64,000 nucleotides of DNA from Arthrobacter sp. HY1533 (GTDB taxonomy: Bacteria; Actinomycetota; Actinomycetes; Actinomycetales; Micrococcaceae), in contig NZ_JANKZF010000014.1 of the NCBI RefSeq assembly GCF_027568515.1, forward strand, positions 62,001 to 126,000, written 5' to 3'. Below, piece by piece: positions 1 through 64,000 of this stretch. The notes beneath the pieces are model-generated. The model saw nothing but the letters and a program-made list of their open reading frames with translations. It did no database searches and was not told the origin of the DNA. Each line of letters opens with the position of its first letter. Within the stretch, counting starts at the first letter, position 1. The position numbers and the translations under genes are program-made.

Positions 1-2
1 GC

Positions 3-767
3 AATTTGCCGGCCGTCGACGTGGACGCCATTGAGGAATACCGGGCGCTGGGATTCCTGTCCGTGCGCGAAGCGCTCACACCGCAGGAGAACCAGCAGGC
101 CCTGGCGGGGCTGAGGCACCTCATCGACAACCCCAAGGATGGGGTCGACCTCCAGTTTGAGGCATGGGCCCAGGACCAGCTGGCGCAGCTGCACGGCGAT
201 GACCGCATGGACGCCGTCCGCAAGCTCCAGAAGTTCACCCATGCCGAAGACCGCCTGCTGGGCATCGCCAACCATCCAGGCATACTGCGCACGGTCAAGG
301 CCATCATCGGCACCGACGACATTGTGCTGCTGCAGGACATGGCCCTCCTGAAGCCTCCGGGCGGTGGGCGCGAAAAGCCCTGGCACCAGGACAAGGCGTT
401 CTTCAACCTCGACCTGGACGCCACCATCGTTGGAGTCTGGATTGCCCTGGATGCGGCAACCCCGGAAAACGGCTGCATGCATGTCATTCCCGGATCCCAC
501 CGGGAGGGCCCCATTCCGCACTTCAAGCGGCGGGACTGGCAAATCTGTGACACCGACGTGGACACGGCCCGCAACGTGGCTGTTCCCCTTGATCCGGGTG
601 GCCTGCTCTTTTTTGACGGCTACATCCACCACGGAACACCCCAAAACAGGACGGCCACCCGCCGTCGTGCCTTGCAGTTCCACTACGTCGCCCGCGACGT
701 GCTGCGCATTACCGAGGAAGAACGCCTGGCCGTCTTTGGCCTGGAAGGACGTGGGGCAGAATGCTGA
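3..767 (+). CDS. Phytanoyl-CoA dioxygenase (PhyH) family oxygenase, 5' end probably cut
   Basis: Predicted Fe(II)/2-oxoglutarate-dependent oxygenase; the substrate is unknown. The iron-binding HxD is visible as H127-Q-D129 (counting from the TTG at 6) in the stretch KPWHQDKAFFN. The distal histidine lies in GYIHHGTPQNRT (H208/H209), and R216 or a nearby Arg would bind 2-oxoglutarate. The segment WIALDAATPENGCMHVIPGSH is typical of PhyH proteins. The frame is open to the left edge, and the TTG at 6 has no visible ribosome site, so the true start is probably outside the window. The last 7 bases overlap the next gene, which suggests co-translation. Family assignment is secure; function is not. 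Confidence 0.8.
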   Translation, partial: NLPAVDVDAIEEYRALGFLSVREALTPQENQQALAGLRHLIDNPKDGVDLQFEAWAQDQLAQLHGDDRMDAVRKLQKFTHAEDRLLGIANHPGILRTVKAIIGTDDIVLLQDMALLKPPGGGREKPWHQDKAFFNLDLDATIVGVWIALDAATPENGCMHVIPGSHREGPIPHFKRRDWQICDTDVDTARNVAVPLDPGGLLFFDGYIHHGTPQNRTATRRRALQFHYVARDVLRITEEERLAVFGLEGRGAEC

Positions 768-1744
768 GCGCACCCGCCAAGAACCGCGTGGTCACCATCG
801 CCGGAGACGATTTCTCATGGCATGAGCTTGCGCTGGAGGAGCCCAACGAGGCGTCCTGGGCGCATCCCGGGGCCGCTGCTGGCCCGGACGGGGCACTTCA
901 CATCGCAGGCGCCACGGGCCAGGAGATCATCTCGATCGGCGCTGACGGCACCATCTCCCGCGTCCGCCTTTCGACCACGGAGGCCCATGGCCTGGCCGTG
1001 GACCACCGGCAGTCTTTGTGGGTGGTCGACAACGGCCACAAGCCAGTGCCGAACGGCCTCAGCTACCAAGGCGAAAAGGTCCAGGGCAGGGTGCTGCGGG
1101 TTGGTTTCGACGGCGTCGAGCAGCAGTCATTGGCGGCCCCGGGACGGCTTCCCTGGCACCCGTGCAGCGTTGCCGTGCACGACCATGGACATGGTTCCGG
1201 CGGGCAGGTCTGGGTCGCGGACGGCTATGGGCAGAGCCTGGTGCACGCCTTCGACCGCGATGGCAGCCACCTGTGGACGACGGACGGCAGCGACAGCGGA
1301 CTTGCGTTCAGCACCCCTCACGGCATCCTGGTTGACGACTGGGGGCCGGAACCACGGCTCCTGGTGGCGGACCGGGGCAACCGGCGCATTGTTGCGCTGG
1401 GGATGGATGGCGGGGTGCTCGGGACGCTGGGTTCGGGGGTGCTCACGAGCCCGTCCGGGCTGGCCTTGCGGGAGGGGAAACTCTGGGTGACGGAACTCCA
1501 CGGATCACTGAAGGTTCTTGACCTGCAGGGAGAGCTCCTGGACAGCCTCGGCGCGGACTTCACGGAACGTTCGCCGGGGTGGCCCAACGCGCTTCGGGAC
1601 GGGGCCACTGTTGCGCCCCCAACCCCCGCCCTGCAGTTCAGCAGCCCCCACGGCATTGCCGCCTCAACCACGGGAGATGTGCTCGTCGGTGAATGGCGGA
1701 TCGGCGGGCGGGTCGTGCTGCTGCGGCCGGCAGGCGACAGTTGA
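761..1744 (+). CDS. NHL-repeat / six-bladed beta-propeller protein
   Basis: A 327-residue soluble protein with repeated beta-propeller blades. Several blades contain phrases of the NHL/SMP-30 type, such as HGLAVDHRQSLWVVDNG, PHGILVDDWGPEPRLLVADRGNRR, SPSGLALREGKLWVTEL and SPHGIAASTTGDVLVGEW. No signal peptide or membrane segment is seen, so it is probably cytoplasmic. It starts inside the stop region of the upstream PhyH-like oxygenase (7-base overlap), so the two are very likely an operon, and the propeller may act on or bind the same metabolite. NHL propellers can be lyases, lactonases or binding scaffolds; the sequence does not decide between them. Confidence 0.75.
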   Translation: MLSAPAKNRVVTIAGDDFSWHELALEEPNEASWAHPGAAAGPDGALHIAGATGQEIISIGADGTISRVRLSTTEAHGLAVDHRQSLWVVDNGHKPVPNGLSYQGEKVQGRVLRVGFDGVEQQSLAAPGRLPWHPCSVAVHDHGHGSGGQVWVADGYGQSLVHAFDRDGSHLWTTDGSDSGLAFSTPHGILVDDWGPEPRLLVADRGNRRIVALGMDGGVLGTLGSGVLTSPSGLALREGKLWVTELHGSLKVLDLQGELLDSLGADFTERSPGWPNALRDGATVAPPTPALQFSSPHGIAASTTGDVLVGEWRIGGRVVLLRPAGDS

Positions 1745-1811
1745 CGGCTAGGGATGGTTGCCGAGGCTGGCCCAAGACAATGGAATCACCGCCCGGACCG
1801 GCACCGACTGC

Positions 1812-2894
1812 TCATCGCAGCGTCGCCGTGAACGACGGCACGTCGCATGTCCAGCCGTTCTCACCTCCAACGTGGATGCCGGCGTAGTTGCCCGAGCCTC
1901 TGTATTTTGTGCCGCTGACCGTCCCGGTGAGGTGCACAACGGTTGACTGCAACCCGGACACGTCGACGTCCCAGATCCCGCCGTTCTCAACGGCGGTGCC
2001 GGTGAGGGTCTGGCCCGGAGTGGTAATGGTTGCAGTTCCTGCCGACACGGTCAGGACCTGGCCTGAGAGGTCGAAGATGCCGCACTCGGCGTTCTCGAGG
2101 ATGGTGTACACGCCGTCGAGTCCTGTGGGTGCATCATTCAAATGCAGCGAGGCGAGGATCCTGGCCGCTGTCTTGTATTCGTCGGTGTCCATGTAGGCCT
2201 GGGCCTCCTCCATGGTGGCAAGGCTCCGGTCACCCCACGATCCGTCAGTGGCGGGGTATTGGGCGGCAAACTCAATGATGTTGGCCTGCGTGGCGGTCAA
2301 AACGAAATGGCCAAACTCGCAGGCCGTCCCGTCGCTGTTTTGCAGCCCTTGGGTGATGCCGAGGCCGGCGAAGACATGGTCGGGGAACTGGATCGCCTCA
2401 TAGGCGACCCGCGCCGACACCCCCACGGGATTCGTCCTCTCGGTCACTGGCAGTGCCACATCGGCATGGTCCAGAAGTTGATAGGGGTACGCCGGCTTGT
2501 ATCCGGGGATGCAGCCCGGCCCGCCCACGCCCTCGATGTTGTCAGCGAAGTACAACCGCACCTTCGTGTCCGGTCCGGTCAGGTAATAGTTGAGCTGCGC
2601 CGCCCCGGCGGGTTGAAGGGTCGCCGTCCAGGTGGCCGGCATCTGCCATGTCGCCAAGCCGTCCGAGGTGGTGAAGGTGTTCCACGCGGCTTCCTCTGGT
2701 GCGGTGGCGCCCGCAGTGGCAGGGGAGCCCGGCGCTGATGCATCCGGACCAGCCGTCGGCGCTGTGCCGGTGGAAGTTTTGGTGGCTGCGGCAGGACCGC
2801 CTGTTGCTGCGGTGCAGCCCGTCAGAAACATGGTTCCAGCCGCGACGATTGCTGCGGTCGCGGTGCCGAGTCGGGCAAATGTGACTCCTACCAC
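1812..2894 (-). CDS. Secreted lipoprotein of unknown function
   Basis: The N-terminus has a hydrophobic signal segment ending in the lipobox L-T-G-C, so the mature protein should be lipid-anchored on the outer face of the membrane. Cysteine 27 is the lipidated residue if translation starts at the GTG at 2894. An Ala/Thr/Gly/Pro-rich linker follows, then a globular part with several Cys and Trp residues and a beta-rich C-terminal domain (about the last 100 residues, rich in Thr, Gly and Val). The frame extends to 2960, but those extra residues precede the signal segment and look untranslated; no strong ribosome site decides the start. It is transcribed away from glyS. I do not recognise the family. 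Confidence 0.65.
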   Translation of the reverse strand: MVGVTFARLGTATAAIVAAGTMFLTGCTAATGGPAAATKTSTGTAPTAGPDASAPGSPATAGATAPEEAAWNTFTTSDGLATWQMPATWTATLQPAGAAQLNYYLTGPDTKVRLYFADNIEGVGGPGCIPGYKPAYPYQLLDHADVALPVTERTNPVGVSARVAYEAIQFPDHVFAGLGITQGLQNSDGTACEFGHFVLTATQANIIEFAAQYPATDGSWGDRSLATMEEAQAYMDTDEYKTAARILASLHLNDAPTGLDGVYTILENAECGIFDLSGQVLTVSAGTATITTPGQTLTGTAVENGGIWDVDVSGLQSTVVHLTGTVSGTKYRGSGNYAGIHVGGENGWTCDVPSFTATLR

Positions 2895-3087
2895 AAATGA
2901 ACAGTACGGCGCACGTGGTGGCTGGTCAATGAGCTGAACGGAAACTTGTCCCAACTCCATGGACGGCCGGGGCGGCGCGGGTGCTGCGATTCACTGGCGT
3001 GGAAATTCTCCGCAAGGCTGAACGCGACGGTAGTCTTGTCTGCGGACGGACCGCACCCAGCGGCCTCGTAATTAATAGGAGTAAACA

Positions 3088-4473
3088 GTGGCGCCTCAGT
3101 CCAAGCTTGACCAGGTCATTTCACTCGCGAAACGTCGCGGCTTTGTCTTCCAGGCCGGTGAAATCTACGGCGGTTCACGGTCGGCCTGGGATTATGGCCC
3201 CCTCGGCGTGGAGCTGAAGGAAAACATCAAGCGCGAATGGTGGCAGTCATTTGTCCGCGGCCGCGAGGACATGGTGGGCCTTGATTCCTCCATCATCCTG
3301 CCCAAGGCCGTCTGGGAAGCCTCCGGCCACGTTGCCACCTTCACCGACCCGCTGGTCGAGTGCACCCAGTGCCACAAGCGTCACCGCCAGGACCACCTGA
3401 CTGAAGCCTACGAGGCCAAGAAGGGCCGCCCGCCGGAAAACGGCATGGAAGACATCGTGTGCCCCGACTGCGGCACCAAGGGCCAGTGGACCGAGCCGCA
3501 GCTCTTCTCCGGCCTGGTCAAGACGTTCCTGGGCCCGGTGGATTCCGCCGCAGGCCTGCACTACATGCGCCCGGAAACCGCGCAGGGCATCTTTGTGAAC
3601 TTCAACAACGTGCTCACCACCTCCCGCAAGAAGCCCCCGTTCGGCATCGGCCAGATCGGCAAGGCCTTCCGCAACGAGATCACCCCCGGAAACTTCATTT
3701 TCCGCACCCGTGAGTTCGAGCAGATGGAAATCGAGTTCTTCACGGCACCCGAGGACGCCGAGCAGTGGTTCAAGGAATGGGTTGAACTGTGCTGGGACTG
3801 GTTCATCGATTTGGGCATCAACCCGGAGAACATGCGCCGCTTCGACGTCCCCGAGGACGAGCGCGCCCACTACTCCGCCGGCACCATCGACTTTGAGTAC
3901 AACTTTGGCTTCCAGGGTTCCAAGTGGGGTGAGCTCATGGGCGTCGCCAACCGCACCGACTATGACCTCGGCTCGCACACCAAGGGTTCCGGCACGGACC
4001 TGAGCTACTTCAACCAGGCCACGGGCGAGCGCTTCACCCCGTACGTGATCGAGCCCTCCTTCGGACTGACCCGCTCCATGATGGCCTTCCTGGTGGATGC
4101 ATTCGTTGAGGACGAGGCCCCCAACGCCAAGGGTGGCGTGGACAAGCGCACGGTCCTGAAGCTGGACCCGCGCCTGGCCCCCGTCAAGGCTGCCGTCCTG
4201 CCGCTGAGCCGCAACGAGGAGCTGTCCCCGAAGGCCAAGGAGCTCGCCAACACGCTGCGCAAGCACTGGAACATCGAGTTCGACGATGCCGGCGCCATCG
4301 GCCGCCGCTACCGCCGCCAGGACGAGATCGGCACGCCGTTCTGCATCACCGTTGACTTTGAAACCCTCGAAGACAACGCCGTGACCATCCGTGAACGCGA
4401 CACCATGAGCCAGGAGCGCGTGCCCCTGGACCAGGTGCAGGCCTACCTGGCCACCCGCCTCCTGGGTGCCTAG
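3088..4473 (+). CDS. glyS: Glycyl-tRNA synthetase (single-chain, class II)
   Basis: Charges tRNA-Gly with glycine in the cytoplasm. The 461-residue length and N-terminus ([15 protein letters not shown], then [15 protein letters not shown]) match the bacterial/archaeal single-chain dimeric GlyRS, not the alpha2beta2 type. Class II motif 2 is visible in the [19 protein letters not shown] region, and motif 3 in [13 protein letters not shown]. Two Cys pairs (CTQC and CPDC) in the insertion after residue 90 probably bind zinc. The start is GTG, preceded by AGGAG at 3077-3081. The downstream acetyltransferase begins 2 bases after the stop, so the two are probably cotranscribed. Confidence 0.96.
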
Positions 4474-4475
4474 GA

Positions 4476-5465
4476 ATGGCTGAGCTGACATACCGGCCCT
4501 GGCGGGACGGCGACGACCTGACCCTCCTGGAAATCTGGGGAGACGCCGACTCCGCCCCGGCCGGGCACTTCCGGGCCGCGCTGGCACCGGAGAGCGACGC
4601 CAACCCCTGGCGGCGCACCATTGTCGCCGAGGACCAGGGCATCCCGGTCGCGGCCGGCGTGGTCTACTCCACCAAGCTGCACCCGGCCCGGCTGTGGGCC
4701 TTCGTGGAGGTCGCCAAGGACCACCGGCGCGCAGGCGTCGGCGCCACCTTGCTGACCATGCTCCGCCGCGAAGCCGACGGCGCACTGGCCTCAGGTTCGG
4801 TAAGCACGACGGCGTTGCGCACCAAGGTTGCCCCCGGCACCTCGGGCGCGGCGTTCGCCGAAGCCATGGGGTTGGCTGTGCTGCAGCGCAACCGCGTGGT
4901 TGAGGTGGGCCCCGGCGCGCTCAAGCTGCCCGTCTTCGGTGAAGGCACCGAGGAGGAAGCCACCGCACGTGTGCAGGACCTGGCCACCGGCTCGGTGGAA
5001 CTGACCGACGTGGTGGGCCGCTATTACGAGTCCGTGAACCAGTGGGACCCCACCGGTCCGCTGAGCCCCGGCCTGGTGCAGCGCATGTTCCTGGACGACC
5101 TCACCGGCGCCCACGGTGCCCTAGTGCTGCGGGCCGAGCCCGCCAGCGCCTTCGGTGCCGGCGTTGCCCCGAGCAAGAAGGGCAAGATCCAGGCCTTCGC
5201 GCTCAGCTACTCCCAGGGCAGCATCGAGACCAACGAGGACATCCCGGCGGCAGCCTCCGAGGTGTTCCTCGGCGTCGAGCCGTCACTGGAGCAAGACGTT
5301 GCCGTGCAGGCGGTCTACGACCTTCTGGCACTCATCACCCACCAGTACCCCGTGCTGCTGGAACTCGACGACTCCATGGAAGCCCTCGCGGCCGTGGTCA
5401 ACCCCATGATCTCCGTGGGTGCGGCCAAGGTCCGCGGCGCCGAAACCCTCGTCGTCGGCGAGTAA
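4476..5465 (+). CDS. GNAT-family N-acetyltransferase
   Basis: A 329-residue protein with a GNAT fold in its first 150 residues. The acetyl-CoA binding loop is seen as VAKDHRRAGVGATLLTML (about residues 74-91), matching the RxxGxG/A motif, followed by AAFAEAMGLAVLQRN. The remaining half is longer than a single GNAT domain and may be a second, degenerate GNAT fold. The acceptor substrate cannot be read from the sequence. The ATG is only 2 bases after the glyS stop, so it is probably translated by coupling. The stop is followed directly by REP-like repeats. Confidence 0.8.
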   Translation: MAELTYRPWRDGDDLTLLEIWGDADSAPAGHFRAALAPESDANPWRRTIVAEDQGIPVAAGVVYSTKLHPARLWAFVEVAKDHRRAGVGATLLTMLRREADGALASGSVSTTALRTKVAPGTSGAAFAEAMGLAVLQRNRVVEVGPGALKLPVFGEGTEEEATARVQDLATGSVELTDVVGRYYESVNQWDPTGPLSPGLVQRMFLDDLTGAHGALVLRAEPASAFGAGVAPSKKGKIQAFALSYSQGSIETNEDIPAAASEVFLGVEPSLEQDVAVQAVYDLLALITHQYPVLLELDDSMEALAAVVNPMISVGAAKVRGAETLVVGE

Positions 5466-5473
5466 CAACATCC

Positions 5474-5511
5474 GGTGGTCGAGCCTGTCGAGACCCTTCG
5501 GCAGGCTCACC
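5474..5511. repeat. REP-like palindromic repeat, copy 1
   Basis: The core GGTCGAGCCTGTCGAGACC (5477-5495) is followed by an inverted partner, so GAGCCTG at 5481 can pair with CAGGCTC at 5502. The same core recurs at 5660 and 5694, and with changes at 17460. It lies directly after the acetyltransferase stop, the usual extragenic position for REP-type elements. Confidence 0.75.
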
Positions 5512-5659
5512 TCCGGCCCCGGCGCTCTCGCGAGGTGGGGGCTGGTGCCCGCACCTCCGGCGGCGGACCGGCATTTTCCGGCGACTATCCGACGCGTCGG
5601 CCGCGGGCGGCCTTTGGCGTCTCCTTTACGTCGCCTACAAAAATGCCGGCTCCGCCGCC

Positions 5660-5681
5660 GGTGGTCGAGCCTGTCGAGACC
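5660..5681. repeat. REP-like palindromic repeat, copy 2
   Basis: Identical over 22 bases to the copies starting at 5474 and 5694, in the same orientation. It is extragenic, between the acetyltransferase and the YibE/F gene. Base runs between copies 1 and 2 show no convincing coding signal. Confidence 0.75.
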
Positions 5682-5693
5682 CGCGCCGCCGCT

Positions 5694-5715
5694 GGTGGTC
5701 GAGCCTGTCGAGACC
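5694..5715. repeat. REP-like palindromic repeat, copy 3
   Basis: Third identical 22-base copy, 34 bases after the start of copy 2, forming a short tandem pair about 50 bases before the YibE/F start codon. Three copies inside a 300-base gap indicate local multiplication of the element. Confidence 0.75.
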
Positions 5716-5763
5716 CGGGCCGCAAGCACGAATCAAGCACAACCGAAGGACTGATTTCAGCCC

Positions 5764-7059
5764 ATGGGACATTCACACTCGCACGGTGAGACTGACGATT
5801 CGTTGCTGAGCCGCCCGGAATTGCGGCGCCGGAAGGCGTTGCGGCGCCGGGCTGTGGTGCTTCTGAGCTGGATCCTGGTGCCCCTCGCCGTCCTGACGGT
5901 GGTGGCCATGGTGCTCATGTGGCCCTCCGGCGACGCAGGCAAGGTGCCGGCAAGCAACCCGTATTCCGCAGCCCCCGGGGCCAGCATTGTGACCGGTTCC
6001 GTGGTTCGTACGGTTTCCGAAGACTGCTCCCTCACCGCCGGCGGCCAGGCCGGCACCACGTGCTTCATTGCCTACACGGCAGTTGACGGCGGTGCCGATG
6101 TCCCGGTGGTGGTCAGCCCGGACATCGAGGCCTCCCGCCCCGTCCGTGCCGGCGACACCATCAGGTACCTCGATCTTTCGGGGCTCCCGGGCATGACCGG
6201 TGCCAACGCCAACGGCGCCAAGTATGTGTTCATGGACTTTGTCCGCACGTTCCCCATGGGCCTGCTGGCCGTGGCCTACGCCGTGGTGGTTGTTGCCGTG
6301 GCGAGATGGCGGGGCCTGCGGGCCATGGTGGGACTTGGCGGCGCCTTCATGGTGCTGGCCTGGTTCATCCTGCCCGCCCTGTCACAGGGCCAGCCGCCGC
6401 TCCTGGTTGCCCTGGTGGGTGCCTCAGCCATCATGTTTGGCGTCCTGTACTTTGCCCACGGCTTCTCCGTGCGCACCTCCACGGCACTCCTGGGGACGCT
6501 GTTTGGCCTGGGGGTCACGGCCGGGCTGGCAGCCTGGTCGGTGGATGCCGCTGCCCTCACCGGGACCACGGGCGAGAACGCCTACCAGCTGGCCAACCTG
6601 ACCAACGGCATGTCGCTGTCGGGCATGATCCTGTGCGGGCTCGTGATCTCGGGCCTGGGCGTGCTGAACGACGTCACCATCACCCAGTCCTCGGCCGTGT
6701 GGGAACTGCACGAACTGGCCCCGCACACCACCTCGCGGGAGCTGTTCTCCTCGGCCATGAGGATTGGCCGGGACCACATCGCCTCGACGGTGTACACCAT
6801 TGCCTTTGCCTACGCCGGCAGCGCCCTGCCCGTGCTGCTGATGGTCTCGCTGTACCAGCAGCCGCTCTTGACCGCCCTGACGGGGGCGGAGCTGGCCGAG
6901 GAGATTGTGCACATCCTGGTGGGCTCCATTGGCCTGGTGCTGGCCATTCCCGTGACCACCGCGATTGCTGTCGCCGTCGTCAAGGCCACAGGAAGGCACG
7001 CAGCCAGCGGGCCGGCAGCGGAAGGGACCAAGCCGGCCCCGGAGCCAGCGGCCGTGTAG
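5764..7059 (+). CDS. YibE/F-like multi-spanning membrane protein
   Basis: A 431-residue integral membrane protein of the YibE/F family. The N-terminus is His-rich (MGHSHSHGE), followed by one membrane helix (about residues 35-58), an extracellular domain to about residue 155, and then roughly seven more helices. The conserved YibE/F phrase around GLGVLNDVTITQSSAVWEL is present, as is the later TAGLAAWSV region. The family's role is unknown; export or metal-related functions are only guesses. The start ATG follows the REP cluster, with no strong ribosome site. It faces a convergent acetyltransferase 7 bases away. Confidence 0.82.
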   Translation: MGHSHSHGETDDSLLSRPELRRRKALRRRAVVLLSWILVPLAVLTVVAMVLMWPSGDAGKVPASNPYSAAPGASIVTGSVVRTVSEDCSLTAGGQAGTTCFIAYTAVDGGADVPVVVSPDIEASRPVRAGDTIRYLDLSGLPGMTGANANGAKYVFMDFVRTFPMGLLAVAYAVVVVAVARWRGLRAMVGLGGAFMVLAWFILPALSQGQPPLLVALVGASAIMFGVLYFAHGFSVRTSTALLGTLFGLGVTAGLAAWSVDAAALTGTTGENAYQLANLTNGMSLSGMILCGLVISGLGVLNDVTITQSSAVWELHELAPHTTSRELFSSAMRIGRDHIASTVYTIAFAYAGSALPVLLMVSLYQQPLLTALTGAELAEEIVHILVGSIGLVLAIPVTTAIAVAVVKATGRHAASGPAAEGTKPAPEPAAV

Positions 7060-7066
7060 CCCCGGC

Positions 7067-7729
7067 TCAGCCGGACGGCACCTCAACAAACAGGTCCCGC
7101 CGCGCGTCCTCGAATCCTTCCACCGTTATGCCCCAGGCCGGACGCTTGAAATCGGCCGCAACCAGGCGCACCTCCTGCAGCTCATCGGGGTGGCCGGGCC
7201 GCGGCTCAATGGGACGCACAACCCCTTGGCGGTAGCCCAGGCTGCTGGATACGCCGAGCGAGGCCTGGTTCCACACGGCCGCACTTGATTCGGCAACGTG
7301 GGCGCCCAGGTGGTCGAAGGCAAACAGCAGGGCAGCGGCCCGCATTTCCTTGCCGTACCCCTTGCCCTGCTGCGCCGCCGTGAGCCATGAACCGGAGTTG
7401 ACGGTCCGGGTCGAGGAGAACCCCGAGGCACCAAGGGATTGGGTGCCGATCGGGACGCCGTCGAGCATGACGGTGAAGTTCAGCGTCCAATGCTCGGGCC
7501 GGGTGCCGGCGCGCAGCTCCCACTGGTGCCGGGCCATGCCCCTGGCCATCTCCACGGGGTCGGCATCGGTCCACGGCACCGAAAAGGGCATCACTGCAGG
7601 ATCGTGGATGCCGGCCTGTGCCGCAGCCACAATGCCGGGCAGGTCGTCGTCGCGGACAATCCGCATGACCAGGCGCGGGGAGGTGATGGTGAGGTCGAAC
7701 AGGGGCCAGACATCCGAGGGCGAAAGCAT
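7067..7729 (-). CDS. GNAT N-acetyltransferase, RimJ/RimL type
   Basis: A 220-residue protein with the RimJ/RimL pattern: an N-terminal TSPRLVMRIVRDDDLP strand and helix, a GTQSLGASGF strand, and the acetyl-CoA loop AAQQGKGYGKEMRAAAL (about residues 120-136) with QxGKGY. A late VWNQASLGVSSSLGYRQ segment matches the family's NxxSxxVxxKLGF region. It may acetylate protein N-termini or small molecules; the target is unknown. The ATG at 7729 has a weak ribosome site. It is in the same direction as the polyketide operon upstream, 27 bases after its last gene, and could be its last member. Confidence 0.82.
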   Translation of the reverse strand: MLSPSDVWPLFDLTITSPRLVMRIVRDDDLPGIVAAAQAGIHDPAVMPFSVPWTDADPVEMARGMARHQWELRAGTRPEHWTLNFTVMLDGVPIGTQSLGASGFSSTRTVNSGSWLTAAQQGKGYGKEMRAAALLFAFDHLGAHVAESSAAVWNQASLGVSSSLGYRQGVVRPIEPRPGHPDELQEVRLVAADFKRPAWGITVEGFEDARRDLFVEVPSG

Positions 7730-7756
7730 CTGACCACACTAACCGGGCACTGGCGC

Positions 7757-8899
7757 CTAGTGCATCATCGTGAAGCGCCGGGCCACGAGTTCCCGTACTG
7801 GTGCCAGCCGGAATGCCACACCAACGCCCGCATGCCGAACATCCAGGTACGACGCCGGGGCCGGGCGTCCCAGCGCCATGTTCAGCCACGCCTGCCGTGC
7901 GGCGGCCCGGGCAGCCTGCATGCGGGTGCGTTCAAAGGCGCGCAGGACCGCACCCGTGGGGTTGCCCTGCAGCGCGGCGGCCATGATGGGGGCCAGTTCT
8001 GCCGCGTCGAGCCAGCCCAGGTTCATGCCCTGGCCGCCGATGGGGCTGATCTCGTGGACGGCGTCGCCCACCAGGGCCACGCGCCCCCGCACCATGGCCC
8101 GGGCCATGCGGGTTCGGACCCCGAAGGCGCTGAGCATGCTGTTGTCTTCTGCCGCAACTGCGGCACCGGTGCGCGCGAGAATGAGCCCGGCCAGGTCCTC
8201 GGCCGTGGCCCCCTGCAGCAGTTCATCCGTGTGCACCACCCAGCGCCGCAGCCGCCCCGGCAGGGGGAACGATTCGACAATGCCGCCAGGCTCCAAATGC
8301 AGCACGGCTGCGGATCCGTCGCTGCCCGTGTCCGGGAAGTCGCCCATGAGGTAGCGGTCGGGGTGGTCACGTCCGGCCGTGGGAATGCCCAGCAGCCTGC
8401 GCACGGTGGAGCGGGCGCCGTCGGCCCCCACCACCAGACGGCCCTGGAAATGTACATTCTGGCCCCCGCCGCCGTGCGTGCCGGACAGCGTGACGGACGT
8501 GCCGCCGTCGTTCAGCGACGTGACGCAAAAGCCGCGCACGACGGCGTCCGGGTCCAGTTCGAGGACCCGTGCCTCCAGGATGGCCTCGGTGCGGGCCTGC
8601 TTGAGCGCCAGCACAAACGGCCAGGCCGGGTTGGCCTGCTCGAAGGATAGCCTGGCCACCTCCCGGCCGCCGCTGCGGGCAACCCCGTCACGGATGTGCA
8701 CGCCCTCGGCCGCCATGGCGGTGGCCACCCCGGCCAGGTCCAGGGCGGCCAGCGCCGGCGGGTGGATGCCGATGGCGCGCGAGTGCGGGCTGGCTTCGCT
8801 GCGCTGTTCCAGGATGCGCACCGACAGGCCCTCCTGGAGCAGGAGCGCGCCAAGGTACAGGCCAACCGGTCCGGCACCCACCACCAGCACGTCAAACAT
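7757..8899 (-). CDS. FAD-dependent aromatic hydroxylase/monooxygenase of a type III PKS operon
   Basis: A 380-residue group A flavin monooxygenase. The ADP-binding GxGxxG is at the N-terminus (VVGAGPVGLYLG), the DG motif is in VVGADGARSTVRRLLG, and the GD motif that contacts flavin ribityl is in VALVGDAVHEISPIGGQGMN. The family hydroxylates activated aromatic rings using NAD(P)H and oxygen. It overlaps the methyltransferase upstream by 8 bases and follows a type III polyketide synthase. The likely job is ring hydroxylation of a polyketide phenol, probably toward a quinone. This pathway role is inferred from the gene order. Confidence 0.85.
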   Translation of the reverse strand: MFDVLVVGAGPVGLYLGALLLQEGLSVRILEQRSEASPHSRAIGIHPPALAALDLAGVATAMAAEGVHIRDGVARSGGREVARLSFEQANPAWPFVLALKQARTEAILEARVLELDPDAVVRGFCVTSLNDGGTSVTLSGTHGGGGQNVHFQGRLVVGADGARSTVRRLLGIPTAGRDHPDRYLMGDFPDTGSDGSAAVLHLEPGGIVESFPLPGRLRRWVVHTDELLQGATAEDLAGLILARTGAAVAAEDNSMLSAFGVRTRMARAMVRGRVALVGDAVHEISPIGGQGMNLGWLDAAELAPIMAAALQGNPTGAVLRAFERTRMQAARAAARQAWLNMALGRPAPASYLDVRHAGVGVAFRLAPVRELVARRFTMMH

Positions 8900-9563
8900 G
8901 CGGCCGCCGCGGGGTGTGCAGCAGCAAGTTGCGGTAGGGCGCCGCGCGTTCCACCCGCCAGCCCGGGGGAGCAGCTGCGCGCAGTTCGTCAGCCGTGTAG
9001 CTGCGCCGGATGGAGGTCAGCCCGTCGCGGCGAATGAAGGATCCCGGGAAAAACGGCAGGGTCCCGGCGGCGAAGAGGGTGTAGGCAACGGGGCTGCGGG
9101 CAATGTCGCTGTGGATCACGGCGGTGCTGGCCAGGGCCTGCGAGTCCTGCAGCAGTCCCTGGAACTCGCCGGGGTTGAGGTGGTGCAGCATGTGGTTGGA
9201 AATGACGACGTCGAACACGGCACCCCCGGCCACCAGCTCCCCGCTGAACGCCTGCCGGTAGGAGAGGTGGGGCACCGGCGGTTGGGCGCGGGCAAACGCG
9301 AGGGCGCGGTGGTCGGGGTCGATGGCCGTGACCTCCAGCAACAGGCCGTCGCGGGCAGCCCAGCGGGCCAGGTTGCGGGCCACGTCGCCGCCCCCGCAGC
9401 CAATGTCGAGCAGGGTTGTCTGTCGCTTGGCCGACAACAGCGGCCGGATGCGCTCCCGGTAGTTGCCGCGCCATCCGGACACCACGGCATTGATCAGCGG
9501 AAACTGTGCGTACGTCCGTTCCAGCCTGGCCGGGTCGCAGTCGGGCCTGTCCATTTCCTCCAC
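8892..9563 (-). CDS. Class I SAM-dependent methyltransferase of a type III PKS operon
   Basis: The SAM-binding motif I is clear (LLDIGCGGGDVARNLA), followed by an acidic strand end (VTAIDPDHRAL) and motif IV-like VFDVVISNHMLHHL. It probably methylates the polyketide aromatic product. The start is uncertain. The frame stays open back into the PKS gene (TTG at 9692), but that part does not look translated. GTG at 9563 keeps the conserved-looking VEEMDRPDCD segment, and ATG at 9554 is the next option. Neither has a well-placed ribosome site. It overlaps the monooxygenase by 8 bases, so these genes form one transcription unit. Confidence 0.82.
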   Translation of the reverse strand: MEEMDRPDCDPARLERTYAQFPLINAVVSGWRGNYRERIRPLLSAKRQTTLLDIGCGGGDVARNLARWAARDGLLLEVTAIDPDHRALAFARAQPPVPHLSYRQAFSGELVAGGAVFDVVISNHMLHHLNPGEFQGLLQDSQALASTAVIHSDIARSPVAYTLFAAGTLPFFPGSFIRRDGLTSIRRSYTADELRAAAPPGWRVERAAPYRNLLLHTPRRPHV

Positions 9564-9600
9564 GGCATCCAGGTCCCGGGCGCGAAGGAACCCGCCAGCC

Positions 9601-10788
9601 CTAGACCCTGGCAGCGTCTTCAAGCTGGCTTTCGTGGCCCTGGCCTTCGAGGTTGCTGGGCTGGCTGACCTTGGTGAACAGCCCTGTCTCAACGGTCAGC
9701 CCGGGACCAAAGGCCATGGAACAAATGGCCTCGCGTTCCTGGGCCGCCGGAAGGTCCAGGATGTGCTTGAGCACGAACATGACGGTGGCGCTGCTCATGT
9801 TCCCGTAGTTGCGCAGGGTTTCCCGGGCCGGCACCAGTTGTTCGTCGCTGAGCCCCAGCTTGGCCTGCACCTTGTCCAGGATGCTCCGCCCGCCGGGGTG
9901 GATGGCCCAGTGCGGAATGCTGCTGTGGGGCAGACCGTGGAATTCCGGGGCGCGGGCCAGCAACGGCACCAGCGCGCCTGTGATGTGTTCGTCAATGATC
10001 TTGGGGACGTAGCTGTCCAGGACCATTTCAAAGCCGTGGTCGCCAATGTTCCAGGCCATGGAGTCCTCGCCCACGGGCGTCAGGACTGTCTCAAAGTGGT
10101 CCAGGTCCAGGAATGGCCCGTCCCCGGGCAGCTCCCGCGCCGTGACCACGGCTGCTGCCGCGCCGTCGGCGAACAGCGAGGAGCCCATGATGGTGTCGGG
10201 ATCGTTGGAGGTGCGCACATGCAGCGAGCACAATTCCACGGAGACCACCAGCACCACGGCGTCCGGATCCGCGTCGCAAAAGGCCTTGGCCGCCCGCAGC
10301 GCCGGAAATGCGGCGTAGCAGCCCATAAAGCCCAGGTGGTAGCGCTGCACCGACGGGTTCAGGCCCAGGGCCCGGACGATCTTGTAGTCGGGTCCGGGGT
10401 TGAAGAAGCCTGTGCAGGAAACCGTGACCACGTGCGTGATGTCCTCGGCGGCCACGCCTGGGCAGGCCGCCAGGGCCTTGTGCGCCGCCTCGATGAACAA
10501 GGCCGTGGCCTGGCCCGCAAACAAGTCGTTGCGTTCCTTGGTGGTGGGGTTCAGCAACAGCCCGGTGGCGCCGTCGTAAAACATGGGGTCGGGGCCGTGG
10601 AAATCCAGGCTCATCTCGGCCACCGCTGTGTGCCGGGTGTCGATGGCCGCCGAGTCAAAGCAGGTGCGGACCAGGCGTTGGCCCAGCCGGGTCAGCCCCG
10701 GCTGGGCGGCAAACACGTCCCGGGCCTGCTCCTGGATCAAGATGGTGGGCGGAACCGCAGTTTCCAGGGACTTCAGGGTGACCGTCAT
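9601..10788 (-). CDS. Type III polyketide synthase (chalcone/stilbene synthase family)
   Basis: A 395-residue homodimeric condensing enzyme of the thiolase fold. The catalytic triad is visible: C157 in GFMGCYAAFPALR, H297 in WAIHPGGRSIL and N330 in NYGNMSSATV. Such enzymes extend a CoA-bound starter with malonyl-CoA to make resorcinols, pyrones or naphthalenes. With the methyltransferase and flavin monooxygenase downstream, the arrangement resembles the Streptomyces srsABC type of phenolic-lipid pathway (alkylresorcinol, methylation, then oxidation to a quinone). Starter choice cannot be read from the sequence. ATG at 10788; the operon promoter must lie in the 73 bases before corA. Confidence 0.92.
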   Translation of the reverse strand: MTVTLKSLETAVPPTILIQEQARDVFAAQPGLTRLGQRLVRTCFDSAAIDTRHTAVAEMSLDFHGPDPMFYDGATGLLLNPTTKERNDLFAGQATALFIEAAHKALAACPGVAAEDITHVVTVSCTGFFNPGPDYKIVRALGLNPSVQRYHLGFMGCYAAFPALRAAKAFCDADPDAVVLVVSVELCSLHVRTSNDPDTIMGSSLFADGAAAAVVTARELPGDGPFLDLDHFETVLTPVGEDSMAWNIGDHGFEMVLDSYVPKIIDEHITGALVPLLARAPEFHGLPHSSIPHWAIHPGGRSILDKVQAKLGLSDEQLVPARETLRNYGNMSSATVMFVLKHILDLPAAQEREAICSMAFGPGLTVETGLFTKVSQPSNLEGQGHESQLEDAARV

Positions 10789-10861
10789 AGTCCATTCTTA
10801 GGGCCGCCCGCGCCGTTGCACAATGGGGACGGTACAAAAGTTGCCACTATTGCCGGGTGGC

Positions 10862-12016
10862 CTAGATCCAGCGCCTGTTGCGGAAGATGCCGAACAGGAC
10901 AACGCTGACCCCAAACATGGCTATCAGCGCCAGCGGGTAGCCCCACTCCCAGTGCAGCTCGGGCATTGAATCGAAGTTCATGCCGTAGACGGTGCCCACC
11001 AAAGTGGGGGCAAAGAGGATGGCGGCCCATGCGGAAATCTTCTTGACTTCCTCATTCTGGTCGTTGCTGGCCTCCGCAAGGTGTTTCATTTCCTCGTTCT
11101 GGCGCTGCGCCACCAGCGTGGCGTTCACGGTGAGGATGTCGCGGAGCATGAACCGGAAGCCATCGATCTTTTCATTGACCTGGGTGACGTGGTCGTCCAC
11201 GTCGCGCAGGTACTGCTGCAGGTCCTCGTTGATTCCATACTTGGTGAACCCGCCGGCCAGGGCGGCCAGAATGCCCACCATGGGCTTGGTGGAGCGCTGG
11301 AACTCAATAACCTCACGCGAGAGTTCGTAGATGCGCCGCGACACCTGGGGGTCACCGCCGAAGACCTCGGTCTCGATCTCGTCAATGTCGTTCTCCAGGC
11401 CTGTCACCACGGGCGCAAAACCGTCCACCACAGTATCCAAAATGGCGTAGAGCACCGCCTCCGGGCCCAGCCGCAGCAGGGTGGAATCCTGCTCCATGCG
11501 GCGCCGGACCTGGGCAAGGTCGGGGGAGTGGCCGTGGCGGACGGTGATGATGAAGTTGGGGCCAACAAAAATGTGCAGCTCACCAAACTCCACCTCCTCC
11601 TGCGATTCCAGGTACCGGGTGGCCCGCAGCACGGCGAACAGTGTGGTTCCGTAGCGTTCGATCTTGGAACGCTGGTGCGCCATGACGGCGTCCTCAACGG
11701 CCAGTTCGTGGAGGTCAAACTCGGCGGCAAGCTCCTGCAGCTCCGCCTCCTCCGGGCGGACCAGGCCAATCCAGGCCATGGAGCCGGGGGCCTTGTTCAA
11801 CTCCCGGAAGGTGTCCGGGAGCGTGGCGGGGGAGGAGATCCTGGTCCCGTCCAGGTAGATGCCGGCGTCAACCATGCTGGTGGCAGGGCGCTGCACGGCG
11901 CGTTCGGCGCCGCGGTCCGGGATGGCGGCACTCGTGGCCGTGGGCGGGGCGGGGAATTCCCGGGTCTTGAGGGGGGTGAGGTTTTGCAGGCGCGTGACAG
12001 TGCGGCGGGTGTTCAT
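10862..12016 (-). CDS. corA: CorA-type Mg2+/divalent cation transporter
   Basis: The C-terminus carries the diagnostic YGMN motif (GTVYGMNFDSMPELHWEWGYP) between two membrane helices and ends in a basic RNRRWI tail. The first about 290 residues form the cytoplasmic alpha/beta funnel and long coiled helix (EEMKHLAEASNDQNEEVKK just before the pore). Family function is magnesium (or cobalt/nickel) uptake as a pentamer. ATG at 12016 is preferred over an in-frame TTG at 12028. The N-terminal 50 residues are Arg/Thr-rich and variable. Confidence 0.92.
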   Translation of the reverse strand: MNTRRTVTRLQNLTPLKTREFPAPPTATSAAIPDRGAERAVQRPATSMVDAGIYLDGTRISSPATLPDTFRELNKAPGSMAWIGLVRPEEAELQELAAEFDLHELAVEDAVMAHQRSKIERYGTTLFAVLRATRYLESQEEVEFGELHIFVGPNFIITVRHGHSPDLAQVRRRMEQDSTLLRLGPEAVLYAILDTVVDGFAPVVTGLENDIDEIETEVFGGDPQVSRRIYELSREVIEFQRSTKPMVGILAALAGGFTKYGINEDLQQYLRDVDDHVTQVNEKIDGFRFMLRDILTVNATLVAQRQNEEMKHLAEASNDQNEEVKKISAWAAILFAPTLVGTVYGMNFDSMPELHWEWGYPLALIAMFGVSVVLFGIFRNRRWI

Positions 12017-12294
12017 GGGGTGGTCCAAACGGCAGTGCGGGCGGGGACGATTCGTCTATGGCCAGCCTCGGAACGTGTGCCGCAGGAAGATAAGGAAATC
12101 CTATGCGGAGCCGGAGGGGGCCACGGGGCACATACTTGGGGGTTCGGTCATCATGCGACTGACCACCTCTTTTCAGTATGCTCGCGCCGTCCCGGCGATT
12201 TTTTCCTGTCAGTGCCGAGGATACCCGAGTCTGCCGGTTCTGGCACATCGGTGCCAATTTCGGCCCTGAGTGCCGCGGTGCGGGGACCCCCGGG
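12017..12294. other. Intergenic region between corA and the TetR gene
   Basis: About 280 bases without a gene. It must hold the corA promoter on the minus strand and the end of the YhgE/TetR operon. I searched by eye for an M-box or other magnesium riboswitch core and could not identify one. No strong terminator hairpin is seen; only short GC-rich inverted repeats near 12280-12300. Confidence 0.4.
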
Positions 12295-12870
12295 TCAGGG
12301 ATGGGCCAGGCGGCCGGAGAAGGTGAACAGGATAGCCGCGGACACTTCAGGGGCCGGGGTGTCGGGGCTGAACAGCAGCCACTCCACCCCGCCCATGAGC
12401 GTTGCCCCGAAGATGCTGCCGGCCATGAGCAGCCTGCCGTTCTCGGTGGTGCCGGCCGGCAGCATCGGTTCCAGTGCCGCACAGATCTCGCCGAGGGCCT
12501 CGCGGCGCAGCACGGACATTGTGTCTTGCCAGGCCCTGTCCGTGCGGAAGATCTCCGAGGCCATGAGCTTGGCCAGGGCCCGGTTCTCGGCGATCAGGGC
12601 CAGCATGTCCGCCACCATGGCCTCGATGGCGGCAAAGCCCTCCGCCCTGCCCCGGGCCGCCCGCAGCGATTCGGCCAGCGAGCGGACCCCGGCGGTCAGC
12701 AGTTCCCCGAACAAGGCGTCCTTGGAGGAGAAGTTGTAGTACACGCTGCCCTTGGCCACCCCGGCCCGCTCGGCAACGCCGTCCATGGTGGTCCCGGAGA
12801 TCCCGTGCAGCGCACCGAGTTCCAGGGCGGCGTCCAGGATGGCCTGCTTGGTGGGGGAGATGCGTGCCAC
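12295..12870 (-). CDS. TetR-family transcriptional regulator
   Basis: A 191-residue repressor with the N-terminal TetR helix-turn-helix: ILDAALELGALHGISGTTMDGVAERAGVAKGSVYYNFSSKDALF (given in pieces: recognition helix at AGVAKGSVYYNF, about residues 34-45). The C-terminal domain is the usual variable ligand-binding bundle. The start is GTG at 12870, with AGGAG 6 bases upstream. It is the last gene of a minus-strand unit with the ABC-like ATPase and YhgE/Pip protein. The perfect palindrome at 16102-16115, just upstream of that unit, is its likely operator, giving autoregulation. Confidence 0.9.
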   Translation of the reverse strand: MARISPTKQAILDAALELGALHGISGTTMDGVAERAGVAKGSVYYNFSSKDALFGELLTAGVRSLAESLRAARGRAEGFAAIEAMVADMLALIAENRALAKLMASEIFRTDRAWQDTMSVLRREALGEICAALEPMLPAGTTENGRLLMAGSIFGATLMGGVEWLLFSPDTPAPEVSAAILFTFSGRLAHP

Positions 12871-12936
12871 GGGGGCTCCTTGCTGGTCAGTAATGCGGGC
12901 GTGGACTGTGGCGTGCTGCCGGGGCGGCGGTGCGGC

Positions 12937-15285
12937 CTACATTTCCAGTTCCGGGTGCAGCCGCTTGATGGAGAACACCCGCTGGCGCCCGGCGCTGAAC
13001 GCGCTGATCGCCACGGAGGCAACGGCCATGAGCGCCAGGAACAACACAGAGGTCCACAACCGGGAGTCTATTCCACCAGTCATCAGCTCCCGAAGTCCAC
13101 TCACCACATACGTAGCCGGCATGAAGGGATGCAGGGCCTGGAAGAATCCGGGCGTCGTCTCCACGGGGTAGGTTCCGCCCGAGGAGCTCAGCTGCAGCAT
13201 CAGCAGCACCAGGCTGACCACGCGGCCGGCAGCCGTGCCCAGCACGATGATGAACATTTGCTGCAGCGCCAGGAACGCCACGGTGGTCAGGTAGATGAAG
13301 GCCGCCATGGCCACGGGGTACACGGGCTGCATGTCCAGCCCCCACAGCAGCACGGCCACCATGATGACCACCTGGCCCAGGCCAATGGCCAGGGCCGGCA
13401 GCAGGCCGGTCAGCACCGTGCGCAGGCCGTTGGCGCCGGCCGCCAGGGCGCGGGTGGGCAGGGCCCGCAGCAGCAGCCAAGAAATGAGTGCGCCCACAAA
13501 CGTGGCCAGGGCGATGAAGAATGGGGCAAAGCCCTCGCCAAAGCTCTTGGACTCGTTGGCCCACTTCTGGTTGACGGCCACCGGGGCGGCCAGGACCTGC
13601 GACTTCTGCTCCAGCAGGTCCGCGGAGTCGTTGGGAACTGCCGCACCGCCGTCGTGCAGCTTGTCGGTGAGCTCATGGCTGCCGGCGGAGAGCTTGCCGG
13701 CGCCGTCGGCCAGGGTGGTGCCACCGGCCAGGAGCTTGCCTGTGCCATCGGCCAGCTGCGAACTGCCGCCGCTGAGGGTGTTGGCGCCGTTGGCCAGCGC
13801 CGCTGCGCCGTCCTTGGCGGTGGTGGCCCCGCTGGAGAGCTGGGACGTGCCGCCGGAGAGCTTGGCGGCTCCGTCGGCCACGGAGGCCGAACCTGCCGCG
13901 GCGCTTTGCGTGCCCGCGGCCAGCTTAGCGGCGCCGGCATCCAGGGAGGTGGCTCCCGTGGAGAGCTTGCCTGCGCCGGCTGCTGCGTCACTGACGCCGC
14001 CGGCCAGTTTGGTGACACCGGAGGAGACATTGCCTGCCCCCGCGGCGAGCTTTGCCGCGCCGTCCGCCAGGGGCGTGGTGCCCTCGGCGGAGAGCTGGTG
14101 GGCCCCTGCCGCCAGCTGGCTGGCCCCGCCGGCCAGCGGTGCCATTGCCTGCTGCTGCAATTGGGTCAGGCTGTCCAGCAGTGCGCTCGCAGGCGTTCCG
14201 GCCGGCATGGCCGCAACGCCGGCAATCAGCTTGGCGAGTTGGTCTGAGGCTTGGGCGGCACCGGCGGACACGCTGTCTGCGCTGCCGGCCAGGGTGGCTG
14301 CGGATCCGGAGATCTTGGCTGCGCTGGAGGACAGGGTGCCGGCACTGGAAGACAATGCTGCGGCACCGGCATCGAGCTTCTGGGCGTCGGGAATGGCATT
14401 GGCCAGGGAACCGGCCAGCTCATGTGCGCCGGCGGCGAGGGTGCTGCTGCCGGCGGACAAAGACGCCGCACCGGAGTTCAGTTCCGCCACACCCGCTGAC
14501 AGGGAGCCGGCCCCGGTGGCCAGCGAGGATGCGCCGTCGTTCAGGGTGGCCGCGCCGCCCGCCAGCGAGTCCACGCCGGAGGAGAGGCTGGAGGCACCCT
14601 CGGCCAGTGCCAGTGCGCCGTCCTTGAGGGTCACGGAGCCGTCGGCGAGCTCGGTCATGCCGACCACCAGCTTGCCGGCCCCGTCCTTGGCGCTGTCGAT
14701 GCCTTCGGTGACCTTGGCGGAACCGTCCGCCGCGGCACGAAGCCCGTCGCCGGCGTCGTGCAATCCCACCAGGAGGGTGGAGGAGGTCTGCTCGCCGAGC
14801 TGTTCGGCCACGGCGTCGCGCACCTGGGCCATGGCCTGCTTGCCCAGGACGCTGGAGAGGAAGTTGTTGGAATCGTTGAACTCCACGTCCAGCATGGTCT
14901 GCGCCGGGGCGTCGGTGCCCACCGAGACGGCGTTGGTGGAGAAGTCGCCGGGGATGGTCATGGCGAAGTAGTACTTGCCGCTGGCCACGCCCGCGGCGGC
15001 CGCGTCCGCGTCCGTCTCCTCCCACTTGAGGTCCATGCCGGCCATGAGCTCCCTGGCGAGGTCGTCGCCTGCATGCACGGCCTCCTCGCCATTGACGGCG
15101 CCGGTGTCCTGGTTGACCAGGGCCACTGGCAGCTCATTCATGTGCTTGTCGGGCGCCTGGAACGCCCACAGGTACAACGCGCCGTAGATGAGCGGGATGA
15201 ACAGCATGACCGCCACGGCGATCTTGGGCAGCTTGCCGCGCTTGAAGCGGCTGAGCTCTGTGCCGGGGGACAAAAAGGCAAACAT
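12937..15285 (-). CDS. YhgE/Pip family membrane protein with long heptad-like repeat domain
   Basis: A 782-residue protein of the YhgE/Pip (phage infection protein-like, ABC-2 permease-related) family. One N-terminal helix (about residues 22-44) is followed by a large extracellular domain. Residues about 170-560 are a repetitive Ala/Gly/Ser/Leu region with dozens of short units such as DGAAKLSGG and SGVTKLAGG, predicted to form long helical rods. Five or six C-terminal helices (about 575-770) form the permease part. It begins directly at the stop of the ATP-binding gene (ATG at 15285, GAGGAG within that gene). The family is linked to type VII-related or drug/lipid export, but its role here is unproven. 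Confidence 0.85.
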   Translation of the reverse strand: MFAFLSPGTELSRFKRGKLPKIAVAVMLFIPLIYGALYLWAFQAPDKHMNELPVALVNQDTGAVNGEEAVHAGDDLARELMAGMDLKWEETDADAAAAGVASGKYYFAMTIPGDFSTNAVSVGTDAPAQTMLDVEFNDSNNFLSSVLGKQAMAQVRDAVAEQLGEQTSSTLLVGLHDAGDGLRAAADGSAKVTEGIDSAKDGAGKLVVGMTELADGSVTLKDGALALAEGASSLSSGVDSLAGGAATLNDGASSLATGAGSLSAGVAELNSGAASLSAGSSTLAAGAHELAGSLANAIPDAQKLDAGAAALSSSAGTLSSSAAKISGSAATLAGSADSVSAGAAQASDQLAKLIAGVAAMPAGTPASALLDSLTQLQQQAMAPLAGGASQLAAGAHQLSAEGTTPLADGAAKLAAGAGNVSSGVTKLAGGVSDAAAGAGKLSTGATSLDAGAAKLAAGTQSAAAGSASVADGAAKLSGGTSQLSSGATTAKDGAAALANGANTLSGGSSQLADGTGKLLAGGTTLADGAGKLSAGSHELTDKLHDGGAAVPNDSADLLEQKSQVLAAPVAVNQKWANESKSFGEGFAPFFIALATFVGALISWLLLRALPTRALAAGANGLRTVLTGLLPALAIGLGQVVIMVAVLLWGLDMQPVYPVAMAAFIYLTTVAFLALQQMFIIVLGTAAGRVVSLVLLMLQLSSSGGTYPVETTPGFFQALHPFMPATYVVSGLRELMTGGIDSRLWTSVLFLALMAVASVAISAFSAGRQRVFSIKRLHPELEM

Positions 15286-16017
15286 TTAGACGGACTCCTC
15301 GATCAATTCACTGTGTGCCGGCGCGTCTTCCGCGGCGGGTTCCGGCGTTTCGGCCGGGGCTCTGAGGTCAATGACGTGCGGCGCGATGTCCAATTGCTCC
15401 CACAAACTCTCATCCAGGGAGGACGCAGAAACGACGACGTCGGTGTGGCCGGCTGCGATGCTGGCCAGCCGGTCCCACACGATGGAGCGCGCCTCGGTGC
15501 TGCGGAGCTGTTCGATGTCGTCCACAAACAGGACCCGGGGGACGGACATCATGGCCAGGGCCAGGCGGAGCAGGAACTGATGCGTGCTGTCCAGGTCCCA
15601 GATGACGGTGGCGGCGTGGGGGATGGGTTCGGCGCCAAAGACGGGGGCGCAGGCATTGGCCACGTCAACGTCGTTGAACTTGCGCACCCGCGACCACCAC
15701 GGCGAAATCCAGGCCTGGCGTTCGCGCAGCGCGGCGCCCACGGTGACCGACTGCTCCAACTCGTCAATGCCGGCGAAACCCGCAACGGAGCTGAACTTCT
15801 GCACCTCACGCAGGTCCCTGGGGAGTTCGTGGCCGGCCACGGTGAGGGTGCCGGCGTCGTGCTTCATGCGCCCTGCCAGGGTCAGCAGGAGCGAGGTGCG
15901 GCCGCTGCCGGCATCGCCACGAAGCACGCCCAAGCCGCCGTGCAGCTCAAAGGTCAGTGGGCCGTAGACGGGGCCGCGGCCCGCCGACAACTCAATTTGG
16001 TCTGCATCAATCTGCAC
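15286..16017 (-). CDS. ABC-transporter-like ATP-binding protein with degenerate signature
   Basis: Walker A is present (GDAGSGRTS, in LRGDAGSGRTSLLLTLAGRMK), and Walker B is PRVLFVDDIE. The usual LSGGQ signature is replaced by a poorly conserved stretch (DSTHQFLLRLALAMM), and the residue after Walker B is D-I-E rather than DEP. The protein may therefore hydrolyse ATP slowly or act as a regulator. It abuts the YhgE/Pip gene with no gap and probably powers or gates it. GTG at 16017 has AAGGAA just upstream. The frame extends to a GTG at 16086 through a Pro/Ala-rich stretch, so the longer form is possible. Confidence 0.75.
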   Translation of the reverse strand: MQIDADQIELSAGRGPVYGPLTFELHGGLGVLRGDAGSGRTSLLLTLAGRMKHDAGTLTVAGHELPRDLREVQKFSSVAGFAGIDELEQSVTVGAALRERQAWISPWWSRVRKFNDVDVANACAPVFGAEPIPHAATVIWDLDSTHQFLLRLALAMMSVPRVLFVDDIEQLRSTEARSIVWDRLASIAAGHTDVVVSASSLDESLWEQLDIAPHVIDLRAPAETPEPAAEDAPAHSELIEESV

Positions 16018-16101
16018 GGGGGTTCCTTCGGGTGGGGGATGGTTCCTAGGTGCCGGTGCCGCAGGAGATTCCGCGGGGGCCGGCACATTTCAATTCTTTG
16101 T

Positions 16102-16115
16102 ACTGACCAGTCAGT
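16102..16115. promoter_or_regulatory. TetR-type operator upstream of the ABC/YhgE/TetR unit
   Basis: Perfect inverted repeat ACTGAC-CA-GTCAGT. It lies 16 bases from the most distal possible start of the ATP-binding gene, so it overlaps the expected promoter of the minus-strand operon whose last gene encodes a TetR regulator. Size and symmetry fit TetR-family operators; binding is inferred. Confidence 0.7.
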
Positions 16116-16263
16116 TTAACTACGTGAAGGGGTGGTTGCGCAACCGCTCCCGGGCGCGCGGGTCCGTGAGATTGTTCACTCCCGGCGCCCGCCCGCGCGT
16201 CGTTCCGGGGATTGCCGGGCGCAGGGGGGCGAAGAATTTGGACTGATTTGAGAGAATTGAAGC

Positions 16264-17445
16264 GTGACTGTTACAGACCTGCCCTCCAGCGACACCAAAC
16301 TGGACCTCCCGCCCCTGAAACTTGGCAACATCACCGTGGACACCCCGGTGGTGCTTGCCCCCATGGCCGGCATCACCAACACGGCCTTCCGCCGGCTGTG
16401 CCGCGAGCATGGCGGTGGGGTTTTTGTGTCCGAGATGGTGACCTCGCGGGCGCTCGTTGAGCGGACTCCGGAGTCCATGCGCCTGATCAGCCACGACCCG
16501 GACGAGCAGATCCGTTCCGTGCAGCTCTATGGCGTGGACCCCGAGACGGTGGGCAAGGCCGTGCGCATGCTGGTCGAGGAAGACCACGCCGACCACATCG
16601 ACCTGAACTTCGGCTGCCCCGTGGCCAAGGTGACCCGGCGCGGCGGCGGCGCGGCCCTGCCCTGGAAGCTTGACCTGTTCACCGACATCGTCCAGACCGC
16701 AGTGCGCGAGGCCTCTGTGGGCGGTCTGCCGCTGACCATCAAGATGCGCAAGGGCATTGACGAGGACCACCTGACGTTCCTCGAGGCCGGCCGCATTGCG
16801 CGCGACGCCGGCGTGGCCGCGGTTGCCCTGCATGGCCGCACGGCCAACCAGTTCTACTCCGGCAAGGCCGACTGGGACTCCATTGCCCGGCTCCGCGAAG
16901 CCCTCCCGGACATCCCGGTCCTGGGCAACGGCGACATCTGGAGCGCCGAGGACGCCATCGCCATGGTGCGCCAGACAGGCGTGGACGGCGTGGTGGTGGG
17001 CCGCGGCTGCCAGGGCCGCCCCTGGCTCTTCGGCGACCTCATGGCCGCATTCGAAGGCAGCGACACCCGCCACAGGCCCGGCATGGCCGAGCTGGCTGCG
17101 GCGGTGTACCGCCACGCCGAGCTGCTGGTGGACACCTTCGACGACGAGAACAAGGCCCTGCGCGACATCCGCAAGCACATGGCCTGGTACTTCAAGGGCT
17201 ACGTGGTGGGCGGGGACCTGCGCGCCAAGCTGGCCGCCGTGCCCACCCTTGAAGTGCTGCGCGGGCTCCTGGACCAGCTGGACATGTCCGAGGGCTACCC
17301 CGGCACCGACGCCGAGGGCCCCCGCGGCCGCGCCGGCTCGCCCAAGCGCACAGCGTTGCCGGCCGGCTGGCTGGACAACCGCACCGTCAGCAACACGCAG
17401 GAGGCCGAGCTGGCCGGCGCCGAACTGGACGTCTCCGGCGGCTAA
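16264..17445 (+). CDS. dusB: tRNA-dihydrouridine synthase
   Basis: An FMN enzyme that reduces uridines in the tRNA D-loop. The FMN-barrel start LAPMAGITNTAFRRLC is at residues 31-46. The catalytic cysteine is C118 in the LNFGCPVAKVTRRGGGAAL motif, followed by KMRKG and ALHGRTANQFYSG. The phosphate-binding GNGDIWS and VVVGRGCQGRPW segments are in place. The 393-residue length includes a slightly long C-terminus. GTG start at 16264. It heads a plus-strand run with dgt and dnaG, separated from dgt by a REP-like hairpin. Confidence 0.94.
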   Translation: MTVTDLPSSDTKLDLPPLKLGNITVDTPVVLAPMAGITNTAFRRLCREHGGGVFVSEMVTSRALVERTPESMRLISHDPDEQIRSVQLYGVDPETVGKAVRMLVEEDHADHIDLNFGCPVAKVTRRGGGAALPWKLDLFTDIVQTAVREASVGGLPLTIKMRKGIDEDHLTFLEAGRIARDAGVAAVALHGRTANQFYSGKADWDSIARLREALPDIPVLGNGDIWSAEDAIAMVRQTGVDGVVVGRGCQGRPWLFGDLMAAFEGSDTRHRPGMAELAAAVYRHAELLVDTFDDENKALRDIRKHMAWYFKGYVVGGDLRAKLAAVPTLEVLRGLLDQLDMSEGYPGTDAEGPRGRAGSPKRTALPAGWLDNRTVSNTQEAELAGAELDVSGG

Positions 17446-17459
17446 GTGTCTGCTGCCTC

Positions 17460-17508
17460 GGTGGTCGAGCTTGTCGAGGCCCGCGTGATTTCGACAGGCT
17501 CAATCACC
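17460..17508. repeat. REP-like element, diverged copy with inverted partner
   Basis: GGTGGTCGAGCTTGTCGAGG (17460-17479) resembles the three copies near 5.5 kb with base changes. It is followed by an inverted half (TTTCGACAGGCTCAATCACC, 17489-17508), allowing a long hairpin. It lies between dusB and dgt and may also act as a transcription end. Confidence 0.65.
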
Positions 17509-17586
17509 GGCGCCCAAGGACCGTGAATGGGCAGCCCTGTGCACAGCGTCCCGGGGCGCCCGCCGCATGGCCCTAAACTAGGGAAC

Positions 17587-18861
17587 ATGGCCACAGATCC
17601 AGCACCCGTGTACCTGCCCCACGACGAGCAGCGGTGGGTGCAGGAGACACCCAAGAACACCCTGCGCACCGTTTTTGAGCGCGACCGGGCCAGGGTCCTG
17701 CACTCCTCGGCGCTGCGCCGGCTCGGGGCCAAGACCCAGGTGGTGGCCCCGGACACCGACGACTTTGTCCGCACCCGCCTCACCCACAGCCTGGAAGTTG
17801 CCCAGATTGGCCGGGAGCTGGGCCGCACCCTGGGCTGCGACCCCGACGTGGTGGACACCGCCTGCCTGTCCCACGACTTGGGCCACCCGCCCTTTGGCCA
17901 CAACGGCGAATCCGTGCTGAACAGCCTCACCCACGACATTGGCGGCTTCGAGGGCAACGCCCAGACCCTGCGCCTGCTGACCCGGCTGGAGTCCAAGGTG
18001 CTCACGGCCGACGGCGGATCGGCCGGCCTGAACCTGACCCGCGCCTCCCTGGATGCCGCCTCAAAGTACCCGTGGCTGGCCGTGGACGCACCGCTCATCG
18101 ACGGCTCCCGCACCAGCAAGTTTGGCGCCTACACCGACGACCTGCCCGTCTTTGAATGGCTGCGCGAGGGCGCCCCCAAGGGGAAGTCCTGCATTGAGGC
18201 GCAGGTCATGGACCTGGCCGACGACATCTCCTACTCCGTCCACGACGTGGAGGACGCGATCGTGGCCGGCCACGTGCAGCTGAAGTGGCTGGCCAACTCC
18301 GACCAGCGCAACCGGGTCCTGGGCTACACCAAGCAGTGGTACCTGCCCGGCGTGGACACCGCCGAGATTGACGCCGCCCTGCAGCGCCTCGAAGCCGCAG
18401 ATGTGTGGGTCCGCCACGCCGACGGCAGCCGCCGCTCCATGGCCGCACTGAAGGACATGACCAGCCAGCTGATCGGCCGCTTCTGCCAGAGCGCTGTGGC
18501 CGCAACCCAGGCCATCCACGGCACCGGCCGCCTGTCACGGTACGCGGGCGAGGTGGTGGTGCCGCAGGAGACCCTGGTGGAAATTGCCGTCATGAAGGGC
18601 CTGGCCACCACCTTCGTCATGACCACCGACCACCGCCAGCCCATCTACCAGCGCCAGCAGGACGTCCTCAGCGAGCTTGTTGCCGTCCTCAGCGCCACGG
18701 GCGACGCGCACCTGGAGACCATGTTTGCCGCCGACTGGCGGGCCGCGGACGACGACGGCGCCCGGCTTCGGGTGGTCATCGACCAGGTGGCGTCACTCAC
18801 CGACGGATCGGCCCTTGCGCTGCACGAGCGGCTCGTGGGCACGGAACGGACACTTCTGTAG
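17587..18861 (+). CDS. dgt: dGTP triphosphohydrolase (HD superfamily)
   Basis: Hydrolyses dGTP (and possibly other dNTPs) to the nucleoside and triphosphate. The HD-domain metal ligands are visible as H67 (RTRLTHSLEVAQIGREL) and H96-D97 (CLSHDLGHPPFGHNGE). The later D in DLADDISYSVHDVEDA completes the set. The N-terminus ERDRARVLHSSALRRLGAKTQV is typical of the actinobacterial enzyme. ATG at 17587 with AGGGA just upstream is preferred; an in-frame ATG at 17527 lies in the intergenic palindrome region and is unlikely. It is 86 bases upstream of dnaG. Confidence 0.93.
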   Translation: MATDPAPVYLPHDEQRWVQETPKNTLRTVFERDRARVLHSSALRRLGAKTQVVAPDTDDFVRTRLTHSLEVAQIGRELGRTLGCDPDVVDTACLSHDLGHPPFGHNGESVLNSLTHDIGGFEGNAQTLRLLTRLESKVLTADGGSAGLNLTRASLDAASKYPWLAVDAPLIDGSRTSKFGAYTDDLPVFEWLREGAPKGKSCIEAQVMDLADDISYSVHDVEDAIVAGHVQLKWLANSDQRNRVLGYTKQWYLPGVDTAEIDAALQRLEAADVWVRHADGSRRSMAALKDMTSQLIGRFCQSAVAATQAIHGTGRLSRYAGEVVVPQETLVEIAVMKGLATTFVMTTDHRQPIYQRQQDVLSELVAVLSATGDAHLETMFAADWRAADDDGARLRVVIDQVASLTDGSALALHERLVGTERTLL

Positions 18862-18946
18862 CGTCCGCCACAGCCTGGGCTGCCGCCATGGGCCCTGCAT
18901 GCACCGCCCCGCCAGCTTGCCCACAATCCTCACGTAAACTGGCAAA

Positions 18947-20962
18947 ATGGCTGGGCTGATTAAACGTGAAGATATTGACGAGGTGCGCACGCGCACCGAC
19001 CTCAAGGAAGTCGTTGACGCCTACGTCACCCTGAAGTCCGCTGGAATTGGTTCCTACAAGGGCCTGTGCCCGTTCCATGATGAACGCAGCCCTTCCTTCC
19101 ACGTGCGCCCGCAGATGGGCTACTTCCACTGCTTTGGCTGCCAGGAAAGCGGCGACGTCATTTCCTTCATCCAAAAGATGGACCACATCTCCTTCTCCGA
19201 GGCGGTGGAGAAGCTGGCCGGGCGCATCGGCTACGAACTGCGCTACGAGGACGGCGGCACCGGCCCGCGCCGCGAGGACATTGGCCGCCGGCAGCGCCTG
19301 CTGGACGCCCACAAGATTGCCGGGGAGTTCTTCCGCGAACAGCTGGTCACCCCGGGCGCGGCGGCCGGCCGCCAGTTCCTGTCCGAGCGCGGCTTTGACC
19401 GTGCTGCCGCCGAACACTTTGGCGTGGGCTTCGCCCCGCAGGGCTGGGATGCGCTGCTCAAGCACCTCACGGGCAAGGGCTTCACGCACGAGGAACTGAA
19501 GCTGACAGGCATGTTCTCCGAAGGCAACCGCGGCATCTACGACCGTTTCCGCGGCCGGCTCATCTGGCCCATCCGCGACATTGCCGGGGACACCGTGGGC
19601 TTTGGCGCCAGGAAGCTGTTCGAGGACGACCAGGGCCCCAAGTACCTGAACACCCCGGAGACAACCCTCTACAAAAAGTCCCAGGTGCTCTACGGCATCG
19701 ACCTGGCCAAGCGGAACATCGCCTCGAAGCGCCAGCTGGTGGTGGTCGAGGGGTACACCGACGTCATGGCCTGCCACCTGGCTGGCGTCGACACAGCCGT
19801 GGCCACCTGCGGCACGGCCTTTGGTGCCGAGCACATCAAGGTGGCCCGCCGCCTGCTGTCCGACGACGGCACCGGCGGCGAGGTGGTGTTCACCTTCGAC
19901 GGTGACGCGGCCGGGCAGAAGGCCGCCCTGAAGGCCTTTGACGAGGACCAGCGATTCACGGCCCAGACGTTCGTGGCCGTGGAGCCCTCAGGCGCCGATC
20001 CCTGCGAACTCCGCCAGCGCAAGGGTGACGAGGCCGTCCATGCCTTGATCCGCTCCCGGCGCCCCCTGTTTGAATTTGCCATCCGCTCCACCCTGGCCAA
20101 GTACGACCTGAGCACGGTTGAGGGCCGGGTCAGCGGCCTGCGCGAATCCGCGCCGGTGGTGGCCGCGATCCGCGACGGCTCCACCCGGATGGGGTACAGC
20201 CAGGAACTGGCCGGCTGGCTGGGCCTGGCCGACCCCAACGAGGTGCTGCGCGCGGTGAAGAATGCCGAACGGCGCGCCCACAGCCCGGGCCAGCACGACG
20301 CCAAGGGGCACACCCAGCAGCGCGCCGGAGCGGCAGGCCCGCAGGGCGGCGGCCAGTTTGCCGCCAGCCACAACGGGTCACCGCAGCAGGGCGGAGGCCA
20401 GGGCCGTCAGCAGGCGGGGCCACCCCAAGGGTTCCAACAGGGCGCGCAGCAGATGAGCGCCCCGGAAGCGGAGGCCACCCCCACCATCGCGCGCCCGAAC
20501 CCCGGGGACCCCCAGGGCCGGATGGAGCGCGAGGCGCTGGAGGTAGTGTTGCAGCATCCCGGGTACCTCTCGGCCGGAAACTGGCAGCACTTTGGCGCCA
20601 CGGAATTCGTGGTTCCCGCCTACAAGGCCATCCAGGCCGGGATCGCCGCCGCGGGCCAGTCCGAGGAGACCTCGGTGCAGTGGCTGGAGGCCGTCCGCTC
20701 AAGCGTGCCGCCGGAGCTGGAATCACTCGTCGCCGAGCTGGCGCTCAGCCCCCTGCCGGCCACCCGGGAGGACACCCTGGCACGCTACTGCCGGGACATC
20801 CTGCGCAGGCTCTTTGAGCTGCAAATCACACGCCTGAAGGAGGAGCGGCTCGGGGCCCTGCAGCGCATGGATCCGGCCGTCGATCCGGAGAACTACCAGC
20901 TGCTGCAACGCGAGCTCATGGAGCTGGAAACGGCCCGCAGGCAGCTGCGCGGCGACGGATAA
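18947..20962 (+). CDS. dnaG: DNA primase
   Basis: Makes RNA primers for chromosome replication. The N-terminal CHC2 zinc finger is intact (C41, H44, C62, C65 in CPFHDE and HCFGCQ). The catalytic core with TOPRIM follows: the acidic residue in VVEGYTDVMA and the DGDAAGQKA metal-binding pair. A Gln/Gly-rich low-complexity linker (about residues 440-510) precedes the C-terminal DnaB-binding helical domain. Length 671, usual for actinobacteria. It follows dgt closely and precedes a tRNA-Asn pair, without a clear terminator in the 62-base gap. Confidence 0.96.
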   Translation: MAGLIKREDIDEVRTRTDLKEVVDAYVTLKSAGIGSYKGLCPFHDERSPSFHVRPQMGYFHCFGCQESGDVISFIQKMDHISFSEAVEKLAGRIGYELRYEDGGTGPRREDIGRRQRLLDAHKIAGEFFREQLVTPGAAAGRQFLSERGFDRAAAEHFGVGFAPQGWDALLKHLTGKGFTHEELKLTGMFSEGNRGIYDRFRGRLIWPIRDIAGDTVGFGARKLFEDDQGPKYLNTPETTLYKKSQVLYGIDLAKRNIASKRQLVVVEGYTDVMACHLAGVDTAVATCGTAFGAEHIKVARRLLSDDGTGGEVVFTFDGDAAGQKAALKAFDEDQRFTAQTFVAVEPSGADPCELRQRKGDEAVHALIRSRRPLFEFAIRSTLAKYDLSTVEGRVSGLRESAPVVAAIRDGSTRMGYSQELAGWLGLADPNEVLRAVKNAERRAHSPGQHDAKGHTQQRAGAAGPQGGGQFAASHNGSPQQGGGQGRQQAGPPQGFQQGAQQMSAPEAEATPTIARPNPGDPQGRMEREALEVVLQHPGYLSAGNWQHFGATEFVVPAYKAIQAGIAAAGQSEETSVQWLEAVRSSVPPELESLVAELALSPLPATREDTLARYCRDILRRLFELQITRLKEERLGALQRMDPAVDPENYQLLQRELMELETARRQLRGDG

Positions 20963-21024
20963 TCGGCACGGGACCACTCGATTTCACAACGGGGCAACCC
21001 TTTGTTATTGTTGTTCCTGCACGA

Positions 21025-21100
21025 TCCCCTATAGCTCAATTGGCAGAGCGTTCGACTGTTAATCGAAAGGTTCCTGGTTCAAGTCCAGGTGGGGGAGCCA
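21025..21100 (+). tRNA. tRNA-Asn (GUU), copy 1
   Basis: Cloverleaf with acceptor TCCCCTA pairing TGGGGGA, D-arm GCTCAATTGGCAGAGC, anticodon GTT at 21058-21060 in loop CTGTTAA, TψC arm CCTGGTTCAAGTCCAGG, and encoded CCA. It is identical to the copy at 21218. Confidence 0.97.
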
Positions 21101-21108
21101 AGGCAAAA

Positions 21109-21147
21109 ATTGTCTCCGGCCTCGTATCGGGGCCGGAGACAATTATT
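21109..21147 (+). terminator. Terminator after tRNA-Asn copy 1
   Basis: A 13-base stem (ATTGTCTCCGGCC, 21109-21121, with its complement at 21131-21143) around a nine-base loop, immediately followed by TATTGTG. The A/T-rich flanks fit intrinsic termination. Confidence 0.75.
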
Positions 21148-21174
21148 GTGTCGTGTGGGTGGAAATGATCGGTT

Positions 21175-21204
21175 TTGGTAATTACTGTGAGTTTCTGCTA
21201 AGGT
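21175..21204 (+). promoter_or_regulatory. Putative promoter of tRNA-Asn copy 2
   Basis: TTGGTA at 21175-21180 and TAAGGT at 21199-21204, spaced 18 bases and ending 13 bases before the tRNA. This fits a sigma-70 type -35/-10 pair and suggests the second tRNA is transcribed on its own. Confidence 0.5.
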
Positions 21205-21217
21205 AGTGTTGCTTCAT

Positions 21218-21293
21218 TCCCCTATAGCTCAATTGGCAGAGCGTTCGACTGTTAATCGAAAGGTTCCTGGTTCAAGTCCAGGTGGGGGAGCCA
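21218..21293 (+). tRNA. tRNA-Asn (GUU), copy 2
   Basis: Same 76-base sequence as copy 1, including the encoded CCA, with anticodon GTT at 21251-21253. The start-to-start distance is 193 bases, and the spacers differ, so the repeat unit is the tRNA itself. Confidence 0.97.
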
Positions 21294-21300
21294 TCGACAA

Positions 21301-21344
21301 AAGAACCCCCGCATTCCATGTGAATGCGGGGGTTCTTTTGTTTT
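21301..21344 (+). terminator. Intrinsic terminator after tRNA-Asn copy 2
   Basis: A 16-base perfect stem (AAGAACCCCCGCATTC and its complement) with a five-base loop, followed by TTGTTTT. A strong rho-independent terminator. Confidence 0.88.
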
Positions 21345-21453
21345 CCGGGCCGGCCCTTTTTGCGGCGGGCCATCAGGAATAAACTGGATGGCAGGTGCGG
21401 TCTGTCACACGTGCCCAGAGAAGCCCTCTTCGGAACAGAAAAGGAGCCCGGCC

Positions 21454-21846
21454 ATGTTGATTCGAATCCTGGCTGCCGTGGCAGTCTTTGTTTCAGCCCT
21501 CATCCACCTTGAGCAATGGTGGGTCGTGTTCCGAGACAATGCCTTCATGGCCCCCGCCATGTTGCTGAACTTTGGCGGCGGCGTCGTGATCGCCCTGCTC
21601 CTGCTTTTCTGGCGGCACTGGATCCCCCTGGCCCTTACGGTGCTCTTTGGCGCCTCGACGCTGGGCGCCTTCATTATTTCCGCCACCGTGGGCCTCTTCG
21701 GTGTTCACGAGCACTGGACGGGCTGGATCATTTTCACGGCCGCCGGCGTGGAGATAGCCGCGATCATCCTGGGCCTTGCGGGCCTGGCAATGGAACGCCG
21801 GCACCCACTGGCACCGCGGGCTGCGGCGTCTTCACACCTTCGGTGA
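21454..21846 (+). CDS. Small four-helix membrane protein, unknown function
   Basis: A 130-residue hydrophobic protein with about four membrane helices (around residues 3-22, 30-50, 55-80 and 90-115) and a short polar C-terminus. ATG at 21454 has AAGGAG 7 bases upstream (21441-21446). An open frame extends to 21388, but its extra residues are not hydrophobic and lack a ribosome site. The last 83 bases overlap the 3' end of the convergent CDP-alcohol phosphotransferase/sulfatase gene, an unusual antisense overlap. No family is recognised with confidence. Confidence 0.7.
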   Translation: MLIRILAAVAVFVSALIHLEQWWVVFRDNAFMAPAMLLNFGGGVVIALLLLFWRHWIPLALTVLFGASTLGAFIISATVGLFGVHEHWTGWIIFTAAGVEIAAIILGLAGLAMERRHPLAPRAAASSHLR

Positions 21847-24238
21847 CGGCGGCAGTGCCCGGGCTTGCGGAGTTGCCGCTGTAGGCTGCCAGGAAGTTGT
21901 CGCGAAAGTCGCTCATGGGCCAGACGGGTGCGCCGGACCCCGGCAGCATGCCATCCTGCCATCCCCACGGTGAGATAGCCGCCATGACGGCCGGATCCGC
22001 GGACATGATCGACACCGGAACGTCATGGCCGCCCCTGCCGCCGGAAACCTCAGGGGCCGGCTGGTGGTCGCCCAGCACAACCAGGACCAGGTTCGGGTCC
22101 GGGTGTGCGGCCACAAAGGAAAAGACGGTGTTGAGCGAATACTCGATCGACTCGCCGTAGAGGGCGCGCACCCGCGCGGGGTCGCCGGCCACGGATTCAG
22201 GGGTGGCGCCGCGCCCGGGCATGCCGTTGAACACGCTGCCGTCGCCCACTTCAGCCCACGGCACTGGAGAGGGCAGCGGCGTCCAAGGGGTGTGGCTTGA
22301 GACCAGGTCCAACTCGGCCATGACAGGGGAGCGTGGCGCCGGGGACAGCTCCAGCCGCTGGAAGGCCGACAGGACATACTGGTCAGGCATCGTTGCATAG
22401 CTGAATTTGGGGCCCGCATACCCAACATTGCGTGAATCGTAGAGCGCATCAAAGCCGTAGAACGCCTGGCCCTGGGGCCAGTCAGTGGTGTTTGAAGGGA
22501 CGTCGAAGACCGTACGCCAGCCAGCCTTGTGGAACGCCCCGGACAATGTCATCCGCCCGGTGGTGAGGAGCTGGTTGTAGCGCTGCTGGCTGTTGACCCA
22601 CGTCCCCGATTGCAGGGTTGAGTGGGCCAGCCAGCTGGCGCCGCCCAGCGTGGGGGAGGACAGGAACGCGCTGCGTGATGCAAAGCCCGCAGCCTCAAGC
22701 CGGGCGGTTCCGGCGGTGAGCGCGTCCTTGATGCCGGGGGAAAAGGACGAGCCCTCCACGGCGGACCGCCCATAGCTTTCAACAAACACGAGCAGCACGT
22801 CCTTTCCCCGGAGCCCGGACAGCAAGCCACCGGGATCCTGCGCCACGCCGGCGCCCGACATCCCGCCGGGCGAGATCGGGCCTGCGGCTCCCGTGCCCGC
22901 CCCGAAGATCGGGTCATGGGCAATTTCGGCGGCAAAGACGCCCCGGTCGGCCAGGTCGCGCTGCAGCTGGCGGACCTGGCCTGCCACGAATCCGGAGGAG
23001 CCGGCGGATGCCACCGGTGCCCCGGGCGCCCACGCCAGCCCCGCCGCCGCAAACAGCAGCCCGGCCGCACCCAGCACGGCCCAGGGGCCGAGCCACGCCC
23101 TGCGGTTGCCTGCCGCAGCCCGGACAAGCCGCAGCGTGGCCCGCGGCAGCAAGAACAGGGCAAGGGCAACGAACACCACAACCAGGGCCACAATGGCGAT
23201 GGCCCCGGCCTGCCCTATGGAGTCGCCCAGAACACCGGCTCCGGGGCCCAGGTAGTACCAGTCGTTGGCGGGGTCAAAACCGCGCCCAAAAGCCGATTCA
23301 AAGCCGGTGTTCAGGGCCTTCAGGACAAGCAGGCCCGCCAAGAGCAGCCCAAACGTCACGGCAAAGGGCCGCAGCAGGCGCACCGGCAAGAACAGTGCAC
23401 CACCCAGCAGCACGATCCCCTCGAGCGGGATGGCGGCCAGCGCCGCCGGTGTTGTCCCGGCAAGGTTTGCCGGGGCGGAGAGGACACACCACACCGCAAC
23501 CGCGGCCGTGACAGTCAGCACGCGCGGCGGCAGCACCACCTTTCCCGGATGCTCCCTGCGGTGACGCCACAGCCACCAGGCCTCCCGTCCGAACGATTCG
23601 GCCAGCATCGCCAGGGCAGCGAGCAGCAAGGCCGCCGCAAGCCAAGGCGGCAGCACCCCGGCGGCCGCAATGGTCAGGGCAATGCCCACCCCGGCTGCCA
23701 CCACCTTGTTCCAGTAACGGGGCGGGGCGTCGGCACGCAGCCAGGGCAGGAACCAGCCCGCGGCCACCAGCACATAGCGGGCGGCACCAAGCAACAGCAC
23801 CCAGCCACCCACCCGGGGCGCGGCGTAGGCGCTCAGGGCAAAGATGAGGAAAGCGTCAACTTCCATGTCAAAGCGTGCGCCAAGTTCCGACGTCGTGCCC
23901 GTCCTGCGGGCAACCTTGCCATCCACGGCGTCGAGCACGATGGTGCCCGCGGACAGTGCAACGAGGGCCGGCACGGCGGCGGGGGAGTAAAAGGAGTCGG
24001 CCACCAGCGCGGCGGCGCCGCCGGCCAGGACGGCGCGGAATGCCGTGACCCAGTCGGCGGGGCCGAACCCGGAACCGCGCTTCATGAGCGCCGCCGCGAG
24101 CAGGGCCCATACGGCCACCGCGTACAGCACGCCCGTGACCCAGCCTGCGGAGCCCAGGCCGACGCCCGCGGCCAGGGCAGCCAGCAGCAGCAACTGGCAA
24201 GCGAAGCCAGCGGCCGGACCGAGGTGCACTGTTCGCAC
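21764..24238 (-). CDS. Fused CDP-alcohol phosphotransferase and sulfatase/LTA-synthase-like membrane protein
   Basis: An 824-residue polytopic protein. The N-terminal third is a CDP-alcohol phosphotransferase with the complete DxxDGxxARx8Gx3Dx3D signature (D103, D106, G107, A110, R111, G120, D124, D128). More membrane helices follow to about residue 400. The C-terminal extracellular part is an alkaline-phosphatase-superfamily domain with E487 (FVESYGRS), candidate nucleophile T530 (LSSPTLGGASWLAH), H649 (SSHT) and D724-H725 (LGDHQPAPE). The first part would join an alcohol to a CDP-lipid or CDP-polyol, and the second could cleave or transfer phospho-head groups outside. GTG at 24238 with GGAGG. 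It is divergent from the pterin-like operon. Confidence 0.85.
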   Translation of the reverse strand: MRTVHLGPAAGFACQLLLLAALAAGVGLGSAGWVTGVLYAVAVWALLAAALMKRGSGFGPADWVTAFRAVLAGGAAALVADSFYSPAAVPALVALSAGTIVLDAVDGKVARRTGTTSELGARFDMEVDAFLIFALSAYAAPRVGGWVLLLGAARYVLVAAGWFLPWLRADAPPRYWNKVVAAGVGIALTIAAAGVLPPWLAAALLLAALAMLAESFGREAWWLWRHRREHPGKVVLPPRVLTVTAAVAVWCVLSAPANLAGTTPAALAAIPLEGIVLLGGALFLPVRLLRPFAVTFGLLLAGLLVLKALNTGFESAFGRGFDPANDWYYLGPGAGVLGDSIGQAGAIAIVALVVVFVALALFLLPRATLRLVRAAAGNRRAWLGPWAVLGAAGLLFAAAGLAWAPGAPVASAGSSGFVAGQVRQLQRDLADRGVFAAEIAHDPIFGAGTGAAGPISPGGMSGAGVAQDPGGLLSGLRGKDVLLVFVESYGRSAVEGSSFSPGIKDALTAGTARLEAAGFASRSAFLSSPTLGGASWLAHSTLQSGTWVNSQQRYNQLLTTGRMTLSGAFHKAGWRTVFDVPSNTTDWPQGQAFYGFDALYDSRNVGYAGPKFSYATMPDQYVLSAFQRLELSPAPRSPVMAELDLVSSHTPWTPLPSPVPWAEVGDGSVFNGMPGRGATPESVAGDPARVRALYGESIEYSLNTVFSFVAAHPDPNLVLVVLGDHQPAPEVSGGRGGHDVPVSIMSADPAVMAAISPWGWQDGMLPGSGAPVWPMSDFRDNFLAAYSGNSASPGTAAVTEGVKTPQPAVPVGAGVPLPGPQGPG

Positions 24239-24318
24239 TGTGCCTCCAGAGTTGGGACCCCAACAGTATTAGGATAGGGGCAATTGCGGGGCTGAACCCG
24301 TGAATCCGAGCCAGGGAT
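24239..24318. promoter_or_regulatory. Divergent promoter region of the CDP-alcohol/pterin-like locus
   Basis: Eighty bases between two GTG starts facing away from each other. The A/T-richer segment near 24262-24282 contains TAGGAT-like and, on the other strand, TAATACT-like -10 candidates. A shared control region would coordinate the fusion protein with the five-gene operon; no operator palindrome is obvious. Confidence 0.4.
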
Positions 24319-25350
24319 GTGAGCCCAGTGGACCGTGATGCCCTTGCCTACTGGCTTCAGGAGCCAGACATGGGGTTGATCCGCGCCGAGAGGCTGGCCG
24401 AGCCGGAACCCGGGCAGGTCCTGGTCCGCACCCTGTTCAGCGGCATCAGCCGGGCCAGTGAACTGCTGGTCCACCGCGGCGGCGTCCCGGCCGGGCAGCG
24501 GGAGGCCATGCGGGCCCCGTTCCAGGCCGGCAACTTTCCCGGCCCCGTCAAATACGGCTACCTCAACGTGGGCACGGTGGAGCTGGGGCCGGCGGAGCTG
24601 CTGGGCCGCACAGTGTTTTGCCTCTTCCCGCACCAAAGCGCCTATGTGGTGCCGCAATCCGCCGTCCATGTGGTGCCCGACGGCGTCCCCGCCCGCCGCG
24701 CCGTGCTCGCCGGAACCGTGGAGACGGCCGTCAATGCCCTGTGGGATGCGGCGCCGCTGGTGGGAGACAGGGTCGGGGTGGTGGGCGCCGGCATGGTGGG
24801 GTGCGCCGTGGCCCGGCTGCTGGCCGGCATCCCCGGAGTTGCGGTGGAGCTCGTGGACGTGGACCCGGCCAAGGCAAAAGTGGCTGCCGCCATGGGGGCG
24901 GGCTTTTCGCTGCCGGACGACGCCGGCGGGCCGGAGGGCTGGGACCTCGCCTTCCACACCAGCGGCACCTCCGCCGGGCTCCAACTGTGCCTTGACCGGC
25001 TGGCGCCCGAGGGGGAAGTCATTGAGCTGAGCTGGTACGGCGACGCCCCCGCCACCATCAACCTGGGCGGCAGCTTCCACCCCTCGCGGCTCGCCATCCG
25101 CTCCAGCCAGGTGGGGTCGGTGGCCCCGGCAAGGCGGCGCAACCGCACCCCGGGCAGGCGCCTGGAGCTCGCGCTGGAACTGCTGCGCGACCCGGCCTTT
25201 GACGCCCTCACCACGGGCACCTCCACCTTCAGCGAACTGCCGGGCGTCATGGCCAGGCTCGCCGACGGACGGCTGGAAGCCCTGTGCCACACCATCTCCT
25301 ACGGCACAGCCGTCCCCGACAACCCAGCCCCGACCGGAACGACAAGGTGA
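24319..25350 (+). CDS. MDR-superfamily dehydrogenase (zinc-type alcohol dehydrogenase-like)
   Basis: A 343-residue medium-chain dehydrogenase. The Rossmann nucleotide-binding motif is [16 protein letters not shown] (about residues 154-169), with an acidic strand end ([12 protein letters not shown]). The N-terminal catalytic half contains [13 protein letters not shown]. The usual Cys and His-Glu zinc ligands (for example GHE) and the four-Cys structural zinc lobe are not visible, so it may work without zinc. It probably oxidises or reduces an intermediate of the locus. GTG start at 24319. It heads a tight operon with the next four genes; the next ATG is 4 bases after its stop. Confidence 0.8.
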
Positions 25351-25354
25351 TGCC

Positions 25355-25753
25355 ATGTTCAGCGTGAGCGTCCGCGACCACATGATGATCGCCCACAGCT
25401 TCAACGGCGAGGCGTTCGGCCCGGCCCAGCGGTTGCACGGGGCCACCTACATCATCGATGCAACGTTCACCCGGGAGGAGCTCGACGCCAACGGCACAGT
25501 GGTCGACATCGGCGCCGCCGCAGCCGAGCTGCGCTCCATCGCGGAAGCACTGGGCTACCGCAACCTGGACGAGGACGCAGAGTTCGCCGGCATCAACACC
25601 ACCACCGAGGTGCTCGCCAAGACAGTTGCGGACCGCCTCGCCGCGCGAATCCACGCCGGCGCATTCGGCCCCGGCGCGTCAGGGCTGGCCGGCATCAAGG
25701 TGACCCTGCGCGAGTCGCACATCGCCTGGGCCAGCTACGAGCGTGCCCTGTGA
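25355..25753 (+). CDS. 6-pyruvoyl-tetrahydropterin synthase / QueD-like protein with altered metal site
   Basis: A 132-residue T-fold protein. The family pattern is clear: an N-terminal strand with H14 (MIAHSFNG), [13 protein letters not shown], the [18 protein letters not shown] segment and a C-terminal [10 protein letters not shown]. The canonical HGH of the zinc site is here H28-G-A30, so one zinc ligand is missing. The catalytic Cys position just before it also appears to be lost (AQRLHG). The reaction therefore probably differs from PTPS or QueD. ATG at 25355. It ends in a GTGA overlap with the glycosyltransferase. Confidence 0.83.
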
Positions 25754-26829
25754 CAACTCTGCACCTGGTGGTCCCCGCGGGCATCGACAACCCGGCACGG
25801 CCCAGCGGCGGCAACCACTTTGACCGGCGGATCGCCACGGCACTGGCCGGCCTGGGCTGGCGCATCGTGGAACACCCCTTGCCCGGCAATTGGCCCAGCC
25901 CCGCACCGTGCGACGCCGGGGCGCTCCCGCGGCTGCTGGCAGGCCTGCCGGACGGGGCCGTGGTGCTCCTGGACAGCCTGGTTGCACTGGCCAGCGCCGT
26001 CCCGGCCGCCACGGCAGGCAGGCTGCGGCTTGTGGTGCTGGTGCACATGCTGCTGGCTTCCGCGGACGACGCCGGTCCGAGGCTTGCCCGCGAACGTGCG
26101 GCACTGCGCCAGGCGGCAGCCGTGGTCACCACGAGTGCCTGGACCCGCGAGCTGATCGTGTCCCGGCACGGGATCGCGCACGGGGACATCCTGGTCCTGG
26201 AGCCCGGCACGGACAGGGGGCCGGTGGCGCCCGGAACACCGGGCGGCGGGGTGCTGCTGTGCGCCGCGGCCGTGACGGCCAACAAGGGCCACGACGTGCT
26301 GATCGATGCGCTGGCCGCTGTGGCCGGGCTCGACTGGAGCTGCACCTTTGCCGGTGCAACGGACATGGAGGCGGGCCTGATGGAGAAACTGCGCCGGCAG
26401 GCCAGCGATGCCGGCATTGCGGGGCGGCTGCACTGGCTGGGGCCGCTCACCCGGGCGGAGCTTGGCCGCAGCTACGCAGCCTCGGACGCCCTGGTCCTGG
26501 CCTCCCGGCAGGAAAGCTATGGCATGGTGGTGGCCGAGGCCCAGGCGCATGGTCTCCCGGTCATTGCCAGCAACACGGGCGGCGTGCCGGAGGCCCTGGG
26601 ACACAGCTCCCTGGGCACGGTGCCGGGCCTGCTGGTGCCGCCCGGCGACGCCTCCGCGCTGGCCGCCGCACTTCGCCGCTGGCTCGGGGACGCTGCCCTG
26701 CGGCACTCCCTGCGTGCAGCTGCCCTGGATCGACGGGACATCCTGCCGGACTGGGACGACGCCGCCGTTGCACTGGCCGGGCTGCTGTCCTTTCTGGCCG
26801 CCGCCCGCACCGAGACAGTTCGGCACTGA
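25750..26829 (+). CDS. GT4-family glycosyltransferase
   Basis: A 359-residue GT-B fold enzyme. The C-terminal nucleotide-sugar domain shows [14 protein letters not shown], a [28 protein letters not shown] run and the EX7E element in [22 protein letters not shown]. The N-terminal acceptor domain starts [18 protein letters not shown]. It would retain the anomeric configuration and transfer a sugar from a nucleotide donor. The acceptor is unknown but is likely made by neighbours. GTG start overlaps the upstream stop (GTGA), and the flippase-like gene begins 1 base after its own stop. Confidence 0.86.
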
Positions 26830-26830
26830 C

Positions 26831-27811
26831 ATGCCGGGGAGGAGGGTGCTGCTGGGCTGGCTGCAGGCCTTGGCGGGTGCCGCCGTGCTGGCGGCCCTGC
26901 TCTGGAAGCTCGGCTCGGGGCCCTTCATTGACGGCATCATGGCCGTGGACGCCCGGGCCGTGGCTGCCGCCATGGTGATCACCCTGGGCACCACCCTGTG
27001 CTGTGCCTGGCGCTGGCAGCTTGTGGCCCGGGGGCTGGGCCGGAACTTTCCCTACTGGCCCGCCGTGGCGGCCTACTACCGCTCGCAGTTCCTGAATTCC
27101 GTTCTGCCCGGCGGGATCCTGGGCGACGTCCACCGCGGCGTTGACCAGGGCAGCCGCGACGGGGACGTTGGCGCAGGGCTGCGGGCCGTGGCGTGGGACC
27201 GCGCTGCCGGACAGGCCGTGCAGCTGCTGCTGGCCGTGCTGGTGCTGACTTTCCTGCCGTCCCCGCTGCACGGCGTCGGAGCAGCCCTGGCCTGGGTTTT
27301 GCTGGCCCTTGCGGCCGCCGTGGCCGCCCTTGTCCTGTGGCCGCCGCGGTCCGGTGCACGGTGGTGGGCACGCGTCCTGCCTGCCGTGGCCTCCGATCTG
27401 CGCCACGGCCTGCTGCAGTGCCGCACCGCGCCGGGCATTGTGCTGGCCTCTGCCGGAGCCGTGGCCGGGTACACCGCCATCTTCGTCATTGCGGCCGGAT
27501 CCGCCGGGACAGCCGCCACGGCCACGCAGCTGCTGCCGCTGGCCATGTTCGTGCTGCTGGCCATGTCGGTTCCCGCCAGCATTGCCGGCTGGGGTCCGCG
27601 GGAGGGTGCCGCGGCGTGGGCTTTCATGGCTGCCGGCCTGGGTGCCGCGCAAGGGGTCAGTGCCGCCGTCGTCTATGGCGTGCTGTCGCTGGCCGCCTGC
27701 CTGCCGGGGGCCGCCGTGCTGCTGGCCGGCTGGCTTCGCCGGGGCCGTGCGCGGGGCCGGGCGGCGGTCCATGGCGGGCCGGGCGCCGCCGGGGGAGTGC
27801 GGCATGGCTGA
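26831..27811 (+). CDS. UPF0104 / lysylphosphatidylglycerol-synthase TM-domain membrane protein
   Basis: A 326-residue protein with about eight membrane helices. It carries the family phrase YYRSQFLNSVLPGGILGDVHRGV (about residues 82-104) and a later SVPASIAGWGPREGAAAWAF. Related proteins form the flippase part of MprF, so movement of a lipid or glycolipid across the membrane is plausible. There is no aminoacyl-transferase domain. ATG at 26831, immediately after the glycosyltransferase. It overlaps the reductase gene by 8 bases. Position between a glycosyltransferase and a reductase supports a role in a membrane-bound product, but this is inference. Confidence 0.82.
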   Translation: MPGRRVLLGWLQALAGAAVLAALLWKLGSGPFIDGIMAVDARAVAAAMVITLGTTLCCAWRWQLVARGLGRNFPYWPAVAAYYRSQFLNSVLPGGILGDVHRGVDQGSRDGDVGAGLRAVAWDRAAGQAVQLLLAVLVLTFLPSPLHGVGAALAWVLLALAAAVAALVLWPPRSGARWWARVLPAVASDLRHGLLQCRTAPGIVLASAGAVAGYTAIFVIAAGSAGTAATATQLLPLAMFVLLAMSVPASIAGWGPREGAAAWAFMAAGLGAAQGVSAAVVYGVLSLAACLPGAAVLLAGWLRRGRARGRAAVHGGPGAAGGVRHG

Positions 27812-28496
27812 ACGCCCCTACACGCTGCTCAGCGCCGCGATGTCGATCGACGGGCACATTGACGACGCCACGAGTGAGCGCCTGCTGCTCTCCAACGACG
27901 CGGACTTTGACCGGGTGGACGCCGTCCGGGCCTCCTGCGACGCGATCATGGTGGGCGCCGGAACCATCCGGGGCGACAACCCGCGCCTGCTGGTGCGCAG
28001 CGGTTCACGGCGGGGGCGCCGGGCGGAGCGGGGGCTGCCGCCGTCGCCCCTGAAGGTCACGGTGACCGGCGGCGGTCGGCTTGACCCGGACGCGGGATTC
28101 TTCACCGCAGGGGAGGCCGGCCGGATCGTCTACTGCACGAGCGCCTGCGTGGCTGCTGCCAGGGTGCGGCTCGGCGCGCTGGCCACAGTGGTGGACGGCG
28201 GGGAGCGCGTGTGGATGGCCGGCCTGAGCGAGGACCTCCATGCCCGCGGCGTGCGGCGCCTCATGGTGGAGGGCGGCCAGAGCATCCTGACCCAGTTCCT
28301 GGCCGAGGGGCTGGCCGACGAACTCCAGCTGGTGGTGGCCCCGTTCTTCGTGGGCGATGCCCAGGCCCCGCGCCTGGTGTTCGACGGCGTGTTCCCCTGG
28401 ACCGCCGAGCGGCCCGCCACCCTTGTCCAGGCCCTGCCCATGGGCGACGCCGTGCTGCTGCGCTATGCCCTGTCGGGGCGGTTCGAAGGACCCTGA
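27804..28496 (+). CDS. RibD C-terminal-type pyrimidine/pterin reductase
   Basis: A 230-residue protein of the RibD_C/dihydrofolate-reductase-like fold. Family marks include the N-terminal LLSAAMSIDGHIDD, then CDAIMVGAGTIRGDNPRLLVRS, a VRRLMVEGGQSILTQFL strand and loop, and LQLVVAPFFVGDAQAPRLV. The family reduces the ribose of a 5-amino-6-ribosylaminouracil phosphate or a similar ring with NADPH. No deaminase domain is attached. Next to a pterin-synthase-like gene, a role with a pyrimidine or pterin intermediate is likely. ATG at 27804 has GGGGGAG (27791-27796) upstream. Confidence 0.84.
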   Translation: MAERPYTLLSAAMSIDGHIDDATSERLLLSNDADFDRVDAVRASCDAIMVGAGTIRGDNPRLLVRSGSRRGRRAERGLPPSPLKVTVTGGGRLDPDAGFFTAGEAGRIVYCTSACVAAARVRLGALATVVDGGERVWMAGLSEDLHARGVRRLMVEGGQSILTQFLAEGLADELQLVVAPFFVGDAQAPRLVFDGVFPWTAERPATLVQALPMGDAVLLRYALSGRFEGP

Positions 28497-28511
28497 GCCC
28501 GTCCAATTAAG

Positions 28512-28550
28512 CAAAAAGGCGCGGGCCTGCGCAGTGCGCAGGCCCGCGCC
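28512..28550 (-). terminator. Strong intrinsic terminator of the MFS gene
   Basis: A 15-base perfect stem (GGCGCGGGCCTGCGC and its complement, 28518-28532 with 28536-28550) and a three-base loop. Read on the minus strand it is followed by TTTTTGC. It lies just past the MFS stop and may also stop plus-strand reading from the reductase gene. Confidence 0.88.
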
Positions 28551-28555
28551 GTTGG

Positions 28556-29776
28556 CTACAGTTTCGGCACGGTGCGCGGCCTGACAATGACCCACAGGGC
28601 GACCATGGCCAACAGGCTGCACGATCCCATGATCAGGCCCATGGGCGTTGACGTGGTGACGCCCACGAAGCCGACCACGGGGGTGATCAGGCCGGCGAAG
28701 CCGAACGTCACGGCGCCGAGGAGCGAGGCCGCGGTGCCGGCCTGCTTGCCGTTGCGGGCCAGGCCCATGACCTGCACCGAGGGGAACATGAAGCCCGTGG
28801 CGCAGATGAAGAACCACAGCGGCACCATGACACCCCACAGGCCAAAGCCAAGCTGGTCAAACACCACCATCGCGACAGCCGCAGCCACCTGGGCCACGGT
28901 GGCCCATGCAATGACCCACTGCGGACCGGTGTGGCGCATGATCCGCGAGGCAATCTGCACACCTGAAACAACGCCCAGGGAATTCACGGCAAACAAGAAG
29001 CCATACTGCTGCGGGGTAAAGGCGAACGTGTTCTGGAACAGGAAGGTGGACGCCGACAGGTAGGTGAACAGGGCGGCAAAGTTAAAGCCACCAACAAACA
29101 AGGTGCCCACAAAGATCCGGTCGCTGAACACCGCCTTGTACCTGTCGGCGACCCGCACGCCGTCGGAATGCCGCTTTTCGCGCGGCAGGGTCTCAATGAT
29201 GAAAACGGAGGTGGCCAGCACGACCAGGGCGCCGTAGCCGGCAAGGAACCAGAAGATGCCGGGCCAGTCCATGATGCCCAGCAGCTGTGAGCCAATCACG
29301 GGTGCAAGAATCGGGGCCATGCCGTTGACCAGGGACATGTAGGAGAGCATCTTCACCAGGCGGTAACCGGCAAAGAGGTCACGGATCATGGCCATGGCAA
29401 CCACGCCGCCACCGGCCGCGCCAATGCCCTGAAGCACGCGGAACACGCCCAGCATGGTGATGTCGGTGGACATGGCAGCGCCGATCGATGCGCCCACGTG
29501 CAGCGCAGTTGCCAAAATGAGTGGCATGCGCCGGCCGAACTTGTCGCTGAACGGGCCAACCACCAGCTGGCCGGCGGCGAAACCGATCGTGGTGGCTGTC
29601 AGGGTCAGCTGCACGGCCGTGGCCGTGATGCCCATCTCCTGTTCAATAATCGGGAAGGCTGGCAGGTACAGGTCAATGGTGAACGGGCCCAGGGCGGTCA
29701 GCAGCCCCAGCACCAGGACGTAGATCAGTTTCTGCCGGCGCGACAGGGCGTCGCCGGGGTGAACGGTGGTGGTCAA
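28556..29776 (-). CDS. MFS exporter, Bcr/CflA drug-resistance type
   Basis: A 12-helix major facilitator protein of about 406 residues. The Bcr/CflA subfamily phrase GPFTIDLYLPAFPIIEQEMG is at the N-terminus. The loop 2-3 motif GPFSDKFGRRMPL and a VFRVLQGIGAAGGGVVAMAMIRDLF segment (motif C-like region) follow. It should export drugs or small metabolites using proton motive force. The TTG at 29776 with GAGGA 8 bases upstream is the likely start. An ATG further out (29848) would add a polar, atypical stretch. The gene is transcribed toward the RibD-type reductase and ends in a strong terminator. Confidence 0.87.
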   Translation of the reverse strand: MTTTVHPGDALSRRQKLIYVLVLGLLTALGPFTIDLYLPAFPIIEQEMGITATAVQLTLTATTIGFAAGQLVVGPFSDKFGRRMPLILATALHVGASIGAAMSTDITMLGVFRVLQGIGAAGGGVVAMAMIRDLFAGYRLVKMLSYMSLVNGMAPILAPVIGSQLLGIMDWPGIFWFLAGYGALVVLATSVFIIETLPREKRHSDGVRVADRYKAVFSDRIFVGTLFVGGFNFAALFTYLSASTFLFQNTFAFTPQQYGFLFAVNSLGVVSGVQIASRIMRHTGPQWVIAWATVAQVAAAVAMVVFDQLGFGLWGVMVPLWFFICATGFMFPSVQVMGLARNGKQAGTAASLLGAVTFGFAGLITPVVGFVGVTTSTPMGLIMGSCSLLAMVALWVIVRPRTVPKL

Positions 29777-30093
29777 GTAAGGAGTCCTCAAGAATGTGGT
29801 GTGCGCGCGGTGCAGGAAAGCCCTTGTGGGGACAACCCCTTGGATCATGTTAGGTGGTCATGGCAGGCCAAGGCAGGGCGCCCTGTGCAAATTTGGCGTC
29901 CATCGGCCAACAACTCACATGCGGCCTTTACTATTCCGCAACCTCGCCCCGGCCCAGGACGGACCGCGCCCCCGGCGATGGGTGGTAATTTTGAGTTTAC
30001 GGTTGTGCCGCTGGGTGAGGGCGCTACAAAGATTTCGGGTTCGTGCGGATCTTTACGCATTCTGCACGGACCCTCATTATGGAGGCGGTCTCA
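29777..30093. other. Divergent intergenic region between MFS and holin-like genes
   Basis: About 317 bases without a gene, holding promoters for both directions. The plus-strand part (29920-30060) is less GC-rich, with TTTGAGTTTACGG and TACAAAG stretches that could contain promoter elements. I looked for a ydaO-type or other riboswitch core and did not see one. Confidence 0.4.
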
Positions 30094-30933
30094 GTGACGG
30101 ATATGCACAAGGAACTGCATGTCGCGGCGGGTGAAAACACGGGGGACGGGGTCGCCGCGCTGGTGGAAACGGTCAAGACCGCGGCCCGGCTGGTTCCCCG
30201 CCAGGTCAACGACGAAATTGCCCTGGCCAAGCTCGAACTTGAGCACAAGAAGGCCCGCCTGGGCGGCGTTGCAGCCTTCGCCGGTGTTGCCCTGGTATTC
30301 ATGGCACTGCTGGTCATCGCCCTGGTGGTTGCCGCCATTGCCGGACTCGGCACCGTCCTGCCCCTGTGGCTCTCAGCCCTGATCATCTGCGGGGCCATGC
30401 TCCTGGTCATCGGCATCAGCGCCTTCGTGGCGTACCGCAAGTTCAAGGCCCTGCTGCCGCTGCTGCCCGAAAACGCCACCCGCGGCATCCGGCACGACCT
30501 CGGCATTGCCAAGCTCGGCCTTGACTTTGACCCGGCCACCCTGGAGAAGGAAGAGCTGAGCCGCGAGGAGAAGAAGGCACGCAAGGCCGAGGCCGCCGAG
30601 GCCAAGGCGCGGGCCATCGCCGAGCACAACGCCAAGGAGGCCGCCCAGGGCCCCAAGGCCACCGAAACCGAGCTGATCGCCCGCACCGCAGCCCGCCGCG
30701 AACACCTGCTGAAGATTCGCGAGGAAATCGTGGCAGAGGCTGATGTGAAGAAATTGACGGTTCACGCGCTCGACGCCGCCAAGGACAAGGCCCGCGAAAC
30801 CGTGGGCCAGGCAGCGGCAGGAGCCGCCGGGCAGGCGGCGGAAACCATCAAGGAACGCTGGAAGCCGTTGGCGGCATTCGCCGTGTCGGCGGTGGCATTC
30901 CTTGTGCTGCTGCGAAAGTTGATGAAGAAATAA
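30094..30933 (+). CDS. Holin-X-like (phage holin family) membrane protein
   Basis: A 279-residue protein. The first about 110 residues match the actinobacterial putative Holin-X family: an amphipathic VKTAARLVPRQVNDEIALAKLEL helix followed by two membrane helices (about residues 55-80 and 87-112). A highly charged Glu/Lys/Ala coiled region (about 145-215) follows, and a third helix lies at the extreme C-terminus before KLMKK. GTG at 30094 with GGAGG (30081-30085) is the best start. Despite the family name, such chromosomal proteins are not shown to be lytic. No phage genes are nearby. Confidence 0.75.
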   Translation: MTDMHKELHVAAGENTGDGVAALVETVKTAARLVPRQVNDEIALAKLELEHKKARLGGVAAFAGVALVFMALLVIALVVAAIAGLGTVLPLWLSALIICGAMLLVIGISAFVAYRKFKALLPLLPENATRGIRHDLGIAKLGLDFDPATLEKEELSREEKKARKAEAAEAKARAIAEHNAKEAAQGPKATETELIARTAARREHLLKIREEIVAEADVKKLTVHALDAAKDKARETVGQAAAGAAGQAAETIKERWKPLAAFAVSAVAFLVLLRKLMKK

Positions 30934-30968
30934 TTCCGCACGGCAGACCAAAGACAGGGGTGGGGCAG

Positions 30969-31592
30969 ATGTCCGGCAGTTCCGGTTCACCGACCGATTA
31001 CTCCACAGCGGTCTTCACCGTCCCCAACATCATCACCATTGTGCGGTTCCTTGGCACGCCCCTTTTTGTGTGGCTCGTGCTGGCCCGCCACGAGTACGGC
31101 TGGGGAGTTTTTGTCCTGGCCATGATGGGCTGCACCGACTGGATCGACGGATTCGTGGCGCGCAGGCTCAACCAGACCTCCCAACTGGGGCGGATCATGG
31201 ACCCGCTCGCAGACCGTGTGGCACTTGTTGCCGTCATCATCACGCTGGTGGTGGCCAAGATCCTGCCGCTGTGGCTGCTGCTGCTCCTGCTGGTGCCCGA
31301 CGTCGTCCTGCTGGCAGTGACGCTGTACTTCTTCCGTGGCGATGCCGGGCTCAAGGTCACCATGTTGGGCAAAACCCGCACGGCCGCGCTCATGGTGGGC
31401 ACGCCGTTGCTGCTGCTGGCCAAGGCGACGGATTCCGGCTTCGCCTTCTGGCTGGCGTGGGCGATCCTGGGCGCCGGCATGGTCATGCATGTCATCGCCT
31501 TCGCCCAGTACCTGGTGGCTGTCCTGGCCAAGCACCGTGAACTTCACCTGCCCGCCGCGGGGCCGGCCGGCGACATCCAGGGCCGCCCATGA
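30969..31592 (+). CDS. CDP-alcohol phosphatidyltransferase (PgsA/cardiolipin-synthase-like)
   Basis: A 207-residue protein with the full CDP-alcohol phosphotransferase signature: D57, D60, G61, A64, R65, G74, D78 and D82 in pieces DWIDGFVARR and LGRIMDPLAD. About six membrane helices are seen. The enzyme joins a CDP-diacylglycerol to an alcohol such as glycerol phosphate or phosphatidylglycerol; the exact product cannot be chosen. ATG at 30969 is preferred over GTG at 30960. It overlaps the next gene by ATGA, and the order phospholipid synthase, transporter, glycosyltransferase suggests an envelope-lipid operon. Confidence 0.9.
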   Translation: MSGSSGSPTDYSTAVFTVPNIITIVRFLGTPLFVWLVLARHEYGWGVFVLAMMGCTDWIDGFVARRLNQTSQLGRIMDPLADRVALVAVIITLVVAKILPLWLLLLLLVPDVVLLAVTLYFFRGDAGLKVTMLGKTRTAALMVGTPLLLLAKATDSGFAFWLAWAILGAGMVMHVIAFAQYLVAVLAKHRELHLPAAGPAGDIQGRP

Positions 31593-32485
31593 TGTGGCTG
31601 GCCGTGGTGTGCGCGGTGGCGGGTGCCTTCTTTCTCGCCTTTGGCGCACAGCGGCAGGGCAGCGCCGTCAAGAACAACACAGGCGGCCTGGCGCTGGGCG
31701 GTTCCGGCTTTGTGCGCCTGCTGACCAATCCCCGCTGGGTGCTGGGCCTGGTGCTGCTGGGTGTTGGCATGGCCCTGAACGTGGTGGCCCTGACGCTGGG
31801 CACCCTGACAGTGGTCCAGCCCATTGGCGCCATTGCCCTGGTCATCACCACCATTGTTAACTCCCGCGACCAGGGCATCCGGCTCAACCGGGCCACGGTG
31901 CTTTCCATCACGGCTTGTGTGGCCGGCAGCGCCTTGTTTGTCCTCATGGCAGTGAACGTGGTGAGTGAAAATACTCACGTCACTGTCGAGGAGGAGCTGA
32001 CGGTGGTGCTGCTGCTGACAGTTGTGGTCATCTTCTTCGGCGGGGCACTGGTGCTGTTCAAGCGGCACCTGAAGTCGTTTTTCTACATCATGGGATCGGG
32101 CATGCTGTTCGGTTTTGTGGCCGTGCTGACCCGCATCATTTCCAAGCAGATCTTTGACCCCAACGGCCTGTTCCTGCTCAATGTGCAGTGGTATTCGATC
32201 ATCGCCATTGCAGTTGCCGGCGGGCTGGGCAGCTGGTTTGTGCAGAGCGCCTATGCCAGCGGCCCCCCGGACCTGGTCATTGCCGGGCTGACAGTGATTG
32301 ACCCCATTGTGGGCATCGCGATTGGAATCACGATTCTGAACGAACTGCGCGACGACGTGCCGCCGGTGGTGGCAATTGCCATGGCCGGGGCTGCCATCCT
32401 TGCTATCGTGGGGGTGATCGCCTTGTCCCGGCACCATCCGGACGTGGTCAAGCGGCGTCGAGCTGCCAAGAAAAGTGCAGCCTAA
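31589..32485 (+). CDS. DMT-superfamily / NIPA-like membrane transporter
   Basis: A 298-residue protein with nine or ten predicted helices and repeats typical of the drug/metabolite transporter fold. TLTVVQPIGAIALVITTIVN and TVIDPIVGIAIGITILNE are the corresponding paired segments. The first helices resemble NIPA-type magnesium transporters, so metal, lipid precursor or metabolite movement are all possible. ATG at 31589 overlaps the stop of the phosphatidyltransferase (ATGA), so they are translationally coupled. A basic tail (KRRRAAKKSAA) faces the cytoplasm. Confidence 0.78.
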   Translation: MMWLAVVCAVAGAFFLAFGAQRQGSAVKNNTGGLALGGSGFVRLLTNPRWVLGLVLLGVGMALNVVALTLGTLTVVQPIGAIALVITTIVNSRDQGIRLNRATVLSITACVAGSALFVLMAVNVVSENTHVTVEEELTVVLLLTVVVIFFGGALVLFKRHLKSFFYIMGSGMLFGFVAVLTRIISKQIFDPNGLFLLNVQWYSIIAIAVAGGLGSWFVQSAYASGPPDLVIAGLTVIDPIVGIAIGITILNELRDDVPPVVAIAMAGAAILAIVGVIALSRHHPDVVKRRRAAKKSAA

Positions 32486-32531
32486 GCAAACGGCCCGTGG
32501 GCCATCCAAGTAGCCACCAGGAGTTTTACCC

Positions 32532-33737
32532 GTGACACCCTCTGCGAGTGACAGCGGCCAAAAGCCGCTCACCATCTTGATTGCCGCCGACACCTACCCG
32601 CCCCACATCAACGGCGCGGCGCAGTTCTGCTTCCGGCTGGCAACGGGCATGACGGGCAGGGGCCACAACGTCCACGTCATGTCGTTCCGCCCCGACGGTG
32701 GGCCCATGTACACGGAGACACGGCCGGAGGCCACCGTGCACCGCCTGCGCTCCCGCCCGGTTCCCACACACGAATACTTCCGGATCTGCCTGCCCTGGGA
32801 AATCAAGAAGGACATTGCGGCGCTCTTTGACGTCATCAAGCCCGACGTTGTCCACGTCCAGAGCCACTACATGATCGGTGAGCACGTGGTCTACGAGGCC
32901 CAAAAGCGTGGCATCCGCATTGTGGCCACCAACCACTTCATGCCCGAAAACCTGAACCCGTTCCTGCCATTCCCGCAGTGGTTCAAGAACATTGTGGGCC
33001 GGGTTTCCTGGCGCGACATGGGCAAGGTCATGAGCCGGGCCGACGTGGTCACCACACCCACACCGCTGGCCGCCAAGGCCATGCACCAGCACGCGTTCCT
33101 GCGCAAGGTCCTGCCGCTGTCCAACGGCATCGAGGTGGGCAACTACGAACTCGCCGAGGGAGAGGTCCTGCAGAAGTACCCGCACCCCACAGTGGCATTC
33201 GTGGGCCGCCTGGCGGAGGAAAAGCACATTGACGTCCTCATCGACGCCATAGCCAAGACTCCCGCGGAGCTGGACCTGCACCTGGTGGTGGTGGGCGGCG
33301 GCGAGGTGAAGTCGGCGCTGAAGGCACAGGCAGAGAAGCTCGGCCTGTCTTCCCGCGTCAGTTTCACCGGGCTGGTCAGCGATGAGGAACTGCGCGACGT
33401 CTACCTCAAGGCCGACCTCTTCGTCATGCCGGGCACGGCCGAGCTGCAGTCACTGGTGACGCTTGAGGCCATGAGCGCCTCAACCCCCGTGGTCCTGGCC
33501 AACGCCATGGCCCTGCCGCACCTGGTGGAGGACGGCGTCAACGGCTACCTGTTCAAGCCGAACGACAGTGACGACCTCGCCGAGAAGATCACCACCATCA
33601 TGGAACTCTCCCCGGAGGACCGTGCGGCCATGGGTGCCGCCAGCCACTCCATGGTGGCCCGCCACGGGCTCGCCAAGACGCTGGACACCTTCGAGGACAT
33701 TTATCGTGGCGGCAGCTACGAGGATCACGCCGTTTAG
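32532..33737 (+). CDS. GT4-family glycosyltransferase (mannosyltransferase-like)
   Basis: A 401-residue GT-B enzyme. The N-terminal glycine loop region is ADTYPPHINGAAQFCFRLA, and residues near PDVVHVQSHYMIGEHV fit GT4 acceptor domains. The donor-binding half has VAFVGRLAEEKHIDVLIDAI, LVVVGGGE and the EX7E-like PGTAELQSLVTLEAMSAS. It resembles GDP-mannose:lipid mannosyltransferases; with a CDP-alcohol phosphatidyltransferase upstream, a glycolipid product is plausible. GTG at 32532 with CAGGAG upstream. It is the last gene before the tRNA and island. Confidence 0.87.
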   Translation: MTPSASDSGQKPLTILIAADTYPPHINGAAQFCFRLATGMTGRGHNVHVMSFRPDGGPMYTETRPEATVHRLRSRPVPTHEYFRICLPWEIKKDIAALFDVIKPDVVHVQSHYMIGEHVVYEAQKRGIRIVATNHFMPENLNPFLPFPQWFKNIVGRVSWRDMGKVMSRADVVTTPTPLAAKAMHQHAFLRKVLPLSNGIEVGNYELAEGEVLQKYPHPTVAFVGRLAEEKHIDVLIDAIAKTPAELDLHLVVVGGGEVKSALKAQAEKLGLSSRVSFTGLVSDEELRDVYLKADLFVMPGTAELQSLVTLEAMSASTPVVLANAMALPHLVEDGVNGYLFKPNDSDDLAEKITTIMELSPEDRAAMGAASHSMVARHGLAKTLDTFEDIYRGGSYEDHAV

Positions 33738-33804
33738 GAAAAGTTCCACTAAGATTGCAGGAGTGCTTTTCCCGGTGACCGTTGCCGGGCCAAAGCGCCT
33801 GCAT

Positions 33805-33878
33805 GGGGCCATAGCTCAGCTGGTTAGAGCGCGGGACTCATAATCCTAAGGTCCTCGGTTCAAGTCCGAGTGGCCCTA
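33805..33878 (+). tRNA. tRNA with CAU anticodon (Met, or Ile2)
   Basis: Cloverleaf: acceptor GGGGCCA with TGGCCCT (G1-U72 wobble), D-arm GCTCAGCTGGTTAGAGC, anticodon CAT at 33839-33841 and TψC arm CCTCGGTTCAAGTCCGAGT. The sequence lacks initiator features such as three G-C pairs in the anticodon stem, so it is an elongator Met or the Ile2 type whose C34 becomes lysidine. The CCA is not encoded. Its 3' part overlaps the end of the integrase remnant, and it is the likely island attachment site. Confidence 0.93.
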
Positions 33879-35260
33879 CATGTCAAGCCGCAGGTCAGAA
33901 GCCCTTTCGAGGGTTTCTGGCCTGCGGCTTTCTTGGCTTTGGTGGGAGATTTGGTGGGAGTTAGCCGCGTTTCATGTCCCGCGCGGCGCGCCGAGCAGCG
34001 AAGTCCACCACATAAGCAACGGCCGGTGCGGCTGTGGCCTGGGGCAGGCGGGGCCCAGAGTGCGTCCGACATCTTCGCGGCAGCGTCCTTCTTCATTTTA
34101 GTCAGTACGTGCTGGTAACGCTTGAGCATGGAGGACTGGGACCAACCAATCATCTCCATGACGACCCTTCCGTCCACGCCCATCAGCCGCAGCAAGACTG
34201 TGGCGGCTGTGTGCCGGGCATCTTGCATTCGCAGTGAGGGCACGTCGGCCTGCTCCAGGAACTTCTTCCAATCGCCCCAGTCCTTTCGGGAATCCACGGA
34301 ACGCCCGTTGTCCTGGTAGAAGACGAGATCTACGAGCTCGCCGTTGGCTGAGGTGAACCCTCTCCAGCTGTCACCAGTCTGCAGCCGGGCGAGATCTTGT
34401 CGGTCCTTATGGGCGGTGATGACATCAACGATCTGGGCCGGAAGCGCCAGGTGCCGTTTTCCCGCCTCCGTTTTAGGTGGGCGGTAAAAGATGCCACCCG
34501 AGTGCTTTGCGGGGCACCAGTGGGTGCGACGGCCGCCTGAGGGGGCGTTCTTCACCTCGGCGCAGCCGTGCTTGTCCGGAAGGCGGTACAGCTCCCGCGT
34601 AATCCAGACTTTGCCAGTGTTCAGCTTCATGTCCGGCCAGACGAGGCTCAGTCGCTCTCCCTGCCGCAGGCCGAGCGCCAGTGCAACAATCCAGCGGGCG
34701 CCGTCCGGAGCTGCGCTCGCGGCCTGGATAAGGCGGCGGGCATCATCCATAGACAGCACTGAGGGGGAGTAGTGGGCAGGGGTGGGGGCGTCGAGGCGGC
34801 CGGCGGGGTTGATGCCGATGCGACCGCGGCGTTCGGCCATGGTGAGGGCGCGGGAGACGATGCGGTGCAGTTGGGTGACCGAGGTTTCCGACATCTTGGC
34901 GGCCCGCATGTTGGCGCGGAGTTCTTCGATGTGTTCGGTACGGAGCTGGTCCAGCGGGACGAGGGCCGCCATGGTGCCGACCACCCCTTTGCGGAACTAG
35001 GTTCGGTACCCGACCAGTGTGTGGGGCCTGACCCTGATGGCGGCGATGCTGGCCAGCCAGTAGTCCATCCATTGGATGAATGTGGGGACATTGCCTGAGA
35101 CCAGGGAGCCGTCGTCCTTGGCGCCGAGAGAGGCCCGGAGTTTGGTGGCGCACTCGGCTCGGGTGGGTGCGAAGATGATCAGTTTCTTGGGCTTGCCGGC
35201 GGCGGTCCAGCCGACGGCGACTTCGGACCGCCACCGACCGTCGCTGGTTTTGTAGGGATA
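33860..35260 (-). pseudogene. Tyrosine recombinase (integrase) remnant with internal stop
   Basis: The catalytic domain is recognisable: Arg in GLRQGERLSLVW, the box II region LRMQDARHTAATVLL (the usual H of HxxR is Q) and the Tyr in MIGWSQSSMLKRYQHV. Upstream, 85 codons (35254-35000) encode an N-terminal DNA-binding and SAM-like segment (YKTSDGRWRSEV, TFIQWMDYWLA) in the same frame. This segment ends at a TAG at 34997-34999 and has no start codon after the TAA at 35261-35263. The C-terminal tail runs through the tRNA-proximal hairpin into the tRNA. It is therefore probably inactive unless the stop is read through or the C-terminal part works alone. Confidence 0.88.
33885..33930 (+). terminator. 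Hairpin directly after the CAU tRNA
   Basis: A 20-base near-perfect stem (AAGCCGCAGGTCAGAAGCCC, 33885-33904, with its partner at 33911-33930) and a six-base loop, followed by TCTTGGCTTT. It begins 6 bases after the tRNA and probably ends the tRNA transcript. It also lies within the integrase tail. Confidence 0.75.
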
Positions 35261-35326
35261 TTACCTTCTCCCTAGGTGTTGGCCTTGACAATGGTGCGTC
35301 TCGATTCGAAAGTGGCTGCCCGGAGG

Positions 35327-35623
35327 TCAGCGGGTTTGGTGCTCCACGAGAGCCAGCTGTGCCGTCTCTTCGGGTGTGAGGGATTGCAATCGGTCGGTCA
35401 CGACTTGCGGAGTTACCCATAGTTCCTCTGCCAGCTCGTGGTCGCTGGTGGCCCAGGCGGCATGCGCGCAGTGGGTGTCTATGGGGATGAGTCGGCGCGC
35501 GGCTTCAGTGCAGACCTCGTATTCAATGCTCGGCTCTTGGCAACCATCGTGGCCACGTTCCAGGTGTACGAGCTCGTGGGTTACAGCGCATCGCCGCTCG
35601 TCTTGCTGAAGACGGTTGTCCAA
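35327..35623 (-). CDS. ImmA/IrrE-like metallopeptidase, 5' end probably lost
   Basis: The HExxH zinc-protease motif is present as T-HELVHLERGH, preceded by WLDNRLQQDERRCAV, as in ImmA/IrrE proteases that cleave phage-type repressors. The only usual start codon is a TTG at 35623. The family-like sequence (HIHISPIRLSDGLPGRTDG) continues in the same open frame upstream to a stop at 35726-35728 without any ATG or GTG. The natural start thus looks deleted or mutated, and expression is doubtful. Located between the integrase remnant and the membrane protein; repressor control by proteolysis is the usual family role. Confidence 0.68.
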   Translation of the reverse strand: MDNRLQQDERRCAVTHELVHLERGHDGCQEPSIEYEVCTEAARRLIPIDTHCAHAAWATSDHELAEELWVTPQVVTDRLQSLTPEETAQLALVEHQTR

Positions 35624-35768
35624 CCAGATGACCCGGAGGCCATCCGTCCGCCCAGGCAGGCCATCCGACAGGCGAATAGGACTGATGTGGATGTGTGTCA
35701 GCCGCCGAAGCGCCCCCTCCGAGGATCAAACATTCGATGATCCCAGGGGGAGGCTCTGGCAATTTCGG

Positions 35769-36308
35769 CTATGAAACGAGTGAAGACACTCTGAAATATG
35801 CGGCGTTAAGTCGCTTGAAACACATCAGCAGGACCATTAGCAGGTGCAAAATGATAGCGATCAAAATGCTATCGGCGGCCTGTCCAAATTTCAGCGGGCC
35901 TGCCACTGCAGTCAAGAGCGTCGCAAAGCCGCTGAGCACAACGGCGTATAGGCAGTTGCTAAACAATTGATTAACAAGTGCCGGTGCGCGTGTATCTATC
36001 TGTGGGGCGATTGCAGCAACAGTGCGCTTCTCCGAGGAAATTTGCATCTCAGCCATCTGCATCCGAAGCTGGAAAACGAAGACGGTTACGGCGAAGGAGA
36101 AACCGAAAACGATGGCCAGGGCCGCAACCATGTTCGCGTGAGCGTTTGTGAGCTCAAAACCCAGGGGCCACCATGACGCAATTCCGGCTGCGATCGGTAT
36201 ACCGACATGAACGATGAAATCCATTGGGGACAGTCGGCCGGTAGCGGCGTTTCTTAGCGTTCCAAAATGATCCCGAACGATGGGAAATATGTTGATCTTC
36301 GAACTCAT
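35769..36308 (-). CDS. Four-helix membrane protein of the island, unknown function
   Basis: A 179-residue protein with four predicted membrane helices: about residues 29-50, 58-80, 122-142 and 145-165. Between helices 2 and 3 is a cytoplasmic-looking loop of about 35 residues (MQMAEMQISSEKRT, APQIDTRAPAL). Start ATG at 36308 has GGGAGG 7 bases upstream. It is 31 bases downstream of the 326-residue unknown protein in the same direction, so the two are a likely pair. Base composition is clearly lower in GC than the host genes, a sign of recent transfer. No family is recognised. Confidence 0.72.
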   Translation of the reverse strand: MSSKINIFPIVRDHFGTLRNAATGRLSPMDFIVHVGIPIAAGIASWWPLGFELTNAHANMVAALAIVFGFSFAVTVFVFQLRMQMAEMQISSEKRTVAAIAPQIDTRAPALVNQLFSNCLYAVVLSGFATLLTAVAGPLKFGQAADSILIAIILHLLMVLLMCFKRLNAAYFRVSSLVS

Positions 36309-36339
36309 GATCGGCCTCCCTCTAGTCAGCCAAGTACTA

Positions 36340-37320
36340 CTATCGTGTCGCTGTGACAGGCTTAGGAAGCTTGCGCGTCCACTCGTATTTCCAGTCGAGG
36401 CTACGTCGCTCGTAGAAGCCCTTTGCCTCTTCGTCGATCATACCGATCAGGGCTGACATTCCCAGAGAAGATTCGCCGTAGTCGTTCAGGAGCACGCGTA
36501 TTCCGGGCGTTCGATCTTTGTCCACAACCATGGTCTTGGTGCGTTCACCATCGCTCAGCCGCATCTCCATCTCGTCATAGTTGAGATCGTCAGGGAAGCC
36601 GAGATCCGTGACACCTTCCAACTTTTTCCCGCGAACGATGTCCTTGATTTTGCTTGGAAGCCACCTCTCGCCTTTGATCGGCGTGAGAGTCGAGCTGTAG
36701 TTCATCAGTGTGGAAGTAGTTGACGAGTCATCGGCTATGTCCGGTGAGTAGTCGTAGACAGTTGCCGTCACTGATTCCAATTTCGCCAGAGCTAGCCACG
36801 AATCAGGCGAAACCACTGTCTCGGTGTCTACGACAAGAGAGAGCGGTTTCCCGGTCGTCTTGGATATCTTTCCCGAGACCATCGATTTGAGGTGTCCAAC
36901 AAACGACGGCAGGATCAAAGGACCGCAACCCGAATGGCCTTGTTTTTCTGCGAAGAATAGAGCCACAGTCGAGCCCGGTGGTATCAGGAGTGCGCTCCGG
37001 GTTTCGACCGTCTGTGCATCCAACTCCTTGGTTGTGTAGGCCGTTCCGTGTGTCGCGGTATCCACAACTTCGTCTCCGACTGTTCCGTAGCTGCCGGTAC
37101 GCATTTTTGCCATCACGATACGGTTTCGCCGTTTGACATCTGGCTTCTTGCCGTACGTTTTCTTGGCTGAGTCTTTGAAGTGTTCGATAGGGAGGCCCTT
37201 AAGCCAGCGCTCGAATTCGTCCAAAACGTTCAGGCCCTGGATGTCGTCCAGTGAAAACCACCTATCGGTCCGAGATTCACGGATCATGATCGACTGATAG
37301 GTCATTGTTCTTCTAGGCAT
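36340..37320 (-). CDS. Unknown cytosolic protein of the island, paired with the membrane protein
   Basis: A 326-residue soluble protein with no signal peptide or helix. The N-terminal third is basic with Lys/Arg-rich helices (DSAKKTYGKKPDVKRRNRIVMAKM), which would suit nucleic-acid contact. The middle contains strands such as SALLIPPGSTVALFFAE and LSLVVDTETVVS. The last part has MIDEEAKGFYERRSLDWKYEW. I do not recognise a family. It is upstream of a four-helix membrane protein, 31 bases away. The architecture (soluble DNA/RNA-sensing-type protein plus small membrane protein) recalls abortive-infection pairs such as RexA/RexB only in layout; no sequence likeness is claimed. GC is low for this genome. 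Confidence 0.7.
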   Translation of the reverse strand: MPRRTMTYQSIMIRESRTDRWFSLDDIQGLNVLDEFERWLKGLPIEHFKDSAKKTYGKKPDVKRRNRIVMAKMRTGSYGTVGDEVVDTATHGTAYTTKELDAQTVETRSALLIPPGSTVALFFAEKQGHSGCGPLILPSFVGHLKSMVSGKISKTTGKPLSLVVDTETVVSPDSWLALAKLESVTATVYDYSPDIADDSSTTSTLMNYSSTLTPIKGERWLPSKIKDIVRGKKLEGVTDLGFPDDLNYDEMEMRLSDGERTKTMVVDKDRTPGIRVLLNDYGESSLGMSALIGMIDEEAKGFYERRSLDWKYEWTRKLPKPVTATR

Positions 37321-37342
37321 TGTTGCGCCCCCAAATCATTGT

Positions 37343-37429
37343 GCGAGCAACGCTCGCAGCTGGTTGTTAGTTGTCGTGCTCGGTTCTTGTGTTTCTTGGC
37401 CGCGCTTGCGGGCGCGGGCGTCTTTCTGG
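37343..37429. repeat. Duplicated 3'-end segment, copy A (decayed)
   Basis: About 87 bases that align with 38690-38776: both contain GTTGTCGTGCT, a TTCTT-containing stretch, CGGGCGTCTT and surrounding matches with scattered changes. Read on the minus strand, copy A encodes DARARKRGQETQEP in one frame, close to DARARERGEESQDT encoded by copy B. Copy A lies just beyond the present HIRAN gene stop and is out of frame with it, so it appears to be a fossil of that gene's earlier tail. Confidence 0.7.
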
Positions 37430-37441
37430 GTGTCGAGGGCC

Positions 37442-38665
37442 TTAGCGGCTGCTTGGCTGAGTGCCTTGGCCGCTGCTGGCCTCGGCCTCCAAGGTCTTAG
37501 CTATCCGCCGGCGGACGATGTTGCCGTAGATGCCGAGCCAGATGACGCCGATGCAGAGCAGTGGGCCTATGCCTGGTATGAGCGCGAGGATGCCCCCGAG
37601 CAGTACACCCAGGATGATCATGCTGACGCCGGCCAGCCTGTGCATAGTGGGGCTGGATTTCCGGTGCTCGTCAGTGGGAACGGTCCCGCGTTTGACCTTC
37701 GGTTGTCCGGCGGCGGGCGCTGATGCCTGCGGTGCGGCTCGGAAGGAGGAAGGAGTAGAGATGGTGGCAGTTGGCGGTCGTCCGGCGGCTGCTGGCGTTG
37801 GAAGCTCACCTTGGTATGTGGGCGGGATTGTGTAGCTGTCTGAGTGCGGCACGAATTTGGGAACGGTGGTCGCCGGACCGATGATCCACTCGTCGGGGAT
37901 TTCCGTGGATTTCGCCGCTTGAAGGGTCAACTGAGCTGCGAGAGCAGATCCCTTGATGGTTGCCCAAGCAACGGGCAATACATTCATGGTCTCCATGTGT
38001 TCAACGACGGGCAAGTAGTGACCCGAGGTGGCGCCGCTCAATTCGCCTACGCGTTCGCCTTCCAGCCGAACTTCAATGAATTGTTTCTCAGTTCCGTTCT
38101 TGAGGCGGTTGATGCCGCGGTGCATCGTCAGTAAGAGCATGCCCACTCCAGAGGGCGGCACATAGTTGAAAAGAACATCAAAGTGATTTTCTTCTTTGAT
38201 GACCTGCAGTCCACCGCCCCAGGGCAACACCGAGTAAGTACCCGTTGGGGCGTTGTTGATAGGGGTGAGTAGATTTGGCTCCCGAAGGACCAGCGTGACA
38301 CGGGACTCGAACTTGTTCGCGCCCCGACCGTCCCAAGGCCGTTGCGTGCTGGCCCAAATACGGGCGGTGGTTACCGCTGTGTGGCCGCTGGCCGCGATAC
38401 GACCAATATCGTTCCAGTAACTGGCGTCGTCGTCTTTCGAAATGTAGGCAATGATTCGTCCGTTGACCCTGACAGAGATGGCATGAGTTCCATGGGGGTT
38501 GTCCGGCTCAGGGACTAGCTGAGCATCGACATTCATTTCGATGCTTTGGCCTACCGGAGGTTTCCCGCCAATGACCTTCGCGATGTTCGCCTGGTGGTAG
38601 AACATGCCTACAGCATCGACGTTCGCCCAACCATTCTCAGGACCTGGCAGCCTATAGTCCGTCAT
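37442..38665 (-). CDS. HIRAN-like domain protein with C-terminal membrane helices; tail shifted
   Basis: A 407-residue protein. Residues about 15-95 (VDAVGMFYHQANIAKVIGG, LVPEPDNPHGTHAISVRVNGRIIAYIS) fit a HIRAN domain, a fold that recognises DNA 3' ends and stalled forks. A central domain follows, then a Pro/Ala-rich linker, and two membrane helices (about 355-385). ATG at 38665 with GGGGA 7 bases upstream. The stop at 37442 looks premature: in the next frame, translation continues as AAKALSQAAAKALDTQKDARA, which resembles the neighbour's tail. A frameshift near 37470 is therefore likely. It is low-GC island DNA. Confidence 0.68.
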   Translation of the reverse strand: MTDYRLPGPENGWANVDAVGMFYHQANIAKVIGGKPPVGQSIEMNVDAQLVPEPDNPHGTHAISVRVNGRIIAYISKDDDASYWNDIGRIAASGHTAVTTARIWASTQRPWDGRGANKFESRVTLVLREPNLLTPINNAPTGTYSVLPWGGGLQVIKEENHFDVLFNYVPPSGVGMLLLTMHRGINRLKNGTEKQFIEVRLEGERVGELSGATSGHYLPVVEHMETMNVLPVAWATIKGSALAAQLTLQAAKSTEIPDEWIIGPATTVPKFVPHSDSYTIPPTYQGELPTPAAAGRPPTATISTPSSFRAAPQASAPAAGQPKVKRGTVPTDEHRKSSPTMHRLAGVSMIILGVLLGGILALIPGIGPLLCIGVIWLGIYGNIVRRRIAKTLEAEASSGQGTQPSSR

Positions 38666-38689
38666 TCTCATTCCCCAATCGGTTACGAT

Positions 38690-38776
38690 GCGAGCAGCGC
38701 CCGCGGGTTGGTCTAGTTGTCGTGCTTTGTGTCTTGTGATTCTTCGCCGCGCTCGCGGGCTCGGGCGTCTTGTTCG
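38690..38776. repeat. Duplicated 3'-end segment, copy B (within XRE-like gene end)
   Basis: Matches copy A at 37343-37429 over about 87 bases with point differences and small gaps. It spans the stop codon of the XRE-like gene and its last about 20 codons. The shared tail ending in HDN-stop points to duplication or recombination between neighbouring genes. Confidence 0.7.
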
Positions 38777-39327
38777 GCGCCAAGGTTCGGATGGCCGCTT
38801 GCTGCCAGTTCGCAATGGTTGGCCGGCAGTGGCACGCGGCCGAACTCGTCGGCATCCAGGGTGGGCGGGGGATACACATACGGGACCTTCTTGCCCTTGG
38901 GGTTGGCAGGGGCGTTCCCTGCCTGGTTCATATGGGTGGGATTGGCTGCCGCCTCCTCTTGATTTGTAGCGTCAAGAGTTCGAATCGTGTCCACGAAACC
39001 TTGGATGATTTGTCGGTCCAGAGCGCTGAACTCCTGCGAATCGCGGACCACATCTTCGAGCGCCGGCCGTACGGCCTGCCCCTCGGCTCCCATACTGGCC
39101 ATGGCGCCCTGGACAACTCTCTGAACCGGGACCCGGACGACTTCTGCAAGGGCGTGGATGACGTTGCCCTTGATTGAGATGAGCTCCTGGTTCTTCAGCC
39201 GCGAGAAGTTCGAGTGCTTCATATCCAGTGCGAGGTTCTCAGTGCGCCGCTGAAGATATCGGGTAGACCAGCCGTTCTTGTCCTGGGCAACTTGAGTCAG
39301 GACATCAAGCGAATGTGTTGCGTTCAC
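38713..39327 (-). CDS. Putative XRE/helix-turn-helix-like island protein
   Basis: About 204 residues from GTG at 39327, which has GAGAGG 8 bases upstream. Residues about 15-75 (STRYLQRRTENLALDMKHSNFSRLKNQELIS, given in pieces NLALDMKHSNFSRLKN and KGNVIHALAEVVRVPVQ) resemble an XRE helix-turn-helix of phage-repressor type, followed by a variable C-terminal region rich in Pro, Lys and Arg. An in-frame ATG at 39423 would add a hydrophobic segment. The gene heads the minus-strand island series. The partnership with the ImmA-like protease would fit a repressor and protease system, but the assignment is by eye only. Confidence 0.55.
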   Translation of the reverse strand: MNATHSLDVLTQVAQDKNGWSTRYLQRRTENLALDMKHSNFSRLKNQELISIKGNVIHALAEVVRVPVQRVVQGAMASMGAEGQAVRPALEDVVRDSQEFSALDRQIIQGFVDTIRTLDATNQEEAAANPTHMNQAGNAPANPKGKKVPYVYPPPTLDADEFGRVPLPANHCELAASGHPNLGAEQDARARERGEESQDTKHDN

Positions 39328-39876
39328 TACGTCCGCCTCTCGAATGGCCACGCAGCACCCAGACTTGGCGGACACTGCAACATATAAATAAATGAACTCC
39401 AAAAAGAATACAAGTTGTGGCATCGTTTCACCGGATTGGCGCGGGCGCGCGGAACACACACAGTGAAAGCCAGAGTATGCCGTGCATAGCCATAAATTGA
39501 GCAGGTGGCTACAGGAAGCGATGCGGCGGTTGCTGCCTAGAACCTGGCTACTAGCTACCGACGTTGTCTCAACGCAGCCCAGAGGCCGACAGTTACCGTC
39601 GCGGCTAACGATCGTCCCTGACTTTCCGGCTGCCGTCTCGACAAGATTGCTGGCTGGATGTCGCACGGCTGCAAGATTCGGGACGCCCCCGGCCTGCGGA
39701 AACGCAGGCCGGGGGCACTTTTGCTTTGGGCCGGAAGCGGAGGTTGTTCGCCAACGGGCACGTTGGCTGTGACAAATCCGTCATATTCGGCCTGTCACAA
39801 TGCCCGCAATTTCCGGGACGCCGTGGCAGTTCATCGGAGAGAATTGGCACCTCGACATTCTTGAAGGATTCAGCCC
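39328..39876. other. Island boundary region
   Basis: About 550 bases with no convincing gene. It includes an A/T-rich stretch (39378-39412, with TATAAATAAAT) upstream of the XRE-like gene, a strong plus-strand hairpin (39685-39716), and then host-like GC-rich sequence leading to the small protein at 39877. The island's right end must lie here. No copy of the tRNA 3' end (for example GTTCAAGTCCGAG) was found by eye. Confidence 0.45.
39685..39726 (+). terminator. Intrinsic terminator at the island's right end
   Basis: A 14-base perfect stem (GCCCCCGGCCTGCG with its complement, 39685-39698 and 39703-39716) capped by a GAAA tetraloop and followed by ACTTTTGCTTT. No plus-strand gene lies immediately upstream. 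It may have ended the tRNA/glycosyltransferase transcript before the island was inserted. Confidence 0.82.
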
Positions 39877-40074
39877 ATGTTTTGGAACAACGCGCGTGCC
39901 CGTTTTCGGCAATGGATTGAGCGGCACATCATCGCCGACGACCCCATGCCGGAACGCTCGCGCCTGGACATCATGTGTGAAGGGTCCGCCACGGGCACTG
40001 CCGCGGAGCCCCCGGAGGATGACGTGGCCGGGGGCCGCGCGGGGACCGTGAGCAACGGACAGCCCGGGGACTGA
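39877..40074 (+). CDS. Small acidic protein, unknown
   Basis: A 65-residue soluble protein. Start ATG at 39877 has AAGGA 8 bases upstream. The first 30 residues are helical and basic/aromatic (FWNNARARFRQWIERHII). The rest is acidic and Pro/Gly-rich, with no motif. Codon use fits the host's GC-rich genes. No similar family is recognised; spacing and ribosome site support it as real. Confidence 0.6.
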   Translation: MFWNNARARFRQWIERHIIADDPMPERSRLDIMCEGSATGTAAEPPEDDVAGGRAGTVSNGQPGD

Positions 40075-40156
40075 CGGCCGCAGCGCCGTCCGCCGCGGGT
40101 GCGCGTGCCGCCCGCGGGATCCGGCAATGTTGCCTTCGCCACACAAGATGCGGTAA

Positions 40157-40172
40157 GTTACTGACCAGTAAC
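40157..40172. promoter_or_regulatory. TetR-type palindrome upstream of acyl-CoA dehydrogenase
   Basis: Perfect inverted repeat GTTACTG-AC-CAGTAAC, 60 bases before the GTG start of the dehydrogenase. Symmetry and length fit a TetR/FadR-like operator controlling fatty- or aryl-CoA degradation. Its inner core CTGACCAG is shared with the operator at 16102. The regulator is not encoded next to it. Confidence 0.65.
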
Positions 40173-40232
40173 ATGTTTGGTGCTGGGCCGAACGGTCACT
40201 GTTCAATGATGAAGACAAGCAAAGGAATTCCC

Positions 40233-41423
40233 GTGTCCAAGGCTGCCGCAGACCCGAACAACCTCCCCTACGCCGACGGCGACTTCTATGGATTTGAGCA
40301 GATGCTCTCCGAAGCCGAGCGCGAACGCCTGCAGGAAATCCGCGACTTCCTGGCCAAGGAGGTCAAGCCGATCGCCACCGACTGCTGGAACCGCGGCGAG
40401 TTCCCCATGGAGATCATCCCCAAGCTTGCCGCGCTGGACATCATGAGCCCCGTCCACCGTCAGGGTTACTCGAGCCTGTTTGCCGGACTGGCCCATGCCG
40501 AATTCACCCGGGCCGACGCCTCCATCGCCACGTTCATGGGCGTGCATGACGGCCTGTTCACCGGCTCCATCGAAGCCCTGGCTTCCGAGGAGCAAAAGGC
40601 CGCTTGGCTCCCGGACATCTACGCCATGAAGAAGATCGGCGCCTTCGGCCTGACCGAACCCCTCGGCGGCTCCGACGTTGCCGGCGGCACCCGCACCACT
40701 GCCGTGCGGGACGGCGAGAATTGGATCATCAACGGCGCCAAGCGATGGATTGGCAACGCAACGTTCTCCGACTGGGTTGTCATCTACGCCCGCGACGTCG
40801 CCGACAACCAGGTCAAGGCCTTCCTCGTGGACACCACCCTGCCGGGCTACAGTGCCACGAAGATCGAGAACAAGACTGCCCTGCGCACTGTGCAGAATGC
40901 CGACATCACCCTCGAAAACGTGGTTGTCCCGCACAGCCACAAGCTCGCCGGCGGCAACAGCTTCCGCGACACCAACAAGGTCCTGAAGGTCACCCGCCTG
41001 GCCGTGGCGTGGCAGGCCGTGGGCCAGCAGATGGCCGCATTCGACGTTGCCCGCCGCTACGCCGTGGAGCGCCACCAGTTCGGCCGGCCCATCGCCTCCT
41101 TCCAAATGGTGCAGGACCAGCTGGTGAAAATGCTCGGCAACACCGTGGCCTCCATGGGCATGATGGTGCGTCTGTCCCAGCTGGAGGACCTGGGCCAGGC
41201 GAAGGACGAGCAGTCCGCCCTGGCCAAGGCCTTCACCACGTCCCGCATGCGCGAGACGGTCGCCATGGGCCGGAGCATCCTGGGCGGCAACGGCATTGTC
41301 ACCGACTACGAGATGGCCAAGATCTTTGCCGACGCCGAGGCCATCTACTCCTATGAGGGCACCTACGAGATCAACACCCTCGTCACGGGTCGCGCCATCA
41401 CGGGCATCTCCGCCATCGTCTAA
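40233..41423 (+). CDS. Acyl-CoA dehydrogenase (glutaryl-CoA-dehydrogenase-like)
   Basis: A 396-residue FAD enzyme that introduces a double bond into an acyl-CoA. Family marks: FGLTEPLGGSDVAGGTRTTA for the FAD/substrate loop, WIGNATFSDWVVIYA, RRYAVERHQFGRPIASFQ, and the C-terminal GGNGIVTDYEMAKIFADAEAIYSYEGTYEIN. The catalytic base in the last phrase is E375 by position. GTG at 40233 with AAAGGAA (40221-40227) fits best; earlier ATGs at 40206 and 40209 are possible. It ends in a 4-base convergent overlap with the peptidase gene. Substrate is not determined. Confidence 0.9.
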   Translation: MSKAAADPNNLPYADGDFYGFEQMLSEAERERLQEIRDFLAKEVKPIATDCWNRGEFPMEIIPKLAALDIMSPVHRQGYSSLFAGLAHAEFTRADASIATFMGVHDGLFTGSIEALASEEQKAAWLPDIYAMKKIGAFGLTEPLGGSDVAGGTRTTAVRDGENWIINGAKRWIGNATFSDWVVIYARDVADNQVKAFLVDTTLPGYSATKIENKTALRTVQNADITLENVVVPHSHKLAGGNSFRDTNKVLKVTRLAVAWQAVGQQMAAFDVARRYAVERHQFGRPIASFQMVQDQLVKMLGNTVASMGMMVRLSQLEDLGQAKDEQSALAKAFTTSRMRETVAMGRSILGGNGIVTDYEMAKIFADAEAIYSYEGTYEINTLVTGRAITGISAIV

Positions 41424-42004
41424 TCCCGGCGCCCTGCTGCGGGTTGGTTGGTCAAGGGCAGCAGGACCGACGGCCGCAGGTCCAGGATGAACTGCAGCGG
41501 ATCAAGGTAGTCCTCCCCGCGCCGCACGCCCCAGTGCAGGCAGGAGCCGTCCCCGGCCGGGTCCCTGCAGTGTGTGGGACCTGCCACCTTGCCAATATCC
41601 TGGCCCCGGGCCACCGTGTCGCCCGCCTTGAGGCGCGAGAGGACCGGTTCAAAACTGAGCCGCAAACCGCCTGCCACGGCAATGGTCAGCACCGGCCGGT
41701 CGACCACGTTGCCGGAGAACGCCACCACGCCGGCCGTCGGAGCCAGCACTGCGGCGCCTTGTTCAGCGGCCAGGTCAACGCCGCGGTGGCCAGAAAGCCA
41801 CGGCTTGGCCGGCGGGTCAAAGACATTCACCACCCGCGGGCGCCCGGCCAGCGGCCAGCCCCAAGCGAGCGTCGCAGGGAGGGGGAGGGGTGCCGCGGCC
41901 ACGGGGGAAGTGGCGGGACCCGGCAGGAGCGCAAGGACCAGCAAGAGCGCACCCAGCAAATGCCCCCGCGGGTGACAGCGTAAGTAGTCCAGTATGTAGC
42001 CCAT
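41420..42004 (-). CDS. M23 (LytM-type) peptidase-family exported protein
   Basis: A 194-residue protein. Residues about 10-40 form a hydrophobic signal or anchor segment (HLLGALLLVLALLPGP). The M23 fold follows: HRGVDLAAEQGAAVLAPTAGVVAFSG (zinc-site H and D in HRGVD), and the second motif LHWGVRRG. Thus the HxxxD and HxG parts are present. It may cleave cell-wall peptides or bind them as a non-catalytic regulator. ATG at 42004 is used; the frame continues to a TTG at 42052. The last 4 bases overlap the end of the acyl-CoA dehydrogenase on the other strand. Confidence 0.85.
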   Translation of the reverse strand: MGYILDYLRCHPRGHLLGALLLVLALLPGPATSPVAAAPLPLPATLAWGWPLAGRPRVVNVFDPPAKPWLSGHRGVDLAAEQGAAVLAPTAGVVAFSGNVVDRPVLTIAVAGGLRLSFEPVLSRLKAGDTVARGQDIGKVAGPTHCRDPAGDGSCLHWGVRRGEDYLDPLQFILDLRPSVLLPLTNQPAAGRRD

Positions 42005-42350
42005 GCCCAACAATGCGCCCCTGAAGGCCCCGCGGGGAGGTGCCCCGGGCAAGTTGTGGACAAGCCCATGGGTGGAACGGCCTGTGGGGGAGCGGTTGTG
42101 GTCAGCCGCCGTTGCCCGCCTGTAGTAACATTGAAAGAGCAGTGTGCCGTGTGCACGCTGACTACGCGCACCCCACCTGATGAGGAATTCGAGAATCTTC
42201 TTGAATCCTGCGGATGGATTGTGTCCATGCGGTCCGCCTCACGGCGGTTGATGGAATGCACAATGGGTGCCAGGAGCAACGGAACCACCGGGCAACCGGC
42301 ACGGAACCAAGGCTGATCGAACCGTAAAACTAACTAGAAGGAGCGCCGGC
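42005..42350. other. rpsB upstream leader region
   Basis: About 346 bases without a secure gene. It contains the minus-strand start region of the M23 protein and the plus-strand leader of rpsB. An open plus-strand frame (42056-42316) has no codon bias like its neighbours, so it is not called. AAGGAG at 42338-42343 serves rpsB. The region may carry autoregulatory structure for S2, but I did not identify a clear fold. Confidence 0.4.
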
Positions 42351-43190
42351 ATGCCCGTCGTAACTATGCGCCAGCTGCTTGACAGCGGCGTCCACTTTGG
42401 ACACCAGACCCGTCGTTGGAACCCGAAGATGAAGCGATTCATCCTCACGGAGCGCAACGGCATCTACATCATCGACCTGCAGCAGTCACTGTCCTTCATT
42501 GACCGCGCCTACGAGTTCGTAAAGGCCACCGTTGCACACGGCGGCACCGTTCTCTTCGTCGGTACCAAGAAGCAGGCTCAGGAAGCAATTGCCGAGCAGG
42601 CTACCCGCGTTGGCCAGCCCTACGTGAACCAGCGCTGGTTGGGCGGTATGCTCACCAACTTCCAGACGGTTTCCAAGCGTATCTCCCGCATGAAGGAACT
42701 CGAAGAGATCAACTTCGAAGACGTTGCTTCCTCGGGCCACACCAAGAAGGAGCTCCTGCTCCTCAAGCGTGAACTCACCAAGCTGCAGACCAACCTCGGT
42801 GGTATCCGCAACCTGACCAAGGCACCGTCCGTGCTCTGGGTTGTTGACACCCCGAAGGAACACCTCGCCATCGACGAGGCACACAAGCTGAACATCCCCG
42901 TTGTGGCCATCCTGGACTCCAACTGCAACCCCGACGAAGTTGATTTCCCGATCCCGGGCAACGACGACGCCATCCGCTCCGTTGCGCTGCTGACCCGCGT
43001 GATCGCTGATGCAGTTGCAGAGGGCCTGATCGCTCGCAACAACAAGGCAACCGGCAACGAAGAAGCTCCGGCTGAGCCGCTGGCTGAGTGGGAGCGCGAG
43101 CTCCTCGAGGCACCCGCCGCTGAAGCTGCTGTTGAAGCCGCTGTTGAGGCTCCGGCCGAAGCTGCCGCAGAAGCTGCAACCGAGAAGTAA
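42351..43190 (+). CDS. rpsB: Ribosomal protein S2
   Basis: A 279-residue protein of the 30S subunit. The start [28 protein letters not shown] is diagnostic (in pieces [16 protein letters not shown]), as are [12 protein letters not shown] and [13 protein letters not shown]. The C-terminal about 40 residues are an Ala/Glu-rich tail ([20 protein letters not shown]), longer than in E. coli but common in actinobacteria. ATG at 42351 with AAGGAG 7 bases upstream. It is followed by two hairpins and then tsf. Codon bias is strong, as expected for a highly expressed gene. Confidence 0.97.
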
Positions 43191-43203
43191 AAAACTTTTC
43201 CTC

Positions 43204-43300
43204 GCGGACCCCGCCCAGGGAGCAATCCCGGGCAGTCCGCCACCCAGGAACCAGATGCTGGCAGGATCGCGCCGCCCACAAGGCACAGCGGTCCTGCCAG
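43204..43300 (+). other. Two stem-loops between rpsB and tsf
   Basis: First, GCGGACC at 43204 pairs with the GTCCGC end at 43240 through a GC-rich stem. Second, a 13-base arm starting at 43258 (CTGGCAGGATCGC) pairs with 43288-43300, with one G-U pair. They could be attenuators or processing signals that set the ratio of S2 to EF-Ts. Confidence 0.55.
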
Positions 43301-43352
43301 AACTGGCCTAAAACTGATTTGCATACTCAAACATCTACACTGAGGGGTTCAC

Positions 43353-44180
43353 ATGGCGAACTACACCGCCGCTGATATTAAGGCTCTGCGCGAGCGCACG
43401 GGCGCTGGCATGATGGACGTCAAGAAGGCTCTCGACGAGGCAAACGGCGACGCCGACAAGGCCATGGAGCTCATCCGCATCAAGGGCCTCAAGGGTGCCA
43501 CGAAGCGTGAAGGCCGCTCCACCGCCGAGGGCCTGGTTGCCGCTGCCGTTGAAAACGGCGTTGGCGTCATGGTTGAGGTCAACTGCGAAACTGACTTCGT
43601 TGCCAAGGCTGCCCCCTTCATCGAATTCTCCAACAAGGTTCTCGCAACCGCGCTGTCCTCCGGTGCAGCCGATGTTGAGACCCTGCTGGCTGTTGACGTT
43701 GACGGCAAGCCCATGTCCGAGGTTGTCATCGAAGCCGGTGCACTCTTGGGCGAAAAGGTTGCCATCCGCCGCATTGCACGCATCGAGGGTGCAACTGTTG
43801 ACGCTTACCTGCACAAGACCTCCAAGGACCTCCCGGCCCAGGTTGGCGTGCTGTTCGCCGTTGATGGCGACAACCAGGAAGTCGCACACGACGTGGCCGT
43901 GCACATCGCCGCCATGTCCCCGACGTTCCTGACCCGCGACGAGGTTGCTGCAGACGTCGTTGAAAGCGAACGCCGCATCGCCACCGAAACCGCACAGGCA
44001 GAGGGCAAGCCGGAAGCCGCCATGACCAAGATCGTTGAAGGCCGCCTGACCGGCTTCTTCAAGGAGATCGTCCTGGTTGACCAGGCATTCGCCAAGGACG
44101 CCAAGAAGAGCGTCGGCGTTGTTCTGGAAGAAGCAGGCGTCAAGCCTGTTGCCTTCGCACGCTTCCGCGTGGGCGCGTAA
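43353..44180 (+). CDS. tsf: Elongation factor Ts
   Basis: A 275-residue nucleotide-exchange factor for EF-Tu. The N-terminal UBA-like domain (YTAADIKALRERTGAGMMDVKKAL) is followed by the TDFVAK motif in VNCETDFVAKAAPF, which contacts EF-Tu. The core and C-terminal dimer module follow (ETAQAEGKPEAAMTKIVEGR, then KKSVGVVLEEAG). Start ATG at 43353 is preceded by GAGGGG. It is downstream of rpsB, the conserved bacterial order. Confidence 0.97.
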   Translation: MANYTAADIKALRERTGAGMMDVKKALDEANGDADKAMELIRIKGLKGATKREGRSTAEGLVAAAVENGVGVMVEVNCETDFVAKAAPFIEFSNKVLATALSSGAADVETLLAVDVDGKPMSEVVIEAGALLGEKVAIRRIARIEGATVDAYLHKTSKDLPAQVGVLFAVDGDNQEVAHDVAVHIAAMSPTFLTRDEVAADVVESERRIATETAQAEGKPEAAMTKIVEGRLTGFFKEIVLVDQAFAKDAKKSVGVVLEEAGVKPVAFARFRVGA

Positions 44181-44231
44181 GTACAACACTTCGCAACCCA
44201 GGCCGCCCCGGTGGCCTGAGGCGATGTGACG

Positions 44232-44268
44232 AAGAAGGGGTGGCCGCCAACTGCGGTTGCCCCTTCTT
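44232..44268 (+). terminator. Terminator hairpin after tsf
   Basis: A 16-base stem (AAGAAGGGGTGGCCGC, 44232-44247, with 44253-44268) allowing three G-U pairs, with a five-base loop. The following bases TGCG are not U-rich, so termination may be partial. Confidence 0.6.
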
Positions 44269-44411
44269 TGCGTCCATCGTCGGATAAGATTTAGGCGCAC
44301 CCTTTTCAACTGGCCCCGGCCCGGCGGAATACCGCACCCCAGCACAACGGCAAATGGCCCCGGACCGATCCCCGACGCGGCGGACGGCAGCCGGCACCCA
44401 CGGAAGGCACC

Positions 44412-45179
44412 ATGACCTCGAACACTTCGCAGACCGAGCCCACCACCACTGCAGCTGAACCAGCAGCGGGAGCCGGACGGCGCCGTCGTGTGCTGCTCAA
44501 GCTTTCCGGCGAGGTCTTTGGAGCTGGCAAGCTCGGCGTCGACCCCGAGACCATCCGCGGCATCGCCAAGCAGATCGCCAGCACCGTGGACACGGTTGAG
44601 GTGGCCATTGTGGTTGGCGGCGGCAACTTCTTCCGCGGCGCCGAGCTCTCCGCCTCCGGCATGGACCGTTCACGCGCCGACTACATGGGCATGCTGGGCA
44701 CCGTCATGAACTGCCTGGCCCTGCAGGACTTCCTGGAACAGGCCGGCGTAGACACCCGCGTCCAGAGCGCCATCACCATGGGCCAGGTTGCCGAGGCCTA
44801 CATTCCGCGGCGCGCCATCCGCCACCTGGAGAAGAGCCGCGTGGTCATCTTTGGTGCCGGCGCGGGCCTGCCCTACTTCTCCACCGACACCGTTGCCGCC
44901 CAGCGCGCCCTGGAAGTCCACGCCGATGTGGTGCTCATGGCAAAGAACGGTGTTGACGGCGTCTACACGGCAGACCCCAAGAAGGACCCCACGGCCGTCA
45001 AGCTCGACCACCTCAGCTACGACGAGGCCATGGCCCGCGACATCCGCGTCATGGACCAGACCGCCTTCAGCCTGTGCAAGGACAACAATGTCACCATGCT
45101 GGTCTTCGGCATGGAGGGTGAAGGCAACGTTGCCCGTGCCATCCTCGGTGAGGAACTCGGCACACTCGTCACCCCGTAG
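44412..45179 (+). CDS. pyrH: UMP kinase
   Basis: A 255-residue amino-acid-kinase-fold enzyme that makes UDP from UMP. It carries [12 protein letters not shown] at the phosphate loop, [26 protein letters not shown] and the ATP-site [12 protein letters not shown] and [15 protein letters not shown]. The first about 25 residues are a polar Thr/Ala extension. Start ATG at 44412. It lies in the tsf-pyrH-frr cluster, after a terminator-like hairpin and with its own leader. Confidence 0.96.
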
Positions 45180-45306
45180 CATCCGCGAAACCGGGGCCCG
45201 TGTGGCTGGCCCCGGTCCGGGGGTACCGCACGGTAGGATGGTGTCAGAATTGCCGCAGGCGCATGCCGCGGAATAGTTTGTAGTCATATATTTCAGGGAG
45301 AGACGC

Positions 45307-45864
45307 GTGATCGAAGATACTTTGCTCGAGGCCGAGGAAAAGATGGACAAGGCCATTGAGGTAGCCAAAGAGGAATTCTCAGCGGTCCGCACAGGCCGTG
45401 CCAACCCCGCCATGTTCCACAAGGTCATGGTGGAGTACTACGGCTCCCCGACCCCGCTGCAGCAGCTGGCCGCCTTCTCCGTGCCGGAGGCCCGCACCCT
45501 GCTCATCACCCCGTTCGACAAGACGGCCATGCACGACATTGAGCGCGCCCTGAGTTCCTCCGAGGTGGGCGCCAACCCCTCCAACGACGGCAACGTTATC
45601 CGCATCATCATGCCGGAGCTGACCCAGGAACGCCGCAAGGAATACGTCAAGCTGGTCCGCACCAAGGGTGAAGACGCCAAGATCTCCGTGCGCAACATCC
45701 GCCGCAAGGCCAAGGAGCAGCTGGACAAGTCCGTCAAGGACGGCGACGCCGGCGAGGACGAGGGTTCGCGTGCCGAGAAGGAACTGGACGCCATGACCAA
45801 GTCGCACGTGGACAACATCGATGAGCTGCTCAAGCGCAAGGAAGTCGAGCTTCTCGAGGTCTAA
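45307..45864 (+). CDS. frr: Ribosome recycling factor
   Basis: A 185-residue protein that splits terminated ribosomes with EF-G. The typical EEKMDKAIEVAKEEFSAVRTGRANP, VEYYGSPTPLQQLA and PFDKTAMHDIERAL phrases are present, and the C-terminal helices (VRNIRRKAKEQLDK). GTG start at 45307, with GGGAGAG just upstream. Its stop overlaps the cdsA start by one base (TAATG), indicating translational coupling. Confidence 0.96.
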   Translation: MIEDTLLEAEEKMDKAIEVAKEEFSAVRTGRANPAMFHKVMVEYYGSPTPLQQLAAFSVPEARTLLITPFDKTAMHDIERALSSSEVGANPSNDGNVIRIIMPELTQERRKEYVKLVRTKGEDAKISVRNIRRKAKEQLDKSVKDGDAGEDEGSRAEKELDAMTKSHVDNIDELLKRKEVELLEV

Positions 45865-47333
45865 TGAAGGCCCCCAAAAACAAGCCGGCCGGTTCCCCTG
45901 CGGAGCCGGCCGAGCCAAATCCAGGGCAGGCTCCCAAGCAAGCACCTGACGACTACCAGTTCCCCTCCCGCAAGGCCCGCCGCCAGGCGGAGCTCACGGG
46001 CATGATCCCCATCATCGTGCCCAAAAAGGACCAGGCGGCGCAGGCCCCCGCGGCCGAAACGGCTGCCGAGGCTGGAACTGGTGCGTCCGCCCCCAAGGAC
46101 AAGGACGACGCCGGCACCTCCACGGTGCCCGCCGCCAAGACTGCTGGGGCCGAGACGGCAACGGAGCAGAAGCCTGGCGGGGAATCCTCAGCCGGGAAGT
46201 CCGAGGAAGCGGCTGCAGCCGGTCTTCCGGCTGCCACCGAGGTTCAGCCCGCAGCGGAGAAGGCATCCAGCCCTGTGGCACCCGGCCCCGTGGCATCCGG
46301 CAACGACGAGTCCATCAGCGAAGAATCCTTCGAGGAAGTCGACGACTTTGCCGCGGGGGAGGGGGCCGCACCCAAGCCGGTTTCGGCCCTGAATGTCACG
46401 GGCCTGCCCGTGGTTCCCGTCGCCCAGGGCCCCATCGCTGTCATGCCCGATGCCGCCACCGCCGGCAAGCCACCCCGGACGCCCAAGGCCGGCCGCGACC
46501 TGCCCGCGGCCATCAGCGTGGGCGTGGGCCTGCTGGTGCTGGTCATGGGTTCCCTGCTGTTTTATCCCGTGGCATTCGTTGCCGTGGCCACCGCGTTTGT
46601 CTGTGCCGGGGTGTGGGAAGTCAACCGCGCCATCGGCAGCAAGGGCATCAAGGCCCCGCTCACCCCCGTCATGGTCGGTGCGCTGGCCATGCCCGCCTCC
46701 GCCTACTTCGCCGGAGCCGAAGGGCTGCTGTTTGCCCTCGTCGCCAGCGCAGGCGCAACCGTGCTGTGGCGGTCGCTGGACCCTGCACCCGGAGCGGTCA
46801 AGAGCATCCTCTCCGGTGTGTTCACACTCATGTGGATCCCGTTCCTGCTCAGCTTTGTCTTCCTCATGCTCCGGGCAGACCACGGACCCACCACGGGCCT
46901 GACACTGGACCTGGGCCACATCAACCCCGGCGTGGTTCAGGTCTTGATCATGCTGCTGCTGGTGGTTGCCAACGACACCTTCGGCTACCTGGTGGGGGTC
47001 TTGTTCGGCAAGCACCCCATGGCGCCGAAGATCAGCCCCAAGAAGTCATGGGAGGGCTTTGCCGGTTCCCTAGGCGGGGCCACCCTGGTGGCCATTCCCG
47101 CCACCGTTTTCCTGCTGGATCAGCACTGGTGGGTGGGCCTGGCACTGGCCATCGGCATGGTCCTGGCCGGCACGGGCGGAGACTTCGCCGAGTCCATGGT
47201 CAAGCGTGAACTGGGTGTCAAGGACATGAGCAACCTGCTTCCGGGACACGGCGGCGTCATGGACCGCCTCGATTCAATCTTGTTTGCCGCCCCGGTGGCA
47301 TACGCAATCTTCACCGTATTGGGCCGGTTCTAG
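45864..47333 (+). CDS. cdsA: Phosphatidate cytidylyltransferase with long N-terminal disordered extension
   Basis: Makes CDP-diacylglycerol, the donor for the CDP-alcohol transferases of this window. Residues about 215-485 hold the membrane helices and the CdsA signature (MVKRELGVKDMSNLLPGHGGVMDRLDS). The first about 210 residues are an Ala/Pro/Glu/Lys-rich, likely unfolded extension, with an acidic patch SISEESFEEVDDF; this makes the protein 489 residues against about 270-310 in many bacteria. It is coupled to frr through a one-base overlap, a conserved arrangement. Confidence 0.92.
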   Translation: MKAPKNKPAGSPAEPAEPNPGQAPKQAPDDYQFPSRKARRQAELTGMIPIIVPKKDQAAQAPAAETAAEAGTGASAPKDKDDAGTSTVPAAKTAGAETATEQKPGGESSAGKSEEAAAAGLPAATEVQPAAEKASSPVAPGPVASGNDESISEESFEEVDDFAAGEGAAPKPVSALNVTGLPVVPVAQGPIAVMPDAATAGKPPRTPKAGRDLPAAISVGVGLLVLVMGSLLFYPVAFVAVATAFVCAGVWEVNRAIGSKGIKAPLTPVMVGALAMPASAYFAGAEGLLFALVASAGATVLWRSLDPAPGAVKSILSGVFTLMWIPFLLSFVFLMLRADHGPTTGLTLDLGHINPGVVQVLIMLLLVVANDTFGYLVGVLFGKHPMAPKISPKKSWEGFAGSLGGATLVAIPATVFLLDQHWWVGLALAIGMVLAGTGGDFAESMVKRELGVKDMSNLLPGHGGVMDRLDSILFAAPVAYAIFTVLGRF

Positions 47334-47391
47334 CGGCCAGGACCGCGGTGCCCGGCACCGTACTGCAACCCGTCGAGCGATAGTTCAAGGA

Positions 47392-47997
47392 ATGACTGTG
47401 ACAGTGGAAGAGACACCCCGGACCAACTCCAAGTTCAAGCTGGTTGGGCCCAAGGAAGTGGGCTACAACGTCAAGCAGGTGGACGTTTTCCTCGAGCGTG
47501 CCCGTGCCTACTTCCTCAACGATGACACCAACGGGCCGGCGATCACGAGCCACGACGTCCGCACAGCCTCCTTCGACCCGGCCCGCGGCGGCTACAGCGC
47601 CCAGGCAGTCGATGCGGCCATGGACCGCATCGAGGACGAGTTTGTGCTCCGCGAAAAGGACCTCCTCATCGGGGCCGAGGGCGAAAAAGCGTGGATGATC
47701 AAGATCGGCAAGACCGCATCTGTGCTGCGTGCCCGCCTGCACCGCCCCGACGGTGAGCGGTTCCGCCGCCCGTCCAAGAACAGCGCCCAAAGCTACAACA
47801 TCAACGACGTGGACGTGCTGTGCCGCGAGTTGCTGGTTTACATCGAGGACAACGGCGAACTCAGCGTCGACGTGGTCCGGCGCGCCGTCTTCGCCCCCGA
47901 AAAGGGTGCCGCCGGCTATGAGGAAAGCCAGGTCGACGCCTTCCTGGACCGCGTCGTGGAGCTCATGGCCGCGATCGACCCGCTCGCCACCCACTAG
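47392..47997 (+). CDS. DivIVA-domain (DivIVA-like repeat) protein
   Basis: A 201-residue protein with four short repeats of the DivIVA N-terminal type: GYNVKQVDVFLERARAYF, GYSAQAVDAAMDRIEDEF, SYNINDVDVLCRELLVYI and GYEESQVDAFLDRVVELM. Each has the aromatic, VD and hydrophobic positions. There is no long coiled-coil tail, so it is not a classical polar-growth DivIVA. It may bind membranes or partners at the septum. ATG at 47392 lies one base from an AAGGA; GTG at 47398, with 6-base spacing, is an alternative start. It follows cdsA in the same direction. Confidence 0.83.
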   Translation: MTVTVEETPRTNSKFKLVGPKEVGYNVKQVDVFLERARAYFLNDDTNGPAITSHDVRTASFDPARGGYSAQAVDAAMDRIEDEFVLREKDLLIGAEGEKAWMIKIGKTASVLRARLHRPDGERFRRPSKNSAQSYNINDVDVLCRELLVYIEDNGELSVDVVRRAVFAPEKGAAGYEESQVDAFLDRVVELMAAIDPLATH

Positions 47998-48013
47998 CGG
48001 CAACCGCGGCGCC

Positions 48014-49525
48014 TCAGCCGCCCTGCGGCCGCGGCTCGTCCACGGCGAGTGGACGTTCGGGGACATGCAGCTTGGCCATGAACCGCGACACGGACGGGCT
48101 GCGCCGGTGCCGGGTTGCCCTGGACACCAGCACCGCCACCAGGAACGCGGCCGGAACCGTCCACGCCGCCGGCTGGACCAGCACCCCGCGCCACGGCGCT
48201 TCCGGCCCCAGCTGGGAACCGAACAGGATCGCAGCCCCGCACAGCAGCCCGCCCGTGAGCATGCCCGCCACGGCGCCGGCGTCGGTCAGGCCCCGCCACC
48301 AGATGCCCAGCAGCAACAGCGGGCAGATGGTTGATGCTGTGAAGGCAAACACCAGCCCCACGCTGCCGGCCAGTGCCAAGGAATCAGTCACGAGGGCAAT
48401 GCCCAGCGGCACGACGGCGGCAACCACAGCCGCGACCCGGAACCCCCGCACGCTTCCCCCCAGCACGTCCTGGCTGATGACACCCGCCAGCGAAACCACG
48501 AGCCCCGAGGTGGTGGACAGGAAGGCCGCGAACGCCCCGGACACCACGAGCGCCGAGAGCACGTCGCCCAGCGGGCCGCCCACCAGGGCTCCGGGAAGCA
48601 GCAGGACCGTGGCGTCAGGGAAACCGCCGCTGTCCCGCCCCGGAAGGAACGCCCGTCCCAGCACACCGTACATCGTGGGGAAAAGGTAGAAGACCGACAG
48701 CAGGCCCAACACGATCAGGGTGGTGCGGCGGGCGGCAGCGCCGTCGGGGTTTGTATAGAAGCGGACCAGGACATGGGGCAGTCCCAGGGTCCCAAAGAGC
48801 AGCGCCACCATAAGTGAAAGCGTTCCGTACACGGACGCGCCCGTGACGGGGGCCGCCGGGGGAAGGATGCCGCCGGCCGGCGGGGTGGTGGCCAGCTGCG
48901 CGGCGCTGTCCGGTGTGCCTGCCAGCAGGAGCAGCATGAAGATGGCAGGCACGGCAAGGGCCGTGAGCTTGAGCCAGTACTGGAACGCCTGGACAAAAGT
49001 GATGGAGCGCATGCCGCCTGTCACCACCGTCAGGCACACCACCACCGCGACTGCTGCCGCACCCACCCACGATGGCAGGCCCGTGGTGGTCCGGATGGTC
49101 AGGGCGGCCCCGTGCAGCTGCGGCACAATGTAGAACCAGCCCACCGCCACCACCAGGACGCTTGTGACACGGCGGGCCACCGGCGATTCAAGCCTGGCTT
49201 CGGCAAAGTCCGGGATGGTGTACGCGCCGGAGCGGCGCAGTGGGGCGGCCACAAAGAACAGCAGCATCAGGTAGCCGGCGGTGTAGCCAATGGGGAACCA
49301 GAGGGCGTCCACCCCGGAGATGACGATCAGGCCCGCAATGCCCAGGAAACTGGCCGCGGAAAGGTACTCGCCACCGATCGCCGAGGCATTCCACCACGGC
49401 TTGACGGTGCGCGAGGCAACATAGAAGTCGCTCGTGGTGCGGGAGATCCGCAGGCCGTAGAAGCCAATGGCGGTGGTGGCCAGCGAAACGGCAATGAGTG
49501 CGGTGTAGCCGATGGCCGGGTTCAT
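48014..49525 (-). CDS. Sodium:solute symporter (acetate/pyruvate/small-carboxylate type)
   Basis: A 503-residue protein with about 13 membrane helices. SSS-family marks include FYVASRTVKPWWNASAIGGEYLSAASFLGIAGL at the N-terminus (pieces FYVASRTV and GGEYLSAASFLG), a VVTGGMRSITFVQAFQYWLK segment and LPHVLVRFYTNPD. It is a member of the ActP-like subfamily for small carboxylates. It overlaps its DUF485 partner by 4 bases (ATGA), and both lie downstream of the LytTR response regulator. A second pair of this kind is divergent at 52.1-54.2 kb. Substrate is not fixed by sequence. Confidence 0.86.
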   Translation of the reverse strand: MNPAIGYTALIAVSLATTAIGFYGLRISRTTSDFYVASRTVKPWWNASAIGGEYLSAASFLGIAGLIVISGVDALWFPIGYTAGYLMLLFFVAAPLRRSGAYTIPDFAEARLESPVARRVTSVLVVAVGWFYIVPQLHGAALTIRTTTGLPSWVGAAAVAVVVCLTVVTGGMRSITFVQAFQYWLKLTALAVPAIFMLLLLAGTPDSAAQLATTPPAGGILPPAAPVTGASVYGTLSLMVALLFGTLGLPHVLVRFYTNPDGAAARRTTLIVLGLLSVFYLFPTMYGVLGRAFLPGRDSGGFPDATVLLLPGALVGGPLGDVLSALVVSGAFAAFLSTTSGLVVSLAGVISQDVLGGSVRGFRVAAVVAAVVPLGIALVTDSLALAGSVGLVFAFTASTICPLLLLGIWWRGLTDAGAVAGMLTGGLLCGAAILFGSQLGPEAPWRGVLVQPAAWTVPAAFLVAVLVSRATRHRRSPSVSRFMAKLHVPERPLAVDEPRPQGG

Positions 49526-49926
49526 GGCCCGTCCACCAGGTCCCGGTAGCGGCTTTCATTCCTGGCGGCGGCGCGGACATACAGCCATGCGCAGCTGCCG
49601 ATGAGCGGGTACACGCCCACGCCCAACAGGATCCACGGCGCCGGGATGCCCAGGATCAGCCAACCGGCGAACATGGGCACCCAGGCCACCAGGGCCCAGC
49701 ACAGCAGCAGCGCTGCCATGAACCCGGAGGCCACCACGAGCCCCAGGCGCAGCTGCGAGCGGATGAGCGAGCGCACCATGACCTCGCCCACCGCGGATTG
49801 TTCGGCCACTTCCTGGGACACTGTGGTGCGGCCCGGAAATTGCGGGGCGGGCGTGCGCGGGGCGGTGACCCGCTCACGTCCCGCGGCCGGTGGTTCGCTG
49901 GGCGGGTGGCTGGGCGGGTGGCTCAT
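49522..49926 (-). CDS. Small two-helix membrane partner (DUF485-like) of the symporter
   Basis: A 134-residue protein. A polar, Pro-rich N-terminal part (about 45 residues) is followed by two membrane helices (about 60-82 and 87-112) and a short basic C-terminus (NESRYRDLVDGP). The position immediately before an SSS symporter and the layout match the DUF485 protein at 52126. It overlaps the response regulator by 4 bases and the symporter by 4 bases. DUF485 proteins are thought to help assembly of such symporters. Confidence 0.72.
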   Translation of the reverse strand: MSHPPSHPPSEPPAAGRERVTAPRTPAPQFPGRTTVSQEVAEQSAVGEVMVRSLIRSQLRLGLVVASGFMAALLLCWALVAWVPMFAGWLILGIPAPWILLGVGVYPLIGSCAWLYVRAAARNESRYRDLVDGP

Positions 49927-50648
49927 TTCTGCGGCCGGACCCTGGTTGCCTCGAGCCGCTCACGCAGCACGGTGACGTGGCGGCGGCTAACGGGCAGGGC
50001 GGCGCTGCCCACCGAAACGGTGGGCTTTGCGGCGCTGAGCTTCAGCCCGGTGACAAAGGCCATGCACACCAAGTAGGAGCGGTGGATGCGGATGAAGCCC
50101 GAGTCCGCCCACTGCTTCTCCAACTCGGCCAGGGGGATGCGGACCAGGTAGCTGGCCTCGGCCGTGTGCAGCCTGGCATAGTCGCCCTGGGCCTGGACAA
50201 ACCTCACCTCGTCCAGCCTGATGATCCGGCTGATGCCGCCCTGGTCCACGGTGATCATCTCCACCTCGGCAGCCTGGGCCGGGTGCGCAACGAGTTCTAC
50301 CACCCGGTCCACGGTGCGGGTGAGCCGCTCGTTGCGCAGGGGCTTGAGCAGGTAGTCGACGGCGGCCAGCTCGAAGGCCTCCAGGGCGCGGTCATCGTCG
50401 GCGGTCACAAAAACAACGACGGGGGCGTTGGCGCTGCGGCCAATGATTTCGGCCAGTTCGAGCCCGGACAGCCCGGGCATGTGGATGTCCAGGAAGGCCG
50501 CGTCCACGGGGTTGGCGGCCAATAATTCCAGTGCCTCGGGGCCGTTGGTGGCCCGCAATATGGTGCCGATGCGCGGGTCCCGGCGCAGCAGGAACGCCAG
50601 CTCCTCCACGGCGGGCAGCTCGTCGTCGGCGACAAGGACATTGATCAT
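49923..50648 (-). CDS. LytTR-family response regulator
   Basis: A 241-residue regulator. The receiver domain (about 1-120) has acidic-pocket D8/D9, phosphoacceptor D54 (AAFLDIHMPGLSG) and K102 (DYLLKPL). The C-terminal about 100 residues form a LytTR DNA-binding domain (LDEVRFVQAQGDYARLHTA, FIRIHRSYLVC). LytTR factors bind direct repeats upstream of targets. Here it is 86 bases after the sensor kinase and upstream of a DUF485-symporter pair, which suggests control of carboxylate uptake, as in pyruvate-sensing BtsSR or YpdAB of E. coli (family analogy). Confidence 0.93.
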   Translation of the reverse strand: MINVLVADDELPAVEELAFLLRRDPRIGTILRATNGPEALELLAANPVDAAFLDIHMPGLSGLELAEIIGRSANAPVVVFVTADDDRALEAFELAAVDYLLKPLRNERLTRTVDRVVELVAHPAQAAEVEMITVDQGGISRIIRLDEVRFVQAQGDYARLHTAEASYLVRIPLAELEKQWADSGFIRIHRSYLVCMAFVTGLKLSAAKPTVSVGSAALPVSRRHVTVLRERLEATRVRPQK

Positions 50649-50733
50649 GTGACCCAGCCTAACCGCCGAGGGGCCACATCCGAGCGCAGCGAGGAAGGGG
50701 AGGCGGTTGGGCGCTAACTGGCGAGGCGCCTCG
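50649..50733. other. Gap between response regulator and kinase, with inverted repeats
   Basis: The 85 bases hold CCTAACCGCC at 50657 and a complementary GGCGGTTGGG near 50702, able to close a long hairpin, and a GAGGCGCCTC palindrome near 50723. On the minus strand this lies downstream of the kinase and may modulate reading into the regulator gene. Confidence 0.4.
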
Positions 50734-51969
50734 TCACGCGTCGTGACCGGGCTGGTTCTTGGGCACCGTCATGCTGATGAGCATTCCGTGGCCCACGCCT
50801 GTGTCAATCGTGAGCCCGTGGGCGTCGCCGTACACCTGGCGCAGCCGCGCGTCGACGTTGCGCAGCCCCACATGGTGGCCGTCCTGCCGCCCGGCCAGGA
50901 CCTGCCGCAGCTGCTCGGGGTCCATGCCCACGCCGTCGTCCTCGATGGTGACCTCCGTGAAGGCGCCCAGGTCGCGGGCGGTTATTTGCACCAGCCCGCG
51001 GCCCACCTTGGCCTCGAGGCCGTGGCGGACCGCATTTTCCACGAGCGGCTGCAGGCTCAGGAACGGTATCACTGTGCTGAGCACCTCGGGCGCAATGCGC
51101 AGGCTGACCTGGAGCCGTTCGCCAAAGCGGGCATTTTCCAGCAGCAGGTACTTTTCGATGCAGCGCAGTTCCTCGGCCAGGGTGGTGAAGTCCCCGTGCC
51201 GGCGGAACGAGTACCGGGTGAAGTCGGCAAATTCCACCACCAGGTCCCGGGCCCGCTGCGGGTCGGTGTTGATGAATGAGGCAATCGCGTTCAGCGAGTT
51301 GTATATGAAGTGCGGGCTGATCTGTGCCCGCAGTGCCCGTACCTCGGCCTCGGCCAGCAGCGACCGCGAGGATGCCAGTTCGGCCAGTTCCAGCTGGGCC
51401 GAAACCCAGGCAGCCACCTCGTTGGTGGCCCGCACCAGCCCGGCCGTTGGCGTCCCGGACAGGACCACGATGCACCCCACCACGCGGGACTCGACCTTGA
51501 GTGGGCAGATCACGGCTGCCTTGAGCTCTGTGCCGTTCTGCCCCAGCCCCAGTTCCCCGCGCAGCGGACCGTCCAGTGTTGCCACCTGGGTCCGCCCGTT
51601 GCCCAGCGTCTTTGCGGCCAGGCCCATGACGACGTCGGACCCGGGCTGCCCGGCAGCGGTGACTGTGCCGTCCCAGGCCAGGAGACGGGCGTCGTCGGTC
51701 ATGGCAAAGGCGGCGCAGTTCAGCAGCGTGCGCAGCTGCCTGCTGGCCTTGAGTGCACCGGCCGGCTGCAGCCCGTTGCGGAGGTGTTCGCCTGCTGCCG
51801 CGGCCGAATGCAGGGTGGCGAAGGTTGCGTGCTCTGCCTCCGTGCCCAGGTCCCGCTGGGAGCGGGTGAGCCGGAACCCGACGGCCGCCACGATGGCGAT
51901 CGCGGCAACAACGGCAGCGATCGCGGTAATCAGCAGGAGCGTCGAATCGCTCAGCACGGGGGAGGGCAT
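50734..51969 (-). CDS. LytS-type sensor histidine kinase with GAF-like domain
   Basis: A 411-residue kinase of the His_kinase (LytS) type. One N-terminal membrane helix (about 9-33) is followed by a GAF-like domain (about 75-200). The phosphorylated histidine is H220 in AQISPHFIYNSLNAIASF, and the ATPase domain with LSLQPLVENAVRHGLE, an N-box, and DDGVGMDP as a G-box follows. It lacks the five-helix LYT sensor of classical LytS, so it probably senses a cytoplasmic or redox/metabolic signal. ATG at 51969. Confidence 0.9.
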   Translation of the reverse strand: MPSPVLSDSTLLLITAIAAVVAAIAIVAAVGFRLTRSQRDLGTEAEHATFATLHSAAAAGEHLRNGLQPAGALKASRQLRTLLNCAAFAMTDDARLLAWDGTVTAAGQPGSDVVMGLAAKTLGNGRTQVATLDGPLRGELGLGQNGTELKAAVICPLKVESRVVGCIVVLSGTPTAGLVRATNEVAAWVSAQLELAELASSRSLLAEAEVRALRAQISPHFIYNSLNAIASFINTDPQRARDLVVEFADFTRYSFRRHGDFTTLAEELRCIEKYLLLENARFGERLQVSLRIAPEVLSTVIPFLSLQPLVENAVRHGLEAKVGRGLVQITARDLGAFTEVTIEDDGVGMDPEQLRQVLAGRQDGHHVGLRNVDARLRQVYGDAHGLTIDTGVGHGMLISMTVPKNQPGHDA

Positions 51970-52072
51970 GCAGTCCAGACTAGCTGGCCGGCCGGGCCGC
52001 CGGGCAGGCGGCGGCGCCGTTCACCGCAGCGTCCCTGCCGTTCGGCGCGGCAGGCGCATCACCGCAGCCGAA

Positions 52073-52108
52073 TGTGAGGTGGCACACACCATAGTGAAGG
52101 GGATCACA
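52073..52108. promoter_or_regulatory. Two CRP/GlxR-like palindromes in the divergent symporter promoter
   Basis: TGTGA-N6-ACACA at 52073-52088 and AGTGA-N6-TCACA at 52093-52108 each deviate by one base from TGTGA-N6-TCACA. They lie upstream of the plus-strand DUF485/symporter genes and between the divergent units. A cAMP-receptor-type regulator (GlxR in actinobacteria) would link carboxylate uptake to carbon status. Binding is inferred. Confidence 0.6.
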
Positions 52109-52125
52109 TCACTCAAGGAGGAATG

Positions 52126-52494
52126 ATGGGTAACCCAGCCCAAGCAAGTCAACCCGGTCCGGTGGATTTCATCGCCGAGCAGCAATCGCAGGAGTTCAGA
52201 GAACTCCGCAAATCGCACAGGAACTTTGTCTTCCCCGTGGCCATTGGTTTTCTGGCCTGGTACTTCGCCTACGTCCTTTTGGCCGCCTATGCGCACGACT
52301 TCATGTCAATCAAGGTCTGGGGCAGCCTGAACATCGGCCTGGTCATGGGGCTGCTGCAGTTCGTGACGACGTTCGGCATCACCACCTGGTACGTGTCCTA
52401 CGCCAACCGCAAACTCGATCCGCAGGCGGCCGTGATCCGTGCGCGCCTGGAAACCAGGATTGCCGACGACGCCGCCGAAAAGGAAGAGGTCTGA
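52126..52494 (+). CDS. DUF485 membrane protein (symporter partner)
   Basis: A 122-residue protein with two membrane helices (about 39-62 and 72-96), flanked by polar ends. This matches DUF485 proteins found before ActP-type carboxylate symporters. The second of two ATGs (52126) has AAGGAGG (52115-52121) four bases away, better than the ATG at 52123. It ends 3 bases before the symporter start, so the two are coupled. A smaller paralogue sits at 49522 on the opposite strand. Confidence 0.85.
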   Translation: MGNPAQASQPGPVDFIAEQQSQEFRELRKSHRNFVFPVAIGFLAWYFAYVLLAAYAHDFMSIKVWGSLNIGLVMGLLQFVTTFGITTWYVSYANRKLDPQAAVIRARLETRIADDAAEKEEV

Positions 52495-52497
52495 CGC

Positions 52498-54165
52498 ATG
52501 AGCCTGACTTCAGTTCTCGACACCGCGGCAATCCACGCCGCAGCACCCCTGTCCGCGACGTTGGCGGAGCAGACCAAGGAAAATTCCTGGATCAACATCC
52601 TGATCTTCATCGGCTTCGTGGCCGTGACCATGATCGTGGTGTTCCGTGCCAGCCGCAACAACAACACCGCGGCGGAATACTATGCCGCCGGCCGCTCGTT
52701 CTCCGGCGGCCAGAACGGCACGGCCATCGCCGGCGACTACCTCTCCGCAGCGTCGTTCCTGGGCATCACCGGGGCCATCGCCGTCAACGGCTACGACGGA
52801 TTCCTGTACTCCATTGGATTCCTCGTGGCCTGGCTCGTGGCCCTGCTGCTCGTGGCCGAGCTGCTGCGCAACACCGGCAAGTTCACCATGGCCGATGTCC
52901 TTTCCTTCCGGCTCAAGCAGCGACCCGTGCGCATCGCGGCGGCCACCACCACGCTGGTGGTCTGCTTCTTCTACCTGCTGGCCCAGATGGCCGGCGCCGG
53001 CGGCCTGGTGTCCCTGCTCCTGGGCCTGGACAACTCCAACAAGGTGGGACAAAACATTGTCATCGCCGTGGTGGGCGTGCTCATGATCGTGTACGTGCTG
53101 ATCGGCGGCATGAAGGGCACCACGTGGGTGCAGATCATCAAGGCGTTCCTGCTCATCATCGGTGCCGCCATCATGACCATCATTGTGATGGCCATGCACG
53201 GCTTCAACCTCTCCACGCTGATGGAAGCTGCCGTCCAGACCTCCATCAACGAAGGCGGCGCCGGCCAGGCGCTGCTGAACCCGGGCGCCCAGTACGGCAA
53301 GGCCCCGCTCGACTTCATCTCCCTGGCCCTGGCCCTGGTGCTCGGCACGGCGGCGCTGCCGCACGTGCTCATGCGCTTCTACACGGTCCCCACCGCCAAG
53401 GAAGCCCGCAAGTCAGTGGTCTGGGCCATCTGGCTCATCGGAGGCTTCTACATCTTCACCCTGGTCCTGGGCTACGGCGCCGGCGCACTGATCGGCAAGG
53501 ACGCCATCCTGGCAGCCCCCGGCGGCGTCAACGCGGCCGCACCGCTGCTGGCCTTCGTGGTGGGCGGGCCCGTGCTGCTGGGCTTCATCTCCGCCGTTGC
53601 CTTCGCAACCATCCTGGCCGTGGTGGCCGGGCTGACCATCACCGCGGCAGCCTCGTTTGCCCACGACATCTACTCCAACGTGATCGTCAAGGGTGAACCG
53701 AAGCCCGAAATGGAGGTCAAGGTGGCACGGCGCACCGTTATCGTCATTGGCCTGGTGGCGATCGGCGGCGGCATCCTGGCCAACGGCCAAAACATTGCCT
53801 TCCTCGTTGCCCTGGCCTTCGCCATCGCGGCCTCCGCCAACCTGCCCACCATCCTGTACTCGCTGTTCTGGAAGCGCTTCACTACCCAGGGCGCCCTGTG
53901 GAGCATGTACGGCGGGCTGGCCGCGGCCATCATCCTCATTGCCTTCTCCCCGGTGGTGTCCGGATCCGAAAAGGCCATGATCCCCGGGGCCGATTTCGCG
54001 TGGTTCCCGCTGGCCAACCCCGGCATCGTCTCCATCCCGCTGGCGTTCTTCCTGGGCTGGCTGGGCACTGTGCTGGACAAGAACACCGAGGACCCGCGCA
54101 TCCAGGCCGAAATGGAGGTCCGTTCCCTGACCGGCGTCGGCGCCGAGAAGGCCGTGGACCACTGA
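52498..54165 (+). CDS. Cation/carboxylate (acetate) symporter, ActP-like
   Basis: A 555-residue sodium:solute symporter with about 13 helices. Features: EYYAAGRSFSGGQNGTAIAGDYLSAASFLGITGAI (pieces EYYAAGRSFSG and AGDYLSAASFLG), ALVLGTAALPHVLMRFYTVP, and TILAVVAGLTITAAASFAHDIY. It takes up acetate, propionate or pyruvate with sodium or protons in known relatives. ATG start at 52498. Directly downstream of DUF485, followed by a terminator hairpin. The CRP-like sites upstream and the two-component system next door suggest regulation by carbon status. Confidence 0.9.
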   Translation: MSLTSVLDTAAIHAAAPLSATLAEQTKENSWINILIFIGFVAVTMIVVFRASRNNNTAAEYYAAGRSFSGGQNGTAIAGDYLSAASFLGITGAIAVNGYDGFLYSIGFLVAWLVALLLVAELLRNTGKFTMADVLSFRLKQRPVRIAAATTTLVVCFFYLLAQMAGAGGLVSLLLGLDNSNKVGQNIVIAVVGVLMIVYVLIGGMKGTTWVQIIKAFLLIIGAAIMTIIVMAMHGFNLSTLMEAAVQTSINEGGAGQALLNPGAQYGKAPLDFISLALALVLGTAALPHVLMRFYTVPTAKEARKSVVWAIWLIGGFYIFTLVLGYGAGALIGKDAILAAPGGVNAAAPLLAFVVGGPVLLGFISAVAFATILAVVAGLTITAAASFAHDIYSNVIVKGEPKPEMEVKVARRTVIVIGLVAIGGGILANGQNIAFLVALAFAIAASANLPTILYSLFWKRFTTQGALWSMYGGLAAAIILIAFSPVVSGSEKAMIPGADFAWFPLANPGIVSIPLAFFLGWLGTVLDKNTEDPRIQAEMEVRSLTGVGAEKAVDH

Positions 54166-54191
54166 CGCGCCAACTGCCGGAAAGTTCAGCC

Positions 54192-54240
54192 CAGAAGGCC
54201 CCGTTCGCCGTCGTTGTTCGACGGCGGACGGGGCCTTCTG
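54192..54240 (+). terminator. Hairpin after the ActP-like gene
   Basis: A 22-base stem with a single G-U pair (54192-54213 with 54219-54240) and a five-base loop. No U-run follows, so termination would be factor-assisted or the hairpin may protect the mRNA 3' end. Confidence 0.7.
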
Positions 54241-54376
54241 CGTGGCACCAAAGCAGGCGCACTTTTATTGGCGTTCAAGGCATTGACTTCCGCCCTGCGG
54301 CGGAGGAATCTTCACATTAGCCATGCCGTTGGAGGCCCGTCTGGACCACGGGGTGGTGCAAGGAGGCAGTGCCGCC

Positions 54377-55141
54377 ATGGCCAGAACAAACTCACACTAC
54401 GGATGGGTTCCGGACCTGCCGGACCAGCGTGACTTCCACTTCGCTGCGGCCCAGGCCGTGCAGGCAGCGCTGCCGCCCGCCGTCGACCTCCGCCCCCAGT
54501 GCCCGCCCGTCTACGACCAGGGGCAGCTGGGCTCCTGCACCGGCAACGGGGTGGCCGCCGCAATCCAGTTCGATGCCCTCAAGGAAGGGCTCGCCGACAC
54601 GTCCACACCCTCACGCCTGTTCATCTACTACAATGAGCGGGTCATTGAGGGAACCGTGAAGTCCGACGCCGGGGCCCAGATCCGTGACGGCATCAAGACC
54701 GTGGCGAAGACCGGCGCCTGCGATGAAACCCTGTGGCCCTACGACATCACCAAGTTCGCCACCAAGCCAAGCGCGGCGGCCTACAAGGCGGCATTGAACC
54801 AGCGCGCCATTGCCTACTCCCGGGTGGCCCAGACCCTGGCCCACATGAAGGGGTGCCTGGCTTCAGGATTCCCGATTGTCTTCGGGTTCACCGTGTACGA
54901 GAGTTTTGAGGGCTCCGATGTGGCCAACACGGGCGTGGTCCCCATGCCGGCCGCGGCGGAGGCCGTGATTGGCGGGCATTGCGTGGTGGCCGTGGGCTAC
55001 GACGACGCGAGCCAGCGGTTTACCATCCGGAACTCCTGGGGAACAGGATGGGGCATGGCCGGCTATGCGACCATGCCCTACACGTACCTGATCAGCCCCT
55101 CACTTGCCAGCGACTTCTGGATGATCTCCGCAACCTCCTAG
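54377..55141 (+). CDS. Papain-like (C1A) cysteine peptidase without signal peptide
   Basis: A 254-residue protein with the full papain set: oxyanion Gln Q48 and catalytic C54 (YDQGQLGSCTGNGVAAA), H201 (IGGHCVVAVGYDD) and N219 (IRNSWGTGWGMAGYATMPY). The segment ahead (PPAVDLRPQCPPVYDQGQ) is the usual mature-enzyme beginning, and the length is that of the mature catalytic domain with no long pro-region. No signal peptide is seen, so it may act inside the cell or be exported by another way. ATG at 54377 with AAGGAGG (54360-54366). Such enzymes occur sporadically in bacteria. Confidence 0.9.
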   Translation: MARTNSHYGWVPDLPDQRDFHFAAAQAVQAALPPAVDLRPQCPPVYDQGQLGSCTGNGVAAAIQFDALKEGLADTSTPSRLFIYYNERVIEGTVKSDAGAQIRDGIKTVAKTGACDETLWPYDITKFATKPSAAAYKAALNQRAIAYSRVAQTLAHMKGCLASGFPIVFGFTVYESFEGSDVANTGVVPMPAAAEAVIGGHCVVAVGYDDASQRFTIRNSWGTGWGMAGYATMPYTYLISPSLASDFWMISATS

Positions 55142-55155
55142 GCGCACGCTTGTCG

Positions 55156-55860
55156 CTAGTGGTGGTGGCCCTGCTGCTTGAGCTGCTGCACATTCTCCGG
55201 CACCGCGGGTGCCTCGTGGCTGCCCCCGTGCCCGGAGTGCGGCACCGCCAGCTCGCCTGCAGTTGACGCTGCCATGCCGGCGGTGGTCAGTGCCGCCACA
55301 AAGATGGATGCCGCGAACAGCATGCCCACCACGGCAGCCGCCGGCAGCTTGTGCTGGGCTGCCCGTCCGGGCCGCCGCCGCATGGCCGCGTTGCGGCGCC
55401 ACCCCAGCGTGGCCACAACGGAAAGCTCCAGGACCAGCAGTGCGGCCAGGGTCGCATCAAAGGTCCTGCCGGTTTCGGGCATCCGCCACAGCCCTGCCAG
55501 AAGTGCTGTCAGGTGGATGGCGCCGGCCACGGCGAGCACAATTTGCACCGCATCCACGCGAGGAAGCCTTCCGCTGCGCAGCGATGCCAGGCCGTACAGC
55601 AATGCGGCCAGCCCGTACGCGGCCGAAGCCAGCCCGGCCGCCCACGGCCAAACCGCCGGCAGGCCTTCTCCGGCAACCGATGCCTGGCCGGCATTGAGCC
55701 AGGGCAGCAGGCTCGAGGCCGCGGCTATGGCCAGGGAGGCAATGCCCAGCAGGGCCAGGCTGGCGTAGAGGGCGCCCAGCTCAGTTGCCCCGCCGGGTTT
55801 TGCCACCGGGGGCCCTGGCCTGGAAACGGCCGGGACCCCCATGTGGGCGGTGGTGGCCAT
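55156..55860 (-). CDS. Multi-helix membrane protein with His-rich C-terminus
   Basis: A 234-residue protein with about five membrane helices (around 33-53, 70-92, 103-125, 133-152, 170-195) and a His-rich tail (PHSGHGGSHEAP, QGHHH) that may bind metal such as copper or nickel. It starts ATG at 55858-55860 and lies 2 bases after the DUF4383 gene in the same direction, so they probably form a small operon. No family is recognised. Confidence 0.65.
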   Translation of the reverse strand: MATTAHMGVPAVSRPGPPVAKPGGATELGALYASLALLGIASLAIAAASSLLPWLNAGQASVAGEGLPAVWPWAAGLASAAYGLAALLYGLASLRSGRLPRVDAVQIVLAVAGAIHLTALLAGLWRMPETGRTFDATLAALLVLELSVVATLGWRRNAAMRRRPGRAAQHKLPAAAVVGMLFAASIFVAALTTAGMAASTAGELAVPHSGHGGSHEAPAVPENVQQLKQQGHHH

Positions 55861-55862
55861 GA

Positions 55863-56267
55863 TCAGGCGGTTCGCACGGCGGCCGTGCGGTCCTGGGACA
55901 GGCCCACTGCCAGCAGGACAAGCGCGCTGCCCAGGTGCAGGACGTTGTCGGCACCGTTCAGGGCAATGATGTTCAGCGCGGTGCCCGGAAGGAACAGGCC
56001 AACGATGCCCACCAGCAGGTACACGGCACCCACAGTTGAGTTCATGGTCTTGGCAGCCGGTGCGGAAGAAAGCCCGGCCAGCAGAAGCGCCGCACCAATG
56101 GCCAGGTGGATCACGTTGTGCAGGGGGTTGACCTCAAAGACGATCAAGTTCCTGCCCTCGGTGGCGAAGAAGCCCACGCCGCTGGTGACAAAAAATCCCA
56201 CAATGCCGACCAGAAGGTAGACGGCCCCGAAGATGGTGGCGAGAAGCCGGTTCGGTGAGGTGCGCAT
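55863..56267 (-). CDS. DUF4383 membrane protein
   Basis: A 134-residue protein with four membrane helices. It holds the DUF4383 signatures: AAVYLLVGIVGF-type repeats (FGAVYLLVGIVGFF and later GAVYLLVGIVGLF) and NPLHNVIHLAIGAALL / NGADNVLHLGSALVLL, i.e. an internal duplication of a two-helix unit. ATG with AAAGGAG 8 bases upstream. Function of the family is unknown. Confidence 0.88.
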   Translation of the reverse strand: MRTSPNRLLATIFGAVYLLVGIVGFFVTSGVGFFATEGRNLIVFEVNPLHNVIHLAIGAALLLAGLSSAPAAKTMNSTVGAVYLLVGIVGLFLPGTALNIIALNGADNVLHLGSALVLLAVGLSQDRTAAVRTA

Positions 56268-56388
56268 GATGATTACTCCTTTTCCCGATGCCGGGGCAGA
56301 AGCTGCCCCGTTCAGTCCTGAGCGGGTTCGAAGTGAACCCGTGACAGTTGTTCGGAGCGGGCGGGCGCGCAGATTGGACGCACGGGAA

Positions 56389-56859
56389 CTATTTTTCGAG
56401 TTCCCGTTTCAGCAGCGGCGACATCCTGAAGGGGACCAGCTCGTTCATGGCCAGCGAGGTCTCGGTGCGCTCAACGCCGTCGCACGCCAGGATCTTCCCG
56501 TTGATGCGGAACAGGTCCTCCGCCCCCCTGGACACGACGCGGACCAGCAGGTCGGCCCGGCCGCTGAGGCCGTGCGCCTCCACCACCTCCGGGATGGCTG
56601 CCAGCGAGGTGGCCAGTGCGCCGAGTTTCTGCTGCTGCACGTGCACCGAAATGAAGGCCTGCAGGGGATAGCCCAGGGGGCCGGGATTGATCCTGTGGTC
56701 GAAGGGCAGGAAGGCGTGGCGCTTCTCCAGCGCCGCCATCCGGGCCTGGACCGTGTTGCGGGAGAGCCCCAGCTGCGTGGCCATGGCCACCACCGTCTGC
56801 CGGGGGTCCTGCATGAGGGCCAGGAGTATGCGTGCGTCGGTTCCATCCAAAGTGGGCAT
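56389..56859 (-). CDS. bkdR: Lrp/AsnC-family regulator, probable BkdR
   Basis: A 156-residue protein. N-terminal winged helix (DGTDARILLALMQDPRQTVVAMATQLGLSRNTVQARMAALEK, in pieces MATQLGLSRNTVQARM), then a ligand-binding RAM domain (AFISVHVQQQKLGALATSL, EVVEAHGLSGRADLLVRVV). Lrp members respond to amino acids such as leucine and form octamers. It is divergent from the E1-alpha gene of the branched-chain dehydrogenase, as bkdR is in Pseudomonas and Streptomyces; hence it likely controls that operon. Start ATG at 56859. Confidence 0.9.
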   Translation of the reverse strand: MPTLDGTDARILLALMQDPRQTVVAMATQLGLSRNTVQARMAALEKRHAFLPFDHRINPGPLGYPLQAFISVHVQQQKLGALATSLAAIPEVVEAHGLSGRADLLVRVVSRGAEDLFRINGKILACDGVERTETSLAMNELVPFRMSPLLKRELEK

Positions 56860-56942
56860 AATGCGCAGATTAGCACGGTACGGCGGCGGCCAACAGTGCA
56901 GGATGATCAACTTTTCCTGAGGTGATTGCGCCACCTGTTCGG

Positions 56943-56958
56943 CGTGAGTATCGTCACA
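56943..56958. promoter_or_regulatory. CRP/GlxR-like palindrome upstream of the bkd operon
   Basis: CGTGA-N6-TCACA, one base from TGTGA-N6-TCACA, within the divergent region between the Lrp regulator and E1-alpha. Third site of this kind in the window (others at 52073 and 52093), suggesting carbon-status input to branched-chain amino-acid breakdown. Confidence 0.55.
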
Positions 56959-57005
56959 CACATCAGGGAATGATCCGCATCACACTGCACGAAGGCGAGC
57001 AGAGA

Positions 57006-58154
57006 ATGAACAACCCAGGCCAAGCCGCCCCGGGCCCCGGCCCGATGCCCATGCACCAGCTCATCACCCCCGACGGGCAGCGCGGCGCCGATGCCCTGCT
57101 CGATGAATACGTGGCGGACGTCGACGCCGAGGCCCTGCGCGGGCTGCTCCGCGACATGGTTGTCATGCGCCGCATTGACTTTGAATCCACGGCCCTCCAG
57201 CGCCAGGGCCAGCTGGCCCTGTGGCCGCCCATGCTTGGCCAGGAAGCCGCCCAGGCCGGTTCCGCCAGGGCATTGGAGGCCGATGACTTCATTTTCCCCA
57301 CCTACCGGGAAAACGGCGTGGCCCACATCCGCGGCGCCAAGATGCAGCAGATCATGGGGGTGTGGCGCGGCACCAGCAACACCGGCTGGGACCCGCACCA
57401 GCTGAACATGGCCACACCGCAGATCATCATTGGTTCGCAGACCCTGCACGCCACCGGCTACGGCATGGGCCTGGTGCTTGATGGCAAGGAATCCCTGGCC
57501 ATCGCCTACCTGGGCGACGGCGCAACGAGCCAGGGCGACGTCCATGAAGCCATGGTGTTTGCCGCCAGCTTCCAGGCGCCTGTCATCTTCTTCTGCCAGA
57601 ACAACCACTGGGCCATTTCCGAACCTGTGGGCCTGCAGTCCTCCGTGCCGCTGGCCGGCCGCGCCCCCGGCTACGGAATCCCCGGCCTGCAGGTTGACGG
57701 CAACGACGCCCTGGCCGTGCTGGCGGCCACCCGCTGGGCCGCCCGCCGCGCCCGCAGCGGCGGCGGGCCAAGCTTCATTGAGGCCGTGACCTACCGCATG
57801 GGCCCGCACACCACGGCCGATGACCCCACGCGCTACCGCGGCGTCACCGAGCTGGAGGAGTGGACCGCCAAAGACCCCATCTCTCGTCTGCGCGCCCACC
57901 TGCTGGCCGAAGGAGTGCTCGACGCCGGTGCCGAAGCCGCCATCGCGGCCGAGGCCGACGCCGTCGCCGCGGAACTTCGCGATGCCTGCATCAACCTCCC
58001 GGACCCCGAACCCATGAGCGTCTTTGACAACGTTTACGTGGACGACAACCCGGTCCTGCTCCGCCAGCGCGAGGAATACAAGCGTTACCTGGACATGTTC
58101 GGCACAGGCCCGGCAACAGCGGCGGGCACGGCAGCCAAAGGAAGTGCATCATGA
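57006..58154 (+). CDS. bkdA: Branched-chain 2-oxoacid (or pyruvate-type) dehydrogenase E1 alpha
   Basis: A 382-residue thiamine-diphosphate enzyme subunit. The TPP motif is GDGATSQGDVHEAMVFAASFQAPVIFFCQNN (GDG at its head and NN at its end), and RMGPHTTADDPTRY carries the phosphorylation-loop-like H. ATG at 57006 is chosen; ATG at 56970 is an alternative. It overlaps E1 beta by ATGA. With an Lrp regulator divergent, a branched-chain substrate is the likely use; sequence alone does not exclude pyruvate. Confidence 0.87.
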   Translation: MNNPGQAAPGPGPMPMHQLITPDGQRGADALLDEYVADVDAEALRGLLRDMVVMRRIDFESTALQRQGQLALWPPMLGQEAAQAGSARALEADDFIFPTYRENGVAHIRGAKMQQIMGVWRGTSNTGWDPHQLNMATPQIIIGSQTLHATGYGMGLVLDGKESLAIAYLGDGATSQGDVHEAMVFAASFQAPVIFFCQNNHWAISEPVGLQSSVPLAGRAPGYGIPGLQVDGNDALAVLAATRWAARRARSGGGPSFIEAVTYRMGPHTTADDPTRYRGVTELEEWTAKDPISRLRAHLLAEGVLDAGAEAAIAAEADAVAAELRDACINLPDPEPMSVFDNVYVDDNPVLLRQREEYKRYLDMFGTGPATAAGTAAKGSAS

Positions 58155-59164
58155 CAAAGCTGAGCCTGACCCAGGCCATCAACGCCGGGCTGCGCCGGGC
58201 CCTGGAGGATGACCCAAAGGTGGTCCTGATGGGTGAGGACATTGGCACACTCGGAGGCGTCTTCCGGGTTACCGACGGGCTCATGAAGGACTTCGGCTCG
58301 CACCGGGTCATGGACACGCCGCTGGCCGAATCCGCCATCATCGGAACGGCCGTGGGCCTGGCCTACCGCGGCTTCCGCCCCGTGTGCGAGATCCAATTCG
58401 ACGGCTTCATCTACCCGGGCTTTGACCAGATCGTCTCCCAGGTGGCCAAGATGCACGCCCGCACCCACGGCAGTGTGCGCATGCCCATCACCATCCGGGT
58501 GCCCTTTGGCGGCGGGATCGGCTCGCCGGAACACCACTCGGAGTCGCCCGAAGCGTACTTTGTGCACACCTCAGGGCTGCGGGTGATCAGCCCCTCCAAC
58601 CCGCAGGACGCCTACACCATGCTCCGCCAGGCCATCGCGAGCGACGACCCCGTGCTCTACTTTGAGCCCAAGCGCCGCTACCACGCCAAGGGCGAGGTTG
58701 ACCTGGAGGCGCCGCTGTCCTCCGCCCCCGCCATGGGTGCGGCGCGCGTGGCCCACCCGGGCACCGATGCCACGCTGGTTGCCTACGGCCCCATGGTGGG
58801 CACGGCCCTCGACGCAGCCAGTGCGGCCGCGGCCGACGGCGTGTCAATCGAGGTCATCGACCTGCGCTCGCTCTCGCCCGTGGACTACGGGCCCATCATC
58901 GAATCGGTGCGGCGCACAGGCAGGCTCGTTGTGGCGCACGAGGCGGGCCGCACGCTGGGGCTCGGCGCCGAAATTGCCGCGACCATCACCGAGCGGTGCT
59001 TCAACCACCTGGAAAGTGCCCCCGTGCGCGTCACGGGATTCGACATCCCCTACCCGCCGTCCAAGCTGGAAAAACACCACCTGCCGGACCTCGACCGGAT
59101 CCTGGACGGCGTGGACCGCGCGCTGGGCCGACCCAACTCACTCACAGGCATGGAGGACTCTTGA
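58151..59164 (+). CDS. bkdB: Branched-chain 2-oxoacid dehydrogenase E1 beta
   Basis: A 337-residue transketolase-like subunit. Characteristic phrases: VLMGEDIGTLGGVFRVTDGL, DTPLAESAIIGTAVGLAYRG, GSVRMPITIRVPFGGGIGSPEHHSESPEA, and C-terminal RRTGRLVVAHEA. It forms the alpha2beta2 E1 with the upstream gene (ATGA overlap, 58151-58154) and decarboxylates the 2-oxoacid, transferring the acyl group to E2 lipoyl. The next gene's ATG overlaps its stop by one base. Confidence 0.92.
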   Translation: MTKLSLTQAINAGLRRALEDDPKVVLMGEDIGTLGGVFRVTDGLMKDFGSHRVMDTPLAESAIIGTAVGLAYRGFRPVCEIQFDGFIYPGFDQIVSQVAKMHARTHGSVRMPITIRVPFGGGIGSPEHHSESPEAYFVHTSGLRVISPSNPQDAYTMLRQAIASDDPVLYFEPKRRYHAKGEVDLEAPLSSAPAMGAARVAHPGTDATLVAYGPMVGTALDAASAAAADGVSIEVIDLRSLSPVDYGPIIESVRRTGRLVVAHEAGRTLGLGAEIAATITERCFNHLESAPVRVTGFDIPYPPSKLEKHHLPDLDRILDGVDRALGRPNSLTGMEDS

Positions 59165-60567
59165 TGATTGCTGAATTCAAGCTGCCCGACCTCGGCGAAG
59201 GTCTCACCGAATCGGAAATTGTCAGCTGGGCCGTGTCCGTTGGCGACACCGTCACGCTCAACCAGGTCCTGGGCGAGGTGGAAACCGCCAAGGCTGTGGT
59301 GGAGCTTCCTTCGCCCTACGCCGGCAAGGTCACGGCCATTGCGCATGGGCCCGGAACGGTGGTGGAGGTGGGCGAGGTCATCATTGCCTTCGACATTCCA
59401 GGCACAGGTGGCCCCGAAGTCGGCGCCAGCCAGGCAGGTGCCGAGGGGGAGACCGCCAAGCGGATCCCCACGCTCGTGGGGTACGGGGCAGACCCCGAAC
59501 CGTCCGGGCGGCCCGTCCGGCGCACCCGCGTTGCGGCGGGTGCGGGCCCGGTTGCCCCGACGGCGGCCCTGGCCACCCCGACCGTTGCCGCCGTCGCCAC
59601 TACCACAGTTGTGCAGGCCGAGCGGCCCCGCTCCACGCCCCCTGTGCGCAAGCTGGCCCGGGACCTGGGCATTGAGTTGGCGCTGGTGCCCGGATCAGGG
59701 GAACGCGGGCTCATCACCCGCGATGACGTCCTGTCTTATTCCTCCGGCAGCGCCGGTGGGCAAGCTGCGGCCGGCGCGGCCGGGAACCAGGCCCAAGGTG
59801 CGGTGACCGCGGGGGAGGGTGCGGCGTCGAACGTTTCCGTCACCCGCAGCTGGGGTCAGGGGAATGAGCGGGAGGTGCGCACCCCCGTCAAGGGCGTGCA
59901 GAAGTTCATGGCCCAGGCCATGGTCCAGAGCGCGTTCACGGCACCGCACGTCACCGAGTTCCTCACGGTGGACGTCACGCGCGGCATGAAGTTCCTGGAG
60001 AGGTTGCGCAAGCGCCGGGACTTCGACGGCGTCAAGCTCACGCCCCTGACGCTCGCTGCAAGGGCCGTTGCGCTCGGGCTGGAACGACACCCGGCCCTGA
60101 ACTCAAGCTGGGATGAGGCCGCGCAGGAAGTGGTGCAGCACAACTACCTGAACCTGGGCATCGCCGCGGCCACACCGCGCGGGCTCGTGGTGCCCAACAT
60201 CAAGGACGCCCACACGCTGGGGCTTCGCGCGCTCGCAGCTGCGCTGGGTGGACTGGCGGAGACGGCCCGTTCGGGCAAGACGCCGCCGGCGGACCTGGCC
60301 GGGGGCACCTTTTCCATCACCAACATCGGGGTGTTTGGCATCGACGCCGGCACGCCCATCCTGAACACGGGCGAGGCCGGGATCCTGGCGCTCGGGGCCG
60401 TGCGCAGCACGCCATGGGAGCACAAGGGGCGCGTGGCGCTGCGGCAGGTCATGACGCTGAGCCTGTCCTTCGACCACAGGCTTGTGGACGGTGCCGCCGG
60501 CTCGAAGTTCCTGGCCGACGTTGGCGCCGTCATGGCCGACCCCGCCATGGTGCTGGCCCTGGACTGA
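59164..60567 (+). CDS. bkdC: Dihydrolipoamide acyltransferase E2 of the branched-chain complex
   Basis: A 467-residue protein. One lipoyl domain (lipoylated K43 in GEVETAKAVVELPS), a Pro/Ala/Thr-rich linker, a peripheral-subunit-binding domain (PPVRKLARDLGIEL, GLITRDDVLSY) and the C-terminal catalytic domain with H438 and D442 in SFDHRLVDGAAG. It transfers the acyl group to CoA. ATG at 59164 overlaps the E1 beta stop. No E3 gene is in the cluster, so a shared lipoamide dehydrogenase must be used. A hairpin follows the stop. Confidence 0.93.
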   Translation: MIAEFKLPDLGEGLTESEIVSWAVSVGDTVTLNQVLGEVETAKAVVELPSPYAGKVTAIAHGPGTVVEVGEVIIAFDIPGTGGPEVGASQAGAEGETAKRIPTLVGYGADPEPSGRPVRRTRVAAGAGPVAPTAALATPTVAAVATTTVVQAERPRSTPPVRKLARDLGIELALVPGSGERGLITRDDVLSYSSGSAGGQAAAGAAGNQAQGAVTAGEGAASNVSVTRSWGQGNEREVRTPVKGVQKFMAQAMVQSAFTAPHVTEFLTVDVTRGMKFLERLRKRRDFDGVKLTPLTLAARAVALGLERHPALNSSWDEAAQEVVQHNYLNLGIAAATPRGLVVPNIKDAHTLGLRALAAALGGLAETARSGKTPPADLAGGTFSITNIGVFGIDAGTPILNTGEAGILALGAVRSTPWEHKGRVALRQVMTLSLSFDHRLVDGAAGSKFLADVGAVMADPAMVLALD

Positions 60568-60624
60568 GGCGGCGCCGGGCGGGCGCAGTGCGGGCGCGGT
60601 GCGGCGCAATGCGGGCGCGGGAAA

Positions 60625-60672
60625 CTGCTCCCGCTCTGCAACCTCCGGCCTCTGGTTGCGGGGCGGGAGCAG
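60625..60672 (+). terminator. Hairpin terminating the bkd operon
   Basis: A 19-base stem (60625-60643 with 60654-60672) with two G-U pairs around a ten-base loop, followed by TCGTATATTTGT. The U-content after it is moderate. It lies about 60 bases past the E2 stop. Confidence 0.72.
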
Positions 60673-60730
60673 TCGTATATTTGTAGTGACCCCCATTCTG
60701 GGAGCCGCCTTGACAAGGAGGATGGTTTCG

Positions 60731-61099
60731 ATGAAGAAGTGGAATCGCTGGCAGGATTATGTTGCCGTGGTCGCCGGGCTGTACGCAGCACTCTCGACCA
60801 TGTGGACATCACAGCAGGGCAGTTCCATGGTCATGATGATTGGTTGCGGCGTGCTGCTGATGGCATCCGGCGTCTGGAACCTCATGAGCCCCGGGCAGCC
60901 GGTGGCCGAGTGGGTCCAGATGGTCCTTGGCGCCCTGCTGTTCGTCTCCCCGTGGTTGGCCGGCTACACGGCACACACGGCAGCAACCTGGACTTCATGG
61001 ATTGCAGGTGGTTGCGCCCTGATTGCCGGGGTGATGGCACTGCAGCCTGCCATGCACGAGCATGCTGAGCACCCCCATGGCGGTGTTGCGGCACACTGA
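60731..61099 (+). CDS. SPW-repeat membrane protein
   Basis: A 122-residue protein with four helices. SPW marks: NRWQDYVAVVAGLYAALSTMW and a second unit with LGALLFVSPWLAGY, the SPW motif at residues around 77-79. Actinobacterial SPW proteins are of unknown role. ATG at 60731 with AAGGAGG 9 bases upstream; an in-frame ATG at 60722 overlaps the ribosome site. A His-rich tail (HEHAEHPHGG) ends the protein. Confidence 0.87.
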   Translation: MKKWNRWQDYVAVVAGLYAALSTMWTSQQGSSMVMMIGCGVLLMASGVWNLMSPGQPVAEWVQMVLGALLFVSPWLAGYTAHTAATWTSWIAGGCALIAGVMALQPAMHEHAEHPHGGVAAH

Positions 61100-61139
61100 T
61101 TCCCGCCGGGCTCCCTTGTGGACGCACGGCACCAAAGTC

Positions 61140-61166
61140 GAAGCCCCGGCACCACGCCGGGGCTTC
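61140..61166 (+). terminator. Intrinsic terminator after the SPW gene
   Basis: An 11-base stem (GAAGCCCCGGC with its complement) and five-base loop, followed by CCCCTTTGTG. The U-run is short, but the stem is strong. Confidence 0.75.
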
Positions 61167-61213
61167 CCCTTTGTGCAGCGCTTTGGCCGGTGGCGGCGCT
61201 AGGATCACAGGCC

Positions 61214-61642
61214 ATGGGGAACGTTTTTACTCGGCTGGCGGGCGGCCTGGCGCTGGCGATGCTGTCCGGCGGGATCGCATGCGTCTTGGCCTCATTCTGG
61301 GGACTGCTGCGGTATTTCGCGCAGGTGGATTCCGGCGAGCGACTCTACGACGGCATGCCCATGCTGGGCATCTTCATTGGCGGGGCCAGCGGACTGGGTA
61401 TTGCTCTCTGCGGATGGGCGGCATGGAAGCTGCGCGGCCGCCGGTCCGGCTACGTATTCCTGCTGCTTGGCTGGCTGTTGTGCTACTTTCCGGCGGCGCT
61501 GATCATCTCGGGGTTCCTTGTTGTGTCCACAGCGTTGGTCCGGGGCCACTTGTTGGCAACCCTGGCCGGGGCCGCCGTGATTCTTGCGGCCGCCGTCGGT
61601 AATGGCCGCCGCCGTCGTTATGTCGGCGGCGGTGGCCAGTAG
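61214..61642 (+). CDS. Small four-helix membrane protein
   Basis: A 142-residue hydrophobic protein with four helices (about 8-32, 45-68, 80-104 and 110-130), separated by short loops, and an Arg/Gly-rich tail (GNGRRRRYVGGGG). ATG at 61214. An open frame before it has no membrane character. It converges with the TetR gene (36 bases to its stop). No family recognised. Confidence 0.62.
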   Translation: MGNVFTRLAGGLALAMLSGGIACVLASFWGLLRYFAQVDSGERLYDGMPMLGIFIGGASGLGIALCGWAAWKLRGRRSGYVFLLLGWLLCYFPAALIISGFLVVSTALVRGHLLATLAGAAVILAAAVGNGRRRRYVGGGGQ

Positions 61643-61678
61643 CGGCGGCATTTTTGGCCGGGCTTTCACCATGGCCCG

Positions 61679-62275
61679 CTACAAGCCCGTGAACGCCGCC
61701 CAGGCCATGGCCTCCAGCACGGGCCGGGCAGCGGTGAGCTGCTGGCGGTGCATGGGCACGCTGTGCGGGGTTGAGTTGATGAGCCCGAAAACTGCCTGGA
61801 CCTGCAGCCGGCGCACTGCCACGGCCCGATCCGGGAACTGCTTGCCCAGCACCTCGACCCACAGCTCCACATATTCACGCTGCAGAGACCTGACGGCTGC
61901 GCTGTCGTCCCCGCCCAGGCTTTCAAAGTCCCGGTCCTGGACTCGGATCACGTCGGGCTTGGTCAAGGCAAAGTCCACGTGGAAGGCCACAAGTGCCCGC
62001 AGTTCAGAGGCGGCGTCGGAGCCGGCAGCCAGTACTGCCCGGCCGCCCGCGAGCAGGTCCTCGCTCACGCCCACCAGGAGTGCGCCAAGCAGGGCCTGCT
62101 TGCCCGGGAAATGGCGGTACACGGCGGGGCCGCTGACGCCCGCGGCTGCCCCGAGGTCCTCAATGGACACGCCGTTGAAGCCGCGGCGCGCAAACAGTGC
62201 GCCCGCGGCATTCAACAGCACCGTTCGGCGCTCGGCCTTGGCCTGGGTGCGTGCATTGGCCGTTTGCGGATTCAT
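61679..62275 (-). CDS. TetR-family regulator of the acyl-CoA carboxylase locus
   Basis: A 198-residue repressor. The helix-turn-helix is clear (LLNAAGALFARRGFNGVSIEDLGAAAGVSGPAVYRHFPGKQAL, with recognition helix AGVSGPAVYRHF), followed by a TetR_C bundle. ATG at 62275 with GGGG and AAAG nearby is the best start; ATG 62296 and GTG 62308 are in frame. It is divergent from the carboxylase gene, and the inverted repeat at 62311-62332 lies between. By position it is a likely regulator of leucine or related acyl-CoA breakdown. Confidence 0.88.
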   Translation of the reverse strand: MNPQTANARTQAKAERRTVLLNAAGALFARRGFNGVSIEDLGAAAGVSGPAVYRHFPGKQALLGALLVGVSEDLLAGGRAVLAAGSDAASELRALVAFHVDFALTKPDVIRVQDRDFESLGGDDSAAVRSLQREYVELWVEVLGKQFPDRAVAVRRLQVQAVFGLINSTPHSVPMHRQQLTAARPVLEAMAWAAFTGL

Positions 62276-62310
62276 CTTTCCCCTTGTGCTGGACATCACA
62301 GAGCTCACAG

Positions 62311-62332
62311 ACTAACCTGAAACTCAGTTAGT
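62311..62332. promoter_or_regulatory. TetR-type operator between the regulator and carboxylase genes
   Basis: Imperfect inverted repeat: ACTAAC at 62311 pairs with GTTAGT ending at 62332, and inner CTGA/TCAG extend the symmetry. It sits in the shared promoter region of the divergent genes, so one TetR dimer pair could control both. Confidence 0.65.
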
Positions 62333-62375
62333 GCCTATTAACTTAGCGCAGGCTTGAAGGAAAAACGAGGGGTCG

Positions 62376-63983
62376 ATGGAGACTTTGCACAGCCGGGTGG
62401 AAACGTCGGGGGAGTCCTTTGCGCGCAATGATGCCGCCCAGCGTGCCCTCGTGGAGGAACTGCGCGGCACACTGCGCACCACTGCCCTGGGCGGTCCCGA
62501 GAAATCCCGCCAGCGCCACGTGTCCCGCGGCAAGCTGCTGCCCCGGGATCGGATCGGCCACCTGCTCGATGAGGGCAGCCCCTTCCTGGAGATCTCCCCG
62601 TTGGCCGCGCATGAGATGTACGACGGCGCGTCCCCCGGGGCCGGGGTCATCGCCGGCATTGGCCTGGTGGAGGGCCGCCACGTCATGGTCCTGTGCAACG
62701 ACGCCACTGTCAAGGGCGGCACCTACTACCCGCTGACGGTCAAGAAGCACCTGCGGGCCCAGGAGATTGCCTTGGAGAACCGGCTGCCCTGCATCTACCT
62801 GGTGGACTCCGGCGGGGCTTTCCTGCCCAAGCAGGACGAGGTGTTCCCGGACAAGGAGCACTTTGGCCGGATCTTCTTCAACCAGGCGCAAATGTCGGCC
62901 CGGAAGATCCCGCAGATTGCCGCCGTGCTGGGTTCCTGCACGGCCGGCGGCGCCTACATGCCGGCCATGAGCGATGAGACCGTCATTGTCCGCAACCAGG
63001 GCACCATCTTCCTGGGCGGGCCGCCGCTGGTGAAGGCCGCCATTGGTGAGATCGTCACGGCGGAGGAGCTCGGCGGCGGCGACGTCCACGCGGGAATCTC
63101 CGGCGTCGTCGACCATTTGGCGGAAAACGACGAACACGCGCTGGCCATCATCCGCGACATCGTGGCCACGCTCCCGCCCAACCCGGCGCCGGCCTGGGCA
63201 GTGGGGGAATCGAGCGAACCGGACGCTGACCCCGCCGAACTGTACGGCGCCGTGCCCACCGACTTGAACACGCCCTACGACATCCGTGAAATCATCGCCC
63301 GCCTGGTGGACGGCAGCAAGTTCCACGAATTCAAGAAGAACTACGGCACCACGCTGGTCACGGGCTTCGCCACGCTGCACGGCCACCCCGTGGGCATCGT
63401 GGCCAACAACGGTGTCCTGTTCAGCGAATCGGCGCTCAAGGGCGCCCACTTCATTGAACTGTGCGATCAGCGCGGGATCCCGCTGATCTTCCTGCAAAAC
63501 CTTAACGGCTTCATGGTGGGCAAGGACTACGAGCATGGCGGCATCGCCAAGCACGGCGCCAAGATGGTCACCGCCGTGGCCACGGCCCGCGTGCCGAAGC
63601 TGACGGTCATTGTGGGCGGGTCCTTTGGCGCCGGCAACTACTCCATGTGCGGGCGCGCCTACGGTCCCCGCTTCCTGTGGACCTGGCCGGCGTCGCGCAT
63701 TTCCGTCATGGGTGGCAACCAGGCGTCCTCCGTGCTGGCCACCGTCAAGCGGGATGCGCTTGAGCAGCACGGCGAGCACTGGTCCGCCGAGGCTGAGGCC
63801 GCCTTCAAGGCACCCGTCCTGGAACAGTTCGAACACCAGGGCAGCCCGTACTATGCCACGGCCCGGCTGTGGGACGACGGCATCATCGACCCCGCCGACA
63901 CCCGCACCGTCCTGGGCCTGGCGCTGGACGTCTGCGCCCGGACCCCGCTGCCCGAAACCGCCTTCGGCCTCTTCAGGATGTGA
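62376..63983 (+). CDS. Acyl-CoA carboxylase carboxyltransferase beta, methylcrotonyl-CoA type
   Basis: A 535-residue carboxyltransferase. Typical MCC-beta phrases: [33 protein letters not shown] (pieces [10 protein letters not shown] and [11 protein letters not shown]), [38 protein letters not shown], and [12 protein letters not shown]. It transfers carboxyl from biotin to 3-methylcrotonyl-CoA in relatives, a leucine-degradation step that suits the bkd operon nearby. ATG at 62376 with GAGGGG upstream. The biotin carboxylase subunit probably begins at 63987. Confidence 0.92.
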
Positions 63984-63986
63984 GCC

Positions 63987-64000
63987 ATGACTGCAATGTT
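63987..64000 (+). CDS. Start of a further gene, cut by the window edge
   Basis: Only ATG ACT GCA ATG and two bases are present, 3 bases after the carboxylase stop. By operon logic it would be the biotin-carrying alpha subunit, but no sequence evidence for that exists here. Confidence 0.35.

Follow-up and report, generated by a model that had tools for sequence, protein, structure and literature searches.

The question that this locus raises is what a bacterium might make when enzymes of a pyrimidine or pterin type are encoded beside membrane enzymes. The window, by which we mean the whole stretch of 64,000 nucleotides from the soil actinobacterium Arthrobacter sp. HY1533 analysed here, contains such a combination (Table 1), which a preliminary description had read as a locus for a lipid-attached, glycosylated, flipped and externally modified head group; this overall interpretation is partly supported. 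The arrangement it reported, five packed genes divergent from a fusion across 80 bases, was verified in its coordinates and in all of its genes, and the Pfam matches and a recurring neighbourhood agree with its pairing of pyrimidine/pterin enzymes with membrane enzymes.

Table 1. Features of the cluster and its borders (window positions).
Feature	Position	Strand	Evidence or remark
CDP-alcohol phosphotransferase/sulfatase-fold fusion, 824 aa	21764..24238	-	PF01066 35.8 bits; alignment A2; motifs
MDR-type NAD(P) dehydrogenase, 343 aa	24319..25350	+	ADH_zinc_N 22.1 bits, under cut-off 31.8
PTPS-IV protein, 132 aa	25355..25753	+	3d7j E 9.5e-58; PF01242 79.6 bits; alignment A1
GT4 glycosyltransferase, 359 aa	25750..26829	+	Glycos_transf_1 PF00534 101.2 bits
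LPG_synthase_TM / UPF0104 flippase-like membrane protein, 326 aa	26831..27811	+	PF03706 104.4 bits
RibD_C pyrimidine reductase, 230 aa, without deaminase domain	27804..28496	+	PF01872 125.4 bits
G+C-rich 15-pair palindrome and T-run, likely terminator	28518..28550	.	terminator scan, listed on - strand
Small membrane-type protein, 130 aa	21454..21846	+	tail-to-tail with fusion gene
Two tRNA-Asn(GTT) genes, marking an insertion hotspot	21025..21293	+	

The five-gene run (24319-28496) is tightly spaced: two junctions leave gaps of 4 bases and 1 base, and at the other two the genes overlap by 4 and 8 bases. On its far side the palindrome is likely to be a terminator separating the RibD_C gene from a convergent Bcr/CflA-type MFS gene (28556-29848); the scan found 7 terminator-like sites, against 3.6 expected in shuffles. 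The MFS gene was rejected as a cluster member: it lies beyond this likely terminator, and a search of 13 genomes of the genus without PTPS-IV showed it in all 13. On the other side, the small 130-aa protein has matches in 7 of 192 loci searched, from 5 genomes and always beside a fused gene (L111, L113, L006, L003, which is the same as L124, and L004, which is the same as L114), and is a candidate for a further cluster member wherever the enzyme is fused. The cluster as a whole is accessory, sits at the tRNA-Asn hotspot and is patchily distributed.

The protein that gives the locus its pterin flavour aligns to the S. coelicolor structure across all 132 residues. It has no cysteine, and a different stretch of 10 residues replaces the Cys/HGH site. 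In the set made up of the window protein and the best 80 of 503 confirmed relatives, HGA is present in all 81 proteins and HGH in none, a cysteine occurs anywhere in only 9, and the FGPAQ signature, which the window protein has, is found in 80. A CxxxHGH motif is the criterion for QueD and PTPS-I given in passages of the review PMC5041015; the motif is absent here, and the QueD model TIGR03367 is matched at 38.7 bits against a cut-off of 89.25. The QueD identity entertained in the preliminary description therefore fails, a QueD or biopterin function was rejected on motif and model score, and by its sequence features the gene is assigned to the orphan PTPS-IV subfamily. That subfamily is characterised, in the section on cluster-node 62 of the AGeNNT study (PMC5445326), by FGPAQ and by PF00925 and PF01872 neighbours. 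Only PF01872 is found in the window cluster, while among relatives PF00925 (GTP cyclohydrolase II, GCH II) is present in 62 and PF01872 (RibD_C) in 38 of the 65 loci described next.

These 65 are the loci of the best 80 relatives that have enough flank, 15 with short flanks being left out, and presence was counted by tblastn, as genes with little G+C at third positions had escaped a simple gene caller. The partners of PTPS-IV recur with great regularity: the MDR dehydrogenase and GT4 are each found in 64 loci, the flippase-like gene in 63 and the CDP-alcohol enzyme in 59, with 6 loci lacking the last. RibD_C is absent from 27 loci, 24 of which are Streptomyces with GCH II and a creatininase-family gene, and a sulfatase-fold gene is absent from 44. 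The kept order is the CDP-alcohol gene on one side and MDR-PTPS-GT4-methyltransferase-flippase-GCH II-RibD_C on the other. Among the best 80 relatives, only the cluster families are common to more than 4 of 14 labels (the genus or, for metagenome-assembled genomes, the first title word), and the co-occurrence of the cluster genes exceeds chance. The similar actinobacterial groupings mentioned in the preliminary description are borne out as a conserved unit. The window cluster has the MDR-PTPS-GT4-flippase order and the divergent CDP-alcohol gene of the SCO6650-type cluster, but genes for GCH II, a creatininase and a methyltransferase are all absent from it. At the margins of the family, loci L102, L104 and L107 have only MDR-PTPS-GT4 nearby and L074 has PTPS-IV alone, while the diverged loci L103, L105, L106 and L108 retain the CDP-alcohol gene (tblastn scores 90-115).

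Two pointers to a precursor come from GCH II. In S. coelicolor, the GCH II homologue SCO6655 is reported to carry the reaction no further than the formyl compound, owing to a Tyr-to-Met switch. Across the loci, the switch residue goes hand in hand with the presence of a creatininase-family gene: Tyr without it in 40 and Met or Leu with it in 34, so that 74 of 74 are consistent. Of these, 63 lie among the best 80 of 503 relatives (35 Tyr, 28 Met/Leu, no exceptions; L039, with only a GCH II fragment, is outside this count), and a further 11 of 11, none of which duplicates a named locus, fit the same rule. Only Streptomyces-type loci show the Met/creatininase state, which may thus represent one or few evolutionary events. 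The creatininase-family gene scanned in one locus, L030, matches PF02633 at 214 bits; its best NCBIfam model is the mycofactocin protein MftE (141.3 bits, cut-off 172) and not ArfB, the deformylase model of ArfB being among its weaker matches at 38.2 bits. BrbF, a creatininase-like formamidase, is described in passages of PMC9478397 as deformylating the same compound in Sinorhizobium. In L105 and L106, GCH II and RibD_C form single proteins (PF00925 201 bits in each, PF01872 123 and 140 bits). Because of this coupling and these fusions, the pathway, judged from its genes, most likely consumes 2,5-diamino-6-ribosylamino-pyrimidinone phosphate (DARoPP). Independent recruitment was dropped both for GCH II, where a p-AU of 0.003 with the cluster rows alone rose to 0.37 with the sister paralogues L142, L147 and L148, and for RibD_C, where p rose from 0.0003 to 0.0498 once L155 and L158 were added (tree without L164).

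The remaining enzymes of the run bear out the earlier family names for the glycosyltransferase, the UPF0104 flippase-like protein and the RibD-type reductase with the Pfam scores of Table 1. The RibD_C domain covers residues 5-196 of 230, the N-terminal deaminase domain of bifunctional RibD being absent; its best NCBIfam model is TIGR01508, the 2,5-diamino-6-ribosylamino-pyrimidinone 5'-phosphate reductase (129.6 bits, cut-off 186.45), and among solved structures it matches 5xux (E 8e-30) and 6p8c (E 4.6e-25), which places it closest, by similarity, to the 2,5-diamino-type reductases. The MDR dehydrogenase is without the usual N-terminal zinc-ligand pattern and matches the BchC model at 37.8 bits (cut-off 291). 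Its nearest solved chains, L-idonate 5-dehydrogenase and L-iditol 2-dehydrogenase, are matched weakly and over part of the protein (E 4.2e-5), so it appears, weakly, closest to polyol dehydrogenases. Solved relatives of GT4 are led by 6kih (E 3.6e-15) and include a PI-mannoside mannosyltransferase and an inositol 3-phosphate glycosyltransferase, and the flippase-like protein matches TIGR00374 at 28.5 bits, under its cut-off of 43.2.

CDP-alcohol phosphotransferases carry the motif D..DG..AR.{8}G...D...D. In the fusion protein this domain spans residues 61-209, with the motif DAVDGKVARRTGTTSELGARFDMEVD starting at residue 103 (position 100 in an alternative 821-aa call of the same frame). The motif occurs in all 64 called domain-bearing proteins, 59 stand-alone and 5 fused, these being what remains of a list of 84 after 20 stand-alone sulfatase-fold proteins were set aside. 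All 14 stand-alone members scanned match the archaetidylinositol-phosphate synthase and PssA models, the former at 24-26 bits in three members against a cut-off of 180; among solved structures, choline/ethanolamine phosphotransferases come out best (8gyw, E 9.7e-6), ahead of PssA. The middle part of the fusion is of a membrane type by composition, and the C-terminal part carries the sulfatase-fold motifs ESYG, SPTLGGASW, SSHTPW and GDHQP. E, T and GDH motifs of this kind are known from LtaS, and LtaS/LtaP enzymes have a catalytic Thr and GDH. In the window protein the C-terminal half has no Pfam match at E <= 0.001; 8 of 11 stand-alone relatives match Sulfatase at E <= 0.01 (best 4.8e-9), and those of L033 and L011 fall under the Pfam cut-off. 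The Thr pattern is present in 22 and GDHQ in all 25 sulfatase-fold proteins, and the profile of the stand-alone relatives matches the lipoteichoic acid primase 4uop weakly (E 0.0039). The two domains are fused in the window and in L003, L004, L006, L033, L040, L110, L111 and L113 (structure alignment A4 is without L110, L111, L113 and L112, whose fusion frame ends early), an architecture suggesting that they may act on one common substrate.

Our best explanation, a tentative one, is a pathway from GTP to a pterin-type head group that is glycosylated and comes to lie in the membrane or envelope; the function of every enzyme and the details of steps 2 to 5 are what we infer. 1) GTP would be converted to DARoPP, in most relatives by their own GCH II or by a Met-type GCH II with a creatininase-family deformylase. 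The sole PF00925 match of the window genome lies among riboflavin-type genes on contig C16, which leaves the riboflavin GCH II as the source of DARoPP here. 2) RibD_C would reduce the ribosyl side chain to ribityl, yielding 2,5-diamino-6-ribitylamino-pyrimidinone 5'-phosphate. 3) The MDR enzyme might oxidise the 2'-hydroxyl, and PTPS-IV, its Cys/HGH chemistry lost, could close the ring between N5 and C2', giving a polyol like 7,8-dihydroneopterin monophosphate without GTP cyclohydrolase I. 4) GT4 would add a sugar, the methyltransferase also acting in most relatives. 5) The CDP-alcohol phosphotransferase would link the polyol to a lipid phosphate and the LPG_synthase_TM protein flip it, and outside the sulfatase-fold domain may add or remove a phospho group. 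The fully specified version, an actinobacterial glycosylated lipid whose pterin or ribityl-diaminopyrimidine head group is made from GTP via DARoPP, bypassing GTP cyclohydrolase I through GCH II, reductase, polyol dehydrogenase and a zinc-free PTPS-fold cyclase, and which is CDP-alcohol-anchored and modified outside by the fused phospho-transfer domain, is unlikely to hold in all of its parts. Against the best explanation, RibD_C, the CDP-alcohol gene and the sulfatase-fold gene are each missing from part of the 65 loci.

Because 6 of these loci lack the CDP-alcohol gene and 44 the sulfatase-fold gene, the product could be a soluble glycosylated pterin or pyrimidine (a signal, pigment, redox compound or antibiotic) made by MDR-PTPS-GT4, with or without the methyltransferase; the flippase-like protein would be its exporter, the other two enzymes only tailoring it or serving a side branch. 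Such a product would suit an accessory and patchy trait and the MDR-PTPS-GT4 set that is the smallest in diverged clusters; the nearness of the CDP-alcohol gene in 59 loci and its retention in four diverged ones speak against it, and we hold it to be somewhat unlikely. Less probable again is that PTPS-IV needs no partner enzyme to act on DARoPP, carrying out by itself the Amadori rearrangement and ring closure that make up the second half of the GTP cyclohydrolase I reaction; dihydroneopterin monophosphate would result, and RibD_C and MDR would modify its side chain afterwards. The T-fold is common to PTPS and GTP cyclohydrolase I, and the 24 Streptomyces loci manage without a local RibD_C, but retention of this gene in 38 loci and its fusion to GCH II in two diverged loci suggest reduction right after DARoPP. 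DARoPP is also a precursor of flavins and deazaflavins, and a cluster that makes or modifies an F420-type or flavin cofactor would accord with the only function claim for PTPS-IV in the literature found, a role in archaeal F420 synthesis cited as unpublished work in passages of PMC5041015. We consider this highly improbable, for the FGPAQ-type PTPS-IV of the AGeNNT section (PMC5445326) here adjoins glycosyltransferase, flippase-like and CDP-alcohol genes, and the families recurring across more than 4 labels include no F420 or lumazine enzyme by Pfam. Ordinary queuosine/biopterin or spare riboflavin genes that are neighbours by chance, as names from family searches might suggest, are scarcely credible given HGA in all 81 proteins, a neighbourhood kept across genera and the grouping of the genome's riboflavin-type genes on contig C16; a spare riboflavin operon was rejected since the cluster families include no deaminase, lumazine or riboflavin synthase.

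The proposed pathway from GTP to a membrane or envelope product gives PTPS-IV, a subfamily with many members and a solved structure (3d7j), a tie to up to ten gene families, and the GCH II Tyr/Met switch and GCH II-RibD_C fusions name DARoPP as its testable substrate. A lipid-linked product would represent a class of membrane molecule without description in the literature found (term searches yielded no paper on a lipid-linked pterin-type class) and a second way to build pterins. In the window variant, a surface or secreted trait would depend on the riboflavin GCH II and so be linked to flavin supply.

Among the closest known systems is SCO6650-SCO6655 of S. coelicolor, in which SCO6650 is the PTPS homologue, reportedly without zinc and PTPS activity, and SCO6655 the GCH II homologue. 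Locus numbers together with the gene order in L079 suggest the order PTPS-GT4-methyltransferase-flippase-creatininase-GCH II, which would make SCO6652 the methyltransferase; compared with it, the window lacks GCH II, creatininase and methyltransferase and adds the RibD_C gene and the fused enzyme. Passages of PMC3610822 list SCO6652 as a hypothetical protein with log2 ratios of 0.8, 4.3 and 4.1 at 24, 48 and 72 h in the second mycelium. Parts of the neighbourhood are already in print: the AGeNNT section (PMC5445326) shares with the cluster and its relatives FGPAQ and the PF00925 and PF01872 neighbours, the only two it names, its network showing large nodes only; that section mentions no glycosyltransferase, methyltransferase, flippase-like, CDP-alcohol, sulfatase-fold or creatininase gene and no product, nor do the titles, abstract starts and passages retrieved by term searches give one. 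The CDP-alcohol domain resembles archaetidylinositol-phosphate and phosphatidylinositol-phosphate synthases in its catalytic motif and in the weak model match of all 14 stand-alone members, and differs in its low scores, in its preference for choline-type structures and in its fusion in some lineages. The sulfatase-fold domain is like the LtaS/LtaP phosphoglycerol transferases in its fold, in its E, T and GDH motifs and in the weak match to 4uop; it is unlike them in that the L033 and L011 proteins stay under the Sulfatase cut-off. The cluster families differ from the archaeal riboflavin pathway in having no deaminase, lumazine or riboflavin synthase. The early part of that pathway (GCH III, ArfB and the 2,5-diamino reductase) is paralleled, as a Met-type GCH II with a creatininase would likewise give DARoPP in two steps, and the window reductase finds its best model in TIGR01508.

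The gene content and layout reported for positions 21764-28496 in the preliminary description are confirmed: a fused CDP-alcohol phosphotransferase/sulfatase-fold gene adjoins an operon encoding an MDR dehydrogenase, a PTPS protein, a GT4 glycosyltransferase, a flippase-like LPG_synthase_TM/UPF0104 protein and a RibD_C reductase. Neighbouring operon genes either leave gaps (4 and 1 bases) or overlap (by 4 and 8 bases). Among the best 80 of at least 503 relatives, the two closest named loci are from Arthrobacter (80% identity). A small membrane-type protein next to the fusion gene accompanies the fused form in 5 genomes (4 of the window genus/Arthrobacter, 1 Marmoricola).

Features of the cluster and its surroundings in the window
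Feature	Position	Strand	Remark
Insertion hotspot	20962-28556		between dnaG/two tRNA-Asn genes and MFS gene
Small membrane-type protein, 130 aa	21454-21846	+	ends within 3' end of fusion gene
CDP-alcohol/sulfatase-fold fusion	21764-24238	-	as first placed
Five-gene operon	24319-28496	+	80 bases from fusion gene
15-pair palindrome	28518-28550		between operon and convergent MFS gene

The earlier interpretation of this locus, in which a heterocycle- or polyol-containing head group is lipid-linked, glycosylated, flipped and modified outside, survives in part: counts over 65 loci support a conserved unit combining pyrimidine/pterin-type and membrane enzymes, but the PTPS protein is not QueD. It belongs to the orphan subfamily PTPS-IV, and its alignment places HGA at the HGH position of QueD. 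All 81 cluster PTPS proteins compared, the window's among them, have HGA and none has HGH; 80 have FGPAQ. Nine contain a cysteine anywhere, and the window protein has none. Among solved structures, SCO6650 of S. coelicolor (3d7j) comes closest at E 9.5e-58, with QueD and PTPS structures at E 3.5e-4 or worse. SCO6650 reportedly lacks zinc and PTPS activity and has a pterin-type pocket, according to its structure paper.

A scan of named genomes recovered at least 503 PTPS-IV relatives, of which the best 80 were kept; 65 of these are well covered, their sequence reaching 4.5 kb or more before the PTPS gene and 6.5 kb or more beyond it. The proposed check of neighbourhood conservation bore out the grouping, as cluster genes recur across these 65 loci: MDR and GT4 in 64 each, the flippase-like gene in 63, GTP cyclohydrolase II (GCH II) in 62, the CDP-alcohol enzyme and a methyltransferase in 59 each, RibD_C in 38, a creatininase in 28 and the sulfatase-fold enzyme in 21. 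With flanking genes as the control, non-cluster families among the best 80 were common to at most 4 of 14 labels, and cluster families to 6-14. The sole partnerless locus among these 65 is L074 (10001-10399, Streptomyces sp. NBC_01549), with no usual partner found within 10 kb. At L041 (10525-12762), GT4 and methyltransferase share one 746-aa open frame reaching the contig end, a possible fusion. PTPS-IV was present in 16/58 genomes of relatives and, at E <= 1e-30, in 10/396 genomes evenly sampling the phylum. Two of these ten (G008, G028) are diverged or partial. Besides the window genome this leaves seven (L116-L122), each with the CDP-alcohol enzyme, MDR, GT4, methyltransferase, flippase-like protein and GCH II. 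Among diverged clusters, L103, L105, L106 and L108 retain the CDP-alcohol enzyme, L102, L104 and L107 show only MDR-PTPS-GT4 nearby, and L109 is broken off at a contig end.

The GCH II genes point to the precursor. SCO6655 reportedly halts at the formylated pyrimidine through Met-for-Tyr at one position (Spoonamore et al. 2006). Among the 63 loci with a called GCH II, 35 have Tyr at this switch, with a creatininase gene in none, and 28 have Met (27) or Leu (1), with a creatininase gene in all 28. Eleven further loci, none a copy of a named locus and one (L115) on a short contig, fit likewise (5 Tyr without creatininase, 6 Met with it); non-cluster GCH II proteins have Tyr in 17/17 readable cases (one unreadable). 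The one creatininase gene scanned, that of L030, matches PF02633 (214 bits), with MftE as best NCBIfam model (141.3 bits, cut-off 172) and ArfB at 38.2. The Met/Leu state is limited to named Streptomyces loci and six genomes of one genus, and the three GCH II proteins from the latter placed in a tree group with Streptomyces loci; it may therefore have arisen in one or few events. A creatininase-like formamidase performing the same deformylation is known (PMC9478397). In L105 and L106, both diverged clusters of the window's family, GCH II and RibD_C form a single protein. This fusion and the switch/creatininase coupling suggest that the cluster needs 2,5-diamino-6-ribosylamino-pyrimidinone phosphate (DARoPP), which Tyr-type GCH II makes from GTP. 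PF00925 matches the window genome only once, next to genes read as ribE, ribB and ribH and with a RibD_C match 2 kb off; judging from this gene content, the window cluster must borrow its DARoPP from that sole GCH II. Elsewhere, L180 (9858-11690, in G008) encodes a 610-aa fusion of GCH II to acyl-CoA dehydrogenase-type domains, near two RibD_C matches and distant from that genome's PTPS-IV locus.

The best model for the window reductase is 2,5-diamino reductase (129.6 bits, cut-off 186.45), and it also fits solved relatives of that type, 6p8c and 5xux, the latter an archaeal Rib7. Because no deaminase domain is present, the 2-amino group would be retained, consistent with a pterin rather than a lumazine. 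A weak resemblance links the MDR protein to polyol dehydrogenases; oxidation at the 2'-OH of the ribityl chain would make ring closure between N5 and C2' possible, giving 7,8-dihydroneopterin monophosphate, with PTPS-IV the natural candidate for this closure. RibD_C is not local in 24 Streptomyces loci, which is compatible with a rival route in which the ribosyl form would cyclise by Amadori chemistry there. RibD-like genes lie elsewhere in six genomes of this kind, at 27-36% identity to the reductase of L030, and the two placed in a tree (L155, L158) fall among cluster reductases. In these loci, either such a reductase serves or the Amadori route operates. Five second loci (L181, L182, L184, L185, L186), in Streptomyces-type genomes also carrying the cluster, pair a RibD-size gene closely with GCH II; both GCH II proteins read (L147, L148) have Tyr, and the only reductase in the tree, that of L181 (as L158), falls with cluster reductases.

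For the membrane enzymes, the CDP-alcohol motif is complete in 64/64 called domains. All 14 stand-alone forms scanned gave weak matches to models of archaetidylinositol-phosphate synthase and PssA, and their profile finds choline/ethanolamine phosphotransferases first among solved structures (8gyw, E 9.7e-6), then PssA. E, Thr and GDH motifs mark the sulfatase-fold half, for which LTA primase was the single match among solved structures at E <= 0.1. Fusion in Arthrobacter-type genomes, Marmoricola, some MAGs and G432, and adjacency as separate genes in many Micromonospora loci, suggest that the two enzymes share a substrate. Absence of the CDP-alcohol enzyme (6/65 well-covered loci among the best 80: five Micromonospora loci and L074) and of the sulfatase-fold enzyme (44/65) counts against a fixed lipid role; the part played by the membrane enzymes is inferred. 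At L112 (5863-8085) the fusion frame stops early relative to nine aligned relatives, perhaps through a broken gene or assembly error.

PTPS-IV occurs in 6/23 same-genus genomes, the window's included. Of the 17 that lack it, 13 were compared for the distance from dnaG to the MFS gene: it is 0.42-1.04 kb in eight, with near-empty intervals, and 2.5-7.7 kb in five, filled by unrelated genes among which no cluster-gene match was found. Two tRNA-Asn genes occur in 8/8 intervals fetched (five long, three short). The cluster thus occupies an insertion hotspot and is not essential.

No paper giving a product of this neighbourhood was found in the literature searched. The neighbourhood itself is partly in print: PMC5445326 gives FGPAQ as the PTPS-IV signature and PF00925 and PF01872 as neighbours. 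The window arrangement, with a fused CDP-alcohol/sulfatase-fold enzyme, its own RibD_C and a borrowed GCH II, represents a new form of the cluster.
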